A DNA stretch of 57,613 nt, from positions 1-57,613 of the forward strand of contig QLUR01000015.1 of NCBI GenBank assembly GCA_018725565.1, in the 5' to 3' direction. Position numbers and translations under genes: made by a program. This document shows, piece after piece, positions 1 to 57,613 of the stretch; within the stretch, counting starts at the first letter, position 1, and the number at the start of each line of letters is the position of its first letter. Source of the DNA: Bacillota bacterium. Lineage in GTDB: Bacteria; Bacillota; Dethiobacteria; Dethiobacterales; Dethiobacteraceae. Below the pieces are notes generated by a model, which had not been told where the DNA came from, did not search any database, and saw only the letters and a program-made list of their open reading frames with translations.

Positions 1-19
1 AGATGTGTATAAGAGACAG
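1..19. other. Residual Nextera transposase adapter at contig edge
   Basis: The first 19 bases are identical to the Tn5 mosaic-end sequence used in Illumina Nextera libraries. This is a library artefact, not genome. It means the assembled contig ends here, inside the CRISPR array. Bases 20-44 are then the visible part of a truncated spacer. Confidence 0.93.
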
Positions 20-44
20 GTATACAGCAGTCATATAACAGAAA

Positions 45-747
45 GTTTCAGTCCCCTATTCGTCGGGGTAATCGGTGTAACAAGAGATACATGTTGTGCC
101 GACGTTTGAACCGCATCCCGAAGTTTCAGTCCCCTATTCGTCGGGGTAATCGGTGTAACATGGGACGAAGATAACCCTGATATGGCGGCAGTTAGGTTTC
201 AGTCCCCTATTCGTCGGGGTAATCGGTGTAACCTTTGATGATATACACAGCCACAAGCACGGAGGACAAGAGTTTCAGTCCCCTATTCGTCGGGGTAATC
301 GGTGTAACTGGGGATGCTCACCTCGCTTGACATGGCGGCGCTTGCGTTTCAGTCCCCTATTCGTCGGGGTAATCGGTGTAACACTTGTCGTGTTGTGCAT
401 CTGCACGAAAGCGACAGGTTTCAGTCCCCTATTCGTCGGGGTAATCGGTGTAACATCGCGCTGGCGGGGAATTTCGAGACGCACACCATGGGTTTCAGTC
501 CCCTATTCGTCGGGGTAATCGGTGTAACGCCGCAGGGTATGGTTTATCGCGATTGAACCAGCCGCGTTTCAGTCCCCTATTCGTCGGGGTAATCGGTGTA
601 ACTGAGCGAAGCGCTGAACCAAGGCGACGGGGTGTATGTTTCAGTCCCCTATTCGTCGGGGTAATCGGTGTAACGTACGGGGCATTACAATCGAGCTTGA
701 CGGCAATGTCGTTTCAGTCCCCTATTCGTCGGGGTAATCGGTGTAAC
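45..747 (-). CRISPR. CRISPR array, 10 repeats and 9 complete spacers (truncated at the left edge)
   Basis: Ten identical 37-nt repeats start at 45, 123, 196, 272, 346, 418, 492, 566, 638 and 711. The nine full spacers are 35 to 41 nt long, all different, and a partial one precedes the first repeat. Read on the minus strand the repeat begins GTTACACCGATTACCCC and ends GGGGACTGAAAC, a CCCC/GGGG hairpin followed by an ACTGAAAC 5' handle. This ending, and the cas genes running leftward on the same strand, indicate transcription right to left. The leader would then lie at 748-871 and the newest spacer at 675-710. All repeats are intact, so no degenerate terminal repeat is seen; the distal end lies beyond the contig. 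One array and one Cas6 probably serve both the type I and type III effectors. Confidence 0.97.
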
Positions 748-871
748 CGAGTACGGTTTATAGGCGGAGTTGCCGATGAATACTGTGTTTGTATTCATCA
801 AAATTTGATCGTACAAGTGAAAAAAACCGAAGATGGATTAACTGTCAAAAAGGGGTGGGTATCTGCGAAAG
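748..871 (-). promoter_or_regulatory. CRISPR leader with perfect 9-bp inverted repeat
   Basis: This is a short AT-rich stretch between the leader-proximal repeat and the end of csa1. It holds a perfect inverted repeat, GATGAATAC at 775-783 and GTATTCATC at 791-799 with a 7-nt loop, beginning 28 bases from the first repeat. A minus-strand TTGACA lies at 843-848, but no convincing -10 box is found at the right distance, so the array promoter is not settled. The position fits a leader. The dyad could be an anchoring or regulator site for spacer acquisition or array transcription. Confidence 0.6.
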
Positions 872-1780
872 TCAATGGCAACAGGCATAGTAGGGACAAG
901 TCTTTTGACAATGATCAGACTTTCCGGGGTCAATTTCGTCGTAAACCATCCTCATTTTTTCATCTCTTTCTTCGATGAACCACTGGCGCAGTTCATCGTT
1001 AATAATATGAAAATCTTTCTGAATGTAAAGGCGGCCGTTCTTGAACTCGCCGTAGACTATGCAGCCCACGTTTATAGGATACTCGAAAATTGCTTCCATG
1101 ACAAGAGCATATCCGGTGGTTGTCAGGCGATGGAATGGTTCGCGGGGGCCAAACTTTAAATCCATAATCATCGGTTCGGAAAATACGAAGGCATCGGAGC
1201 TAAGGTTTGGGCTTAGACCGAGAAAGGTACCGTCCAGCTTTTGTTCAAGGACAAAGGGAACTACTTGGGCCGCCAGAGAATCTTCTCCGATGTATGGTTG
1301 CCGGGTCAACGTTTCCTGAAGGCGTGAAGAAATAATGCTGAACATGTAGTTGAATACTTGCATGGCCTGCTCACTGATATCAGGAATTTGTTGGCCTAGC
1401 ACTTTGGCGCGTTCGAGAAAACCTGGTAAAAGTGCAGTTAGCTCGGTCAAGATTGCCTCGGCATTTACATTGTGCAGGTAGATTAGCTTCTTGGTCTGAA
1501 CAAGGGTCTGAACAATCAGTTCATGGAACATGGAGCCGCGTTTCATGGCAACATTGGCAGCGACTTTTTTTCGCTCCACACGGTTGAGATAAAGGTCACG
1601 TCCGCTGCTGCAATACTTGCCGGCTATCTGATACAACGGCAGGCGAACATCATAGATCGGCTCCAGCGGCGGCTGATGCCAGTTCCAGCCGCGCAGTTCT
1701 TCAGCTACTCCTTGTTCACGGGACTTTGGAATGTAGCTTTTTAAGAGTTTTTTTCGCTCGTCATCGGTAAGGAAATACAT
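872..1780 (-). CDS. csa1: Csa1-family Cas4-like nuclease
   Basis: The protein belongs to the Csa1 (Cas4a) branch of the Cas4/RecB-type nuclease fold, which works in spacer acquisition by trimming prespacers. Visible support: an early cysteine motif YCSSGRD, the RGSMFHEL helix, the MDLKFGP strand carrying nuclease-core acidic and lysine residues, and a C-terminal cluster CQKTCPYYACC expected to ligate an Fe-S cluster with the first cysteine. It is the last gene of the adaptation module and abuts the leader. A GTG at 1789 overlaps the cas4 stop, but the ATG at 1780 has GGAG eight bases upstream and is preferred. Csa1 is characteristic of type I-A loci. Having both this and a classical Cas4 recalls systems in which two Cas4 proteins define the two ends of the prespacer. 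Confidence 0.85.
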   Translation of the reverse strand: MYFLTDDERKKLLKSYIPKSREQGVAEELRGWNWHQPPLEPIYDVRLPLYQIAGKYCSSGRDLYLNRVERKKVAANVAMKRGSMFHELIVQTLVQTKKLIYLHNVNAEAILTELTALLPGFLERAKVLGQQIPDISEQAMQVFNYMFSIISSRLQETLTRQPYIGEDSLAAQVVPFVLEQKLDGTFLGLSPNLSSDAFVFSEPMIMDLKFGPREPFHRLTTTGYALVMEAIFEYPINVGCIVYGEFKNGRLYIQKDFHIINDELRQWFIEERDEKMRMVYDEIDPGKSDHCQKTCPYYACCH

Positions 1781-1785
1781 TGTTT

Positions 1786-2364
1786 TCACTCCAGATCTGC
1801 GCAGTAGTTTTTAAACTCACAGTCAATGCAACGCTGCTTAGAACGAACATAGGCGGGGATTTTTTCGCCGGCGATAACCTTGCGGATGGCAGATAAGACT
1901 TTCTTGACGTGTTCCCGCATGCTGACAGTAATTTCCAAGGGGATTACAGTTTTGCTGGGAATCAAGTATATAAAGCCGTAGCGGACTGGTTTTTCAAACT
2001 TTTCCTCCAGTAGCATGGCATAGGCGGCAAGCTGGTATTTCTGATGTAATCCTTTTCTGCTGATACTGTGCTTAAACTCAACCGGATAGACTTCCCCGGA
2101 GGCGGCGGTGATGGCCATATCAAGCTGGCCATGCAACCCCAGGCGTGAGGACTGCAGAAAAACTTGAAAATCTCTGGCGCCGTCTAGAAGGCCGTAAGCT
2201 TTTAATTTTCTTCTTTTTTCAAGCTGCTTGACTTCAAAATGCTCAAGCCGGCCATACTCCATTTTTTTGGTTACCCGGCGCGGGATGGGCAAGACGTAGT
2301 AGAAGTAGATAATGCGCGGGCAGTAGATATATTGCTTTAAATCAGACACGCGCAGGGAAATCAT
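1786..2364 (-). CDS. cas4: CRISPR-associated exonuclease Cas4
   Basis: A 192-residue Cas4 with the usual layout: an N-terminal YIYCPRI motif providing the first Fe-S cysteine, a GQLDM segment with the nuclease Asp, VEFKHS (E-x-K) with catalytic Glu and Lys, a QLAAYAMLLE helix, and the C-terminal CIDCEFKNYC cluster. The family removes 3' overhangs from prespacers and helps select PAM-proximal ends in complex with Cas1-Cas2. The ATG overlaps the cas2 stop by four bases (ATGA), and the gene is translationally linked on both sides. Length is normal for the family. Confidence 0.93.
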   Translation of the reverse strand: MISLRVSDLKQYIYCPRIIYFYYVLPIPRRVTKKMEYGRLEHFEVKQLEKRRKLKAYGLLDGARDFQVFLQSSRLGLHGQLDMAITAASGEVYPVEFKHSISRKGLHQKYQLAAYAMLLEEKFEKPVRYGFIYLIPSKTVIPLEITVSMREHVKKVLSAIRKVIAGEKIPAYVRSKQRCIDCEFKNYCADLE

Positions 2365-2627
2365 TTTTCGTCACCTTTGTGGTTGATGATTTCGATTTTC
2401 AGCCGGAGGTCTTTTTCGCAGAGCGGATAAATTTGGATATTGCCGGCTTTTTTGCCAAGAGTGCGCCGCAGGCGTTGGCGGAGTTCGTCGCGACGGTTAT
2501 GATTGATAGCACCTAGAAACGCGCTGTACTGGATACGTTCCAACCCGTAATCCTTGCAGGCAACGCCAACTTTGTTTCGTATCCTGTCGTCCGGAATATC
2601 GAAAATGACCAAGGTTTGCACTACCAT
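2361..2627 (-). CDS. cas2: CRISPR-associated endoribonuclease-fold protein Cas2
   Basis: An 88-residue Cas2. The ferredoxin-like first strand TLVIFDIPDD carries the conserved Asp, followed by a helix with basic residues and the late strand NIQIYPLCEKD. Cas2 dimers bridge two Cas1 dimers in the integrase. The start overlaps the end of cas1 by seven bases and the stop overlaps cas4, so cas1-cas2-cas4-csa1 are tightly coupled. The length is typical. Confidence 0.94.
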   Translation of the reverse strand: MVVQTLVIFDIPDDRIRNKVGVACKDYGLERIQYSAFLGAINHNRRDELRQRLRRTLGKKAGNIQIYPLCEKDLRLKIEIINHKGDEK

Positions 2628-3628
2628 CCCCCCACAAAGGGACGGTACTTTGCTTCGCCACGTACAAAAGTAGCGATGGTCCTAGCCTGACGCTGGATAA
2701 TGGTAGATAATTTATGTTTCTTTCCGTCGTAGCTTTCCGTGCTGTCAAGCCGGGCCAGAATTTTGGCGGCGAACTCCTTACGGGTGTCGGCAGATAGTTT
2801 GCCTTCTTCAAGCTGCACCTTATAGCCCTTGCTGAACATAGCGATTACTGTCCTGTCCACCACGGGCTGGCGGAATTCTTCAATTAAGTCTAGAACGAGT
2901 GATGGCTTCCCCGGCCTGTCCACATGCATAAAACCGGCAAAAGGCTCAAGTCCCGCCAGAAGAATGGCGCTCCAAAGCTGTGCATAAAGGATTCCGTAAC
3001 CGTAATTAAGCATGGAATTGAACGGGTCTTCAGCGCCGCGGTGCTCCCGGCCGGGGAATTCCACTTTTCCTTCCAGGATGGAAGCAACCTGCTGCCAATA
3101 GATAGCGGACGCCCTCCCTTCAACAGAAAGGTATTGTCCTCTTACCTCGTCAATATTCTGACCCTGATAAGTTTCAAGCTCCTGCAGTATGCCGGTCATT
3201 TTGGCAGCAGCGGACATTACCTGTTCGTAGCTTTCTTTTTTAGCCTCTTTACGGTGCTTGGCAAAATATTTGAGGGTATTGACCTGGTTTTTGATCTTTC
3301 CGGAAACAAAGGCTTTGGCTAATATAATGCCACGCTGGTCAAAATAAGCCATGAGCTGTTCGCGCCTGGTCTGCACGGTGGCCGTCAACTGCGGCGAGCT
3401 GATTTTGGCATAAGGTTGTCCGGTGCTGGAGAGAAAGTTGATTTGCACCCCGTGTTCCATGCACATGCGGATGACATCGCTGGAGAGAGATGCGCCGCCT
3501 GTGGTAATGGTAATTTGGGCCAGGTCAAAGAAAGGTACTTCCTGTACCACTTTGCCGCCTTCTTTGACAACCAGCCGCTCGCTTGTTTTGCCGAGAAAGG
3601 TGCCGTAGTTGTTGATAACCAGGTTCAT
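2621..3628 (-). CDS. cas1: CRISPR integrase Cas1
   Basis: A 335-residue Cas1, the integrase that joins prespacers to the leader-repeat junction. Visible are the N-terminal beta domain (NYGTFLGKTSERL), the SLSSDVIRMC region, ASAIYWQQV, which carries the first active-site Glu region (VEGRAS), the LNYGYGILYAQ helix, the FMHVDRPGKPSLVLDLIEEFR segment with the conserved His and Asp/Glu ligands, and a basic C-terminus. AGGAGG precedes the ATG at the normal distance. Sixty-four bases separate it from csm6, so the adaptation module may be co-transcribed with the type III genes. Confidence 0.96.
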   Translation of the reverse strand: MNLVINNYGTFLGKTSERLVVKEGGKVVQEVPFFDLAQITITTGGASLSSDVIRMCMEHGVQINFLSSTGQPYAKISSPQLTATVQTRREQLMAYFDQRGIILAKAFVSGKIKNQVNTLKYFAKHRKEAKKESYEQVMSAAAKMTGILQELETYQGQNIDEVRGQYLSVEGRASAIYWQQVASILEGKVEFPGREHRGAEDPFNSMLNYGYGILYAQLWSAILLAGLEPFAGFMHVDRPGKPSLVLDLIEEFRQPVVDRTVIAMFSKGYKVQLEEGKLSADTRKEFAAKILARLDSTESYDGKKHKLSTIIQRQARTIATFVRGEAKYRPFVGGW

Positions 3629-3692
3629 TTAATGGGCCTCCTGGGAGGATGTCTGCTCCATAAAGAATTTTCTGTTATTCCCGGAACAAAAA

Positions 3693-5036
3693 TCAAATTG
3701 CTTTAAAAATGAGGCTTCTTATTTTGTTCAATTCCGCTTCACCAAAGGAATACGTATCCAGATCAAGATGTTCAAAAAATACCTGTAAAATCTTTCGCGC
3801 TAAATTCATAGCCGATTGCGCGTCTTCCTCATGAACTGAACCCATACCATGACCGACTATGCTTTTATTACGCCGCTCGTTATATTCTTTAATCTCATTG
3901 CTTAAATGCTCTGCAACTGGAAACCTTTTCTTTTTTACCATCAAAATCTTTTCCCAATCTAATAAACCAAGATAAGCATCCGGCGGCTTCTGGACAATCC
4001 CCTTAACCCATTGAGGTTGATTCCGGTATTTTTGGGTAGGCTCGATTTGCAGCTCAGTTCGTAAAAAAAGGTTTTGACAGCCCTCGTAAAGGCGTTTGAA
4101 ACGTGCCAAACAATCTACATATTGCTTGGCACTCCTACGCCTTTGGGCGTTATGGAACAGGTCAAGAAGGTTTGTTTCGCTCTCCTTTTCTTTACTGGAC
4201 AATATTAATCTCAAGGTTTCAATCTGGGACATAAATTTATTGTTAAGTTGTGAAACCTCAGGCAATCTGGACAGATTTTTTGACACATCTGTTAACAATG
4301 TCCGGGCTTTTTCATGTTGAAATAAATCCCAGTGATAATAAGCTTCGCAGACTCTTGCCATCTCCTCAGCTAATAATGCTCTGTGCGGAAGGTATGTAGC
4401 TAAAGATAAGAGTTCAAGTTCATCCTGAGCCGCTTTAAAATAGTAATCGGCAAAGAAATGCTGCGCCCGGGAAATTTTGTTCTGCTCTTCCACAAATTCT
4501 GTCTCCACTGCTCTGCATCTGGCTTCAGAATTTTCTTGCCATTCTGGCGCGACAACCTGCCACACCTTAGCCTTTAATCTACCTGCGTTAACTAATAATA
4601 GCCAGCAGACCTGCATCTGAGGAGTACCAGAGGAAAGGTTTACGTGGTATTCAGCATTTTTCCCATACTCCTTCTGAACTTGCTTCTGAATTGAGCTTAT
4701 CCCTTTCTCCAACGCAATAAGCAGTTGCCGGTAATCGGTTGGATCAGGCAGGTCAAGGGGGTATTGAAGAACTTTAATGTCAGGACACGAAGCCTTAATT
4801 GCATTACTTGTTTTATCAGCCTGCAACTGAGTATCGGAGGATTTTTCTGACAACTGAGCCACAGTTGGAAACACAATAACCACATCCGGCTCTACTTGCT
4901 GAAATGATGTTAATATTGAGCCTTCTGTCTGCTGCCCTGTTTTAGGGTCGAGAGCATAAGGATCTCGATTGCCGACCATACTTAATAGAACTTTCTTCCT
5001 TATAGCAGTTTCACCCATCATAGTGATGATCCTCAT
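3693..5036 (-). CDS. csm6: Csm6-like CARF-HEPN ribonuclease
   Basis: A CARF-domain sensor with a C-terminal HEPN RNase domain. In type III systems cyclic oligoadenylate made by Cas10 binds the CARF domain and switches on non-specific RNA cleavage. The N-terminus has the Rossmann strand VLLSMVGNRDP and the ligand-loop motif NLSSGTPQMQ. The C-terminus has RNKSIVGHGM at about residues 389-398, a HEPN R-x6-H motif. The family resembles the long TIGR02710-type CARF proteins more than classical Csm6. The reading frame stays open upstream into csm4. ATGs at 5036 and 5021 are both possible, the latter with GAGG nine bases upstream. It follows csm4 directly, where csm5 would be expected. Confidence 0.83.
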   Translation of the reverse strand: MRIITMMGETAIRKKVLLSMVGNRDPYALDPKTGQQTEGSILTSFQQVEPDVVIVFPTVAQLSEKSSDTQLQADKTSNAIKASCPDIKVLQYPLDLPDPTDYRQLLIALEKGISSIQKQVQKEYGKNAEYHVNLSSGTPQMQVCWLLLVNAGRLKAKVWQVVAPEWQENSEARCRAVETEFVEEQNKISRAQHFFADYYFKAAQDELELLSLATYLPHRALLAEEMARVCEAYYHWDLFQHEKARTLLTDVSKNLSRLPEVSQLNNKFMSQIETLRLILSSKEKESETNLLDLFHNAQRRRSAKQYVDCLARFKRLYEGCQNLFLRTELQIEPTQKYRNQPQWVKGIVQKPPDAYLGLLDWEKILMVKKKRFPVAEHLSNEIKEYNERRNKSIVGHGMGSVHEEDAQSAMNLARKILQVFFEHLDLDTYSFGEAELNKIRSLIFKAI

Positions 5037-5049
5037 TTCCCCTGATTTC

Positions 5050-5970
5050 TTATGCGGGCTGATTAGAGCAAGCCGGGACGACCATGGCCATTCCGCAGTG
5101 GACTGCCTGTGGTGCGTCAGGAGCAATATCTTCTATAAAGCGGCCCAGCCACTTGGTATGTTGACTTGAAGAATAGAGCACCGAACCGGCGACTAACATA
5201 ATTAATGGTTTTTTAAAAGGATTGGGCAGTTTTGCATATTCTTCTCCCAGCCTGCCGCGTTTGATAATCAGTTTATAATAACCACTTGCAGGGTCAGTAA
5301 CGCTGGGGGTAACGTTGCCTAAAAGTATATAGCTGTTTGCATCAGGCAGATCGGCGAAACCGGGGAAACCAGCAGTTTCCTCGACCAGAAACACTCCTTT
5401 CCCGGTAGAGGCCCGGGCACCAAGGCCAGTGCGCCCTAGATCAGCAAAAAGCTCGCCAAGAAGTTCTTCCCAATCAGGATGAATATAGGCGTAGATTGAA
5501 ATGTATTGATAGCATTTGATATTTAAAAACTGTTCCTCTACCGTATAGAGCTCACCTCCCTCGCTTGTGCTGCCTGATATGCGGCTGACCTGATTATGCA
5601 ACACTACTTCAGTCTGTAGCGGTTTGGTTATTTCTTCCGGTTTAGCCGGCTGGCCTTGACGTAAGTTATTAAATACATTAAGCGTTACCCACTGTGATTT
5701 TTTTAGTTTTTTACCTTCTTCAATCTGTCTTAAAGTTGATATTTGTTGTGCAGGCTGCGGGATGAACGGTCTTGGCAATAAATCCCCGGGGAACCCGGAA
5801 GAAAGGACAAAGGGCGGCTCATTTTTGAGGAAGGCTGAAATAAGTTGACCTAAAGCTTCTGTGCCAAACCTGCGATAATAAGCCCACAGCAAGGCTCCCG
5901 TAATGGTATCGGATGACCAGTTGGTCAGATAGGAACCTAATGGGTTAAGCTTCAACCGAACTGTTTTCAT
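5050..5970 (-). CDS. csm4: Type III-A RAMP protein Csm4
   Basis: A 306-residue Cas5-group RAMP that contacts Cas10 and holds the crRNA 5' handle in Csm complexes. It starts with a RAMP strand (KTVRLKLNPLG), has the TITGALLWAYYRRFG helix typical of Csm4, a central glycine-rich RTGLGARASTGKG loop, and a C-terminal strand with AVHCGMAMVVP. The ATG lies directly behind the csm3 stop. Placement after csm3 and before csm6 is canonical except that csm5 is absent. Confidence 0.88.
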   Translation of the reverse strand: MKTVRLKLNPLGSYLTNWSSDTITGALLWAYYRRFGTEALGQLISAFLKNEPPFVLSSGFPGDLLPRPFIPQPAQQISTLRQIEEGKKLKKSQWVTLNVFNNLRQGQPAKPEEITKPLQTEVVLHNQVSRISGSTSEGGELYTVEEQFLNIKCYQYISIYAYIHPDWEELLGELFADLGRTGLGARASTGKGVFLVEETAGFPGFADLPDANSYILLGNVTPSVTDPASGYYKLIIKRGRLGEEYAKLPNPFKKPLIMLVAGSVLYSSSQHTKWLGRFIEDIAPDAPQAVHCGMAMVVPACSNQPA

Positions 5971-5972
5971 GA

Positions 5973-6626
5973 TTAACCCTCATTCAGGCTAAATTTTTTG
6001 CCATCTAGATAAAGGTCTTTAAATTCGATCTGCCCGTAACCTCTGGAGCCGGAACTGCCTAGGTAATCCCTGGTTAATAATTTTAAGCCCTTTTTCATGA
6101 AATTAATGCCGTGTTGTTCGTTGTCCCCATCGAATACTCGGATAACAGCGTTAAATTGAAACTCCGTATCTGCCGGTACACGTTCGAATGTCCGCAGGCC
6201 TCCCTGTCCTGCTCGCCCAGTGCGGCGGTCGATCCAGTTTTCATTTTTTAACTCACTGAAATTCAACCCTTTTCCTTCTTGCGCTTCGCGTAGCTTTGTT
6301 TCCCACTCTTGAGTCAGCGGGGCGTCCCGAAACAAAAACCGGGTCGGTGTGGATGTTCTAAGGGAACCAAAAAAAACGCATACTTCACAGTTTCCACAAT
6401 TGTGGGCCTTGCCGTCCTGGCTTATGTTTCCTGTGCTTAGTTCAAGCAGGGTTCGTATTTTGCCTTTAATCGATGATCCCGGGATATAGGGCAGGTCGGT
6501 AATGGGGTGTCTGATAATCGGGCTGTCAACTCCACCGATGTCCAGATTGTCTTTGGAACCGCCAATCCTCAATCCTGTTTGACACCTGATAGTACCCACA
6601 ATCTCCTTGTAGCCGGTCAGTTTCAT
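5973..6626 (-). CDS. csm3: Type III-A backbone RNase Csm3
   Basis: A 217-residue Cas7-group RAMP forming the helical backbone of the Csm complex and cutting target RNA at 6-nt steps. The segment IGGVDSPIIRHP contains the conserved Asp (Asp34 here), equivalent to the catalytic Asp33 of characterised Csm3 proteins. IPGSSIKGKIR is the RAMP signature, and NCGNCEVC looks like a zinc-binding thumb. The glycine-rich GSSGSRGYGQIEF near the end is also typical. The catalytic residue is retained, so target RNA cleavage is expected. Start and stop are tightly packed between csm2 and csm4. Confidence 0.93.
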   Translation of the reverse strand: MKLTGYKEIVGTIRCQTGLRIGGSKDNLDIGGVDSPIIRHPITDLPYIPGSSIKGKIRTLLELSTGNISQDGKAHNCGNCEVCVFFGSLRTSTPTRFLFRDAPLTQEWETKLREAQEGKGLNFSELKNENWIDRRTGRAGQGGLRTFERVPADTEFQFNAVIRVFDGDNEQHGINFMKKGLKLLTRDYLGSSGSRGYGQIEFKDLYLDGKKFSLNEG

Positions 6627-7693
6627 TCTCCTTTTCCTCCTTCTTTTAATTTGCCTTTAGCAAAGGCAACAATACTTTGGAAATGGTCCACAAAGCCTTT
6701 AAAACCCTTTTCATCATTACTCGCCAAGTCAACGTTCTTTACTACGAAGCCTATAAATACGCCCGGGACAACCTGGCGGGCAGCAGCATAGGCCGCATCC
6801 CGCTCAAAAGCATACAAGTTAGGTAATAAACGATAGAACTCACGGTTAAACTGAAATTTGGTATCAAGTCCTTTCAGTTTGTTGTAAAAACGGCGCAGGG
6901 CTGTGCTGCTAAGGAATGCCTGGGCAAAAATATCAACTATAACTTTCGGCCATTCAATGATAGTTTCCCGGCGCAGGTAGCCGTTTTCGTCGTAATAACT
7001 TCCTTTAAGATAGTTTGGCGGAAGGCCTTGCCCGGCAATCCAGTCTCCGGCAGAAAAGTTTTTATCTGTTTTGGCGTAAGCAATAACACTTTTGTAGTGC
7101 TCCAGAAAGCCGGCAAAAGACTCGGAATCCTGCTCCGCCAAAGGAAGATTTCGTTCAATAAAATCATGAAATTCCGAAGGAACAACCTTTCTTGCCTTTG
7201 CATATTCCACAGTCGACTGAAAACTGGCAAGCTTTACCTTGGTATTGTTGAAATCGCCCGTCTGCTGCAGATGATAGTTGATGGCCTCCAGTGTGTTGTA
7301 GAAGCTTCGCAGCCTAGTGGAAGTTGTGCCGCGGATATTTAGCACATTAGCTATATTCCGGGCCTCAGAAGCAAATATCTCCCGCCGCAATAACCCCCTC
7401 TGGTCAAAATAACCTTTGTGTAAGTAATCTGCGGGAATTCTGTCTGGCACAGATGCGGCCCTCGTTGTGGGAGCGGCTGCACTAAAGTTTGCGGCAAGTT
7501 CCGTGCGCGATTGAGTCACCCCAGCCTTTGCAACAGACATTTCGGCAGACGGTGCTGTTACTTTTTTTGCCGCCCTGCAATCAGGACAGCGCTTAGGGGG
7601 ATCCCATCTGTTTAATGCAAAATCTTTTTGCTCGCGTTCTGTAAAAAGAAAACTCCTTTGACAGTCTTTGCACGTCAACTTTTTATCGGGCAT
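6623..7693 (-). CDS. csm2: Zinc-ribbon + tandem double Csm2 fusion protein
   Basis: The gene sits where csm2 (small subunit, Cas11 group) is expected, but encodes about 356 residues, roughly 2.5 times a normal Csm2. Residues 1-45 form a zinc ribbon with CxxC pairs at C8/C11 and C36/C39 and the FTEREQKDF spacer seen in PF13451-type ribbons. A low-complexity Ala/Thr linker follows. Two homologous Csm2-like helical domains then run from about 90 to 210 and 225 to 350. They share YL-x3-Y-D-x2-G-x-LRRE at their starts, an LR-x-FYN-x-L motif, and the ending GF-x2-(H)-(Y/F)-x-S-(I/V)-x-A-(Y/F)-AK. An ATG at 7693 with GAGGAGG eight bases upstream decides the start; it overlaps cas10 by 11 bases. A duplicated small subunit could occupy two adjacent filament positions. 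The zinc ribbon's role is unknown. Confidence 0.82.
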   Translation of the reverse strand: MPDKKLTCKDCQRSFLFTEREQKDFALNRWDPPKRCPDCRAAKKVTAPSAEMSVAKAGVTQSRTELAANFSAAAPTTRAASVPDRIPADYLHKGYFDQRGLLRREIFASEARNIANVLNIRGTTSTRLRSFYNTLEAINYHLQQTGDFNNTKVKLASFQSTVEYAKARKVVPSEFHDFIERNLPLAEQDSESFAGFLEHYKSVIAYAKTDKNFSAGDWIAGQGLPPNYLKGSYYDENGYLRRETIIEWPKVIVDIFAQAFLSSTALRRFYNKLKGLDTKFQFNREFYRLLPNLYAFERDAAYAAARQVVPGVFIGFVVKNVDLASNDEKGFKGFVDHFQSIVAFAKGKLKEGGKGE

Positions 7694-10055
7694 TGCTCGA
7701 CCTCCTCGCCAATAGTGCATAACGGGCTATCAAAGCCAGATGACGAATTGATTCACCATTGATATTTGCCAACCCGTGGGCCCATTTTTGGATTTCTATT
7801 GTCTCAGTATTCTTTTTAACGTTTCTGTGCACGTCATAATGAAGCAGGGGGATATATTTAAGACCGTCTATTTGCTGGTTGAGGCAGTAACGATCAAACA
7901 TGTTGGCATAAAGCAATAAATGATGAACAAATCGAGTTGAGATCTGGCCTTTTTCAATCCATCCGGTTAAGTTGCGCGCTTCCTCCAGCAGTATCGGAAG
8001 TTGGTCCCATTTTACTGTTTCCTCTAAAAAAGTACACTGATCCTTACCCTCACCAATTACTTTAGGCGCTTTATTCTTAGCTTTGTCCAGGTTTTCTTCA
8101 GCGGCAGCAACGCCGTGAGCTATTGGAAAGGTTGGTTTGACGACGGCAATACCTGCTGAAAGGGTAACGTCTGGATTTTGTCCTGCAAACCGGGCAAAAT
8201 CAGTCCTGAGGTGGCTGATTAAAGCTACTGCTTCATTCCAGGGTCCAACCGCCAACAGATCGTCCCCTCCTGAGTACACCAGGTAGGTATTTGGATAATT
8301 TTCTGCCAGTACATGGTTCACCCAGCCAGAAAAGAAGGTCTCCAACATTCGACTTAGTGTCGCCACTCGCGAAATGGTCCCCCGATCACTTAAGCCGAGG
8401 CTAAAGAGTGCTCCCAAGTTATCGACATCTGCTTTAATGATCCCCAGCATCTTCTTGCCCTGAGAACAACCAGCAATGGTGTCAAAATCCATCGGCTGGC
8501 CATCCTTATTTGGAACAAAAGTACCCCATAATACCTTCTTGACCGGAATGGTGGCAAACTCCTCTATTTCCCCGCTACCGAAATGGTAGGCTATGATTGC
8601 ATTCTCATTACTTGTAGGCGCCTTATCTGCAAGCAATGTCCATAAACCTCCAGGTAATCTTATAGCGTTCGGGTGGTGAGGATTTTTGTTATAGAATACA
8701 ATCATTTTTGCCCTGGGGAATTCTGTTCCTACTCTCAAATCCTGAGCGCAGAGGGTGCAAACGCTGCTATCGTCTATCGTTTTAGCCGCAGGAAGCTTTC
8801 CGCACGACTTACAGTATCCCTGACCTGTACTCTTAGCCTTCTCCAATATGAAGGCGTTTTCCAGCCATACTCCAGCATCATTCTGCAATATGTCACTTAA
8901 AGGGTTTAGTTTTGAGAAAGCGAGTTTTTCCCTGGCCCGGCGCTGAACCCGGTTGTAATGTCGAAATTCTTGCCCGGCAAAAGGTGTTTCTGCCAGATTC
9001 AACGATAACTCACCAGCAAAACTATTTAAAAAATCCCGATTTACCTCCACGCGTAAGTTTTTCAGATAATTACGTACATGAATAGTGTTTGGCAGGAGAA
9101 TGTAGAAATTTCCGCCAGACATAGTAATTATGTTGACTGGAGGCAGGCCAAGGTCATAAACAATCTTATGAGCCAACCCGGCTGAAATCGCGCTCAAGCA
9201 AAAGGAACGTGCCCGCAGCCGCTTTGCTACTCCGCCAACTCCAATTGCCGCAATGTCGAAAATGTAGCGTTGAATCCCCGAAAGATCACCTGTCAGCAAA
9301 AGGAACTTTTCCGCAGTGTCATCAGTAATTATTTCTTCGCTGAAATTGTTCAAGGCAACATGATACTGATACATGGAAGCCGCAATAGCTGCTGTTGTGC
9401 GCAGATGGTCATAAAGGGAAACGTCAGGCAATTTTTCTTGGGTACTAGACGGCAGACACCAGCAGTAATCTTCTAGAATTGTAACCAAATAAGAATAGAG
9501 CGCCAGGAAGGAGTGCCATTTGATTTTGCCAGCATCCTGCATTGCCATGCCGAAATCTTGTGCTAACTTCCCCGTTACAGCAGGGGTTAACATAGCTTCA
9601 TTTCCCGGGAATATATTTTTCGGGGAAAATACCTTTGCCTGATAATACTTGTAGCTCACCTGCGTTTCGGCTCTTAGGCTTAGACGCGAAAGTACCGTAG
9701 TTAAAGGGGTTGTCCTGAAATACCCACTACCGGTATCAGCGTCCCTTTCTGCAGAAGAATAGTTGTCCGCCCGACTCACCAGCAGGCATAGAGCCCGTAT
9801 TTCAGCAGGAGCACTCTGAGCACGTAAATCATCTGGGAACGCTGATGATTCATGATGCCTGGCAACCAAGTTTTCCAATAGCGTCGGGTCTGCCCAGGGC
9901 GTTAAAAAATGACCCCATGATTTGATAAATGTAGCAGATACCTCCGGATGCTTGCCACTAATATTTAAACCACCAAAATCACCTCTTTGGATAAACTTAC
10001 CGATGTCGTGAAACAAGGCTCCAAGCAAAACAGATTGATAGATTATGTCACTCAA
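7683..10055 (-). CDS. cas10: Cas10/Csm1 with HD nuclease and GGDD cyclase
   Basis: A 790-residue large subunit of a type III-A effector. The N-terminal HD domain is intact (FHDIGKF near residue 17, and ARHHESS). The first palm domain has GDLSGIQRYIF. A four-cysteine zinc finger (CKSC...CTLC) lies mid-protein. The second palm has SGGDDLLAVG, with GGDD at about 596-599, the site of cyclic oligoadenylate synthesis. Both activities therefore look functional: DNA cleavage by HD, and signalling to the Csm6-like protein encoded three genes downstream. The start is TTG at 10055 with GAGG about eight bases upstream. Spacing to the zinc-ribbon/Csm2 gene is an 11-base overlap. Confidence 0.94.
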   Translation of the reverse strand: MSDIIYQSVLLGALFHDIGKFIQRGDFGGLNISGKHPEVSATFIKSWGHFLTPWADPTLLENLVARHHESSAFPDDLRAQSAPAEIRALCLLVSRADNYSSAERDADTGSGYFRTTPLTTVLSRLSLRAETQVSYKYYQAKVFSPKNIFPGNEAMLTPAVTGKLAQDFGMAMQDAGKIKWHSFLALYSYLVTILEDYCWCLPSSTQEKLPDVSLYDHLRTTAAIAASMYQYHVALNNFSEEIITDDTAEKFLLLTGDLSGIQRYIFDIAAIGVGGVAKRLRARSFCLSAISAGLAHKIVYDLGLPPVNIITMSGGNFYILLPNTIHVRNYLKNLRVEVNRDFLNSFAGELSLNLAETPFAGQEFRHYNRVQRRAREKLAFSKLNPLSDILQNDAGVWLENAFILEKAKSTGQGYCKSCGKLPAAKTIDDSSVCTLCAQDLRVGTEFPRAKMIVFYNKNPHHPNAIRLPGGLWTLLADKAPTSNENAIIAYHFGSGEIEEFATIPVKKVLWGTFVPNKDGQPMDFDTIAGCSQGKKMLGIIKADVDNLGALFSLGLSDRGTISRVATLSRMLETFFSGWVNHVLAENYPNTYLVYSGGDDLLAVGPWNEAVALISHLRTDFARFAGQNPDVTLSAGIAVVKPTFPIAHGVAAAEENLDKAKNKAPKVIGEGKDQCTFLEETVKWDQLPILLEEARNLTGWIEKGQISTRFVHHLLLYANMFDRYCLNQQIDGLKYIPLLHYDVHRNVKKNTETIEIQKWAHGLANINGESIRHLALIARYALLARRSSNAR

Positions 10056-10367
10056 ACCCCATCCTCACCCTTTCTTCAGGTTAGCTTGAATTCAGTCCGG
10101 CATACATGAAACGGAAAAGTAAACACTCAGGAAAACACCAAGTGGACTTATATATGGAATTGTACCCCTATCTCCAGGGTATTGTCTCCGTTAGAGCCGG
10201 ACCTGTTGTTTTTTTACGCCGCCCCGTTGCCGCTACGCTTTGAGGTCATATCAAACCGGCGAGGTCATTTTTTCCAGTGCTGATGAGTATCGTACCGTCT
10301 TTGAATATTACATCTGGTAAGTGCCTAGAATTCAAATGCCGCTGTCGCTTATATTATCGGCTTGTTA
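10056..10367 (-). other. Intergenic region upstream of cas10
   Basis: This 312-base stretch has no convincing gene and separates the type I module plus the MNT gene from the type III module. On the minus strand it holds a possible promoter just upstream of the type III genes: GAGACA (10182-10187) followed after 18 bases by TACAAT (10158-10163). The spacer carries a small dyad, TACCC and GGGTA (10163-10181), with loose resemblance to the array repeat. A plus-strand peptide remnant ending FEYYIW at about 10270-10320 was not recognised. Confidence 0.35.
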
Positions 10368-10688
10368 TTAGCAAACCTCTATCCCCGTCTCAACGATCTC
10401 CCGCACAAACGGGTCGTCCAAAACAAAATCTTCCGGCCTAAAAGGCATCGGCTCTATTCTTAGATCGATACCCCTTCTTTTCTGCAGCAACCAAAATTGG
10501 TCTTCTATTCTGTCGCCTGTAAAGTCTGGAGAGATCACCGCTACGTCAATATCACTGTCAATGACATGGGCGCCTCTTGAGTGTGAGCCATAGAGAATAA
10601 CTTTAAAAACCTGCTTTTCTTTGCCTATAACTTCAGCAAATCTAAGGACGATGTCGATTATCTTTTGCTGAGCGTCTTCTTTATCCAT
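10368..10688 (-). CDS. MNT-type minimal nucleotidyltransferase inside the cas cluster
   Basis: A 106-residue protein with the minimal nucleotidyltransferase core: GSHSRG at about residue 35, followed by DSDIDVAVI with the metal-binding Asp pair, and a third acidic strand GIDLRIEP. This fold includes MntA antitoxins, which AMPylate a partner HEPN toxin. Normally a HEPN gene is adjacent; none is found here. Only 29 bases separate it from cas5, on the same strand, so it is probably co-transcribed with the type I effector genes. The nearest HEPN protein in the cluster is the Csm6-like RNase. Function here is unknown; it may be a leftover half of a toxin-antitoxin pair or a regulator. Confidence 0.8.
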   Translation of the reverse strand: MDKEDAQQKIIDIVLRFAEVIGKEKQVFKVILYGSHSRGAHVIDSDIDVAVISPDFTGDRIEDQFWLLQKRRGIDLRIEPMPFRPEDFVLDDPFVREIVETGIEVC

Positions 10689-10717
10689 GTTCGTACTCCA
10701 TCAATATTTTTTGGGGA

Positions 10718-11485
10718 CTAATCTATGGTCCTGACATAATAAGTAAAGTGTCTGCCGCTGGCAACGTAACGGTAGGGTAGAAGCGTTCTTATCAGTACTC
10801 TGTATTCGCCAAGGGCGGAAGGTTTGGTTCCGTAGGTGTTAATCCGCTCAAAGCCGTGCTTGTCCTTAACTAACGCTTCGCCGAAGTCATCCAGGTAATT
10901 GGTTGTGGCATAATTGCCCTGCGCCATTGCTGACGCGGTTTCCGGACAGGAAAAACCTGCGGGTAAAGGCCCTGGTAAAATATCCAAGGAAAGATATTGC
11001 ATAAACGAGCCTCTTTTGCCCAAATAATTAATATAGGGAGCGAGATTTGACAGCTCGTCTACCTCATGGCTGGTCAGGCCGGAGACTGCCAAGGCAACCT
11101 CCAGGTCGCCGTCAAAATAGCAGAATTCTCTATAGGCTATTGTCGGCGCGTATATCCCCGCAGGTGCATCCCGTTCTTCTTGTTTTACTTTAAGAAAGGT
11201 GTTCTGAATCACGCAGCGGTCGGGCGGACGAAAGCGAACCTGGCTGCCTTTCAGCAGATTAAACACCTTCTTACTTGTGGACAAAGCCTCGTCGGCTGAA
11301 AATTTGCGAAAGCAGGCATCTATAAAAGCAAGTTTTACCGCGTAAGGCGTAGGTACAAGCAGCGTTTTGCCACCTTTACTAGTAGCATGCGTCATGCGCA
11401 AGGAAAAAAGAGAGGTTGGACGGTAGCGGATCACAAGCCATTTTTCTTTACTTGCCTGCTTTTCATAAGATACGGTAGTCTCCAT
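10718..11485 (-). CDS. cas5: Type I Cascade subunit Cas5
   Basis: A RAMP protein of about 255 residues that caps the crRNA 5' handle in Cascade. The N-terminus has the RAMP strand WLVIRYRPTSLFSLR and the LLVPTPYAVKLAFIDACF helix typical of Cas5 from I-A/I-B-like systems. IYAPTIAYREFCYF and the LAPYINYLGKRGSFMQYL segment follow. An in-frame TTG at 11500 overlaps cas7, but the ATG at 11485 has GGAG nine bases upstream and begins two bases after the cas7 stop. Fixed position after cas7 supports the assignment. Confidence 0.85.
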   Translation of the reverse strand: METTVSYEKQASKEKWLVIRYRPTSLFSLRMTHATSKGGKTLLVPTPYAVKLAFIDACFRKFSADEALSTSKKVFNLLKGSQVRFRPPDRCVIQNTFLKVKQEERDAPAGIYAPTIAYREFCYFDGDLEVALAVSGLTSHEVDELSNLAPYINYLGKRGSFMQYLSLDILPGPLPAGFSCPETASAMAQGNYATTNYLDDFGEALVKDKHGFERINTYGTKPSALGEYRVLIRTLLPYRYVASGRHFTYYVRTID

Positions 11486-11487
11486 AT

Positions 11488-12474
11488 TTATTCGCTCCAA
11501 GGCTGCACTGTGTTAATCAGCGAGCCCATAACTTCACTGAAATCGCCAAGCCCGGAAAACCGCCAGACTTTAATGCTTTCTTCCCCACCGATGGATTTAA
11601 GGCTTTCTGCTATTTTTGTGATTTCTTCCGCGAAATCATTTCTTAACGCACTGATGGTCGGGGCGGGTAAAGCGCTGCAGGACGCCGTAATCACGCCGCT
11701 AAAATCCAGAATATGCGGAAGCTGTGTATTCCTGTGCGCTCCGGACGGCTTAATGAAAGTGTACATCACACTTTTCAGCATCGCCCGGACACGCTGCAGG
11801 CGGCTATGCTCGTCCAAATCATAGCATAATGTAATGTCGTTGCGCCCGATCCGGAATAAATCTACGTTAAGAATAGCCGCATACTGGCCGCTGGAGGCAG
11901 GCCGGTGAAAAATGTTTTGCCCCAAGTTTTGCTCTGATCCGGAACCTGTTCCCCTTCCCTCTGGAACATACTTGGCATGCATGTATACTTCGGTTTTTGT
12001 GTTTTCCGGCCGTCCCACCATCCAGCCAAACTCAATTGTAGACTTTCTGGCAAGCGACTTCGAGCCAGCCCAGCCTGTAAGGAGAATTCCTTCGCAATCA
12101 TCAAGAACACAAGCATTGAGCACCTTGCTGAGATTAAAGGAATCCATCTTGCGTTCTTCTTTTGCCGCTTTGTATTCCGGGCTGCCCTCAATCTTAGCGG
12201 CCAGCTCAAAATCGCTGGCAATACGGTTAGCGTCAAACTGTGCGCAGCCGCCGCAAAGAGGGAGGCTTTTATCCTTGGCTTCCCGGAAAAGGTGTTCAGC
12301 CTGAATATGCTTTAACATGTCACCGGAGACAGCGTTAACCGTGTGCAGATCCCCTTCGGTATCAACTATTTCCACCATTCTGGTCATCAATGTATTGCCC
12401 TCCGCACCTTCATTGTTTAAAGCGTGCAGGTTCATGGTAACCAGTCCTGAAACCGCCAGAGAATTAATTTTCAT
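11488..12474 (-). CDS. cas7: Type I Cascade backbone Cas7 (Csa2/DevR family)
   Basis: A 328-residue member of the DevR/Csa2 group of Cas7 proteins, which polymerise along the crRNA. Recognisable parts are the first strand NSLAVSGLVTMNLHALNN, the NTLMTRMVEIV region, HIQAEHLF followed by LCGGCAQFDANRI, a glycine/serine-rich EGRGTGSGSEQN loop, and the DLFRIGRND strand. Some family members were described as autoregulators, which is of interest given the guide-like RNA upstream. The ATG overlaps the cas8-like stop by 11 bases with GGAGG at a good distance. Confidence 0.87.
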   Translation of the reverse strand: MKINSLAVSGLVTMNLHALNNEGAEGNTLMTRMVEIVDTEGDLHTVNAVSGDMLKHIQAEHLFREAKDKSLPLCGGCAQFDANRIASDFELAAKIEGSPEYKAAKEERKMDSFNLSKVLNACVLDDCEGILLTGWAGSKSLARKSTIEFGWMVGRPENTKTEVYMHAKYVPEGRGTGSGSEQNLGQNIFHRPASSGQYAAILNVDLFRIGRNDITLCYDLDEHSRLQRVRAMLKSVMYTFIKPSGAHRNTQLPHILDFSGVITASCSALPAPTISALRNDFAEEITKIAESLKSIGGEESIKVWRFSGLGDFSEVMGSLINTVQPWSE

Positions 12475-14188
12475 TTAACTTTTCCTCCTCTACCTGTCCC
12501 TGTTCCGGGGCAGCAGTATCCGCCTTTAACGTTCTGGCATAGCCGTAGGCCAACAGCAGCATTCCCACCAATTCCGCCCCTCTGCTGTTGATTAGATTTA
12601 TTAACTCACCAAGTTCGGCAGCATTGACTTTATGCTGTTTCCAGGCAACAGATTCCTTTTTATTGACGTCAATGTTTTCGCTTTCCCAGTTATACTGCTG
12701 AACAAATTCACATAGTGCCGCCGTAAATTCCTCATTACCTCCCTTTATCTTTTGTTTCCATTTTTGCGAGAGACCAAAATGCACATCACGTGTACGTTTC
12801 TGTTTTTGTGCGGCCAAAGCGTAGATAGTAGCCTCCCTTAGCGCTCTTGCCACACTTTGAAACCCTTTGGTCTGAATGATGTCCAACATGTTATACCCCC
12901 TTTCAAAGATTATATTTAGATTGGCCGTAGACTGAGACGCAATCCACTCGTCCTTGGACATCCGCTCCATCTGATGGAGGGAAAAACGGTAACAAAATTC
13001 CAGATACTCTTTTAATGTCCCGGTCATTAACCACTTGCGGAACTGCTGCAAAACCGGGATATCGCCGGAGCGCTCTTCGCTTAGGGAGCGGAGACAGCCA
13101 GTCACGCCGTCACGCTCCTTATGGCCGATAAAAGCTTTGATTAAAGCAAGATAGTTCTTGGCATCCTCTTGCCCCTCCACGCAAAACCAAGAGGGCAAGG
13201 CTAAAAATGAATAATTCATCAGGGCGGCAGCGGTGCCGAGACTCTGAAAATAGGCCTGGTGTAAGCCTTTCACGACCTCTGCCGGCCTTTTCCGGTAAAG
13301 AGAAATGTTGCCCCCCAGGACATCCGAATGGGTTATCAATAGCTCCGTCAGGCGCAGGGCAGAATCAATATCAAGCTTTATCCCTCCCCATAGATCAAGC
13401 CCTCGTAAACCGTGGTACAACTTTGTCAATAAATTCAACTTAATATCGGCCGGCTCAATAACAAATACTTTAAAATCACCTCCACTTCGATAAGGCAGCA
13501 TTACCCGATAGGAACCTCTGAATTTCAGCCATTCGGCAAAGGGTTCAATGACTTCATCTGAAATACTGGCCGGTGTAGTTGAATCAGGCTTTGGCCTGTG
13601 GATTCCTTTGCCCGCAATCGGGTTAAAGACTTGGCTGTTGCTGACAGGCGGGTCTTTAACGATTTCTCCGATATAATCCTTCCCATTATAATGATAATGG
13701 GTCAAGTTTTGAGCTACCCAAGCTGTAGCCCTTGTTTGGTCTTCGGTGATCCACTCATAAAGACTTTTGTCCGAAGCCCAGCCTTTACGCATCGAAGCAA
13801 GGAAAACTGCCAGCTTCAACTCAGGGACCGGCGGCGGCGGACCTTCTTCTCCCTGTTCCCTCAGCAATTGTTCCAGTTTTTCTCGCTTTTTCCCGGCAGC
13901 CTTTCTAAACTCCCGGTGTTGTTTATCCTTCTCTCGCTCTTGCTCATAATCCACTACCCAACCGGCCGGTCTTTTCCCGTCTTTTAACAAGTAAATATAG
14001 GGATAGCCCGGCTCAATCAGCACCCAGTCCGCCGGAGAAGGCAGATCAGGCCCTTCCAGGAGATAAACGGCTCCCCGATCCTGAATGACGAAATCAGAAT
14101 TGGTCAACTCTGCAAGCAAGGATGCCAACCCCACTGCCGTCATAGTATCCGCGTAGGTTTGCGTTTTTTTAGTTACTTCGTACCTCAT
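12464..14188 (-). CDS. Cas8-like Cascade large subunit
   Basis: A protein of about 574 residues between cas3 and cas7, the position of the Cascade large subunit that recognises the PAM. I recognise no motif that fixes the subtype; the Csa1, Cas4 and Csa2-type Cas7 around it argue for I-A-like (Cas8a). The N-terminus has TMTAVGLASLLAELTN, then a lysine/glutamate-rich, predicted coiled segment, a proline run (GPPPPVPELK), and a mostly helical C-terminal third that could supply the small-subunit function, since no separate Csa5/Cas11 gene exists in this module. The open frame extends upstream to 14329 inside cas3. The ATG at 14188 with GGAGGAG directly upstream is the natural start and overlaps the cas3 end by 20 bases. 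Confidence 0.7.
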   Translation of the reverse strand: MRYEVTKKTQTYADTMTAVGLASLLAELTNSDFVIQDRGAVYLLEGPDLPSPADWVLIEPGYPYIYLLKDGKRPAGWVVDYEQEREKDKQHREFRKAAGKKREKLEQLLREQGEEGPPPPVPELKLAVFLASMRKGWASDKSLYEWITEDQTRATAWVAQNLTHYHYNGKDYIGEIVKDPPVSNSQVFNPIAGKGIHRPKPDSTTPASISDEVIEPFAEWLKFRGSYRVMLPYRSGGDFKVFVIEPADIKLNLLTKLYHGLRGLDLWGGIKLDIDSALRLTELLITHSDVLGGNISLYRKRPAEVVKGLHQAYFQSLGTAAALMNYSFLALPSWFCVEGQEDAKNYLALIKAFIGHKERDGVTGCLRSLSEERSGDIPVLQQFRKWLMTGTLKEYLEFCYRFSLHQMERMSKDEWIASQSTANLNIIFERGYNMLDIIQTKGFQSVARALREATIYALAAQKQKRTRDVHFGLSQKWKQKIKGGNEEFTAALCEFVQQYNWESENIDVNKKESVAWKQHKVNAAELGELINLINSRGAELVGMLLLAYGYARTLKADTAAPEQGQVEEEKLNEN

Positions 14189-16556
14189 CTTCTCCTCCTT
14201 TTCCACTACCCGCTTGATCGGCCAAACGAAGCTCGCGGACAATGTAAAAATATAAAGGTAACCATGCTTCGTCTTCTTCCCTGACTGCTGAAAGCAGTTC
14301 CCCGGCAAATTCCCGACAGCTGTATTCATCAGCAGGTTCGTCCATCTTTAGAGCAAGGGGCAACCCGGCAGCCTCCAGACATTGATTTACTGTTTTAACT
14401 GCTCCAGGAGCCAATCGAAATGACCGTAGAGTACCGGCAAAACCGGTATGATGGCGAGCGATGGCCGTTAGCACGCAGGAGGCAATGCTTTCATTCCCCT
14501 CAAACAGATGGAAAATATATTCGCGAAGCGAGTAAGCGCCTTCCACTGCGTGATTAGGCCTCTTGGGGAAGGTAAGCTGCCGCTTATTATCGGTATGAGG
14601 GTCAAAGTCAGTATGCGCTATCATTTCTTTAGCTGAACCCGGGGTTTTATATTCCTGCCAGCTTTGGGCTGCGTGCTGCCAATCAGCCATGAGCTTGCCG
14701 CTGTCATGACAAACGATAGCGAGTTGGATGGCTTTTTCAACCAGTTCTGGAGGTACTTTTAATATGTTTGCCAAGCAAAGTCTGGCAAAGAAACTATTAT
14801 TCTCGCGAGCCTTATACTGCGCTAAAGACAATAGGGCATGATCTTGAAATGATTGGCGCTGGTAGCCAAACAGGCTGATTCTATTTCTTTGTTTATACCG
14901 TATAGGATTTGTTTCGCCAGGTTTGCCGAGAACAAGGCCCTGCTCAGCGGAGTAAGCGGCAAATTCAGGGTTTAGAGCCACAAGCCAGGCAGAAGCAATC
15001 CCGGAATGATTAGTTTCTTTCCAACGGAATAATAGCTTTGCCGTATCTTCAGCCTCATCTTCTTCCGGTATTTTTGCGACCCACCTGCCCTTTGCGCTCT
15101 CAACGGTTTTCTTCACATGTTTTAACAGGGAACCCGTTGGAACAGAAAGCATCTCCGGCCATGAGCCGTAAAAATCAAAACTGATTTTTTCCGGTTCGGC
15201 AGCAATCAGGACGCTTACATTATTTACTTCACGCACCAGTTCTTCTTTAGCGCTTTTTAACATGCCGTCCATACTCTGATTAACTCTGTTTTTGCGGGTG
15301 TATAGATTAGAAAAAGCTGACAGGTTCTGCTTCTCCTGCAACCCCATGGTGCTGTTTACTGCCTGCCTTTCTTTCCTATAGTCCAAAATTTGACCGAAAT
15401 ACTCCTCCTGCTGCAATACTTCTCTGGTAGCGTCAAGAATTTCCTTGTCGTAGGGAAGATGATTTTCCACCGGGAATATTCTCACTTCGCCTTTTCCCCC
15501 GTAGCGCGCGCAGCGGCCGGCGCGCTGGATCAGGTTGTTCATGGGAGCCATTTCGCTCAATAAGGTATCCGCTGAAAAATCCATCCCTGCTTCCACGACC
15601 TGAGTGCTTACCACAATGAAATCGTCTTTTTGAGACTGCCTTCCCTTGCCAAAGCGCAAAATTATTTCTTTTTCCTTCTCTCCCCTGTCTTCTGTAAAAA
15701 ACCGGGAGTGTACTAGCAACGCTTCAGTTTCTTTTGATTTTTTTTGCAGAATATCTACTAATAAACTTTGAGATCTCTGAACCGTGTTCACAATTACCAG
15801 AGTGCGGCCACAATGCAATCTAAGTACCTCGTCCGCTGAAAGCTGGCCTTTCTGAAGTTCCCACAGGCGCTGCGTTGGTTCTTTTTTACTCTTTTCTATC
15901 CGTGCTATTTCCTCTTGTGTTAAATCAACAACGGCTGCCCTGTGCAGGCGGGCTGATAGCCAATCCACAGCGTAATCTGAAAGTGTGGCAGTCATGATAA
16001 CAAAGCGGCAGAGACCAGCAAAGCGCCGCAACATCTCCACGACTGTGGCCAGGGAACGCTGTGGGTCAAGCAAGTGAAATTCATCCAGGACGACCAGACT
16101 GCCTAGGATGGCACCAGTATTAATGTTAGCCAGCCGGGCGGGAAGGGAAACAGGAGAGAGTATGTATGAAGAAAGCAACTGGTCGATAGTAGTAAAAATT
16201 ATGTCGCCCTGGAAAAATCGGTCATCTTGCTGTTCTCCAGTTTGAATTGTCACGGAGGGTTGCTTATCAAGGAGCGAACTTGCTTTACGACAAGAAATGC
16301 GAGTGTCGCTGTAAAGCTGTCCGGCCAAGGATTTCAGCGGCAGCGCATAAATAACTCTGTCTGCGAAACTCTTTTGTATCTTCCTTGAGTAAAGAAACGG
16401 CAACAGGGCAGCCCAAGTTTTGCCGGCCCCTGTTGGTGCCCGTAGAATAATATTGTCGCCGGCCATTAGCTTTTCCGTTACAATTTTTTGATAGGGATAA
16501 AGACTTGCGCCAGGAATATCTGTTAATGACTCAAAAAGCTTTTCAAGAGTGTCCAC
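14169..16556 (-). CDS. cas3: Cas3 helicase with C-terminal HD nuclease
   Basis: A 795-residue effector nuclease-helicase. Superfamily 2 motifs are clear: APTGAGKT at residues 40-47, VVLDEFHLLDP (DEFH, motif II), VIMTATLSDY (motif III) and LIQRAGRCARYGG (motif VI). The last 200 residues hold the HD domain: CHDSGKLMADWQ, a later HAVEGAYS, and ARHHTGFAG. HD lies after the helicase, the reverse of the common HD-helicase order, and no separate HD gene is present. Translation starts at a GTG at 16556 with AGGAG nine bases upstream. The promoter lies about 50 bases further up. It is the first gene of the cas3-cas8-cas7-cas5 operon and the predicted target of the guide-like RNA described below. Confidence 0.94.
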   Translation of the reverse strand: MDTLEKLFESLTDIPGASLYPYQKIVTEKLMAGDNIILRAPTGAGKTWAALLPFLYSRKIQKSFADRVIYALPLKSLAGQLYSDTRISCRKASSLLDKQPSVTIQTGEQQDDRFFQGDIIFTTIDQLLSSYILSPVSLPARLANINTGAILGSLVVLDEFHLLDPQRSLATVVEMLRRFAGLCRFVIMTATLSDYAVDWLSARLHRAAVVDLTQEEIARIEKSKKEPTQRLWELQKGQLSADEVLRLHCGRTLVIVNTVQRSQSLLVDILQKKSKETEALLVHSRFFTEDRGEKEKEIILRFGKGRQSQKDDFIVVSTQVVEAGMDFSADTLLSEMAPMNNLIQRAGRCARYGGKGEVRIFPVENHLPYDKEILDATREVLQQEEYFGQILDYRKERQAVNSTMGLQEKQNLSAFSNLYTRKNRVNQSMDGMLKSAKEELVREVNNVSVLIAAEPEKISFDFYGSWPEMLSVPTGSLLKHVKKTVESAKGRWVAKIPEEDEAEDTAKLLFRWKETNHSGIASAWLVALNPEFAAYSAEQGLVLGKPGETNPIRYKQRNRISLFGYQRQSFQDHALLSLAQYKARENNSFFARLCLANILKVPPELVEKAIQLAIVCHDSGKLMADWQHAAQSWQEYKTPGSAKEMIAHTDFDPHTDNKRQLTFPKRPNHAVEGAYSLREYIFHLFEGNESIASCVLTAIARHHTGFAGTLRSFRLAPGAVKTVNQCLEAAGLPLALKMDEPADEYSCREFAGELLSAVREEDEAWLPLYFYIVRELRLADQAGSGKGGEDEVRSN

Positions 16557-16577
16557 ATCATACCACTCCTAAATATG

Positions 16578-16597
16578 CCCTGGTGGGTTTTAATCTT
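16578..16597 (+). promoter_or_regulatory. Predicted partial protospacer in the cas3 5' UTR
   Basis: Plus-strand CCC at 16578-16580 is followed by TGGTGGGTTTTAATCTT at 16581-16597. The 17 bases match the first 17 spacer-like bases of the predicted crRNA-like RNA at 16693 down to 16677, with one mismatch at position 5; the match stops at base 18. The CCC lies where a type I PAM is expected, and CCN is the PAM known for type I-A systems. The site lies between the predicted cas3 transcription start (about 16606) and the start codon, where bound Cascade would block the operon. Confidence 0.7.
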
Positions 16598-16612
16598 TTA
16601 CGATTCAAGTAT

Positions 16613-16641
16613 AGAATACGATGCTTTAACATTAAAGTCAA
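16613..16641 (-). promoter_or_regulatory. Promoter of the cas3-cas8-cas7-cas5 operon
   Basis: On the minus strand TTGACT (16641 to 16636), a 17-base spacer and TATTCT (16618 to 16613) form a good vegetative promoter. The start would be near 16606, leaving about a 50-base leader before the cas3 GTG. Confidence 0.75.
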
Positions 16642-16643
16642 GC

Positions 16644-16727
16644 AAAAAAGTCATCTCACAGGGAAAATTAGTTGTGAAGATTAAAACCAACCAATTCCAG
16701 TCCCTTATTACGAGATGACTTTTCTTA
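16644..16727 (-). ncRNA. Candidate crRNA-like guide RNA (CreR-like) for autorepression of cas
   Basis: Predicted RNA of about 83 nt, transcribed leftward from its own promoter. It opens with AAAAGUCAUCUC and ends with the exact complement GAGAUGACUUUU plus two more U, so a 12-bp closing stem and U-run bound it (arms 16712-16723 and 16646-16657). Inside, AAUAAGGGACUGGAAU (16709 to 16694) matches the last 16 bases of the array repeat at 13 positions without gaps, including GGGACUG of the repeat stem and handle. Starting exactly at the repeat-spacer boundary (16693), 17 bases match the cas3 5' UTR at 16 positions, next to CCC. This is the layout of the crRNA-like regulators known as CreA/CreR, in which partial pairing permits Cascade binding without interference. 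No second repeat is evident; the 3' end is set by the U-run. The RNA's existence and processing are inferred. Confidence 0.72.
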
Positions 16728-16733
16728 TTGTGT

Positions 16734-16763
16734 ATTGTATTTCCAGCGAGTCATAAAAGTCAA
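16734..16763 (-). promoter_or_regulatory. Promoter of the guide-like RNA
   Basis: Minus-strand TTGACT (16763 to 16758), an 18-base spacer and TACAAT (16739 to 16734) predict a start at about 16727, immediately before the closing-stem arm of the guide-like RNA. The -35 region lies in a small dyad (CGAGT at 16747-16751 and ACTCG at 16763-16767). The remaining stretch to 16896 shows no gene. Confidence 0.6.
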
Positions 16764-16896
16764 CTCGTAACCAGGTCGCAGATAGATTTTTGTCAGAAGT
16801 GATAATTGGTCAAATCAGGGATATTATCCATAATCCCCCGCATCGTAATAGAAGCGCAGGGAATCCGGCCTGAGCATATTCGGCAGCAGCGCTTTT

Positions 16897-17880
16897 CTAT
16901 GGTTGCTGTTGGTTGTACCTCCCCAACCCGGCCTGCAGCTCTTCCTTTATCTGCTCCCGCAGGGCCTGCGGTTCGAGCACTTCAACCTGTTTCCCCCAGC
17001 TGAGGAGCCAGCTTTTTAGCTCCGGGCTGTTGTAGACGTTAAGGGTACAAATGATTCGGCCGTCGGCCAATTCCTCGAGTTGTTGCGAGTTGTGATAGCA
17101 TGATTCACGGAAGAAGCGGGAGGCCGGAGGGTAGACTAGAAAGCGGACGCTGACTTCCTCAGTGCCGCTCCAGACGCGAAAACTTGGCCCCAGGTAATCT
17201 TCCAGGCTGAAAGAGGGGTTGCGCGTAAACGGGTTGTTTTGGGCTTTAACGCTCTTAAAGCGGTCTATGCGAAAATTGCAGACCTGGTTTCGTATATGGC
17301 AATGGGCAGCCAGATAGAGGTTGCCTTCCCCCCAAAAAAGATGATACGGGTCAAGGACACGCTGCGTCACTTTGCCGCTGGAGTAAGAATCATATATGGC
17401 TGTCACGCTGCGGCTGCGGCGGATACAGTCGGTTAATGTGGCGATCATCTCCTGCCAGGGCGAGTAATCCCGCAGTTCTTCGCTTAGATATGTAAAGTGC
17501 GGTTTCAGGCGCCGGTAGGCATTGGTATCCTCGCCGCTGCGGATAACGCTCTCCATTTTGACCAGGGCAGACTGGAGGTGCTGGCAGAGGGCAAGACCTG
17601 CTTGGCTAAGCAGTGACTGGCTGGCAGCCGCCAAGGCCAAGGCCTCGGGTCCGGTAAAGGAGACCGGAGTTAATAAATATTTCCGCTCTCGCGCTTCCGG
17701 GTCGCTGCTGGGACGAACAGGATAGCCCAGCTCTCTTAGTGACCGGAGATAACGGTAGGCGGTGCGTTCGCAAATTTGCAGGCTGGCGGCGATTTCTTTT
17801 GCTGAAATACCTTGGCCTGAGTTTGAGTTTAAGATGTGCATGACGCCTGTTAATCGATGAAATTTGTTAGCTTTGCTCAT
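16897..17880 (-). CDS. WYL-domain transcriptional regulator of the cas cluster
   Basis: A 327-residue regulator. The N-terminal winged helix is clear (ISAKEIAASLQICERTAYRY, then LRELGYPV), and the C-terminal half is a WYL ligand-sensing domain, with the AIYDSYSSGKVTQRVLDPYH strand and FRIDRFKSV. WYL proteins commonly regulate CRISPR and other defence genes, sometimes sensing nucleic acids. The start at 17880 has GGGAGG five bases upstream; the frame continues further up without a ribosome site. It lies between cas6 and the cas3 operon on the same strand, with a promoter of its own. Confidence 0.88.
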   Translation of the reverse strand: MSKANKFHRLTGVMHILNSNSGQGISAKEIAASLQICERTAYRYLRSLRELGYPVRPSSDPEARERKYLLTPVSFTGPEALALAAASQSLLSQAGLALCQHLQSALVKMESVIRSGEDTNAYRRLKPHFTYLSEELRDYSPWQEMIATLTDCIRRSRSVTAIYDSYSSGKVTQRVLDPYHLFWGEGNLYLAAHCHIRNQVCNFRIDRFKSVKAQNNPFTRNPSFSLEDYLGPSFRVWSGTEEVSVRFLVYPPASRFFRESCYHNSQQLEELADGRIICTLNVYNSPELKSWLLSWGKQVEVLEPQALREQIKEELQAGLGRYNQQQP

Positions 17881-17899
17881 AACTGCCTCCCTTGGCGCA

Positions 17900-17928
17900 A
17901 TCATACCAAAAGAAATAATTACTGGCAA
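17900..17928 (-). promoter_or_regulatory. Promoter of the WYL regulator gene
   Basis: Minus-strand TTGCCA (17928 to 17923), a 17-base spacer and TATGAT (17905 to 17900) sit 20 bases before the start codon. A dyad TGAC-N7-GTCA at about 17938-17952, just upstream of the -35, could be an operator for autoregulation. Confidence 0.6.
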
Positions 17929-17969
17929 ATATCTTCTGACACATTTGGTCAGCGAACTGATATTCCCCT

Positions 17970-18971
17970 TTACTGGATGGTTAATTTATATTTGCCAAAG
18001 CCAAAAACGGTGTTTTTACCGACATGGACCTGTTCGCCTAGGGCGAGCCAAGGTATAAATTCAGTTAAGTCTCCCTGGTAGGTGACTGTACCGATCAGCC
18101 CGCCCATGTTGATCCGTTGCTCCTGGCGATGGGAGTAGCGCTCAAGGTCTTGCCAACTGGTATTGTTTGCCGACAGGGTAATGTGCCGTGAGCGAACAGC
18201 TAGGCCGCCATAGTCGGCATCAAGCCGCTGACCGTGGTGAAAATAGGACAGGGAGGAGATACGGCGCATGATTTGCCGAAAAAAGACATGAAACTCTGGA
18301 ACAGTGGCGCAGGTGCCGTCATCTACCAGGCGGGCGGGTGTTATGAATTTGATCTGTATTTCTGATATGGGAGGAAAACTCCTGGAGGGAAAAGTGTCAG
18401 ACAGGTCCACGTTGCGAACAGTATTGGTCCCTGAGGAGTAAATCTGCTCTGCCTGGTGCCGGCCAAGCGCTGTCACTTCCTCAAGAATAAAAGGACGTCG
18501 GCCGCGTCCCAGACCTGTTTCCCCCATTTCCCGAAAGACAACGATAAAATATGGGAGGTAACTGTTGGCGCGGCCGAAAAGCAGGAGCTGAAAGTCGAGT
18601 GTTTCGCCTGGAGCGTAGAAGGTTTTTGTCTCGGTTGGCGGCTCAAGGACAAAAGGGCGGGGGATACTTTCGTATTTGCTGAGCGCCTGGCTGTTTTCCG
18701 GGGGAAAGGTTTCAAAGATATAGGCGTAGGGACACTGGCTTTTAAGCAGACAGTTTAAACAATCCTGCTCACGCACGGCACAGGCGATACGGCGGAATAC
18801 GGCGCCAAAGCCGCCGCGAAATGTGGCGCCTTTATAGGGAGGGAGAATCAGGCCCTGTTTCCCGGCTGATAAAGTTATACGGTAGCGGGCAATCCGAAAG
18901 AAATCGAACAAGCGGTCAGCCTCCTGTGCCTTTGAGCAAATGAACAGGCAAGTTGCAGTAGTTTTCGCCAT
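17970..18971 (-). CDS. cas6: CRISPR RNA-processing endoribonuclease Cas6
   Basis: A Cas6 of the PF10040 type, the enzyme that cuts the array transcript within repeats. Features: YKGATFRGGFGAVFRR near the N-terminus, a cysteine cluster CLNCLLKSQCPYAYIF, GETGLGRGRRPF, and the C-terminal glycine-rich loop GEQVHVGKNTVFGFGKY that binds the repeat. An ATG at 18971 gives 333 residues. A TTG at 18911 has AGGAGG eight bases upstream and gives 313 residues, which may be the true start. It is the only Cas6 in the window, so it must serve both effectors and possibly the guide-like RNA. Confidence 0.88.
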   Translation of the reverse strand: MAKTTATCLFICSKAQEADRLFDFFRIARYRITLSAGKQGLILPPYKGATFRGGFGAVFRRIACAVREQDCLNCLLKSQCPYAYIFETFPPENSQALSKYESIPRPFVLEPPTETKTFYAPGETLDFQLLLFGRANSYLPYFIVVFREMGETGLGRGRRPFILEEVTALGRHQAEQIYSSGTNTVRNVDLSDTFPSRSFPPISEIQIKFITPARLVDDGTCATVPEFHVFFRQIMRRISSLSYFHHGQRLDADYGGLAVRSRHITLSANNTSWQDLERYSHRQEQRINMGGLIGTVTYQGDLTEFIPWLALGEQVHVGKNTVFGFGKYKLTIQ

Positions 18972-19003
18972 ATTTTGTCATTTCTCCTGCTCATTATAAA
19001 AAT

Positions 19004-19020
19004 AACCCCTTGCGGGGGTT
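19004..19020 (-). terminator. Intrinsic terminator downstream of the MNT gene
   Basis: AACCCC and GGGGTT form a 6-bp stem with a 5-base loop, followed on the minus strand by ATTTTTAT. It lies between the MNT gene and cas6 and would end the MNT transcript, or attenuate read-through into cas6. Confidence 0.6.
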
Positions 19021-19049
19021 CAATGAACTGAACTTTTTGCCTGATCAGC

Positions 19050-19487
19050 TCAATTCTCACCATTATTCAGGTACGCCTCCCGCAGGGAATCGTCGTAATC
19101 CCTGTAAAATTTATTCATGGTGATGGCAAAGTCCTGATAATACTTGATTACGCTTTCCATGAAATCGCTGGTTGCATCAGGGTCTCTCTCAAAAACTAGC
19201 CGCCCTTCGTTTATAACGCGGAAACGGAGAACTAGATGGGCTTTATTAAGGTTCACTAAATCGACCTGGTCTGTATCAAGGGCGATTGTCAGCCTGTTTA
19301 GCAAAGCGGCTTCGTCTTGTAAAGTCTGCTCCCGATTGTAATAAACTGCAAAATCTATATCACTTAAAGGCGTTTGATAGACGGTACCATAAGACCCAAA
19401 TAAATAAACGGTCTGTACCTCCGGCATTGATGCAAACAGCCCGGCCAGTCCATCTATTCTGTTATCAAGCTGAAGCATTCCCGGCAT
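19050..19487 (-). CDS. MntA-like nucleotidyltransferase without adjacent HEPN partner
   Basis: A protein of about 145 residues with FGSYGTVYQTPLSDIDFAVY, the MNT active site with GS and D-x-D, and a helical C-terminus ending MNKFYRDYDDSLREAY. That ending closely resembles the C-terminus of the MntA at 37010-37462, so the two are paralogues. MntA proteins neutralise HepT by adding AMP to a tyrosine. No HepT gene follows here; a terminator and cas6 do. The gene is therefore an orphan antitoxin half. The ATG at 19487 has GGAGG eight bases upstream; a GTG at 19496 is less likely. Confidence 0.83.
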   Translation of the reverse strand: MPGMLQLDNRIDGLAGLFASMPEVQTVYLFGSYGTVYQTPLSDIDFAVYYNREQTLQDEAALLNRLTIALDTDQVDLVNLNKAHLVLRFRVINEGRLVFERDPDATSDFMESVIKYYQDFAITMNKFYRDYDDSLREAYLNNGEN

Positions 19488-19530
19488 ATCCGGCACCTCC
19501 GTTCAGGCTTATTTTAACAGGGAAGCAATG

Positions 19531-19659
19531 GCAAGTCAAAATTTTATTCAGATAATTTGTATTACCTTGGGTTGCTAAATGCAACCTTTTTTGTTTTGGT
19601 CCGTTATAACAACAGGCCGATGAGATAGCCGGAGACTAAATTGAGCAGGAGGTAAAGAA
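19531..19659 (+). repeat. Leader-like repeat, copy A (partner at 34642-34770)
   Basis: These 129 bases are nearly identical to 34642-34770, with only a handful of differences. They include a terminator-like hairpin, GGTTGC/GCAACC with a TAAAT loop followed by six T (19570-19592), and end in the same AGGAGGTAAAGAA ribosome site. In copy B the site precedes a secreted-protein gene; here the gene is gone. Further homology resumes at about 19732-19946 versus 36049-36263. The rest of 19497-20059 shows no intact gene. Confidence 0.85.
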
Positions 19660-19856
19660 TGAGGAGCCTGGCAAGCCCGGTAAAATTGCAGGAGCCGGGT
19701 CAGTTTTCTCATCCGCATCTTCCTCCGGTGCTTCCGGGCGATGCCCGGCCCGGTTAACCAGGTCCTTTTCGGTTTGAGGGTTACCCATAATAGGCAAAAT
19801 TTCGCCATACTTGGCAATGTAACTTCATGCCGCCCCAAACTTGACTGCCCGGCTCA

Positions 19857-19946
19857 TTAATCGAACCCGCGTTTAATTTCTTCCCAGAACCCCTCGTGGC
19901 TGCCAAGACCAATTACATGGATTACCTCCTTTTTTGTGTCAATCAA
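19857..19946 (-). pseudogene. C-terminal fragment of a RelE-like toxin gene
   Basis: Read on the minus strand, this encodes the last 30 residues of a RelE/ParE-like protein (ending SHEGFWEEIKRGFD), almost identical to the end of the intact gene at 36174-36458. Homology ends abruptly at 19946 and unrelated sequence follows. The toxin body and antitoxin are missing, so it cannot be functional. Confidence 0.82.
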
Positions 19947-20059
19947 TGTCCTTGGAAACAAGGGAACGATACGGAATGTCGTGGGGAAGAATCTCGTAAC
20001 CCGGCTTCCCCAAGTAGCCGACCTAAGTTTCCACCAGTCTCTTGGGCAAAAGTTACGGA

Positions 20060-21070
20060 TCAGTAAAAAGCTTCTGCTAAATGACATGCCACTTGCCGAC
20101 CCGGTTCCAACTGACGTAAAATAGGCTCTGTTTCACTACACTGCTTTTCCCGGTTTATGCAACGGGGATGAAAGCGGCATCCCGTTGGTAGATTAACCGG
20201 ATTGGAAACCTCACCCCTTAATACTTCCATATTACCTATTCTTTGCCTGTGGGGATCGGCAAATAGATATGATTTGATAAGCCCCTTCGTATAAGGATGA
20301 ATCGGGTTTTCAAACAATTTACCGGCCGGGAAAGCTTTTTCAACCACTACGCCCAAATACATTATAGCGATGCGATTACATAAATACTCCAACAATGCCA
20401 AATCATGTGATATGATTAGATTGGTTAAATCGTACTTTTCCTTGAGTTTTAACAATAAATTGATTATCTGGGCCTGCACCGATACATCGAGGGCGGAAAA
20501 AGGTTCGTCACAAATAACAAGTTTGGGCATAATCGATATGGCTCTGGCAATAACGACTCTTTGTCGTTGTCCGCCCGCAAGTTCGTGCGGATAGGCATCA
20601 AGATACTCTAGCGTCAACCCCACCTCTTGCATTAATTGTTTTACTTTCTCTTTCCTGAGCCGGGATGGTATACTCCCTAAAATTTCTAAAGGCTCCTCAA
20701 TAATATCCTTTACCATCCATTTAGGATTTAATGAACCTGAAACGTCCTGGAAGATAAATTGAATATCAGCCGTATTAACCTTGTTTTTATTTCTGCCGTT
20801 AAGAATGTTTCCTTTCCAATATATGTTGCCTTCGGTTTGCGGCACCAAGCCACCAGCTATGTACCCCAAAGTTGTTTTTCCACAACCGCTTTCGCCGGCC
20901 ACACCATAAATATCGCCGTGTTTCACTTGAAGGTTAACCATATCCACCGCTTTAATGATACCTTTAGAGCGAGATGTAAAGCCTCCTTTAAGTTCAAAAT
21001 ATTTCTTGATATTTTCGAGTTTGAGTAATTCAGCGGTTTCCATTTCTCTTTTACTATTCATGTCATGCAA
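20060..21070 (-). CDS. Peptide-type ABC importer ATPase (OppF/DppF-like)
   Basis: A 336-residue ATPase of the oligopeptide/dipeptide/nickel importer family. Walker A is GESGCGKTT, the signature LAGGQRQRV, Walker B LVICDEPFSALD, with a switch His in IISHDLALL. The C-terminal oligopeptide-transporter extension holds the cysteine cluster GCRFHPRC...C typical of the family. A TTG start at 21070 with GGAGGG eight bases upstream is likely; ATG at 21061 is the alternative. It pairs with the DppD-like ATPase 13 bases upstream and completes the importer of the glycyl radical enzyme cluster. Confidence 0.92.
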   Translation of the reverse strand: MHDMNSKREMETAELLKLENIKKYFELKGGFTSRSKGIIKAVDMVNLQVKHGDIYGVAGESGCGKTTLGYIAGGLVPQTEGNIYWKGNILNGRNKNKVNTADIQFIFQDVSGSLNPKWMVKDIIEEPLEILGSIPSRLRKEKVKQLMQEVGLTLEYLDAYPHELAGGQRQRVVIARAISIMPKLVICDEPFSALDVSVQAQIINLLLKLKEKYDLTNLIISHDLALLEYLCNRIAIMYLGVVVEKAFPAGKLFENPIHPYTKGLIKSYLFADPHRQRIGNMEVLRGEVSNPVNLPTGCRFHPRCINREKQCSETEPILRQLEPGRQVACHLAEAFY

Positions 21071-21083
21071 AATTTAAGCCCTC

Positions 21084-22043
21084 CTATGCATATAACCAGC
21101 ATGCCACCTTATGTTCACCGAAACTAACTAACGGTGGTTCATCCTCCATGCAGACACCCTTACGTTGGGTGCAACGGGGACTAAAAACACATCCTTGCGG
21201 TTTATCAACCGGGTTTGGTATAAAGCCGGGCATTGTCTTTAATCCATTTTTTACTTTGGCTGGTTTAAGGATACATCCCAGCAATCCCTGCGTATACGGG
21301 TGCTTAGGATTATCAAAAATTTTGAAGACCTCACCTTTTTCCAACATTTTCCCAACATACATCACCAAAACATCGTCCGCGGCGGCGGATATTACCCCCA
21401 TGTTGTGTGTGATTAAAATAACCGCCGTCTTAAACTTTACTTTAAATCCATGTATTAAGTCCAGTATTTGCGCCTGTATGGTAACGTCCAGAGCGGTAGT
21501 TGGCTCATCGGCAATGAGTATTTGCGGCTGACAGGACATAGCCATAGCGATCATGGCCCTCTGTCTCATCCCACCGGATAACTGGTGCGGGTAACTTGAC
21601 GCTCTTGCCTGAGGCAACGGAATCGCAACTAATTCCAACATTTCCACTGCCCTTTTAAAAGCTTCGCGTTTGTTCAAGCCTTTATGGAGCCGCAGAACCT
21701 CTCCAATTTGTTCTCCGATTGTATATACCGGATTTAGTGTAGTCATCGGTTCTTGAAAGATCATTGATATTTTGTTTCCTCGGACTTCTCGTAGAAAAAC
21801 CTCTCTTAAGGATAATAAATCCTTCCCTTCAAAAATAGCTTCGCCACCTGCAATTTTTCCAGGCGGCATTTGAATAAGTTTGAGCAAAGATAGACAGGAA
21901 ACCGTTTTGCCGCTCCCGGATTCTCCTACAATTCCAAGCGTTTTGCCTTTCTCCAAATCATAACTTACCCCATCAACAGCCTTAACCGAACCCATGTGAA
22001 TATTAAAATGAACTTTTAAATCTTTAACTGACAAAAGAGCCAT
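21084..22043 (-). CDS. Peptide-type ABC importer ATPase (OppD/DppD-like)
   Basis: A 319-residue partner ATPase. Walker A GESGSGKTV, signature LSGGMRQRA, Walker B ILIADEPTTALD, His switch in LITHNMGVI, and the C-terminal CVFSPRC...C cluster. GGAGGG lies six bases before the ATG. It is cut off from the permease genes by the insertion element directly upstream, so its expression may depend on read-through or on a promoter within the element. Confidence 0.93.
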   Translation of the reverse strand: MALLSVKDLKVHFNIHMGSVKAVDGVSYDLEKGKTLGIVGESGSGKTVSCLSLLKLIQMPPGKIAGGEAIFEGKDLLSLREVFLREVRGNKISMIFQEPMTTLNPVYTIGEQIGEVLRLHKGLNKREAFKRAVEMLELVAIPLPQARASSYPHQLSGGMRQRAMIAMAMSCQPQILIADEPTTALDVTIQAQILDLIHGFKVKFKTAVILITHNMGVISAAADDVLVMYVGKMLEKGEVFKIFDNPKHPYTQGLLGCILKPAKVKNGLKTMPGFIPNPVDKPQGCVFSPRCTQRKGVCMEDEPPLVSFGEHKVACWLYA

Positions 22044-22090
22044 AAAAAACCCTCCGGCATATTAATCAATTATCTGGTTCCTCGCTATTT

Positions 22091-22302
22091 TAAGTGGGTA
22101 ACCCGAAGTCGAGCTTGCCTGCAATGAGGTAGGACATGGCAAGGATGTTCTTACTCGTTCGATATCCTCGCGCTCTTGCTTTGGCGGCCTGGATGAGGCT
22201 GTTAATGCCTTTAAGAAAGCCAGTGGTGAGCCTGCTATCGAACCCCATCCCAGTGTCTTTTGCTAGGCTTGGCAGCCTCAATGACAGAGCTGTATGATGG
22301 AT
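22091..22302 (-). pseudogene. ISL3 transposase C-terminal fragment
   Basis: About 70 residues resembling the end of ISL3-family transposases: SRLTTGFLKGINSLIQAAKA, then RARGYR, ILAMSYLIAGKLDFGLPT and a stop inside the left inverted repeat. The catalytic N-terminal two thirds are absent. Non-functional. Confidence 0.8.
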
Positions 22303-22417
22303 CACAATGTCAAGACACGATTTTCAAGTTTTTAAACGACACGGGGTTCCTCCTTTCTGGTTTTATAGGCCCTGGGGCTTAAATCTTTAGTAATTTAAAT
22401 GTCTTTTGCAGCACCCC

Positions 22418-23314
22418 CTATGCAATTTGTTCCTGCTGCCAGTAAAAATGGGCACAGTGGACATTGGCAGGATTTTCTCCATCCAGCGATTGATGGCTCC
22501 GTTCATAGTTATAGTACCGGATATAGGTGTTAATTCCCTGGCGCAGAGCTTTTGGCGTTTCATATTGCATAATGTAGATATCTTCCCATTTGATAGTTCT
22601 GAAAAACCTTTCTGTAATTGCGTTATCAAAGGCTCTGCCTTTGCCGTCCATGCTGATTTTAATGTCTTACTGCTTTAGCAGGTCGATATAATCGGGGCTG
22701 GTGAACTGGCTACCCTGATCCGAATTTAGGATAATTGGCTCTCCGTGTTTATTCACCCCATCAGTAACGGCTTTGATCACAGGCTCTTTATTTAAGGTTT
22801 GAGAGAGCTCATAGCCCATGATTTTACGAGAGTACCAGTCAATAATGGCTACAAGATACATCCAGCGACCTTGCATAGCAACGTAGGTTATGTCTATTTC
22901 CAGACGTGATTGGGGTGAGCCGGAGTTACGTCGCGTAACTGGTAGGGGTAAACATACTGTGTCCTGTTGCGTTTACTCAGATTAGGGCTAGGGCAGAAGA
23001 CCTGAATGCCCATATCGCTCATATAGTGCTGGATACGCTTGCGATTTTCCTTAAAGCGCAAATTCATGGCATTGATGTCATCCCTGATGCGCCTTGCCCC
23101 TTTATATGGATGTTTGTGTGTATTCTGTCGATCAGGTGCTTAATCTTAACCTCAAGTTCCGTAGGCTCGGCTCTTTAGATTTACGATACAGTCCTGTGCG
23201 GTTTAAGGTGATAAGCTCGGCCTGTTCCTTTATGGTAAGGCAGGAATCATCCCATGTTACCATTTCTTCCCGGACCGTGACGTGGCAAAATTCCTTTAGA
23301 TTTTTTTCAGCCAT
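22418..23314 (-). pseudogene. IS3-family transposase (orfB/rve) remnant
   Basis: The pieces form an integrase-like transposase: an N-terminal part (IKEQAELITLNRTGLYRKSK), then frameshifted sequence with CPSPNLSKRN, then YLVAIIDWYSRKIMGYEL and NSDQGSQFTSPDY, then DNAITERFFRTIKWEDIY and YNYERSHQSLDG. An in-frame TAA at 22667-22669 splits the catalytic core, and at least one frameshift lies around 23090-23160. The DDE residues are recognisable but the gene is dead. Confidence 0.85.
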
Positions 23315-23387
23315 TCCTAGCTTTCAAGCAGCTCTTTCTTCCAGATTGCACCAAACAAGTTACCCACTTAAAATAGCAAGCGACCTA

Positions 23388-24293
23388 TTATCTTCCATAT
23401 TGGCGAGGATCGTTGACATCCCTCAGCGCATCGCCAAGTAGGTTAAAAGCTAATACCGCTAAAAATATGGCAGTACCCGGCACGATAGACAGCCACCATC
23501 CTCCTCTAATATAAATCCGGCCATCGCTGAGTATATTGCCCCAGCTGGGAATTTCAGGCGGTGAGCCTATACCTAAAAAGCTTAGAGCGGCTTCTGTAAC
23601 AATGGCGCCCCCAAACATGAGGCATAGCTGAACTATTAAAGGTGAAGCAATATTCGGCAATATATGTTTAAAAATTATTCTTCCCAGGCTTCCCTTCATC
23701 GATTGGACAGCCTTGATATAAGTTGCCTCGCGTACAACCAAAGTCTCACCGCGAGCTACACGAGCTACACGAGGTGTAAATACAACTACCAGCACAATAA
23801 ATAAGTTGGTTATGCTTGGTCCAAGCACAGCCATCAGGGCCAGCCCGGCAATTACCGGAGGTAGGGACATTAACATATCGGTAATACGCATAATAATCTC
23901 ATCGGCCTTTCTGGAAAGACCGCTAAAGATGCCTATGGTAATGCCTAATGCGCCGACGGATACAGTTACCAAAATGCTTATATAAAAAGATGTCCGGGCG
24001 CCATAGATCATTCTGCTCAACACATCCCTGCCCAACTGGTCCGTCCCCAATAAATGACCCGGTGAACCGGGAGGAAGCAAGCGAGAATAAATATCCGTAT
24101 AATGTGGAGGGTAAGAGGCAAGAAGAGGCGCAAAAACAGCAACAAAACATACACCGGCTATATAAATACAACTTAGGATAACCAGCGGGTTTCTGAATAA
24201 TACTTTCGCCCACGACTCTCGCCGACCTCTTTTTATAGACATATCCTGCGCCAACGCCTGTTCTGTTTCCCAGACTGCATCATCCGTATTCAT
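23388..24293 (-). CDS. Peptide-type ABC importer permease (DppC-like)
   Basis: A 301-residue inner-membrane permease. It has a soluble N-terminus, then a first membrane segment (LVILSCIYIAGVCFVAVFA), the GTDQLGRDVLSRMIYGARTS motif diagnostic of OppC/DppC, four further membrane segments, and the EAALSFLGIGSPPEIPSWG coupling loop. AGGAGG precedes the ATG. Its stop codon lies inside the target duplication of the downstream insertion element. Confidence 0.93.
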   Translation of the reverse strand: MNTDDAVWETEQALAQDMSIKRGRRESWAKVLFRNPLVILSCIYIAGVCFVAVFAPLLASYPPHYTDIYSRLLPPGSPGHLLGTDQLGRDVLSRMIYGARTSFYISILVTVSVGALGITIGIFSGLSRKADEIIMRITDMLMSLPPVIAGLALMAVLGPSITNLFIVLVVVFTPRVARVARGETLVVREATYIKAVQSMKGSLGRIIFKHILPNIASPLIVQLCLMFGGAIVTEAALSFLGIGSPPEIPSWGNILSDGRIYIRGGWWLSIVPGTAIFLAVLAFNLLGDALRDVNDPRQYGR

Positions 24294-24379
24294 GAAAATG
24301 AACGTCCTCCTGCCCGTATTCTTGATACCGTTACCGTTCTACGAAGTGTATAACTCATCAATATCTACCCTAATACCGC

Positions 24380-25345
24380 TTACCGTCTTTCGCTTCCATA
24401 AGAAACGCGCGGATCTACTACAGCATACAAAATGTCTACGATAAAATTAATAACAAGATAAGCAATGACAATTACAATCATGCCTCCCTGAATAATCGCG
24501 TAATCACGGCGTGTTATTGCCTGCACGAAAAGCCTTCCCATTCCCGGTATGGCAAAAATAATTTCAATTATAACAGCGCCCCCGATCATGGCAGCAAGCA
24601 TCATGCCAGTAACCGTAAGCACCGTAATCAAGGTGTTTCTAAATGCATGCTTGATTAATATTGTCCATACCGGCAAACCTTTGGCTTTTGCCGTTAAAAT
24701 ATAGTCCTGATGCAAAACATCCGCCATTCGAGAACGAACCACCCGTGCAAGGATGCCAATTTGAGTTATGGCAATAGCAATAACAGGTAATACTAAGAAT
24801 TTTATACTTTCAAGTCCGCCTTCGGCAAATGTGCGGTAACCCGCCACCGGAAGCCAGCGTAAAACTACGCCAAAAAGCAAAATCAATACAAGGGCCAGCC
24901 ACATAAATGGAACTGCCATCATGGCAGTGGTCAAGGTAACAATGAAACGATCAACGAGAGAATTTTGTTTGAAAGCACTGATTAGACCCAAGGCAACGCC
25001 GATTACTAAACTAATCACCGTGGAAATAAGCACAATTTGCAGTGTTGGTTTTATATTGGTGAAAATTATTTCGTTCACCGGTTCGCGGTAATGGAAAGAT
25101 TGCCCCAAATCCCCTGTAAAAAGGTTGCCGAGCCAAATGCCATATTGCACAATTAAGGGTTTGTCAAGACCCATAATTTCACTAATTTCTTCGATTTCTT
25201 CGACCGTTGCTCCCGGACCCAGGTAAGCCGCCGCTGGATCTCCCGGTATAAGTCTCATCAAGAAAAAGATCAGTGTGCACATCACCAAGGCTAAAGGTAT
25301 TATGTACAAAATTCTCCTTATACAATATTTAATAAACCCTTTCAT
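24380..25345 (-). CDS. Peptide-type ABC importer permease (DppB-like)
   Basis: A 321-residue permease: IRRILYIIPLALVMCTLIFF as the first membrane segment, LIPGDPAAAYLGP periplasmic motif, DLGQSFHYREPV, and the C-terminal EIIFAIPGMGRLFVQAITRRDY coupling region typical of OppB/DppB. It lies 86 bases before dppC and 188 bases after the first-described glycyl radical enzyme gene. The gap at 25346-25533 holds a 12-base palindrome ATATTCGAATAT (about 25402) and no gene. Confidence 0.93.
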   Translation of the reverse strand: MKGFIKYCIRRILYIIPLALVMCTLIFFLMRLIPGDPAAAYLGPGATVEEIEEISEIMGLDKPLIVQYGIWLGNLFTGDLGQSFHYREPVNEIIFTNIKPTLQIVLISTVISLVIGVALGLISAFKQNSLVDRFIVTLTTAMMAVPFMWLALVLILLFGVVLRWLPVAGYRTFAEGGLESIKFLVLPVIAIAITQIGILARVVRSRMADVLHQDYILTAKAKGLPVWTILIKHAFRNTLITVLTVTGMMLAAMIGGAVIIEIIFAIPGMGRLFVQAITRRDYAIIQGGMIVIVIAYLVINFIVDILYAVVDPRVSYGSERR

Positions 25346-25533
25346 AAAAACTCACCGCCGTTTTTGTATTTCCCATTTATTTCTTAAGTCGCGATCAATA
25401 ATATTCGAATATAAAAGCCTCCTTAAATGAGGGCTACTCTCATATTCGCGTAATCTCATACTCACCGCCAAGTTTATTTCTCTTTCGATGCCAGGCCACG
25501 GTAAAATCAGGCTCTATTCCCGCATATAAAGCG

Positions 25534-27987
25534 TTATTCAACATTATTAAACTCTGTCCGGGCAATAATATCATCTTGCGCGCGTTTGTGCAAATCAACA
25601 AAACGGTAGGAATAGCCGGATACCTTTACCAGCAATTCGGGGTAGTTTTCCGGGTGCTGCTGGGCATCCAGCAATGTTGCCCTGCTGATTGGATTAAACT
25701 GAATTTGCCTGCCGCCTAGAGCAAAATAGGCTTCCAGCAAGGAAACAAATTTATCCAAGCCCTCATCGTTTTGGATCGCAGCCGGGTTAATGTTCATATT
25801 AAAGGCTACGCCGTCACTCATAATCGGACCACAAGCCGCGGCGGCCGAGCGAAGAGTGGCCGTCATACCGTTTCTTTCGGTCCCGTTAGAAGGCGAAATG
25901 CCATTGGAAAGAGGGCTACCCGCCAACCTGCCATCGGGAGTCGCCCCGGTGATAGTGCCCTCCAGAATGTGTGTCTGCACTGATATCAAGCACGGTCGGT
26001 GAACCCCTCCCATCCAAAACTTATGCTTCATAACCTCCTTACTGTAAGTATCCGCCACCCACACCGCCAGATCATCGACATATGGGTCGTCGTTGCCGTA
26101 CTTGGGGGCGCCGAGTAGCTGCCGTCTAACCTCTTCAGCTCCCTCGAAATCGTTTCGCAGGTGCGTGACAAGCTCCTCTATGGTTAGCAGCTTCCGGTCA
26201 TAAACCGCCCACCTGATTGCCGCCAACGAATTGGCCAGCGTGGCCAGCGACTGTCCGTTAACGCAACCGTGGTTAAAGCGGGCGCCGCCCCGTGTGAAAT
26301 CCTCTCCCAACTCCACGCAGCCTTCGATAGTGGAAGAGAGTAGCGGTACCGGATAGTGCTCTGCGATTGCCTGGTCCTTTAAATACGCTCTTTGCACCAC
26401 CAGCTCAACGACATGTCCGAGTTGATCGGCAAAGGCTTTTTTGACATCGTCAAAGCTCTTAAACGAGCCGGCGTGCGGTGTGGCCGCTCCGACCCGCCGC
26501 CATCCGGTAACATAGCGGCCTCCTTCGTTTAAAGTCATTTCCAGGATGTTTTGCAGTAAAGCGGAATTGCCGGCAGCATAACCGTTGTTGTTCCCTGTAC
26601 CGGTAGTTTCCACACAGCCCACCACACAGTAGTCCCGGGCCGCTTCCAGAGTATAACCATCTGCCAGGAGATCCCGGATCACTACATGGTCGTTGTGAAA
26701 AGCTATCCCCGCAGTATGCCGGTGCACTTCACCGGCCTTAAGCAAAAAATCGCGCGGCGTCTTTTCGGATAACCTTACCGCCAAGCTGTTACGGAAACAG
26801 CCTTTTAAATTCTCGTGAGCTTCGAGAAAAAGATGGGAGACTTCATTTACCGCATTTTCACCATCCTGATCCACCCCGCCGATAGTAACATTGTTCGGGC
26901 CGATATTTATATTTGTGGCCAGCTTTATGTAATACTCCTCAAGCATTTCGAGAGCCTTACTGCGAGTAATCCTTCCGGATTCCAAGTCTTGCTTGTAATA
27001 GGGGTAAAGATACTGATCAAGTCTGCCCGGCGCTGTAATCGATCCGTCCCCGTAACTTATAAGCACCGCCGCCTGGGTCAGCCAGATCGATTGGAGCGCC
27101 TCCATGAAGTTTCGCGGCGGCTCAGCAGGGACACGCCGGCAACGTTCCGCTATTTCCAGCAGCTCCAGCTTGCGTTTTCCATTTTCATCCCGGGCCATTT
27201 TCTCCGCCAAGATGGCATAGCGATCAGCAAAAATGCAAACGGCTTCCGCCGCTGTCTGGACGGACTCCAAAAAATCCTTGCGCCGCTGATAGTCTTTTTC
27301 ATATTCCTTAAGCTTTACCAAATAATGCAACGCCTGACGGGCAATCCCTTTAAACCCCATTTCCAGCACCTTCTTGATCCCTACCGAGATATGCCCCTGT
27401 ATATCGGTAACGCCCGTGAGGATTATGCTGGAGTCTCCAAACACCTTAACTCCCAATTCAATACTTTCCAAAAAAGGAACATCCGGATACAACCCTTCCC
27501 GCTTCCAGCTCTCGATCCTTAAAGCGCCGATGTTTTTGTCTTTCCAGTAAGGCAAAATATCCTCAGTCAGCTCCCGGTACTCTTCCTCCTTAAGCTCGGT
27601 GAATTTTTTTAAAAACTTTGCACTGCGAAGGGCAAACCCTTCGGGAAAGAGCTCTTCTACCGATTCTTCTCGATTGTACATCAGCAAGCTTAGTTTGGTA
27701 TATGCGGAGCCGTCATACCCTTCGACATACATTGGCCCGCCCCAGAACTTGGCAGATTTCGAGCCCACAATAAGCTCGTCGTCCTCAATTCTTATTGTCA
27801 TATTGCGCAAAGTTTCTTCCAGACCCTTGGATGCGCGCATGCACGGCGGCTCCCCTTCCGTGCGCCTGTAGGATCTCGTGAAATACCTGGCCCGCTCGAT
27901 ATCCAATTCAAAATATCTAGACTGCAACCGTTCCTTCAGCCGCTTGATCCGTTCGGAACATTTTGTTTCCAAAACCACACTTTTCAT
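25534..27987 (-). CDS. Glycyl radical enzyme, PFL-like, substrate unknown (GRE1)
   Basis: An 817-residue glycyl radical enzyme. The active-site Cys is in VVGCVETTGTGNN at about residue 458, and the GCVE motif groups it with dehydratase/lyase/decarboxylase types rather than pyruvate formate-lyase. The radical Gly is in VKVSGYSYRF at about residue 791; Lys replaces the usual Arg before VSGY. GGGARFNHGCVNG and SPSNGTERNG are further family motifs. Such enzymes catalyse C-C, C-N, C-O or C-S cleavage under strict anoxia after activation by a radical-SAM partner. It is clearly paralogous to the enzyme at 30850-33321. RBS AAAGGAG ten bases before the ATG. Substrate cannot be deduced; the peptide-type importer suggests an imported small organic compound. 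Confidence 0.88.
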   Translation of the reverse strand: MKSVVLETKCSERIKRLKERLQSRYFELDIERARYFTRSYRRTEGEPPCMRASKGLEETLRNMTIRIEDDELIVGSKSAKFWGGPMYVEGYDGSAYTKLSLLMYNREESVEELFPEGFALRSAKFLKKFTELKEEEYRELTEDILPYWKDKNIGALRIESWKREGLYPDVPFLESIELGVKVFGDSSIILTGVTDIQGHISVGIKKVLEMGFKGIARQALHYLVKLKEYEKDYQRRKDFLESVQTAAEAVCIFADRYAILAEKMARDENGKRKLELLEIAERCRRVPAEPPRNFMEALQSIWLTQAAVLISYGDGSITAPGRLDQYLYPYYKQDLESGRITRSKALEMLEEYYIKLATNINIGPNNVTIGGVDQDGENAVNEVSHLFLEAHENLKGCFRNSLAVRLSEKTPRDFLLKAGEVHRHTAGIAFHNDHVVIRDLLADGYTLEAARDYCVVGCVETTGTGNNNGYAAGNSALLQNILEMTLNEGGRYVTGWRRVGAATPHAGSFKSFDDVKKAFADQLGHVVELVVQRAYLKDQAIAEHYPVPLLSSTIEGCVELGEDFTRGGARFNHGCVNGQSLATLANSLAAIRWAVYDRKLLTIEELVTHLRNDFEGAEEVRRQLLGAPKYGNDDPYVDDLAVWVADTYSKEVMKHKFWMGGVHRPCLISVQTHILEGTITGATPDGRLAGSPLSNGISPSNGTERNGMTATLRSAAAACGPIMSDGVAFNMNINPAAIQNDEGLDKFVSLLEAYFALGGRQIQFNPISRATLLDAQQHPENYPELLVKVSGYSYRFVDLHKRAQDDIIARTEFNNVE

Positions 27988-28046
27988 GTTTAAAAATCTC
28001 CTTTCATCATGATCCCTTCACCATATATGCTATTCTTCAACTCCCC

Positions 28047-28097
28047 GTCAGGGGGTAAATGAAATGGATAGTCCCCTTTTTTCATTGGCCCCCTGAC
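28047..28097 (-). other. Strong intercistronic hairpin between SBP gene and GRE1
   Basis: GTCAGGGGG (28047-28055) and CCCCCTGAC (28089-28097) pair perfectly. After a 2+2 internal loop, AATGAAA (28058-28064) pairs with TTTCATT (28080-28086). No U-run follows on the minus strand, so it is probably an mRNA stabiliser or processing site that favours the upstream binding-protein transcript rather than a terminator. Confidence 0.6.
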
Positions 28098-28120
28098 CAA
28101 GGAAAAACTACACAGCCTCT

Positions 28121-29710
28121 TTACTGGTTCTTGAAATAGACATTATAGAAACGGGGCCCGTGCATATTTGTCGTAAAGCCGGCTGTATTTGCCGCTGCCA
28201 CCGCAAAGGATCTTCCTTCTCCAATCCTGATCATCGGGACCTCTTTATAGGCCAGCAATTGGAACTGTTCAAAGTAAGCAAATCTCCGATCAAAATCCAT
28301 CTCGGTCAGCACCTTATTTTCCAGTTCCAACTTGGACTGCGGGTCTTCTCCTATCCACCTGGCAGCATCGGCAACTTTCAGGTTTTCAAGGCCGAGCCGC
28401 GGCGTGAACATCGAAACCGAGCAGGCCGCATGCCACATCCTCGGATCAAACAGCCTTGCAATGAATGTGCCCTGATCGACCAGCTGCAGGTCAATATTAA
28501 TGCCCACCGCTTCAAGCTGTCCCGCCACCATCAGGTTCACGTTTCTCAAATACTCAAAATCGCTTACCCCGATCATGATTATCGGCTCGCCGTCATAACC
28601 TGCTTCTTCCAAAAGCCTCCTTGCCTTTTCCGGATCCGCCTGGTCGTAAAACTCGGAACCGGCCTCTGTGAACCAAGGCGATAACCGCGACATAAGCGCG
28701 GGGTTCGGATCATAGAATTCCTCATAAACAAAAGCGGTTCTTAAAATCGGCTCTACATCAATCGCCGCTTGCATCGCCTGGCGCACCTTCAAATTTGTGG
28801 TCGGCCCCTGCGCGCAATTGAATAGAATACCTACCATGGTAGAAGGCTCTATGATCAGTGCCTGCAAGTCTGGGTTGGCCTTAATTCTCCGAAATGCATC
28901 AAAGTTGACGCCGTGCGCAAATTGATACTCACCGGCTTCAACACCCATCTCCCGGACCGAGGGATCGGGCAAGATGTAGAAGCGAATTTCGTCAAGGAAT
29001 GCATGATTCTTGCCGAAATAACCGTCCGGCGCCTCTACCCGCCCCACATACCCTTCAAACCGCTCCAGGTAAACATGGCGTCCGGGGGCGTGGGCCTTCA
29101 ACTTGTAAGGACCGGTGCCGATGATCTTGTCGTCGGTAAGTTCAGTCTCAAAGAATTCTTCACAAATCTCATTGGGCATAATCACTATACTGGTAGCAGC
29201 TAAAGTGTCCAGGAAATTGGGATACGGACCCTTCAAACGATATTCAACCGTATAATCGCCTACAACTTCGATTGACTCTGTACGCATTTCCAGCGCGGTT
29301 GGAATTGGGAATATGCTGAAATATCGGTTGATCGAAGCAACCACATCTTCCGCAGTCATCTTGGTGCCATCGTGAAACAATACACCCTGTCTCAGTTCGA
29401 TGGTGTGGGTCAAGCCGTCTTCACTTACGTTATGGCTCTCGGCAAGTTCCGGCCGGGGCAGATAGCTACTGTCGTAAACAAATAGGGTTTGAAAAATATG
29501 GCTTCCAATGTCATGCGTTGCCGTAGTGAACCTCCGATGAACATCCAAGCTGGGAGGAGCGGAACCGTAGGCTATTTTGAGAATACCTCCATATTTTCCT
29601 ATTACCTCTTCCTCAACCGGGGCAGGGGCACAGGAAATCATTGCGCTCGTCGACACGGCCATCAGGAACACTACAGTGAGAAATAAAGTTGCCTTTTTGA
29701 TTCCAGGCAT
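28121..29710 (-). CDS. ABC importer solute-binding lipoprotein (SBP_bac_5 family)
   Basis: A 529-residue family-5 extracellular binding protein (peptide/nickel/opine type). The signal peptide is ATLFLTVVFLMAVSTSAM followed by ISC, a lipobox-like site, so the mature protein should be lipid-anchored on Cys at about residue 27. GGILKIAYGSAPPSLDVHRR begins the domain; DGLTHTIELRQGVLFHDGTK and AEDVVASINRY are family signatures; LLEEAGYDGEPI lies in the second lobe. RBS GGAGGG before the ATG. It delivers the unknown substrate to the DppBC-like permeases and is encoded between the activase and GRE1. Confidence 0.93.
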   Translation of the reverse strand: MPGIKKATLFLTVVFLMAVSTSAMISCAPAPVEEEVIGKYGGILKIAYGSAPPSLDVHRRFTTATHDIGSHIFQTLFVYDSSYLPRPELAESHNVSEDGLTHTIELRQGVLFHDGTKMTAEDVVASINRYFSIFPIPTALEMRTESIEVVGDYTVEYRLKGPYPNFLDTLAATSIVIMPNEICEEFFETELTDDKIIGTGPYKLKAHAPGRHVYLERFEGYVGRVEAPDGYFGKNHAFLDEIRFYILPDPSVREMGVEAGEYQFAHGVNFDAFRRIKANPDLQALIIEPSTMVGILFNCAQGPTTNLKVRQAMQAAIDVEPILRTAFVYEEFYDPNPALMSRLSPWFTEAGSEFYDQADPEKARRLLEEAGYDGEPIIMIGVSDFEYLRNVNLMVAGQLEAVGINIDLQLVDQGTFIARLFDPRMWHAACSVSMFTPRLGLENLKVADAARWIGEDPQSKLELENKVLTEMDFDRRFAYFEQFQLLAYKEVPMIRIGEGRSFAVAAANTAGFTTNMHGPRFYNVYFKNQ

Positions 29711-29865
29711 TGTTTTCCCTCCTGTGTAATTGTTGTCTTTAAAAACGACTCCCTCTCACAACATCTTTAGCCGACTATTCAGCAGACACCTTACCCATCG
29801 CCTCCTTCCGGTATTGATTTTTACCTGGCATGTTCTTAAATTGAGCTAACTCAAGAATGTTCTCT

Positions 29866-30822
29866 TTACTCCTCTGATTGAACCTCGCTTCTAGTTAGTC
29901 CCGACCATTGGACAAAAGTCAGGCCTTCATTTCTTGCAGCGGCTGCAAGTTTTTCCATTGCTTTCTCACTGAGTGGGTTTGTTTCCTCAAGTTCCCAGGA
30001 CCGGCCCAACCTGTGGTATTTACCCGTGCAGGTACTGTTGAAGGCAAGGATATCGTATCGATCCACCGAGGGCAGGCTGCTTACAATAAACCGGGCCACG
30101 CGCCTGATATTATCCTCACTGTCGGTATATCCAGGTATAACCGGAGTCCTTACCCACATGGGCTTGTTTATTTCGGCTATCTTACGGGCATTATCCAGTA
30201 CCATCTCAAGAGGTATGCCCGTATATTGCCTGTGCTTTTCTTCATCCACAAGCTTGATATCATAAAGAATTAGATCGGCCAGCTCTACCAACGGGCCCAA
30301 TATATCCCAGCTCATACCGCCACAGGTATCCAAGGCAATATGAATACCTTCCCCCCGCATCAACCGCATCAGTGCAGCCGAAAAATCATCCTGCAGGGAT
30401 GGCTCGCCCCCGGAGATTGTCACACCGCCACCTGACTTTTCATAAAAAACCCTGTCCCGTAAAATTGTAGCGGCAACATCATCGATCTTGCTTTTTTTCC
30501 CGAGTACCTCCAGTGCGCCAGCATGGCACACCACGGCACACTCTCCACATACGGTACAACGATTTCTATCAATAACAACGCCCTTTCGGGTACGTATCAA
30601 AGCTTCTCTAGAACATTTCTTGATGCAGTCCCCGTCCCCGATACAACGGGTTTCGAACCAGACCAGCTCGGGTGATAAGCATATTCCCTCCGGGTTATGA
30701 CACCAAGGGCAGTGCATTGTACAACCTTTCAAAAATACAGTCGTGCGAATGCCCGGGCCGTCTTCTGTTGAATCGCGCTGTATGTTAAAAATCAAACCTT
30801 CTATTTCTGTCGAATTGTTCAT
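29866..30822 (-). CDS. Glycyl radical enzyme activase (radical SAM)
   Basis: A 318-residue activating enzyme. The radical-SAM cluster motif is CTMHCPWC (C-x3-C-x2-C), preceded by STEDGPGIRTTVFLKG, typical of GRE activases. An inserted ferredoxin-like segment has two cysteine groups (CIGDGDCIKKC and CTVCGECAVVC) that should bind two auxiliary 4Fe-4S clusters, as in glycerol-dehydratase, choline-lyase and arylacetate-decarboxylase activases. TISGGEP is the GGE motif for SAM binding. It is the only activase in the window and lies 27 bases after GRE2, so it probably serves both enzymes. Confidence 0.94.
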   Translation of the reverse strand: MNNSTEIEGLIFNIQRDSTEDGPGIRTTVFLKGCTMHCPWCHNPEGICLSPELVWFETRCIGDGDCIKKCSREALIRTRKGVVIDRNRCTVCGECAVVCHAGALEVLGKKSKIDDVAATILRDRVFYEKSGGGVTISGGEPSLQDDFSAALMRLMRGEGIHIALDTCGGMSWDILGPLVELADLILYDIKLVDEEKHRQYTGIPLEMVLDNARKIAEINKPMWVRTPVIPGYTDSEDNIRRVARFIVSSLPSVDRYDILAFNSTCTGKYHRLGRSWELEETNPLSEKAMEKLAAAARNEGLTFVQWSGLTRSEVQSEE

Positions 30823-30849
30823 AATACCCCTCTTTATAGTTTCGTATGA

Positions 30850-33321
30850 TCAGGTTACGCAAAATTCCGTCCGCGCAATAATATCATTTTGGACTTTAAT
30901 CGTCAGATCGATAAAGCGGAAAGAAAACCCGGATACTTTTACGTTCAGGTCGGGGTATCTTTCCGGGTTTTTCTGTGCATCCAGCAAGGTTTCTCTGCTC
31001 ATGGGATTGAATTGAACCTGCCTGCCCCCGAGGGCAAAATATGTCTCGATCAAAGATACAAATTTGCTTAACCCTTCATCCGTTCTGACGGTAAGCGGGT
31101 TAAGTATTACATTCAAAGCAGTGCCGTCGCTCATAGGAATGGAACAAACCTTTGCCGCAGAAGCAAATAGGGCTGTCAACCCGTTGCGCTCGTCTCCATT
31201 TGCCGGAGATATCCCGTTGGCGATCGGGGCCCCGGCCACTCTTCCATCAGGAGACGCTCCCAAGGAAGCCCCCCAGGCAATGTGTGTAGCTACTGAGATT
31301 ATACAAGGCCGGTAGACGCCTCCCATCCAAAATTTATGTTTTCTTACTTCCTGATTATAGGCGCTAGTAATCCAAACCGCCAATTCATCTACATACTCGT
31401 CATCGTTACCGTATTTCGGAATGACGAGCATCTGCCGCCTCAAGTTTTCAGCGTCTTGAAAATTATTGCGCAGACGCCGAACAAGCTCCTCCATGGACAG
31501 CAGTTTTTGATCGAAAACAACCTGTCTTACTGCCGCCATGGAGTTTGCCACCGTCGCAAGCGACCCGTTGGTTATACACCCGTGGTTGTAGCGAGCACCC
31601 CCGCCTGTAATATCCTTACCGGATTCCACACATCCTTCTATGGTAGAAGACAACAATGGAAGTGGATAGTAATCCGCGATCACCCGATCCTTTAAATCTG
31701 CCGCTCGCACACACTCATCGACTGCGCTGGACAGTTGTTTTATAAAAGCTTCTTTCACGTCATGGAAAGTTTCAAATGAACTTGCTGGAGGCGTGGCCGG
31801 GCCTATTGGCTTCCAACCGGAAACATATCTGCCTCCTTCATTTAAAGCCGCTTCGAAAAGCGCCATCAGCGAAATACCATTAGTGGCAGTATAGCCGTTG
31901 TTGTTTCCGGTGCCGGTTGGCTCTACACAACCGACGATGGAATAGTTCCTAGCGTCCTCCAGGGAGTAACCGTCGAACAGAAGATCCCGGATCACTACAT
32001 CGTCGTTGTATAAAGCAACTCCTCCCGCGTACCGGTACGTATAGCAAGCACGGCGCAGGAAATCAGGCGGTGTTTTCGGCGATATTCTAACCGCAAGGCC
32101 GTTGCGCATACAGCCTTTTAACCTTAAGTGAACATCAAGGAAAAGGTAACTTACATCATTTACCGCGTCTTCACCGTCACGATCAATCCCGCCTATGGTG
32201 ACATTGTTAGGACCGAAATATATGTTTGTGGCCAGCTTGATATAATATTCCATGAGCGCTTCCAGTGCCTGCTCGCGGGTAATCCGACCCGTATCGAGGT
32301 CTTTCCTGTAAAAAGGATAGAGAAACTGATCGAGACGACCGGGGGCAATAATTGAACTGCCGCCGTAGCTGATTAACGCGACAACCTGGGTTATCCAGAT
32401 AGACTGAAGCGCTTCCATAAAATTCCGAGGAGGCTCCATGGGCACACGCAGGCAACGTTCCTTAATCTCCAGCAAATCGTTCTTTCTCTGGCCGTTTGCC
32501 TTTTGAGCCATTTCACCTGCCAGCGCGGCATAGCGCGAAGCAAATGAACACACGGCCTGCGCTGAGACCAGGACAGACTCCCAAAAATCCTTCGCCGCTT
32601 TTGCACTTTCCGCCTGACCCTTGAGTCCTTCGAGTTTCTGTTCCGCCTGCAGGGCAATACCCGCAAATCCCATATCCAGCACTTTCTTGATTCCCACTGT
32701 TAGATGCCCCTGCGGGGGGTGATCGGTAACGATCCATCCCACCGGATTACCATAGCTAGCTATAGCCTTTCTATCGGTAATCACACCTTCCTTCTCCCAG
32801 AGAGCTATCCGTCGGGCCTCGACAGTTTTATTTTTCCAGTAAGGGATAATTTCTTTAGCCAGTTCACTATACTCTTCTTCAGAAATATTCGGAAGCTCCC
32901 GTAAAAAAGCAGCATTTTCAACACCAAGACCGCCGCCGCCCATTCCTTCAAGCGCTTCCTCCACCGATTTCCCACTTCCGTACATGTCCAGTGCTAATTT
33001 TATATGCGGGTGGTTCACACTGGCCTCAATATAGATGGGATCGCCCCACGCAACAGCCGACTTTGAGCCCACGATAAGCTCTTCATCCTCGATCCGTATA
33101 GTCATACTTGTGAGCGTTTTCTCCAGGCCCATGGCCGCACGTATATATGAAGGCTCATTTTCCGTCAGTTTATAAGCCTGTGTGTAATACCTTACCCTTT
33201 CAAGATCCAGTCGATAAACAGCCGATGCCAGGCGATCCTTAAATTTTTTAATCCTCTCAGGAAGATAGCTGTCATCACTAACCTCTTCTCTTGCTAACGG
33301 CACACCAGAAGTGTTTGCCAT
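30850..33321 (-). CDS. Glycyl radical enzyme, PFL-like, substrate unknown (GRE2)
   Basis: About 823 residues, paralogous along its whole length to GRE1. The catalytic Cys is in SIVGCVEPTGTGN; the Glu two residues on is the base/acid seen in dehydratase and lyase types. The radical Gly is in VKVSGFSFRF, where Phe replaces the usual Tyr, as in some aryl-acetate decarboxylases. TGGGARYNHGC and SPANGDERNG are shared with GRE1. Both catalytic residues are kept in both paralogues, so either there are two substrates or two steps, or the proteins form a mixed oligomer. The ATG at 33321 with GGAG seven bases upstream is preferred over GTG at 33336. It is the first gene of the operon. Confidence 0.88.
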   Translation of the reverse strand: MANTSGVPLAREEVSDDSYLPERIKKFKDRLASAVYRLDLERVRYYTQAYKLTENEPSYIRAAMGLEKTLTSMTIRIEDEELIVGSKSAVAWGDPIYIEASVNHPHIKLALDMYGSGKSVEEALEGMGGGGLGVENAAFLRELPNISEEEYSELAKEIIPYWKNKTVEARRIALWEKEGVITDRKAIASYGNPVGWIVTDHPPQGHLTVGIKKVLDMGFAGIALQAEQKLEGLKGQAESAKAAKDFWESVLVSAQAVCSFASRYAALAGEMAQKANGQRKNDLLEIKERCLRVPMEPPRNFMEALQSIWITQVVALISYGGSSIIAPGRLDQFLYPFYRKDLDTGRITREQALEALMEYYIKLATNIYFGPNNVTIGGIDRDGEDAVNDVSYLFLDVHLRLKGCMRNGLAVRISPKTPPDFLRRACYTYRYAGGVALYNDDVVIRDLLFDGYSLEDARNYSIVGCVEPTGTGNNNGYTATNGISLMALFEAALNEGGRYVSGWKPIGPATPPASSFETFHDVKEAFIKQLSSAVDECVRAADLKDRVIADYYPLPLLSSTIEGCVESGKDITGGGARYNHGCITNGSLATVANSMAAVRQVVFDQKLLSMEELVRRLRNNFQDAENLRRQMLVIPKYGNDDEYVDELAVWITSAYNQEVRKHKFWMGGVYRPCIISVATHIAWGASLGASPDGRVAGAPIANGISPANGDERNGLTALFASAAKVCSIPMSDGTALNVILNPLTVRTDEGLSKFVSLIETYFALGGRQVQFNPMSRETLLDAQKNPERYPDLNVKVSGFSFRFIDLTIKVQNDIIARTEFCVT

Positions 33322-33376
33322 AAAGGCTCTCCTCACTTATAATTACTTTACAATATTAAATATTTGTTCTATTTAT

Positions 33377-33405
33377 AATATACTAAAATATTGCGAGATC
33401 GTCAA
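33377..33405 (-). promoter_or_regulatory. Promoter of the GRE catabolic operon
   Basis: Minus-strand TTGACG (33405 to 33400), a 17-base spacer and TATATT (33382 to 33377). The -10 lies in TATATTATAA, a 10-mer also present over the -10 of the divergent regulator promoter, suggesting a shared operator. Confidence 0.65.
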
Positions 33406-33512
33406 GACACGCTAATTTCTTCGTTATCTTGTTTAAGTTATTAAACCCTTTATAAACCGGGATATTTTTCTGTATGTATAACACGGTTAAAACCGAAACA
33501 ACCCGCCAAGGC

Positions 33513-33542
33513 TTGACAAAAAATATTTTATATTATAATATA
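33513..33542 (+). promoter_or_regulatory. Promoter and palindromic operator of the MerR-TetR regulator
   Basis: TTGACA at 33513-33518 is followed by overlapping -10 candidates TATAAT (33534-33539) and TAATAT (33536-33541). A perfect 14-base palindrome TATATTATAATATA (33529-33542) covers the -10, a natural site for autoregulation. Confidence 0.65.
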
Positions 33543-33585
33543 TCTGTGCATTCACTTTATAATTTAAGAGGAGGTATCGCGGATT

Positions 33586-34530
33586 ATGAAATCCGGCAGG
33601 GGAATGACCATCAGCGAGTTAGAACAGAAATCAGGGTTCCAGCGCTCTACGATTCACTATTACATACAGGCAGGGCTACTTCCACAGCCCTACAAATCCG
33701 GCCAAACAATGGCTTATTACGATAAGAACCACCTGCGCAGGCTTGAGGAGATACAAAGAATCAAGGTTAACTACCTCAAGTCATCAAAAAGGTCGCGTGT
33801 GCCCCTGGAGATTATCAAACGAAGTGTAAGCGAGGGTTATGCCGGGATCTTTCACAATCATGCTGAATCAAAGAATCCCGCCGCTAATAAGACGAATAAG
33901 AGAAAACTAAGAAAAAAAGAGGAAATAATCGAGGCTGCTCTAAAGTTGTATTCGAGCAGGGGTTTCTACCGTACCAGCATCCGTGACATCGCGAAGGAAG
34001 CAAACATTACCGCTCCGACCTTTTACCATTACTTCAGTGACAAGCGTAAACTTTTTGTTGAGGCGATTGAATACGTGATCCATGAGTTTAAAAGAGATTT
34101 AACGCCCATCTTGAAAAACGAAAAAGACCTGACGAAAAGAACGTTCCTGAGGTTTAATGCTTTTTATGATAACTACCCCAGGATTGGAGAAATCCTCAAT
34201 CAATTGAGGGCAGGTGTGGCCATCAACGATCAATGGGCCAAGGAAAAATTAAGACAAGTTTACGATGAGCTGATGAAAGAAGCAAGTGAAGGTATACGAA
34301 ATTCCATCAAGCTGGGACATATTCGCAACATAGACCCGGATTTATTGACATTTTTCTTCGTTACGCTCGACGAGGCTGTAATAAATTGGGCATCAATGAA
34401 TGAGAATAAATATACCTTGAAGAAAATTACGTTTTTCTTGGCAGACTTTCTTTACAACGGTTTTCTCACTCCAAAGGGGAAAGAATCATGGCAACCCCAA
34501 TTTGACAAGGACTATGGATTAGGCCCTTAA
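33586..34530 (+). CDS. MerR-TetR fusion transcriptional regulator
   Basis: A 314-residue protein with two DNA-binding domains of different families. Residues 5-60 form a MerR-type winged helix (MTISELEQKSGFQRSTIHYY, IQAGLLP, AYYDKNHLRRLEEI). Residues about 103-150 form a TetR helix-turn-helix (EEIIEAALKLYSSRGFYRTS, IRDIAKEANITAPTFYHYF), followed by an all-helical ligand domain. No MerR effector domain is present. It is divergent from the glycyl radical enzyme operon and very likely its regulator, sensing the substrate through the TetR-type pocket. GAGGAGG lies upstream of the ATG. Confidence 0.88.
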   Translation: MKSGRGMTISELEQKSGFQRSTIHYYIQAGLLPQPYKSGQTMAYYDKNHLRRLEEIQRIKVNYLKSSKRSRVPLEIIKRSVSEGYAGIFHNHAESKNPAANKTNKRKLRKKEEIIEAALKLYSSRGFYRTSIRDIAKEANITAPTFYHYFSDKRKLFVEAIEYVIHEFKRDLTPILKNEKDLTKRTFLRFNAFYDNYPRIGEILNQLRAGVAINDQWAKEKLRQVYDELMKEASEGIRNSIKLGHIRNIDPDLLTFFFVTLDEAVINWASMNENKYTLKKITFFLADFLYNGFLTPKGKESWQPQFDKDYGLGP

Positions 34531-34641
34531 TCCTGAAGTCTTGCGCAAATTTGGCAAGAATTTCAGTAAGCTGTCCTTTAAGCCCTTGCCAACTGGGTAA
34601 CAATTTCTGTCTTCATTATTAATAACGCGGAGAAAACACAA

Positions 34642-34770
34642 GCAAGTCAAAATTTTATTCGGATAATTTGTATTAACCTGTGTTGCTAAATGCAACCTTT
34701 TTTGTTTTGGTCCGTTATAACAACAGGCCGGTGAGATAGCCGGAGACTAAATTGAGCAGGAGGTAAAGAA
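34642..34770 (+). promoter_or_regulatory. Conserved 5' leader with terminator-like hairpin (copy B)
   Basis: Leader of the secreted protein gene at 34772, nearly identical to 19531-19659. It contains GTTGC-TAAAT-GCAAC plus C and six T (34682-34703), followed by CCGG-N8-CCGG and an AGGAGG ribosome site. The order hairpin-terminator, then ribosome site resembles a regulated leader, but no known riboswitch core is recognised. The hairpin may simply end an upstream transcript. Confidence 0.5.
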
Positions 34771-34771
34771 G

Positions 34772-35719
34772 ATGAAACTTAAGTCAACCGTATTAATGAT
34801 TCTGTTTGCCTTTTCCCTGCTGGCCGCGCCGTTTGCGGTCAGCGCGGCGCCGCGCTATCCATCTAAGGAAGCTGCTCTGGAAACTATTTTTGCGGAAATA
34901 AAAGGGGAGCTTGGGGGAGTGCCGTTAGCCGGGTTTAGCCTTGCGGCTGAAGACTTGGATTTGGATGCTAAAGACAACTCCCTGTCCTATTCCGGAGAGT
35001 TCAAAAAGTCCGGCGTGATGAGTAAGGCGGAACTGGAACAGGCAAAAAGGCATTTTGCCAGCGTTGTGGAGCGGGCCTATGGCCTGGAGAGCTACGATAT
35101 TGAGCAAGATGGCGACACGCTGGACATAAACTTCGAGCAAAGCCGTAACATAATTACAGTAGCCGGTGAGGTGTACTCCGCGCGCGAATATATCCCGTAT
35201 GTTTCAGTCAGCGTCAGCCTGACCAGGGAAGAAGCTGACGAGGACGATGACGACAAGGATGCTGGCAGGTCCGGCAAAACATATGGAACCGGATATACAG
35301 CTCTTGAGTACGATATCGATATCACCCTGGAGCGAAGAGTTGTCAGGTTACAGCTTGGGCAAAAGAAGGCCCGCGTAAACGGTGAAGCCATGAGGCTGGA
35401 AGCAGCCCCCTTTGCTGAAGGCGGCCGGACACTTGTGCCGCTGCGTTTCCTTGGTGAGCAGCTAGGCGCGGTTTTCCTGTGGGACGAGGACGATAAAGAA
35501 GTGACTTTCATCAGGGGCGCTATTACCATTAAAATTCGACTGGGCGATGATGAGGCACGCATCCATATTAAGGGAGCGCCTTCCAGGACTGTTGCGCTCG
35601 AAGTGCCAGCTAAAGCTGTACAGAACAGGACAGTGGTCCCCTTGCGCTTTGTTTCGGAGAATTTCGGCGCCGCGGTGCGTTGGAATCCCGGTGACCGCAG
35701 TATCATTGTCCGCCAATAA
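34772..35719 (+). CDS. Secreted protein with copper-amine-oxidase-like N-terminal domains
   Basis: A 315-residue secreted protein. The signal peptide is STVLMILFAFSLLAAPFAVS with cleavage near SAAP. The middle has an acidic patch (EEADEDDDDKD). The C-terminal 120 residues contain two VPLRF repeats (TLVPLRFLGEQLGAVFLWD and TVVPLRFVSENFGAAVRW), the hallmark of the copper-amine-oxidase N-terminal-like stalk domain common in Clostridia cell-surface proteins. No oxidase catalytic domain is present. It is probably a wall-associated or extracellular structural module. AGGAGG eight bases before the ATG; a perfect terminator follows. Confidence 0.87.
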   Translation: MKLKSTVLMILFAFSLLAAPFAVSAAPRYPSKEAALETIFAEIKGELGGVPLAGFSLAAEDLDLDAKDNSLSYSGEFKKSGVMSKAELEQAKRHFASVVERAYGLESYDIEQDGDTLDINFEQSRNIITVAGEVYSAREYIPYVSVSVSLTREEADEDDDDKDAGRSGKTYGTGYTALEYDIDITLERRVVRLQLGQKKARVNGEAMRLEAAPFAEGGRTLVPLRFLGEQLGAVFLWDEDDKEVTFIRGAITIKIRLGDDEARIHIKGAPSRTVALEVPAKAVQNRTVVPLRFVSENFGAAVRWNPGDRSIIVRQ

Positions 35720-35730
35720 CGCGTCTTGCA

Positions 35731-35778
35731 GCAGCCCGGCCCGGTTCAGTACTTTCTGAACCGGGCCGGGCTGCTTTC
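35731..35778 (+). terminator. Strong intrinsic terminator, 19-bp perfect stem
   Basis: Arms at 35731-35749 and 35756-35774 are exactly complementary over 19 bases (GCAGCCCGGCCCGGTTCAG), with a 6-base loop, then TTTCT. It ends the gene at 34772. From 35790 to 36173 no credible gene is found; the sequence is a charged, repetitive remnant, part of which (36049 onward) is homologous to 19732-19946. Confidence 0.85.
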
Positions 35779-36173
35779 TGGCGGCGAAGATGAAAACGGT
35801 GAATAGCTCATTTGAATCTTGCTCGTCTCCTCCTGCTCACTCTTCTTGAGAACCCTCAGCCTGCTCCTGAGGTTCATAGTCTGATGGTCCACCGGCTTCA
35901 TCCTTCTCATCTCCGGGGCGCCGGGTTTAGATTTATCACGCTCAGGCCTGTCTGGTTCGTCTCTCTCGTCAGAATCTTTTTAAGGAGCGGCCGGGTAAGA
36001 CTCCGGCCTTGCTGGTTCGTCACTTTCCTCCTCAAGCCGGCCGAAAGCCTCCGGGCAATGCCTGACCCGGGCAATCAGGTCCTTTTCGGTTTGAGGGTTA
36101 TCCATAACGGGCAATATTTCGCCATATTTGACAATGTACCTTCATGCCGTCCCAAACTTGGCTGCCTGGCTTA

Positions 36174-36458
36174 TTAATCGAACCCGCGTTTAATTTCTTC
36201 CCTGAACCCCTCGTGGCTGCCAAGACCAATTACATGGATTACCTTCTTTTTTGTGTCAATCAAATAAGCCACCCGGTAAGCTGTCCCTCCGTAATTAAAG
36301 CCATGCCCATAGACCTTTGTCAGCGACCCCACCTTGCTTTTTCGGAAAGGTTGAACAGAGACCTCTCTCAGGCATCGTCTGAGCGCAACAAGAAGGTCGC
36401 GCTCTCTTATTTTACTTAACTGCTTTTCCGCACGGGGAAGCAAAAAAACTTCATACAT
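36174..36458 (-). CDS. RelE/ParE-family toxin
   Basis: A 94-residue RelE-superfamily mRNA interferase or gyrase-poison-type toxin: YEVFLLPRAEKQLSKIRERD at the N-terminus, basic RKSKVGSLTKVYG in the centre, and the strands YRVAYLIDTKKKVIHVIGLGSHE. The ATG at 36458 overlaps the antitoxin stop (ATGTATGA) and has GAGGAGG upstream; a longer frame to 36506 lacks this. A dead fragment of a second copy lies at 19857-19946. Confidence 0.83.
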   Translation of the reverse strand: MYEVFLLPRAEKQLSKIRERDLLVALRRCLREVSVQPFRKSKVGSLTKVYGHGFNYGGTAYRVAYLIDTKKKVIHVIGLGSHEGFREEIKRGFD

Positions 36459-36816
36459 CCTCCTCACCCGGCAACACCGGGAAAACATCGTCCGCTGGCC
36501 GGCCACGGCCCGCTTTTATGTCCTCCCGGGCTTCTTCAACCATTCGCTCCAGTCTCCGGGCCGCCTTCTCCTTCCTGGCCTCAAATTCCCTTAACAGGTC
36601 GGCGCCGGTAAAATTTTCGGCTACCAGTTCTTTAAGAATATCACTGGTAAAATCCCAGAATTCATCCGCAGCGGCTGGCTCAATCACTAGCTTTTCCCCC
36701 TGCATATAGCACCTAACCTGTTCGCCTATATGCAGGGCTTCGAAATATTTTTTGGGAATGGTCAGTTGGCGCTTGTTTGTTACACGGACCATTTTAAAGT
36801 CAGAATACTCGTTCAT
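36451..36816 (-). CDS. AbrB/SpoVT-type antitoxin
   Basis: About 121 residues. The N-terminal swapped-hairpin DNA-binding domain reads VRVTNKRQLTIPKKYFEALH, then GEQVRCYMQGEKLVIEP, as in AbrB/MazE proteins. The C-terminal half is a charged helix (LLREFEARKEKAARRLERMV) likely to wrap the toxin. AbrB-type antitoxins paired with RelE-type toxins usually repress their own operon. The ATG at 36816 has AAGGAGA nine bases upstream; a TTG at 36825 is possible. Confidence 0.83.
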   Translation of the reverse strand: MNEYSDFKMVRVTNKRQLTIPKKYFEALHIGEQVRCYMQGEKLVIEPAAADEFWDFTSDILKELVAENFTGADLLREFEARKEKAARRLERMVEEAREDIKAGRGRPADDVFPVLPGEEDV

Positions 36817-36840
36817 CGCAGTCAATCTCCTTTTCCCTTG

Positions 36841-36868
36841 TTCCTTGTTCCTTGTTCCTTGTTCCTTG
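36841..36868. repeat. Heptanucleotide tandem repeat upstream of the AbrB-RelE pair
   Basis: Four perfect copies of TTCCTTG, flanked by one imperfect copy (TCCCTTG, 36834-36840) on one side and TTTAG on the other. The repeat begins 25 bases upstream of the antitoxin start and is located where the operon's promoter or leader should be. Copy number could change by slippage. Confidence 0.8.
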
Positions 36869-37009
36869 TTTAGATTATATATAATATTTTCTGCTTTTTC
36901 AATCCACTGCCTGAAAAATAGCGCGGTTTATCGCTGTTGAACGCTAATTTGGGCAGGTTGACTGCTGGGGCGTTTACGTTTAGAATGAGGGTACCTGGGA
37001 GGGAATTGA

Positions 37010-37462
37010 ATGGTACGTTTATCAAGAAAGCCGAAAATGATTAATATTGATGAGCATCTGCCTGCCATACAGGAGTATTTAGCTGGGTGTCCGGATATTG
37101 CGGCAAGTTACATTTATGGCTCCTATGGCACCGAATTTCAGCTGCCGCTCAGCGATGTGGATTTGGCTGTTTTATTTACCCCCGGCGGTTATAATTTAGA
37201 TCGGCTGCTGGAAATCTCTGCTAAGCTTTCGTATATTACTCGGGAAGATGACGTAAATGTTGTGGCGCTGAACAATGCCCCCATTACTTTACAGTATGAG
37301 GTAATTTCCACCGGAAGGCTGCTGCAGAGGAAAGAAAATCACCTGGAAGATTTTATGGAATATGTTCTTAAGCGTTACGCTGATTACAAAATTGACCTTG
37401 ATATTTTTAACAGGGATTATGATGACGCTTTAAGAGAGGTATACCTGTATGATAAACGCTGA
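37010..37462 (+). CDS. mntA: MntA-type antitoxin (nucleotidyltransferase)
   Basis: A 150-residue MNT-fold protein with YGSYGTEFQLPLSDVDLAVLF, holding the GS motif and the D-x-D metal site. In characterised MntA-HepT pairs the antitoxin transfers AMP from ATP to a tyrosine beside the HepT RNase site. GGGAGGG precedes the ATG. The gene overlaps hepT by 14 bases. It is a paralogue of the orphan gene at 19050-19487. Confidence 0.9.
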   Translation: MVRLSRKPKMINIDEHLPAIQEYLAGCPDIAASYIYGSYGTEFQLPLSDVDLAVLFTPGGYNLDRLLEISAKLSYITREDDVNVVALNNAPITLQYEVISTGRLLQRKENHLEDFMEYVLKRYADYKIDLDIFNRDYDDALREVYLYDKR

Positions 37463-37877
37463 CAAGCTCCGTGATAAACTGCAGCGTATCAAAGACAATC
37501 TCGTCCGGTTAGAGATAATGCGTAAAGCGAGCTTTGCGCAATTTTGCGAAAGCCCGCTTTACTCCGACGCTGCTACCAGACTGCTGCAGATATCAATAGA
37601 AGCCATGATTGACATTGGCAATCACATTGTTGCCAAAAATCATCTGGGGACGCCAAAGACTTACCGGGAAACCTTTGAGCTGCTGGTGGAAAACCAAATA
37701 CTGCCCAAAAAAGACCTTGAACTTTTTATCACTATGGTAAAGTTTAGAAACCGGGCCGTACACCTGTACGATAAAATTTCAGACGAAGAAATTTACAATA
37801 TCATCCAAAATCACCTGCCGGATTTTGAACATTTTATTGCCTGCATAGTTAAAGCTTATTTTGAAAAAAACACTTAA
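37449..37877 (+). CDS. hepT: HepT-type HEPN toxin
   Basis: A 142-residue all-helical HEPN ribonuclease toxin. The motif RNRAVHLY (R-x4-H-x-Y) near residue 98 contains the catalytic Arg and His and the tyrosine modified by MntA. SIEAMIDIGNHIVAK is the conserved second helix. Its stop overlaps the stop of the convergent jetD gene by four bases, so the TA pair is packed against the Wadjet operon. Confidence 0.92.
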   Translation: MINADKLRDKLQRIKDNLVRLEIMRKASFAQFCESPLYSDAATRLLQISIEAMIDIGNHIVAKNHLGTPKTYRETFELLVENQILPKKDLELFITMVKFRNRAVHLYDKISDEEIYNIIQNHLPDFEHFIACIVKAYFEKNT

Positions 37878-39154
37878 GTGATGTTATCTATTTTCTCCGC
37901 CAGCGGCAAAGCGCCGTCCGCGAGCAGCGCTTCTTGCTCTAAGCGGATATTAAGTTCCAGCATCAAGTCAATCAGCGCGGTAAACCCGGTGTAAGCCGGG
38001 TCTTTCTTCATTTTTTCCAGTTTTGTGCGGTAGGCGGCGGTCAGTTGTTCCCCCGCCTCCTGATATTTAAGCAAGGTTTCCCCGTCCATAAAAAGGGGAA
38101 TGAGTCCCGGAAATGCATGCTCTTTTAATAGCCTGTGTATTTTGAAACCACCCCAGTCGATATCGCCCCAGTGAAAAAAGCGGGCTGAAGGCCGCTCGCG
38201 TACGCAAAAATGATGCAGGTCCGCAAGAAAGCGCCTCTTGCCCGGGCCCGGGAACCCCCCGAGATATATTAAAAGCATCGTTTCTGCAAGTCCCCGTCTG
38301 GCCAGTTCGTGGAAGTTGGTTTTGTTTTCAATCAGGATGATTCGGTCAGTAGAAACCTCTGTTATTTTCGTCTCTTTGTTCATCTGGGTATCAACAACAG
38401 CGCCAAAAACGAGCGGTGATAACCGGACGTCAAGACATCTGATCCGCAGGCTCAGCGGGCCCGCCAGCAACAGTTCATTAGAAGTCTTAACAATACCCAG
38501 CTCGGCCAGTACGTCTTCTTCCGGCAATTCCGCATCCTGAAGCAAGTACTCCCGGGCGGCTGCAGCCAGGGAACCACGCACCCTGCCGGACAAAAGCTTG
38601 CTTCCGCCCAGGTACCGCAGGCTGAAAACCCGCTCCGGCATCTCTGTTTCGCCCTTTTGCTCAAGACCTGCTAGTGCTTTAAGCAATAACTGCTGGTCGC
38701 TTTTTTCCGGCGGCAGCAGGGAAGGCATGAGGCGTCTCTCTGCCAGTTCCGTTTCGCAACAGGACAGGAACTTTTTAATCCAGGGCAGATTAGTCTGGCT
38801 GGCTTTTTGCTTGATAAGTGCCTGTAATGCAGCCAGCTGCTCAAAGCGAGGGGTGCGGCCGACGAATCGGTAGGCGCCGGGGAGTTCCTCCAGGTTCAGC
38901 ACCACCCTTTTCAGCAGGTTTCCCTTCTCTCCCCTCAGCCACTCCAGGCGCACCAGCCCTTCCGCTTGCAGCTCTACCGCAGCCTGGTGGATGGCTGCTT
39001 TAATCAGCGGCTGTTCTCCCGAGAAATATTCCGGCATGGTCTCCCTGTTGAAATTAAAGGCAATCCGCCTGTTTGTCCTGGCTGCGCCGAAAAAGTGGGC
39101 GCTTCTTTCGTATCTGTCCAGCAGGGAGTTAAGAATGGTTGCCCCGTAATTCAC
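37874..39154 (-). CDS. jetD: Wadjet subunit JetD (Toprim nuclease)
   Basis: About 426 residues. The C-terminal half is a topoisomerase-VI-A-like Toprim domain: ILIENKTNF supplies the metal-binding Glu and HWGDIDWGGFKI the D-x-D pair. JetD cuts circular plasmid DNA after loop extrusion by JetABC. The N-terminal half is a DNA/JetC-interaction region. The GTG at 39154 lies one base after the jetC stop, with GGGG seven bases upstream; the longer frame reaches into jetC. Last gene of the operon. Confidence 0.9.
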   Translation of the reverse strand: MNYGATILNSLLDRYERSAHFFGAARTNRRIAFNFNRETMPEYFSGEQPLIKAAIHQAAVELQAEGLVRLEWLRGEKGNLLKRVVLNLEELPGAYRFVGRTPRFEQLAALQALIKQKASQTNLPWIKKFLSCCETELAERRLMPSLLPPEKSDQQLLLKALAGLEQKGETEMPERVFSLRYLGGSKLLSGRVRGSLAAAAREYLLQDAELPEEDVLAELGIVKTSNELLLAGPLSLRIRCLDVRLSPLVFGAVVDTQMNKETKITEVSTDRIILIENKTNFHELARRGLAETMLLIYLGGFPGPGKRRFLADLHHFCVRERPSARFFHWGDIDWGGFKIHRLLKEHAFPGLIPLFMDGETLLKYQEAGEQLTAAYRTKLEKMKKDPAYTGFTALIDLMLELNIRLEQEALLADGALPLAEKIDNIT

Positions 39155-39155
39155 G

Positions 39156-42100
39156 CTAAGCCCCCATCTCCGTAAGCTCCTTAGGGTCAAACGCTTTGAC
39201 CAGAGTCGCTTTTTTCAGCCGGTGGACCAAGAGATTGCGGTCCACCAGGGGCGCGATGTCGGCGATTTTTTCCGTGGGTGCGGAGAGGATGACCTGCAGC
39301 CCCATTTCTCTGATCATTTTGATGCTTTCCTGGATGCGCTGGTGGTCCATTTTGTTATATGCCTCATCAAAGACAATCAGCCGCATCGTGTTGGCTTCAT
39401 CCTGTCTGACGCGGTAAACCTGGAGAAAAGAAGCGAGAACCGCCACATAAAACGGCGTCTGTGTCTCTCCACCCGATTTCTTGGTAATAACCCGGGACAG
39501 ACGGGATTCCCTGCCCTCTTCGTCGATGTTGACCATATCGAATTCCAGGAATGTGCGGTAATCGGTAAACCGCTGCAGGTTTTCAGCCAGTTGCTGCCTG
39601 CGGTCGGCGCTGAGCAGTCCTTCTCCGGTGTCCACAATCTGACGAAACAGTTCCTCCACCGTATCACCGTGCTGCTCCTGAAAGACCGCGGAGAAAAGGT
39701 TATACCCTTCCACCAGCATGTCGTCGGTTATCATCTCGTAGAAGCGGCGGTATTGCGGTTGGGGTGTGACAGTAAACCGGTATCTGTCCCGGCCAAAGAA
39801 GTTATCTTTAATCGCCCGGTTTAAATCACTGATTTGTTCCTGCACGCGATCGATGTTGGCTCGCAGTTTGCTGATAAAATCTTCTTTAAACTGAACCTGC
39901 GCACGTTCTTTGGCTTCCTTAATTTTTTGGCGGTAGTCCAGCAGCGTACTCTCTTTCAGGCGCAACAGCTCGGCATCATAGTCATCGTTGTCCTCGCGGG
40001 CGGCTGCAAACGCTCCTTTAAAGTCGCGGTTGTAACCGATACGCAGTTCCAGCAGTTCGTCCCAGCGATCCTTCTTCCTAGTTTCCGTCCCTTTGACCAC
40101 CGGCGTAAAACTATTGATGATATTGTCCGGTGTCCGCCGGTTTTTAAGTTCCTGTGAAAACCGTGGTTCCCCGCTTTCAATCCTCCACGTTTCCGCATAC
40201 CGCGCCGCCAACTCCGCGGCCAGCGACTCCTTTTCCCTTTCCAGCGCCGGCAGCGCCGCTTCCTTGTTCTTTAGATGAATCTCCGCAGCAATCAGACTGC
40301 CTTTGTCTTTTTCGAGTATTGCTTTGCTCTTGGCAAGTGCAGCTTCACACTGTTTTAGTCGCTTGTCCAGCCCGGTCAGATATGAAAGGTCCAGGGAGAC
40401 CAGCTCCTGCGCGACTTCAGCGAGTTTCTGCTCTGTCCCGGTTTTGCGCACCACCCGTACCTTCAGATCCAGCATGGTGCGGATGTCGTTTTCCGTCAGC
40501 AGCGGCGTCCGAACCGCCTGTCCCAACCCGTCCAGACGGGGCAGCAGCGCCTGTAGCTGTATGCCGCCGTCCGCCAGCTCGCTTTCCTTGGACACAATCT
40601 GGCGGGCCACCGCCTGCCGGCCGATATATGGTTCGGCAAAACGCGCCGGGTTAAGCTGCCTGGCCACAAAATTGTGGTATAACATGCAGCCGGGCGTCAC
40701 AGCTGTTCGGTGCAGACGCAATTCCTCCAGAGTTTCACATTTCATTACCCGCCCCAGCAGGTAGTCGGTGTAAGCCCTGGCCAAAGGATCGTCCGTTTCC
40801 ACCTCTTCAGCCAGGCTGCCCGGCAGGACCACCGGAACACTGGCCACGACCTTTTCCAGATCAACCAGGCCTAAGTCATAGAACTTGCGGTTGTTCTTCT
40901 CCCTGTCATAAACCCTCAAAGCGGCCAGGAAATACTCCGGCTCCACCAGCAGGTAGAATTTCTGGGTGTGCAGATAGGCTTCCACCGCGTTTTGCCACCT
41001 GGGATCCCTGATCTCCAACAGATCGGCGAAAATCTTCACTTGTGTTTCCCGGCCATGTAAATCCCTTAGCTCCCGTGTGATGGTCTCCCGCAGCTCAAGC
41101 AGCTTTTCCGGATAGGGCTTGATCCCCCGGCGCAGGCCCGCCAGCTCTTCTTCCAACACCTTTATTCTCTGTTCCAGCCGTTTCTTTTCCTGCTCCAGGT
41201 CATAAAAACTCCGGCTCAGTCCGGCAGCATAGATTTCCAGCACAGTCTTTGTTTCCTGCAGCCGGGTATGTTCCAGCGACCGGTAGTGGCGCAGTCCCTC
41301 TTCCAACGCTTGCAAGCCCCGTGCCAATTCGCCGTCAGCCGGTTGCTTATCTAAATTGCCGGACACCCAGGCCGCCACCTCCCGCCAACAGGCCAGGTGG
41401 GCTGTCAGCAAACCTCCCAGGCGTTCTTCGCTGTTTTGGATTTCTTCCAGTTCCCGTAACAGGGAATCTTTTTCTTTTTGTAAATCCTGCTGCTTTTTAT
41501 AGATGTCTGACTGCGCCCGCTCTTCCAGTAAAAGACGGCGCTGCTCCTCCAAACTATCAAGGAGTTTATTTTCCTGGTCAATTTTTCCCCGCAGGTCGCT
41601 GATGCTTGCTTGCAGTACCGCCGTTTCCTCGCACAGCGTCTCCATGTCCCGCACGCGTTTTTCCAGAACGGACCTGTCCAGCAGGTACTGCTGCATTCGC
41701 AGGCGCTCGGTCTCCTCGCGGTAGGCCCGGTACAGTCCGGCAATGCTCTCCAGCACGGCCACCTTTTTCTCCACCAGCGCCAGTTCCTCTTCCAGTTGCT
41801 TGTACTGGCGGATGTTTTCCTGCATATGAGTAATGTCCACTTCATTTTCCATATCGCAGACAAACTCGGTGATAAACTGTTTAATATTTATAATCGGCGA
41901 AAAAGGGACCGCCTTGCGGAACAGGCGGAAGAATCGCTCGTTCAAATGGCCAAGCACCCCCGCCATAACGTCGCGGTAATCCCGGTTGCTTTCAAATAAC
42001 TGGTACTGCCGGGGATGATGGTTTAACAGCCAGGCTTTCAGCGCCTTAATATTCATCGGCACGCCATCCAGGTAAAAACAGTTTTCCGGCAACCCGCTTT

Positions 42101-42491
42101 TCAAATAAAAAAATTGGTGCCTGTGGTTGCCGTCCCGGTAGGAATCGAACACCACGCCGAGGCAAAAGCTCCTTTTCTCCGCCGTATCATTAAACTCCAG
42201 CACAATGTAGCTGGTAAAGTCATTTTCCCGGAGATATATCGTCCGCGCCTCCTCGTCTTCCGCTACTTCCCCCCTCAGGTATCCTTTCAGGCTGCGGTTG
42301 GAGCGGTCGCTGGCCGCCTTGTTGAAGAAATAGCCGGTGGTATCACCTAGCATCACTAATTGCAGCGCATCGATGATAGTCGATTTTCCGGCCGCGTTTT
42401 TCCCGGTCAGGAAATTGACAGTTTTAAACTCCAGCAGTTCCCGCTCAAAATAATGCCACTTAATCAATAGCATCTTCGTCAGCATCTTCAT
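39156..42491 (-). CDS. jetC: Wadjet SMC-like ATPase JetC
   Basis: A MukB/SMC-like ATPase of about 1,111 residues. Walker A is GKNAAGKST at residues 30-38. Long coiled coils occupy about residues 230-480 and 680-960 around a hinge. The signature KKSGGETQTP and Walker B LIVFDEAYNKMD lie near the C-terminus, together with the expected D-loop. The protein extrudes DNA loops to sense small circular DNA. Several in-frame starts lie within the end of jetB (TTG 42512, ATG 42500, 42491, 42485, 42473); 42491 has a G-run about 11 bases upstream. All motifs are intact. Confidence 0.93.
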   Translation of the reverse strand: MKMLTKMLLIKWHYFERELLEFKTVNFLTGKNAAGKSTIIDALQLVMLGDTTGYFFNKAASDRSNRSLKGYLRGEVAEDEEARTIYLRENDFTSYIVLEFNDTAEKRSFCLGVVFDSYRDGNHRHQFFYLKSGLPENCFYLDGVPMNIKALKAWLLNHHPRQYQLFESNRDYRDVMAGVLGHLNERFFRLFRKAVPFSPIINIKQFITEFVCDMENEVDITHMQENIRQYKQLEEELALVEKKVAVLESIAGLYRAYREETERLRMQQYLLDRSVLEKRVRDMETLCEETAVLQASISDLRGKIDQENKLLDSLEEQRRLLLEERAQSDIYKKQQDLQKEKDSLLRELEEIQNSEERLGGLLTAHLACWREVAAWVSGNLDKQPADGELARGLQALEEGLRHYRSLEHTRLQETKTVLEIYAAGLSRSFYDLEQEKKRLEQRIKVLEEELAGLRRGIKPYPEKLLELRETITRELRDLHGRETQVKIFADLLEIRDPRWQNAVEAYLHTQKFYLLVEPEYFLAALRVYDREKNNRKFYDLGLVDLEKVVASVPVVLPGSLAEEVETDDPLARAYTDYLLGRVMKCETLEELRLHRTAVTPGCMLYHNFVARQLNPARFAEPYIGRQAVARQIVSKESELADGGIQLQALLPRLDGLGQAVRTPLLTENDIRTMLDLKVRVVRKTGTEQKLAEVAQELVSLDLSYLTGLDKRLKQCEAALAKSKAILEKDKGSLIAAEIHLKNKEAALPALEREKESLAAELAARYAETWRIESGEPRFSQELKNRRTPDNIINSFTPVVKGTETRKKDRWDELLELRIGYNRDFKGAFAAAREDNDDYDAELLRLKESTLLDYRQKIKEAKERAQVQFKEDFISKLRANIDRVQEQISDLNRAIKDNFFGRDRYRFTVTPQPQYRRFYEMITDDMLVEGYNLFSAVFQEQHGDTVEELFRQIVDTGEGLLSADRRQQLAENLQRFTDYRTFLEFDMVNIDEEGRESRLSRVITKKSGGETQTPFYVAVLASFLQVYRVRQDEANTMRLIVFDEAYNKMDHQRIQESIKMIREMGLQVILSAPTEKIADIAPLVDRNLLVHRLKKATLVKAFDPKELTEMGA

Positions 42492-43104
42492 CGTTATCAT
42501 CACCCCCCGCAAAATCCCGGCCCAGCATTCCGTAGAGGTCGCTGATTTTTTCGTTAGTGACCAGAAACAAGATCGACGGATAAATTATCAGCCGGGTCTC
42601 CGGATGGCCAAAGGATCCGTCTGCCCTGGCGATAATGTTGTACGCCCGTAATGTTCCAAGCCCCTCGCGTAGATGCTTCTCAGCCGGCTTTCTGTCAGCC
42701 AGGCCAAGGTGGAACATTTTTTCCACCAGCTGCCCCACAGTCGTGAATACCTCTTTGCGCAGCGACAGCTTTTCCAGCTGCTCCTCGTAAATCAGCCGCA
42801 GCACATACAGGAAATACGTGGACTGCTTGTCCAGCCGCCGGTGGTTATAGGCAAAACGGTTATACAGCGCAGCGACCCCGAAATGATTGTCAAGCTGAAT
42901 TTCCCAGCCGCTTACCCGGAAGTAATCTGCAAAAAGACGGAGATGGCGTTCCAGGAAACGATAGTCCCTGTTTATCACCATATTCCTGGTGCGGGAATCC
43001 ACTTCCTCACGCACCAGGAAAGTCTTTTGCCACAGCAGGTTGGACACCCGGACAAACTGCTCCCGGTCCTTATCACTTAACTGCTCCCACTCACTTGCCC
43101 ACAT
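42460..43104 (-). CDS. jetB: Wadjet subunit JetB (MukE-like)
   Basis: A 214-residue kite-type subunit of the DUF4194 group, the MukE counterpart that links JetA and JetC. Winged-helix content is suggested by FLVREEVDSRTRNMVINRDY and TVGQLVEKMFHLGLADRK. The C-terminus is an extremely acidic tail (GGDDNDEDADEDAID) overlapping jetC. It overlaps jetA by 14 bases. Assignment rests on position, size and fold features. Confidence 0.88.
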   Translation of the reverse strand: MWASEWEQLSDKDREQFVRVSNLLWQKTFLVREEVDSRTRNMVINRDYRFLERHLRLFADYFRVSGWEIQLDNHFGVAALYNRFAYNHRRLDKQSTYFLYVLRLIYEEQLEKLSLRKEVFTTVGQLVEKMFHLGLADRKPAEKHLREGLGTLRAYNIIARADGSFGHPETRLIIYPSILFLVTNEKISDLYGMLGRDFAGGDDNDEDADEDAID

Positions 43105-44506
43105 AGCCGGCCCCCGTTTCCCTGGCCAGCACCAGTTCCGGCAGGCGGTAGCCGTTTACATACAGGTACCCGTCCTTAAATTCCACCCGGTAGGGCAGTT
43201 CCTTCTCGCCGCTCTTCACCACTGCCATCAGCAGTTTTACAAAGTCTTCGGTCCCGTCAACTTCAATTTCACAGGTAGTAAGGCTGCTCTTGCCGTCAAG
43301 CTTTGACATTATGAATTCCACAATCTTTTTGTGCGAGTAAATCCTCCCCAGCCTTTCCATAAACTCCGTCATCTCCGCTGCTATTTCCTCCGGAGTAAAT
43401 TGCGGTAATACGGCCTCCTCCGGCAGATGTTCCCGCTTTTTCGGCTGGGTGAACATTGAGTATTCATCCAGGTAACCGGTTTCATACAAAGGCAAGCCTT
43501 CCGACAGCGCCTGAGTCAGCGCAGTTCCTCCCCTGCGCAGGGAGGGCAGTGATTTCAAAACCTCCACCAGCTTCCCCCGGATATCGTGGCCGGTATGCAG
43601 ATAATATTGCAATCGTTCAACTGAAGCCCGTGTGTAACCGGCGTTTTTCCGGTCAATCTGCGCCAGGAGTTCATCCAGCTTATCGTAAATATCCAGTACC
43701 TCGACAATATGACTCACCGCCCGCTCCCGCGCCGCCCCCAATTCAGCGTGTTCGCCCCGCTTAACCGAGGTCCGGGCAATTTCTAAGAGTACCTCCCCTT
43801 CCCTCAGCCACTTTTTCAGAATCCCCACAATACGCTGTTTATAACGGGGCACACTGTCGAAAGTTTTCAGCGGATGGTATACCTTGTCCGCCACCAGTAC
43901 CCGGAATTTATCAAAATGCTCCACCAGCAACTCCTTTGCTTCCACCTGCTGCTGCAACCGCTGATGGTATTGGCGGATATTATCCAACAGCTCCCGCAGG
44001 CTGTCCCACAGCTGCCGTGTGGCTTGGTGCGCATGGCGTAAAGCATAGTATAACTGCTCGCCCCGTTCCTGGTCCGCCGTCTTCAGACTGGAATAGGTGG
44101 AGTGGACATAGCCATTATACTCCACAGTCTTCCCCTGCAGGATATCGTAAAACAGGTTCAGGACCTTGCTGGCGTAGCCGGGGACGATATAACATTCTTC
44201 AAAAGAGGACATATCAGCCTCGACCTCCAGCCAGCCGGTCCCCAGAAACTTCCTGAGCAGAAAATGCGCCCGCCCTGACAGGTTGAAATCCTCTCCCAAC
44301 CCATACGGGTCTCCTTCCTCCGCCTCCAGAGCCAGCATTCTGGTTTCCATCCCCGCCACCAGCCTTGACACCAGCTCTGCTTTCTTCAGCCTGGTTTCCT
44401 GTCGGTAGTGCCTGTGGAGCACAAGCAGAGCCTCCGCGTAAATCTCCCGGTTGGGCGAGGCAAACAGGGAAAAGAAATTAGGTGGAAACACCTCAAATAA
44501 TTGCAC
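43091..44506 (-). CDS. jetA: Wadjet subunit JetA (MukF/kleisin-like)
   Basis: A 471-residue kleisin-type subunit, first gene of the jetABCD operon. The start MQLFEVFPPNFFSLFASPNR resembles JetA proteins of Firmicutes (DUF5716-like), which points to a type II-like Wadjet, though I cannot be certain of the type. A helical middle section includes coiled coil, and the C-terminus (LPYRVEFKDGYLYVNGYRLP) is a small beta domain. GTG start with GGAAAGGG upstream. Confidence 0.85.
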   Translation of the reverse strand: MQLFEVFPPNFFSLFASPNREIYAEALLVLHRHYRQETRLKKAELVSRLVAGMETRMLALEAEEGDPYGLGEDFNLSGRAHFLLRKFLGTGWLEVEADMSSFEECYIVPGYASKVLNLFYDILQGKTVEYNGYVHSTYSSLKTADQERGEQLYYALRHAHQATRQLWDSLRELLDNIRQYHQRLQQQVEAKELLVEHFDKFRVLVADKVYHPLKTFDSVPRYKQRIVGILKKWLREGEVLLEIARTSVKRGEHAELGAARERAVSHIVEVLDIYDKLDELLAQIDRKNAGYTRASVERLQYYLHTGHDIRGKLVEVLKSLPSLRRGGTALTQALSEGLPLYETGYLDEYSMFTQPKKREHLPEEAVLPQFTPEEIAAEMTEFMERLGRIYSHKKIVEFIMSKLDGKSSLTTCEIEVDGTEDFVKLLMAVVKSGEKELPYRVEFKDGYLYVNGYRLPELVLARETGAGYVGK

Positions 44507-44576
44507 CCTGACAACCCTTTCCTAAAGTATCTGCCCCGACATTTTGACAAAGCCGCCTCTTTTTCCTCTTTGTACG

Positions 44577-44617
44577 GAAAAAATAAGCACCGGCCACCTT
44601 TTCGGGAAAGCCGGTGC
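44577..44617 (-). terminator. Intrinsic terminator of dapA
   Basis: GCACCGGC (44587-44594) and GCCGGTGC (44610-44617) form an 8-bp perfect stem. On the minus strand it is followed by TTATTTTTT. It lies between dapA and the Wadjet operon and separates the core genes from the defence genes. Confidence 0.85.
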
Positions 44618-44658
44618 GTTCTCCTGTTTTTCTTTTTTTATTTTCTTTTCTCCGGCGA

Positions 44659-45555
44659 CTATCTTAGATAGCCGTGCGCAGTCAGGACTTTTTTTACTTC
44701 TGCCAGGTGCGCTTCGCTGAGCGCCACCAGCGGCAGGCGAACCGGCCCCAGGTCGTGGCCGAGCAGGTTCATGGCGCTCTTGACCGGCACTGGATTGCTG
44801 GCAATAAACAGGACGGCAAACAATGGCAGCAGGCGATGGTGGAGGCGGCGTGCCCGGGCGAGGTCACCCTGCCGGCAGGCATTCACCATCTCTTTTATTT
44901 CCTTTCCCGCCACATGCCCGGCCACGGAAACGACCCCGCAGCCGCCCAACCCCAAGAGAGGAAAGGTCATGGCATCATCGCCGCTGTAAACGGCAAAACC
45001 GGGCGGCGCACCGGCGCAAAGGCGGGCGATTTGCTCCAGGTCTCCGGATGCTTCTTTTACGGCAACTACGTTCGGCAGCTGTGCCAGGCGCAAGGTGGTT
45101 TCCGCGAGCATGTTGACGCCGGTGCGGCCGGGCACGTTATAGAGCATTACCGGCAGCGAGACTGCTCCGGCCACAGCGGAAAAATGCTGGAACAGTCCTT
45201 CCTGAGAGGGTTTGTTATAATAAGGGGTAACCAGCATGATGCCGTCCACGCCGCATTCCGCCGCCTGCCGCGAAAACTGCACCGTCTGCCTGGTATTGTT
45301 GGAGCCGGTGCCGGCTATAACTTTGGCTTTTCCTCCCACAGCTGAAACCACGACACGAAACAGTTCCAATTTCTCTTCCCCGCTAAGGGCCGGCGACTCA
45401 CCGGTCGTGCCGGCCACCACCAGTCCGTCGGAACCGTTCTCTACCAGGTATGCGGCAAGTTTAGCCGCCTTACTGTAATCTACTTCGCCGTTCTGCGAAA
45501 ACGGTGTCACCATCGCGGTAAGCATTTCTCCAAAGGGCGGGAACAACAGAGCCAC
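44659..45555 (-). CDS. dapA: 4-hydroxy-tetrahydrodipicolinate synthase
   Basis: DapA condenses pyruvate with aspartate semialdehyde in lysine, diaminopimelate and dipicolinate synthesis. The 298-residue barrel has GTTGESPALSGEEK, the YYNKPSQEGLFQHF motif with the active tyrosine region, YNVPGRTG, and the Schiff-base Lys in VVAVKEASGD. YSGDDAMTFPLLGLGG is also typical. The product feeds dipicolinate synthase encoded just upstream, a sporulation arrangement as in Bacillus. The start codon could be GTG 45555 or the TTG nine bases on. Confidence 0.97.
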   Translation of the reverse strand: MALLFPPFGEMLTAMVTPFSQNGEVDYSKAAKLAAYLVENGSDGLVVAGTTGESPALSGEEKLELFRVVVSAVGGKAKVIAGTGSNNTRQTVQFSRQAAECGVDGIMLVTPYYNKPSQEGLFQHFSAVAGAVSLPVMLYNVPGRTGVNMLAETTLRLAQLPNVVAVKEASGDLEQIARLCAGAPPGFAVYSGDDAMTFPLLGLGGCGVVSVAGHVAGKEIKEMVNACRQGDLARARRLHHRLLPLFAVLFIASNPVPVKSAMNLLGHDLGPVRLPLVALSEAHLAEVKKVLTAHGYLR

Positions 45556-45620
45556 CTCCGGTTTCCAAAAAGGTTAAGCCGATTATAACAAAGGGAATAC
45601 CTTTTTTCAAATACTTATTT

Positions 45621-46211
45621 TCATTCGTGCATGTTCACAAGCAAAGGCTGCAGCTGCTTCCCCTGCAGAGCATGCAGGACTGCTGGCAGCAGAAGTTCCA
45701 GGTTGGCCACCAGGGAATTGGGCTTGACAAACGGACTGTCCTGGCCAAATGGTACCAGGTAGATGTTTTTAGTATTAAGCAAGAACCCTATGTTCTTTAA
45801 GTTTATCCCCAAGCCGTCATTGGTTGTGATAGATAAGATTACCGGCCGGAGATTGCGCAGTTGTGCTTTTGCCCCCATTAATACAGAGGTGTCTGTGATG
45901 CCGTTGGCCAGTTTGGCCAGCGTGTTGCCGGTACAGGGTGCAATGATATAAGCATCAAGCAAGGCCTGCGGACCGATTGGTTCGGCACCGGCAATGCTGT
46001 TGATCAGCCTGTGCCCCGTTGTTTGCACCAGCCTGCTTTTCCATTCCGTCGTTTCTCCAAAGCGGGTATCAGTGTGGTCAATGGCTGGCGAAATGACCGG
46101 GCATATTTCCGCCCCTTCAATGATAAGCTTCTCCAGCTCAGGGAATATTTTTTCCAATGTACAGTGGGAACCGGTTAAAGCAAACCCGATTTTGATTCCT
46201 TTGAGCCTCAT
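45621..46211 (-). CDS. dpaB: Dipicolinate synthase subunit B
   Basis: A flavoprotein-like subunit of about 196 residues (SpoVFB) that makes dipicolinic acid, the spore-core chelator, with DpaA in the mother cell. GFALTGSHCTLEKIFPEL, then APCTGNTLAKLANGITD, are the flavoprotein-family signatures with TGN. The ATG overlaps the dpaA stop (ATGA). Confidence 0.95.
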   Translation of the reverse strand: MRLKGIKIGFALTGSHCTLEKIFPELEKLIIEGAEICPVISPAIDHTDTRFGETTEWKSRLVQTTGHRLINSIAGAEPIGPQALLDAYIIAPCTGNTLAKLANGITDTSVLMGAKAQLRNLRPVILSITTNDGLGINLKNIGFLLNTKNIYLVPFGQDSPFVKPNSLVANLELLLPAVLHALQGKQLQPLLVNMHE

Positions 46212-47098
46212 TTTTTCACTCTCCTCCCCCGCAAGCAAATCAGTGGCAGGTAAACACGGGCCAGAATTTTCCCCGCCGTTTCCGGCGCCGCAAGTCCAGG
46301 CAGGCCCGGAGCAAGGAAGCTCTTGATACCAAGCCTCCCGGCGGCAGCAAAATCGGTTCCTCCGGGCCGCGAGGCAATATCAATGATCACGGCGGCACGG
46401 TTGGCTGCCTCAAGAACCTCGGCCGTCAGGACAAGCGCCGGCACAGTATTAAAGATAAACCTGCTCTTTTCTGCCAAACCGGTCAGAGCGTCCATCCCTA
46501 TCGCCCCAAACCCATGCGACCAGGCTTGAGCCCTAGCTTCGGGGCTCCTTGCCGCCACCGTGACTTTGGCACCCAAACCCTGCAGTGTCCTGGCCAGCGG
46601 CTGGCCGCAACGGCCGAAACCGATAACCAAGCATTCGCTGTCGTGGATAGTGACGGAACTTTCCCGCATAGCCAGTTCCAGCGCACCTTCCGCGGTCGGC
46701 ACAGCATTTAAGATGGCCAGTTCATCATCTTCCCCGCTCAGGAAGACACGTACCCCGGCTTTATTCAACTCTTGGAGGTAATGTGCCGGCAAACGTCCGC
46801 AAATCAACAGGGCGGCACAGAAAAGCTGCTGTCGCAGACCATCCAGCGTACACGGGTCTGCCGAAAAGGGGGCAAAGATGTTTCCTTTGTCATCGCTTCC
46901 CGCCAAAGGGCAGATAATCACGTCCGACTGTTCCGGCAAACCTTTGTTAATCTCTGCTTCCGGCAGCAACGGATATTCTTCAAAACCGTGCAGCCAGATC
47001 TTCGCCCCTCTTTCCGCCAGAGCAGCAGCCAGGACCATTTCCCGCTTGTCTCCGCCGGCTATCAGAATGTTTAAGCCCTGCAACTCCAAAGCATGCAA
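46208..47098 (-). CDS. dpaA: Dipicolinate synthase subunit A
   Basis: A 296-residue SpoVFA/DpaA dehydrogenase-like subunit. ILIAGGDKREMVLAAALAER at the N-terminus and CLVIGFGRCGQPLARTLQGL (Rossmann G-x-G-x2-G) in the middle. FLAPGLPGLAAPETAGKILA near the end is family-typical. The start is uncertain: TTG at 47098 lies very close to AAGGAGG, while TTG at 47089 has better spacing. Expected to be under mother-cell sigma-K control. Confidence 0.95.
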   Translation of the reverse strand: MHALELQGLNILIAGGDKREMVLAAALAERGAKIWLHGFEEYPLLPEAEINKGLPEQSDVIICPLAGSDDKGNIFAPFSADPCTLDGLRQQLFCAALLICGRLPAHYLQELNKAGVRVFLSGEDDELAILNAVPTAEGALELAMRESSVTIHDSECLVIGFGRCGQPLARTLQGLGAKVTVAARSPEARAQAWSHGFGAIGMDALTGLAEKSRFIFNTVPALVLTAEVLEAANRAAVIIDIASRPGGTDFAAAGRLGIKSFLAPGLPGLAAPETAGKILARVYLPLICLRGRRVKK

Positions 47099-47161
47099 CG
47101 CCTCCTTACCTAGCGGTAACTTAGTATATGTGATGATGGCAGGAAAGGGTGACTTGTTCTG

Positions 47162-47193
47162 ACAAAGAAAAACCCGGCACCTAAGGCACCGGG
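47162..47193 (-). terminator. Intrinsic terminator between the stress-type gene and dpaA
   Basis: CCCGG (47173-47177) and CCGGG (47189-47193) pair around an 11-base loop; on the minus strand TTTTTCTTTG follows. It ends the transcript of the gene at 47209-47679. Confidence 0.7.
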
Positions 47194-47208
47194 CAGGGTT
47201 GAGCTTTA

Positions 47209-47679
47209 TTACATGTGAGTTTTTACATCCTGAGCACCGTTTTCACGAAAAGCGGCGACTATCTCCGCGGACAATTCATCATCTGCCGTTTCCACCGCTA
47301 CCAGCACATTACCGCGGTTGATTTCCTCCTCATAGCGCCGGCCCTCCTCTTCCGGAAGACCGTAGTCGATAAGTCCTCCGGCAATCCCGCCAGTCACGAT
47401 GCCCGTCAGCGCTCCGGCCAGCGGGCCCGCGGCTATAATCGGGCCAACCCCGGGAATTAACAGAGCTCCGACTCCGGCCAGCAATCCGGTCAGACCGCCT
47501 AAGGCTCCTCCCGCGACCGTGCCGTCGGCCAAGTTTTGGTTACCCAGTCCTGAACTGCGCTCGTCTCCACGCGCCACTACGGAAATGTCCTCAACAGGGA
47601 AATGCCTGGCTTTCAGCTCTCTGACAGCTTCTTCCGCCTGATTGTCAGAACGGAAAACACCTATGACCGTCTGTGACAT
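47209..47679 (-). CDS. Glycine-rich general-stress-17M-like protein
   Basis: A 156-residue protein: the N-terminal fold TVIGVFRSDNQAEEAVRELK, a long Gly/Ala hydrophobic hairpin (GGLTGLLAGVGALLIPGVGP through GGIAGG) and a C-terminal strand NVLVAVETADDE. It resembles proteins annotated as general stress protein 17M/YflT-like, whose biochemical role is unknown. The hairpin could insert in membranes. GGAGG lies six bases before the ATG. Confidence 0.75.
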   Translation of the reverse strand: MSQTVIGVFRSDNQAEEAVRELKARHFPVEDISVVARGDERSSGLGNQNLADGTVAGGALGGLTGLLAGVGALLIPGVGPIIAAGPLAGALTGIVTGGIAGGLIDYGLPEEEGRRYEEEINRGNVLVAVETADDELSAEIVAAFRENGAQDVKTHM

Positions 47680-47738
47680 CAATAGCCTCCTTTAGCCTGA
47701 TACTGTTTCCGGGTTAGTATCAGCCAAAGTAACCGGAC

Positions 47739-48014
47739 TTATTCATCCACTTGGGAATGAAAAGGCTGCTTTGTTGCAGAAATATCGATTATCATCGTTT
47801 CTTTCCCTACTCTTTTGACCGCCACCCAGGGAATAATCAATTCCCTCGTGCGCCCAAACCTGACCGGCAGCCCCCTTGGCGTTATGATTATAGCCTTGAT
47901 CTGCCCGCTTTGCTCATCAATCAGCAGGTCTGACTCTCCCACATAGCCAAGCCTTGCTCCGTCATAAAGATTAATGATCTCTTTGCGTGCCAGCCTGGAA
48001 AGTTCCAAAGTCAC
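47739..48014 (-). CDS. ylmC: YlmC/YmxH-family PRC-barrel protein
   Basis: About 91 residues, a PRC-barrel protein of the YlmC/YmxH sporulation family: ELSRLARKEIINLYDGARLG, then YVGESDLLIDEQSGQIKAII and IIPWVAVKRVGKETMIID. The frame is open further up, but the GTG at 48014 overlaps the stop of the membrane-protein gene and has AGAGGTG upstream, giving the family's usual length. Function unknown; regulation in sporulation is typical. Confidence 0.85.
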   Translation of the reverse strand: MTLELSRLARKEIINLYDGARLGYVGESDLLIDEQSGQIKAIIITPRGLPVRFGRTRELIIPWVAVKRVGKETMIIDISATKQPFHSQVDE

Positions 48015-48334
48015 CACACCTCTTTTAGACGGTAATAAAGACGTTTTAAAAGAGGCTGTAATATTGCCAGCACCAGTGCCATAAACGCCAGCGGTTCCAT
48101 TTTCGTTCCGAATACCAGCCATTTTTCATCCAGGCTTATTTGCAGGAATGATGCCAATAAGACCAGCGACAGATAAATTCCGCCGGCCGTAGCCACCATC
48201 TCCTGCAATGCCTGAGACAAAGGAGACGATTTTGCGTGTTCAGGAAGCTGGTGTGCCTGTGACCTGTTTTTTTCCTGGATACGCAGTGCCAGAGAAACTG
48301 CAACAGCAGCCAGCAACAGGAAATAAAACTCCAT
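48011..48334 (-). CDS. Small membrane protein of unknown function
   Basis: A 107-residue protein with predicted membrane segments at the N-terminus (FYFLLLAAVAVSLAL), the middle (GGIYLSLVLLASFLQISL) and the C-terminus (LAFMALVLAILQPLL), the last followed by basic residues. I do not recognise a family. It overlaps ylmC by four bases and lies 39 bases after dut, suggesting one operon. GGAG ten bases before the ATG. Confidence 0.7.
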   Translation of the reverse strand: MEFYFLLLAAVAVSLALRIQEKNRSQAHQLPEHAKSSPLSQALQEMVATAGGIYLSLVLLASFLQISLDEKWLVFGTKMEPLAFMALVLAILQPLLKRLYYRLKEVW

Positions 48335-48373
48335 AGACAGTCAGCTCCTTTAATTTTCATTGCCATCAGCCGC

Positions 48374-48823
48374 TTACATGCCGGTATGGCCGAAGCCTCC
48401 TTCCCCTCGCCCGGTCTCCGGCAGAGTTTCCACCTCACTGAAAGAAGCCCTGAAAACTCTGCCGAACACCAACTGGGCAATGCGGTCACCTCTCTTCACC
48501 ACAAAAGGCTCTTCGCCCAAATTGGCCAGGATTATTTTTATTTCACCCCGGTAATCGGCATCGATCGTGCCGGGGCTGTTCAAGACGCTTATCCCGTGTT
48601 TTATGGCCAGACCGCTGCGTGGGCGCACCTGCGCCTCAACGCCGGCCGGCAAGGCAAGTTGCAGCCCGGTCGGCACCAGAGCGCGTTTGCCGGGCAACAA
48701 AATTAGCGGGCCGGCAACCGCGGCCAGGAGGTCCATGCCGGCCGCACCTGCCGTCATGTAGCCGGGCAGGGGCAGGTCGTGAGCATGCGGCAGCCTTTGC
48801 ACAAAAACTTTTAAGTCCTGCAT
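48374..48823 (-). CDS. dut: Deoxyuridine triphosphate nucleotidohydrolase
   Basis: dUTPase, 149 residues, hydrolyses dUTP to dUMP and keeps uracil out of DNA. The five trimer motifs are present: [45 protein letters not shown] and the C-terminal glycine-rich [10 protein letters not shown]. Confidence 0.97.
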
Positions 48824-48852
48824 CGGGCATCACCATTTCTTTTTCCTCGAGC

Positions 48853-49698
48853 TTACTTTGCCGGCGTGCCTTTGTCAAGCTGCTGGCCCCAGAGTTGCAC
48901 CCATGCATGACCCCCTCCGGCGCCGGAACGGATTTTGAGAAAACCGTCTGTCGAATTGCGAAATTTAAGGTCAATATAATTGGTCACCGTGGCGTCCCTG
49001 CCCGGAGGCACATAGCCGACTGGCACACTGTGCCGGTGTCGCTCGATGATTTCCAGCCCTGCCCGTAGTGCGACATTGTACAAGGTAGTGGCCACCTGGC
49101 AGACGCCGCCGCCGATCCCCACCCCACCCACGACGGGCGCCATGCTGTAGCCGCGCTCAAAGGTACGGGGACCGGTCGCCTTATTGAAAGATAGAACATC
49201 CCCTGGCGCCAGGACCGTACCGTCCAGGTATTTGGCCGCCGTGTAAAGGTTGTCTGTACGCCCGGCCCCACCGCCGCCGCTGGTGGAAAATGAAGTGATT
49301 TTGCGGGTAATGCTTTGAAAATGCTCCGCGGTCAGCTCCGGTTCAAGTGAAATGAGTGTCAGCTTAACCCGTTGGCTCTTCTCCGCCTCCATGACCTCTC
49401 TGACCGTTCCTTCCACATCAAGGGCCATCCCCGGCAGCTCCCCGGCAATGTTCCCGGTTTTCCGGTCATAGCGGGCGTTGCGGGGAGCAATCTCCACTGC
49501 GGCCCTCATCTGCTCAACTTTTTCACGCACCTCCCCGGCCAGCAAGCGTTCCACAGCAACTCCCTCCAGAGTCACACCCGGTTTGACGCCCCGGAAGTAA
49601 CGGTTAACCCGGTCGCCAAGGCTATACACCAGCAGGAACACCGACAGGCTGAAAATAAGCAGCAGCAAAACCGCACGCCAGGATACAGCCCCAGTCAC
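48853..49698 (-). CDS. VanW-domain membrane-anchored protein
   Basis: About 281 residues. One N-terminal membrane helix (AVLLLLIFSLSVFLLVYSLG) is followed by a G5-linker-like/peptidoglycan-binding region, then a VanW domain: LYTAAKYLDGTVLAPGDVLS, FNKATGPRT, GGVGIGGGVCQVATTLYNVA and VPPGRDATVTNY. VanW proteins occur in wall-related clusters; activity unknown. The GTG at 49698 follows the preceding stop by two bases and removes an unlikely basic extension. Confidence 0.87.
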   Translation of the reverse strand: MTGAVSWRAVLLLLIFSLSVFLLVYSLGDRVNRYFRGVKPGVTLEGVAVERLLAGEVREKVEQMRAAVEIAPRNARYDRKTGNIAGELPGMALDVEGTVREVMEAEKSQRVKLTLISLEPELTAEHFQSITRKITSFSTSGGGGAGRTDNLYTAAKYLDGTVLAPGDVLSFNKATGPRTFERGYSMAPVVGGVGIGGGVCQVATTLYNVALRAGLEIIERHRHSVPVGYVPPGRDATVTNYIDLKFRNSTDGFLKIRSGAGGGHAWVQLWGQQLDKGTPAK

Positions 49699-49700
49699 TC

Positions 49701-50729
49701 TCAATTCACAACACCACTGCCACCGGCAAAAATACGGCGCGGGCACAGCAGCTCCCCGACAGAAACAGGCTGCAGTCCTTTTCTTTGCAAAGCGGGCACC
49801 GTAAGTCTTACAAACTCTGCCGTCTGCGCTGTGGGGTGCATCAGGATCATGCTGCCTCCCTCTGCTTCAGCCAGAATTTTTTGCACCATTTTATCCACGC
49901 CGGGCAGCCGCCAGTCAACAGTATCGATGCTCCACATGATGACACGCATCTTTTCCCGGGCGGCGGCCTGCAGCACTTTCTCCGTCAGTTCCCCCCTGTG
50001 AGGACTGAAGTAGACCGGATGAACTCCCAATATGCTCCTGATTGTCCTTGCACCTTCGGCAATATCTGTTCTCGCTTCCGCAAATGTAGCCTTGCCCAGG
50101 CTTATAGCGTCCGAGTCGCCATGGTTGGCCAGTTCAAACCCTGCTTCGCGGATAGAAAGCGCCTTTTCAGGAAATGTGCGGACCCAGCGACCGACAAGGA
50201 AAAATGTCGCATCCGCCCCTGTCTCTCGCAATGCCTGCAATAACCCCGGCAGGTACTCATTCCCCCAGGCCACATTGACCAGAAACGCTACCTGCGCCCT
50301 TTCCGGCCGCCCCCTGTAAACAGGCAGCTCCGGATAAGCAGCCATAGTTACAGTCGGCAGCTTCTCCCGGAAAACCGGAATAACCCTTGTTCCCGGGCGC
50401 GCGGACAGGGCGGCACCGACAGTTTGCTCCACATCGACCTCATACCCGTTTAACTCAGGTATAATTCCGTCCGTCCCCGGGTCCTGCACGGCAGCCAGAG
50501 GCTCAGCCCGCAAATCCCGGGACAGCTTCTCCACAACAATCCTGGCCTCTCCTGCCGTCAGTCCTCCCAGAGCGCTCCCCTGAAAAGAAACGTTTGGCAA
50601 AACGGCCGGCCCGTCATCCCGCCAGTTCCTGTTGCAACTATTGATAGCCAACGGCGTGACGCTGATAACTAGCAGCACGACTGCTACTTTCAGTCCGTCA
50701 AAACTGCCAAAGTAACGGTAACGCATCAT
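49701..50729 (-). CDS. NodB-fold protein with degenerate catalytic motifs
   Basis: A 342-residue protein with an N-terminal membrane segment (VAVVLLVISVTPLAI), a linker domain and a polysaccharide-deacetylase fold (ATFFLVGRWVRTFPEKALSI and VIMWSIDTVDWR are preserved). The metal motifs are not: TFDDGP is replaced by LVNVAWG, and the second motif reads NHGDSDAI, so the H-x3-H pair is lost. It is probably inactive as a deacetylase and may act as a binding protein. It overlaps the deacetylase gene upstream by four bases. Confidence 0.83.
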   Translation of the reverse strand: MMRYRYFGSFDGLKVAVVLLVISVTPLAINSCNRNWRDDGPAVLPNVSFQGSALGGLTAGEARIVVEKLSRDLRAEPLAAVQDPGTDGIIPELNGYEVDVEQTVGAALSARPGTRVIPVFREKLPTVTMAAYPELPVYRGRPERAQVAFLVNVAWGNEYLPGLLQALRETGADATFFLVGRWVRTFPEKALSIREAGFELANHGDSDAISLGKATFAEARTDIAEGARTIRSILGVHPVYFSPHRGELTEKVLQAAAREKMRVIMWSIDTVDWRLPGVDKMVQKILAEAEGGSMILMHPTAQTAEFVRLTVPALQRKGLQPVSVGELLCPRRIFAGGSGVVN

Positions 50730-51475
50730 TTTGCCCCCACTTTGCGTGACTCGGCCAGCAGAGCCGAGAGAGGCAACATTTCAAATCCTTTGGCTCTTAA
50801 CCCCTCGATTATGGAAGGCAGGGACTCCGGCAGTTGTCTGGCGCTGGTATGAAAAAGGATAATCGCTCCGGGATGAACTTTTTGCAACACGGTGCTGATC
50901 AGCTGTTCCACGCCCGGGTTAAGCCAGTCATGCGGGTCGATACTCCAGAGGACGGTAGTGTAGCCTCTGGCGGCGGCAAAGTCCCGCACCCGTTCGTCGA
51001 TCTCGCCGTAAGGCGGCCGGAAAAATTCTGTCGTGATGTTTAGTTCGTCATGCAAAGCCTTCTCCACCTGCTCAAACTCGCGGGTTAGTTCGCTGTCGCC
51101 AAGCTCGGTCAGCCGCTGGTGCGAGAAGCCGTGCTGTCCGATTTCATGGCCGCGCACAATTATTTCCCGCGCCAGGTCCGGATTCCGGCGCACCCAGTTG
51201 CCGGTCAGAAAAAATGTGGCAGAAAGCTGATAACGCTCCATGATATCCAAAATTTCCCCTGTCTGTGCCGGCATCCAGACCACGTCAAAAGTCAGAGAGA
51301 CAGCTTTCCTGTCCGTCTCAACGCGGTAGATCACCCCGCGCACCAGAGGTGAAAAAACCCCTCTTATGATTTGCCCGTGCAGCAGGTAGGCCAGGACAAC
51401 TGCCACAACAAGCAAAACAGCCAGTTTCCGCATCCGGCGACGCTGCCGGCGCGTTTCCCGGGAGTAAGTCATCAT
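50726..51475 (-). CDS. PdaB-like polysaccharide deacetylase
   Basis: About 249 residues: a membrane anchor (LAVLLVVAVVLAYLL) and a NodB domain. Motif 1 is TFDVVW (second Asp replaced, as in PdaB-type sporulation deacetylases), motif 2 QHGFSH (H-x3-H kept), motif 3 RPPYGE, and SIDPHDW. It probably acts on spore cortex or wall glycan. An ATG at 51475 with GAGGAG six bases upstream is the start. Confidence 0.87.
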   Translation of the reverse strand: MMTYSRETRRQRRRMRKLAVLLVVAVVLAYLLHGQIIRGVFSPLVRGVIYRVETDRKAVSLTFDVVWMPAQTGEILDIMERYQLSATFFLTGNWVRRNPDLAREIIVRGHEIGQHGFSHQRLTELGDSELTREFEQVEKALHDELNITTEFFRPPYGEIDERVRDFAAARGYTTVLWSIDPHDWLNPGVEQLISTVLQKVHPGAIILFHTSARQLPESLPSIIEGLRAKGFEMLPLSALLAESRKVGAK

Positions 51476-51558
51476 CTTTGCTCCTCTGCACAACCGTCTG
51501 CCTGTTCATAGTTATGCAGAAAAACGGAGAAAAATACGCCGCCCAAGCCGCCCCCTGG

Positions 51559-52233
51559 TCATTCCGTCCGCAACGGAAAGCTGCCGCCCCCGGGGAATTT
51601 CAGGTTAATTACCGTGTCAGGCACCGCTCCCGGGTAGATAGCGTCTATAATTGGAACGGTGGTTGAAACATGCGTAACAGTGGAAATTAACGGAATTGCC
51701 ACCTGCACTTCCGCCTTAATCCTGAGGTATATCTTGTGCCGCACCTGGTTAATGCCGGCCTGCTCAAAAGTATCGGTTATTTCTGTACTGACAAACCCCA
51801 CCGGAATTATGGTAACCGGGACACGCGGCCCAAGGTTTGCCAAAAGATAATTGCTCAGCGCCATCCCCAAAGGTATGTATAGCTCCTCTCCGCTCAATGC
51901 GTTAAGCGCCCCCTGCGCCTGCAGGGTGGTTTCCGCTATCAGGCGGTTAACTTCCCTGCTGTTGGTTTGCGCCATCACGATTTTTCCGCCTTGGTCCTTA
52001 TGTAAGATAACTACATCCTCATAAAGAATATTCCCTGCAAATTTTTCGGCCACAGCCTTGTTTACGGCCTGAATAGCCAAAGCGTTAGTGCGGGCCTCAG
52101 CAATTGACAGGATTGCCGGCAGCAAATTGCTGTCAAAAAAAAGGCCTAAGCGGGTCAGGCCAAAGACAAAAAGAACCAGCAGGAAAAAACCGCTTGCTTC
52201 GCGACTAATGGTAAGCCTGCTCCGTCGCCACAA
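51559..52233 (-). CDS. yunB: Sporulation protein YunB
   Basis: A 224-residue YunB-family protein, needed for normal sporulation in Bacillus through an unknown mechanism. One membrane helix near the N-terminus (FFLLVLFVFGLTRLGLFF), then AEARTNALAIQAVNKAVAE, IPLGMALSNYLLANLGPRVP and the C-terminal strands VQVAIPLISTVTHVSTTVPI. The start codon is probably TTG with a G-run upstream. Confidence 0.92.
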   Translation of the reverse strand: MWRRSRLTISREASGFFLLVLFVFGLTRLGLFFDSNLLPAILSIAEARTNALAIQAVNKAVAEKFAGNILYEDVVILHKDQGGKIVMAQTNSREVNRLIAETTLQAQGALNALSGEELYIPLGMALSNYLLANLGPRVPVTIIPVGFVSTEITDTFEQAGINQVRHKIYLRIKAEVQVAIPLISTVTHVSTTVPIIDAIYPGAVPDTVINLKFPGGGSFPLRTE

Positions 52234-52330
52234 AAAAATCCCCCCCTAATAACGTATGATAAACAACCGCCATTGGTGAGGAATTGGGTTCCTGCATTTC
52301 TTTATCACCGGGTTATTTTCCGATCAAGAA

Positions 52331-53542
52331 TCATTTGAGGCGGATAAACCTGCGCTTCCCGGCCTGGATAACAAGTCCCGGCCGCACTAGAATCTCGGCC
52401 TCGGCATCGTCAATTTTTTCGCCATCCACGCGGACACCGCCTTGGTTCAGCAGGCGCCGCGCCTCACTGTTGCTGGCGGCAAGCCCGGCATAAACCAGGA
52501 GCCTGACGAGCTGAACGCTCCCGTTGCCGGTCAGGGCAGAAGCATCTATCTCCGGGATGTCGCTTGGCAAATCACGTTGCTGAAAGACTTTTCTAAATTC
52601 CGCCGCTGCCAAGTCCGCAGCCGGCTGCCCGTGGTAAATTTGCACGATGCGGTAAGCCAGGCGCATTTTGGCGTCTCGCGGGTGGAGACTGCCGTTTTTC
52701 AGGGCCGCTTCCACCTCTGCCGCCTGTTCCATGGAATAGTCGGTAGCCAGCCGGTAATACTCCGGCATCAGTTCATCTGCCATGGACATCGCCTTGCCGA
52801 AGATCTGCTGCGGCTCTTCCGTAATGCCGATATAGTTGCCCAAAGACTTGCTCATTTTTTGCACCCCGTCAAGACCAACCAAAATCGGCATCATAACGCA
52901 TACTTGCGGTTCCTGTCCGTACTCACGCTGCAGGTGGCGGCCCATCAGCAGGTTGAATTTCTGTTCCGTAGCGCCGAATTCAACATCAGCGCGCAGCGCC
53001 ACGGAATCATAGCCCTGCATTAAAGGATAGAAGAATTCGTGAATGCTGATCGGCTGCTGCTCGCGATAGCGCCTGGCAAAGTCCTCGCGTTCCAGCATCC
53101 GGGCCACGGTATACCTGGCAGAAAGCTGAATCACCTCGGCAAAATCAAGCTTGGCCAGCCACTCGCTGTTAAAGTGCACTTGCGTCTTGTCCGGATCCAG
53201 GATTTTAAAAATCTGTTCGCGGTAGGTGGCCGCGTTAGCCAGCACTTCTTCATCGGACAACTGCCTTCTGGTTTCGGAGCGGCCGGTAGGGTCACCGATG
53301 CGCCCGGTAAAGTCGCCAAGGATTATGATCACCTGGTGCCCCAGCTGCTGAAACTCCCGCAGTTTGTGCAGGACAACGGCATGTCCCAGATGCAGGTCCG
53401 GAGCGGAAGGGTCAAGGCCGAGCTTAACCCGCAGCGGAATCCCTGTCGCCACAGACCTCTGTAATTTACTTAGCAGTTCATCTTCCTGGATTATTTCCGC
53501 CGTATTATTTTTAATGATTTCCAGCTGTCGCCGCGCTTCCAT
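52331..53542 (-). CDS. tyrS: Tyrosyl-tRNA synthetase
   Basis: A 403-residue class I synthetase charging tRNA-Tyr. [20 protein letters not shown] holds the HIGH motif (HLGH), KMSKSLGN the KMSKS loop, and the last 65 residues an S4 RNA-binding domain ([20 protein letters not shown]). It has its own promoter; no T-box is seen upstream. Confidence 0.97.
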
Positions 53543-53583
53543 CAGCCAACCCCCGTATTAAAATCTCACTTAAATTCTAAATC

Positions 53584-53612
53584 ATTCTAGCACAAAGAGC
53601 GTTTCCTGCCAA
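53584..53612 (-). promoter_or_regulatory. Promoter of tyrS
   Basis: Minus-strand TTGGCA (53612 to 53607), 17-base spacer, TAGAAT (53589 to 53584). It lies immediately downstream of the terminator and 40 bases before the tyrS start. Confidence 0.75.
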
Positions 53613-53642
53613 GAAAATAAAAGGCCCCTTGTGAAAAGGGCC
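53613..53642 (-). terminator. Intrinsic terminator upstream of the tyrS promoter
   Basis: GGCCC (53623-53627) and GGGCC (53638-53642) pair, extended by TT/AA after a mismatch. On the minus strand TTTTATTTT follows. It ends the MBL-hydrolase transcript and any short RNA from the promoter at 53723-53750. Confidence 0.75.
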
Positions 53643-53722
53643 CACTGAATTTATCAATTATTGCTTGGAAAATTCCAGAATGGCTGACAACAAGCTGCTT
53701 AATGGCCGCAATACTCTGAATC

Positions 53723-53750
53723 ATTCTAGCACAAAGTATTTGGACGGCAA
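53723..53750 (-). promoter_or_regulatory. Second promoter repeating the tyrS -10 region; possible short RNA
   Basis: Minus-strand TTGCCG (53750 to 53745), 16-base spacer, TAGAAT (53728 to 53723). The block CTTTGTGCTAGAATGATT occurs at both this site and the tyrS promoter. From here to the terminator is about 100 bases without a reading frame, so a small RNA could be made. Nothing else is seen in 53643-53871. Confidence 0.5.
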
Positions 53751-53871
53751 CGACTTCCTTAATTTATCACACTCCACTACGATATCCGGTTGCAGTACTC
53801 CTAACCCTTTTCCCCATAGCGAACCTGCTTCATGGCCCCTGCGATCTCTCCCAATATATTAGTTCAGCCGG

Positions 53872-54840
53872 TTATCTGCAGAAAAAGCTCGTGACGCCAT
53901 CACGAGCAGTACGGCCGACAAGCCCTTTTACTTCCAAATATTTAAGATGTGCCAGCGCTTCGCTGGCAGCAAACCATTTCTGGGCAAGCGGAAATTGATC
54001 AAAGGAATCGTAGGGCATGTCCCATGTCATTTTGGCTGCCACCTCATAAGCGTTCTGGGGCTGTGCCTTAAGGACCTCCAGCACTTCAGCCGCCCTGACC
54101 TGGTGGTGTTCCTTAAGTTCCTTGATGCGTCCGGCTAAATCGGTAAAGATGGTCCGGTGGCCGGGCAGAACCAAGTCCACCTCAAGGTGGCTGACCAAAT
54201 CGAGGCTGGCTAGATAGCTGCTGAGCGGATCAAAGCTGTCTGACCATAACGATATATTCGGTGTGATATCTTTTAGGATATGGTCTCCGGCGATGAGAAT
54301 TTTTTTGTCTTTTTCATACAGACAGGTGTGGCCCCAGGTATGTCCCGGTGTTTTTATACAGGCAAATGTATATTCACCCACAGATAAGAAATCACCGTCA
54401 TCCAGAATTTTAAAGTCTACCTGCTCCAATGCCCTGTATTTGTAGCCAGGGTGTTTTTTTACGGCGTTTTGCAGTTCCTGAGCAGGGAAACCGCCTGTCC
54501 TGATAAACACGTCCATCATTAAAAAAGGGGCTTCGCCAGCATTAATTGTCTCCGCATCTTCCCGGCTGCAATAAGCCTCGGCCCCTTCTCGGGCCAGCTC
54601 CGCCACCTGGCCCGAATGGTCCGCGTGCATATGCGTCACAAAAACTTTTGTATTGTCCAGTCTAACCGCCAAGTCATCCAGGCTTTTAAATAATGCCTGA
54701 TGACATTCCAAACAGTTAAATCCCGTGTCAATCACCAGCGTCTCTCCGTCGCCTTGGATAATATAGCAGTTAAGCGACTTGAGCGGATTCTTGGGTAGTG
54801 GGAGGTCTGCCTTGTACAAGCCCGGACGGATTTCTTCCAT
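53872..54840 (-). CDS. Metallo-beta-lactamase-fold hydrolase
   Basis: A hydrolase of about 322 residues. The zinc motif is VTHMHADHSGQ (H-x-H-x-D-H), with further ligands in GHTWGHTCLY, AGDHIL and VLPGHRTIF. The last 80 residues form a helical C-terminal domain (LKEHHQVRAAEVLEVLKAQP) as in glyoxalase II/LACTB2-like proteins. Substrate unknown. ATG at 54840 with AAGGG nine bases upstream is preferred over GTG at 54864. Confidence 0.9.
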   Translation of the reverse strand: MEEIRPGLYKADLPLPKNPLKSLNCYIIQGDGETLVIDTGFNCLECHQALFKSLDDLAVRLDNTKVFVTHMHADHSGQVAELAREGAEAYCSREDAETINAGEAPFLMMDVFIRTGGFPAQELQNAVKKHPGYKYRALEQVDFKILDDGDFLSVGEYTFACIKTPGHTWGHTCLYEKDKKILIAGDHILKDITPNISLWSDSFDPLSSYLASLDLVSHLEVDLVLPGHRTIFTDLAGRIKELKEHHQVRAAEVLEVLKAQPQNAYEVAAKMTWDMPYDSFDQFPLAQKWFAASEALAHLKYLEVKGLVGRTARDGVTSFFCR

Positions 54841-54991
54841 TGCGACACGCCCTTTCAGTTGCACGTTCCTCTATTAGAATATTCAACCAACCGTCGTTAG
54901 TCCCTGCAATAAACCAAGCCTTTTATTATAATTTACTGCTTAAGGCTGGCATGGTATAATGAAGCATAGCTTATTCCATAAGGAGAAGGTC

Positions 54992-57604
54992 ATGAAGTTA
55001 ACAGGCAAGAAAGGAAAGGCCAAAGTTGGTTTGAACAAAGTCAAGCGGAAGCTGCGAACCGGCCGCCTGCTGAAATTGCTGCTGGCTCTCTTCCTCTTTG
55101 TTTCGCTTGTTGCCTCCGTTGCTACATACAATGTTGTTGCCGCTTACCTTGCTGATGTCCCGCGGTTCAACCCTGATGTCGTGGTGGCGCCGCCTGAGTC
55201 GCCGTTTATTTTTGACAGAAACGGCAATGAGGTAACCAAGTTGCCGGGGGCAGAGAACCGGATTATCGTGCCGCTGGAGCAGATTTCCCCGTATCTGGTG
55301 CAGGCTTTTATCGCCATTGAGGACGAGCGTTTTTTCCAGCACAGCGGCGTTGACTTCGAGGCTATTCTGCGTGCCGTATTTGTTACTTTCCGTGAAATGG
55401 ACTTTGGCATCCAGGGCGGCAGCACTATTACCCAACAACTGGCCAAGACAGCATTTCTGACCCACGATAAGACCGTCAGGAGAAAAGTACAGGAACTGTA
55501 CCTCGCTTTTCACCTGGAAAGAACCTTTACCAAGAACGAGATCCTGGAATTTTACCTGAATATGATTTTCTTTGATTTTAACGCTTACGGCGTCGAGGCG
55601 GCGGCCCGGGCCTATTTTGGCAAAAGTGCGGCTGATGTAACCCTGGCGGAGGCGGCCATGCTGGCCGGCATTCCTAACCTGCCGGGCAGGTATTCACCGC
55701 GCCGCAATCCCGAGGCAGCTCAAAGCAGGCAGCGCCTAGTTCTCTCCCGCATGTACGACTTGGGAAAGATTACGCAGGGAGAAATGGCGCAGGCAGTGGA
55801 AGAAACCGAGCGGCGAATCGCGGACGGCACCTGGCTCACCCCTCCGCCGCAGCGCACTTTTCCTTATTTTATCGACTTTGTTAAGTCCAAAGTTATTGAA
55901 ATCCTGAGAAATATCCCCGGTTACGAAGACTCCCTGTATCGCGGAGGTTTACGCATTTATACCACTCTGGACCAACGTGTTCAGCGGGTGGCCGAAGAGA
56001 CGCTGAGCAACGACAATCTTTACCGGCAGCGTAAGGTGGTCGCCGGACAGCCCGTCCAGCCGCAGGCGGCCGTGGTGGTAGCCAATCCTCAAACGGGTCA
56101 TATCAGGGCTCTGGTTGGCGGACGACAGTACGAGGAAGATGTTCAGCTGGCCTTTAACCGGGCTGTTGCTATGACCCGTCCCGCCGGCTCAGTGCTAAAG
56201 CCCATTATCGCTTACGCGCCGTCCTTCGAGGAGGGAATCGCCGTACCGGCTACTGTGATTGATGACGCCCCGGCAATTTGGGAAACAGGCCAAGCCCCCT
56301 GGACCCCCGAAAACTATGATGACAAATTCCTGGGCCTGGTGACGGCGCGTTATGCCGTCGCCGAATCTCTGAACCTGCCGGCGGTGCGGCTTTTTGAACA
56401 GCTGGGCGTGGAGAAAGGGCTGGCTTACGCTGAGCAGATGGGGATTTCCACCTTTGTCAGCCCGGAACAAAATCGTGATAAAAACGACCATGGTCTCGGT
56501 GCCGTGCTGGGCGGCCTGACTGACGGGCTAAAGGTCATTGACGCCGCACAGGCCTACGCCGTGCTGGCCAACCGGGGGGTAAGGACCGACCTGGTCGCCG
56601 TGCTGCGCATTGAGGATCGTAACGGCAAGGTCCTGTTTGAACATACTCCCCGCTCAGAGGTGGTTCTTAGTGCAGACTCGGCCTATCTGATGACGAGCGT
56701 CCTGCAGGATGTGGTCCGCACCGGGACAGCCACCCGCCTGCGCATCGGCCGCCCGGTGGCGGCCAAAACCGGCACCAGCACCGGTCACCTTGATGCCTGG
56801 CTGGTGGCCTATACTCCGGACATTGTGGCCGCTTTCTGGGCCGGTCATGACAAAAACGACGACGATGTGCCGGCGGGCGGACGGATAGGGCCAGGCTTTC
56901 TTAACCCGATTATGATTGCCGCCCATGAAGGGCTGCCGGTAAGCGAGTTTACGCGTCCGGCCGGCATCAGCCCGGCCATTGCCGTCTGCAGGAAGTCGGG
57001 CAAAAAACCGGGGCCGCATTGCCCGCCAGACCACATTGTGTACGATATTTTCCCGCACAACCGGATTCCCCGTGATATTTGCGACCTGCATGTGGCAGTG
57101 GAAATCTGCCGGGAATCAGGACTGCTTGCTAGCGAATACTGTCCTGCAGGCAGCACGGTCAGACGAGTTTTTTTGAACCGTCCTCCTTACCTTACAACCG
57201 ATGACAGGTGGGTAGCCGGGGCCGGACGCTTCCCGGCCGATGCCGGACCTTTGCCGCCCGCTGCGCCGTGCAACGTGCACACGGCAGCCCCCCCCCAAGG
57301 CCCACCGCGCGACCTGTCAGCCGCCTTCCAGCCGGACGGCACCGTCCTGCTCGCCTGGCAGCCTGCTGCTGGTTGGCCGGCCGGTTACCTGCTCTACCGT
57401 CAGGCGCCAGGGCAGGCTGTCTACCTGCCGCTAACTGCAGACGTTATCACAGGTCTCACCTTCACCGACCGCACGGAAGCACCCGGCCTGTACAGCTATC
57501 AGGTTTATGCCGTCAGCACGGCGGGGGTCAGGTCGCCGGCCGCGACTGTAAGGGTTACTGTGGGGTATAACGGGTCCGGGGCTCCCGGCAGCGGTTCAAA
57601 CTGA
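54992..57604 (+). CDS. Class A penicillin-binding protein (PBP1A-like)
   Basis: A bifunctional peptidoglycan glycosyltransferase/transpeptidase of about 870 residues. One membrane helix (LLALFLFVSLVASVATYNVV) follows a basic cytoplasmic tail. The glycosyltransferase has EDERFFQHSGVD and GGSTITQQLAKTA. The transpeptidase has SVLK (catalytic Ser), SLN and KTGTS. A cysteine-containing stretch (CRKSGKKPGPHCPPDH and CRESGLLASEYC) and a fibronectin-III-like domain end the protein. AAGGAGAAGG precedes the ATG at 54992; an upstream ATG at 54959 lacks a site. It is complete and divergent from the MBL gene. Confidence 0.95.
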   Translation: MKLTGKKGKAKVGLNKVKRKLRTGRLLKLLLALFLFVSLVASVATYNVVAAYLADVPRFNPDVVVAPPESPFIFDRNGNEVTKLPGAENRIIVPLEQISPYLVQAFIAIEDERFFQHSGVDFEAILRAVFVTFREMDFGIQGGSTITQQLAKTAFLTHDKTVRRKVQELYLAFHLERTFTKNEILEFYLNMIFFDFNAYGVEAAARAYFGKSAADVTLAEAAMLAGIPNLPGRYSPRRNPEAAQSRQRLVLSRMYDLGKITQGEMAQAVEETERRIADGTWLTPPPQRTFPYFIDFVKSKVIEILRNIPGYEDSLYRGGLRIYTTLDQRVQRVAEETLSNDNLYRQRKVVAGQPVQPQAAVVVANPQTGHIRALVGGRQYEEDVQLAFNRAVAMTRPAGSVLKPIIAYAPSFEEGIAVPATVIDDAPAIWETGQAPWTPENYDDKFLGLVTARYAVAESLNLPAVRLFEQLGVEKGLAYAEQMGISTFVSPEQNRDKNDHGLGAVLGGLTDGLKVIDAAQAYAVLANRGVRTDLVAVLRIEDRNGKVLFEHTPRSEVVLSADSAYLMTSVLQDVVRTGTATRLRIGRPVAAKTGTSTGHLDAWLVAYTPDIVAAFWAGHDKNDDDVPAGGRIGPGFLNPIMIAAHEGLPVSEFTRPAGISPAIAVCRKSGKKPGPHCPPDHIVYDIFPHNRIPRDICDLHVAVEICRESGLLASEYCPAGSTVRRVFLNRPPYLTTDDRWVAGAGRFPADAGPLPPAAPCNVHTAAPPQGPPRDLSAAFQPDGTVLLAWQPAAGWPAGYLLYRQAPGQAVYLPLTADVITGLTFTDRTEAPGLYSYQVYAVSTAGVRSPAATVRVTVGYNGSGAPGSGSN

Positions 57605-57613
57605 CGAAAACAA

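Follow-up and report, generated by a model that had tools for sequence, protein, structure and literature searches.

Sequence evidence for a probable CreR-type autorepressor RNA gene upstream of bacterial type I-A and type I-D CRISPR operons

The window analyzed here comprises 57,613 nucleotides and corresponds to a single contig (G000:C20) from a Bacillota genome; its nearest type I-A relatives belong to the same class. We find that positions 16727 to 16644 on the minus strand very likely represent a CreR-type autorepressor RNA gene of the adjacent cas3 operon. The promoter, handle, register, CCN flank, guide/target co-variation and conserved hairpin are shown from the sequence; transcription, loading, repression and its relief are inferred. 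The decisive evidence for guide function is the co-variation of guide and target in relatives, not the handle match. On sequence evidence, type I-D and the type I-A systems of bacteria hereby join the CRISPR types with RNA-guided self-repression, and the relatives offer a natural experiment, with the same small-RNA gene located before different effector types and its guide refitted to each local promoter.

The locus and the small-RNA gene

Read along the minus strand, the locus comprises cas6 (17970-18971; Pfam CRISPR_Cas6, 2.3e-21), the gene of a WYL-domain regulator (16897-17928; Pfam WYL and WCX), a gap of 340 nt, cas3 (14169-16556; a helicase with C-terminal HD, assigned by profile search), cas8a (12464-14329; PADLOC Cas8a, 3.8e-47), cas7 (Csa2/DevR, 11488-12474; Pfam DevR, 4.8e-68) and cas5a (10718-11500; PADLOC Cas5a, 3.2e-67). 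These are followed by an MNT-type nucleotidyltransferase gene, a III-A module (cas10, csm2, csm3, csm4 and a CARF-HEPN protein), putative cas1, cas2 and cas4-like genes that were identified by eye from translations without profile search, and a CRISPR array at the contig edge (45-752, repeat GTTACACCGATTACCCCGACGAATAGGGGACTGAAAC in minus-strand reading). With Cas8a, I-A-type Cas5 and Cas7, and Cas3, the window meets the criteria for type I-A. As separate observations, MNT-type nucleotidyltransferase genes are present twice, between the I-A and III-A modules (10368-10688) and upstream of cas6 (19050-19496), and the csm2 reading frame (6623-7720, 365 aa) yields two Csm2 domain matches, hinting at an internal duplication or fusion.

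A single degenerate repeat is found outside the array, between the WYL gene and cas3. It is preceded by a sigma70-type promoter, TTGACT-N18-TACAAT (16734-16763, minus strand), recovered by sequence reading and by promoter scan, from which we infer an RNA of 84 nt that starts at about 16727 and ends in a U-run at 16644 (covariance model match 16645-16719, with orthologues in four genomes). The 5' arm of the closing stem P1, AAAAGTCATCTC (16712-16723), is the perfect complement of the 3' arm at 16646-16657; a script check confirmed the 12 base pairs and that the run of six Ts (16649-16644) overlaps the last Ts of the stem. Within the hairpin, 13 of the 16 nt of the handle AATAAGGGACTGGAAT (16709-16694, minus strand) agree with the 3'-terminal 16 nt of the array repeat. 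The handle match alone is not special, since another 13/16 match to the repeat is present in the window at 6620. No model of Rfam 15 matched within 16400-17000 at E up to 1. For a CreR RNA, transcription and processing by Cas6 to an 8-nt 5' handle are expected; as only promoter-like and terminator-like signals are available here, without expression data, transcription and processing of creR remain inferred from sequence alone.

Directly after the handle follows the guide segment TGGTTGGTTTTAATCTT (16677-16693, minus strand), which is identical at 16 of 17 positions to TGGTGGGTTTTAATCTT at 16581-16597 on the plus strand, with positions 18-20 unmatched (script check). This target, with its CCC flank at 16578-16580, occupies approximately +10 to +26 of the cas3 transcript, downstream of the operon promoter TTGACT-N17-TATTCT (16613-16641, minus strand; promoter scan), and its end is separated from the cas3 start codon by about 24 nt without an open reading frame. 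Of 4000 dinucleotide-shuffled versions of the region upstream of cas3, none reached a CC-flanked guide match as good as this one, and when the genome was searched with the CC flank as part of the pattern, no other site had one mismatch or fewer. Thus, all the elements that an initial annotation of this stretch had described, namely the promoter, the 12-bp stem, the U-run, the 13/16 repeat match, the 16/17 guide match and the CCC flank, were confirmed at their positions, and its RNA of about 83 nt from 16727 to 16644 is here 84 nt.

Cas6 and the WYL regulator are encoded upstream of creR and outside the target promoter, which therefore drives cas3 and the downstream genes. Bearing on whether the III-A module is co-transcribed, positions 10124-10188 hold a weak terminator-like match and one promoter-like match, the promoter matches not exceeding shuffle level.

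Relatives with and without the element

Relatives were gathered via homologues of Cas3 and Cas8a, which returned six I-A loci in the class. The element is located directly upstream of cas3 in four of them: the window, G065 (L038), G051 (L041) and G081 (L105). A covariance model was built from these four and run over 98 genomes of the class, yielding one strong new match (E 2.6e-8), in G068, a genome outside the training set. There, cas6, WYL and the element are followed by cas10d, cas11d, cas7d, cas5d and cas3d, a type I-D operon. Compared to the window, Cas6 of G068 is 64% and its WYL protein 51% identical, and the latter shares 78% identity with the WYL protein of the I-A locus in G065; the WYL proteins of G065, G051 and G068 form one subfamily with that of the window. 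The five elements are spread over several genera, the four relatives being Dethiobacteria-like. Promoter-like hexamers similar to those of the window precede the element in all four by reading, the handle is AATAAGGGACTGAAAA or AGTAAGGGACTGAAAA, and the array repeats of these genomes have the 3' core GGGGACTGA in common.

The element is absent from the upstream regions of the I-A loci G018 and G066 of the same class, the WYL genes of which share only some 27% identity with the WYL gene of the window, and from G071, which carries a related WYL gene and a I-D operon. A phylum-wide model search of 398 genomes, with few candidates scored per genome, retrieved no further member.

Other candidates were rejected. 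A model match in G014 (E 0.0046) resembles a dispersed repeat and lacks neighbouring cas genes in the sequence examined, and viral contigs with the handle motif gave 44 exact matches, near the number that we estimate for chance, with a top covariance score of 22 bits. Lone repeats in G051 and G065 ending in TATACAAGGGGACTGAAAC look like an insertion-sequence end adjoining array repeats. On a separate note, TAAATCGGCCGCTGCTCATAGTRTATACAA adjoins GGGGACTGAAAC in arrays of G051 (L108) and G065 (L120:2407), a junction shared by both genomes that would suit an insertion sequence always inserting into the repeat at the same position.

Guide and target change together

The guide and target sequences of the four relatives are wholly different, with the match to the own promoter kept. 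Among the first 14 guide bases, 13 match the own promoter in the window, 12 in G065, 13 in G051, 11 in G081 and 12 in G068, while the 20 non-cognate pairs of guide and promoter reach only 4-9. All five cognate sites are CCN-flanked and begin precisely where the handle ends. A shift of the guide start by 1-6 bases abolished the match in every locus, the exception being a shift of +1 in the window, for which CCC likewise supplies a CC flank one base on. Shuffled promoter regions matched the observed value in 0-0.1% of cases across the five loci, and when the flank requirement was dropped the same sites remained the best in five of five, all with CC; the PAM is deduced from five target sites, not from protospacers. 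Each site is found shortly downstream of a promoter-like TTGAxx-N17-hexamer, as judged by eye, with a tool scan in the window only.

These data bear on one alternative explanation, that the element is merely a degenerating lone repeat or a leftover of an array, whose resemblance to the nearby promoter is accidental. In its favour, the handle match is weak when taken alone, with its second occurrence in the window. However, handle, hairpin and own-promoter match are kept in five genomes while the guides turn over, and the cross-guide control contradicts it, so that this reading is all but excluded. The initial annotation had relied on four coinciding properties (degenerate repeat, register, PAM and location), and had named as refutation homologous loci in which conservation of the repeat-like segment does not go along with that of the matching segment. 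Indeed, the four properties recur in relatives, weak as the handle match is by itself, and the refutation did not materialize: handle, register, CCN flank and own-promoter match are all present in the four relatives with an orthologous element. To its account we add that the terminator-like hairpin pairs the 5' end of the guide in four of five RNAs and that the module also precedes a I-D operon, and we correct it in that two I-A relatives of the class are without the element.

The mismatches within positions 1-14 are at 5 in the window, 5 and 6 in G065, 12 in G051, 4, 6 and 12 in G081, and 6 and 12 in G068. Six of the nine fall at positions 6 or 12, i.e. every-sixth positions (binomial 5e-4). 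Type I effectors flip out every-sixth guide positions, and in a characterized I-F CreA positions 6, 11 and 18 are unpaired (PMC10097628).

A second alternative is that the RNA acts on the 5' UTR of the cas3 mRNA, as an antisense small RNA or as a guide of the type III-A complex. In its favour, the guide runs antisense to the transcript of the operon in the window and in G051, G081 and G068, and the window has a III-A module at the same locus. In G065, however, the guide is sense to the mRNA. Sites in both orientations relative to the mRNA speak against a common mechanism by antisense RNA or by Csm acting on mRNA, whereas Cascade can bind either strand. Moreover, the unimposed CC flank in five of five loci, the handle register and the mismatches at positions 6 and 12 point towards a DNA-binding type I complex. 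We consider this alternative very improbable.

A terminator-like hairpin that pairs the guide

For each of the five RNAs a single long hairpin is predicted, with energies of -21 to -27 kcal/mol. P1 pairing holds in 100% of the alignment cells and includes two pairs in which both partners have changed, and for the whole structure 90% of cells are paired, compared to 47-57% when slid. With only five sequences, and an alignment that was fitted to the tested structure, we regard these statistics as moderate evidence. In the predicted folds, the 5' end of the guide pairs with a 3' arm in four of five despite the differing guides (inner fold p 0.002-0.046); this pairing is absent from the fold of G068. 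The UCUC that closes P1 can alternatively pair with GGGA, forming a weak hairpin of -2.4 to -3.5 kcal/mol, a faint version of the CCCC/GGGG hairpin of the array repeat (-7.8 kcal/mol).

It is conceivable that Cas6 catches this UCUC/GGGA form during transcription, the alternative being loading without Cas6; both are inferred. Any processing by Cas6 would leave an end at ACTGGAAT. As the predicted free RNA hides the 5' end of the guide, a loading step would have to open the hairpin. A bolder reading, which we offer as no more than a possibility and as a joint claim, is that of a terminator-embedded CreR family where the free RNA hides the guide 5' end and only capture by Cas6/Cascade exposes the guide, so that the RNA serves as a sensor of free effector, the family travelling with cas6 and WYL and the guide re-evolving when the effector changes between I-A and I-D.

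A putative self-repression circuit

In the autorepressor model that we favour, a short RNA would start at its own sigma70 promoter and end at the terminator-like hairpin, its single degenerate repeat providing the Cas5a/Cas7/Cas8a complex with a 5' handle like that of a crRNA. Through its guide, the RNA would bring this complex to the cas3 operon promoter, at the CCN-flanked site that closely follows the -10 element. Some 12-17 paired bases would be enough for binding and for blocking RNA polymerase, and probably too few for cutting by Cas3. The effector operon would thereby repress itself, until repression is lifted by competition from ordinary crRNAs or by loss of Cascade, for example through anti-CRISPRs. 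The self-limiting CreR-like circuit put forward in the initial annotation is thus supported at the sequence level, with processing putative and repression inferred from known CreR biology, and its suggested de-repression by phage inhibitors is an inference from that biology only. If correct, expression of these effectors would go up in the presence of phage inhibitors directed at them, and a search for guides that match promoters could uncover such RNAs where the repeats have decayed.

Several points count against the model. Each locus has one to three mismatches among guide positions 1-12, in the window at position 5; the predicted concealment of the guide in the free RNA calls for an opening step; the element is missing from G018, G066 and G071; and the flank in the I-D locus of G068 is CCT, whereas known I-D systems use a GTN PAM.

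The remaining alternative is a CreTA-like addiction module, in which the promoter mainly controls a toxin and repression of cas3 is a side effect. The guide logic would be the same, G051 has a 63-aa reading frame between the target and cas3, and in G068 some 500 nt ahead of cas10d include a remnant of DUF433. Conversely, the distance from target to start codon in the window leaves no space for a toxin gene, and no small reading frame is common to all loci, rendering this alternative very unlikely. For completeness, the reading frame in G051 (L041, approximately 3526-3717) has no Pfam match, and DUF433 remnants are seen beside cas promoters in G068 (L098, from target to cas10d) and in G205 (L102, upstream of a mini-array).

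Comparison with known systems

A more distant case was found in G205, from another class of Bacillota, where two degenerate repeats flank a spacer of about 17 nt (L102, 9177-9250, minus strand) upstream of a I-A cas3, the classical two-repeat layout. The spacer start matches CCT|TTAATGTTTTAATA (target at 9365, plus strand), located 87 nt upstream of cas3; of 12 scored positions, 11 agree (p 4e-4), with the register peak at 0. A solitary degenerate repeat in G408 was rejected for want of a convincing promoter match. Separately, an Acidobacteriia contig (L044) has a lone repeat between cas3 and cas8a (6640-6680), followed by a sequence that matches at its positions 1-5 and 7-11 a CCG-flanked site (6369) near the cas3 end (p 0.0025); it may perhaps be another CreA/CreR.

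Among the characterized RNAs, CreA of CreTA (I-B in archaea, I-F in Acinetobacter; PMC8501985, PMC10097628) resembles the element in its partial seed complementarity, PAM and unpaired position 6, and the creA of Haloarcula hispanica is a one-repeat form with a terminator (PMC8501985, PMC10097628). CreA, however, represses a toxin RNA, whereas the element targets cas3 (or cas10d) itself, and no toxin gene (creT) under the targeted promoter was found in the window between target and cas3 start. In type II-A, the tracr-L RNA drives self-repression of Cas9, and Cas9 autorepression is mentioned in the CRISPR-regulation literature (CreR review). Here too a CRISPR effector is directed at its own promoter by a short-guide RNA, but the system is class 2, with a natural single guide derived from tracrRNA and no repeat-derived guide gene. 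In Sulfolobus, I-A Cascade/Csa3b is reportedly linked to transcription control (He et al. 2017); that regulation depends on the protein Csa3b and, to our knowledge, involves no dedicated guide RNA.

The closest counterpart is CreR, a cas-regulating RNA known for types I-B, I-E and V-A (reviews PMC13131331, PMC12737573), the CreA/CreR literature also including PMC8501985, PMC9458426 and PMC10097628. The mechanism class is thus already known. A CreR of type I-A or I-D was not found in the literature searched, which did not cover the primary 2023 Cell Host Microbe CreR paper or a survey of CRISPR-derived regulatory RNAs; nor were an RNA embedded in a terminator-like hairpin with its seed paired and the difference in effector, I-A or I-D, around a common module. 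Like CreR, the element is crRNA-like, with a degenerate repeat outside the array and a partial match to the cas operon promoter, and requires no toxin; PAM-flanked partial guide complementarity to the cas operon promoter, one criterion for CreR, holds in five of five loci under the cross-guide, register and shuffle controls. Unlike the known CreR forms, it is associated with I-A and I-D, has one repeat only, and lies within a terminator-like hairpin with the guide 5' end paired in most members, and the effector type varies around a common cas6-WYL-creR module.
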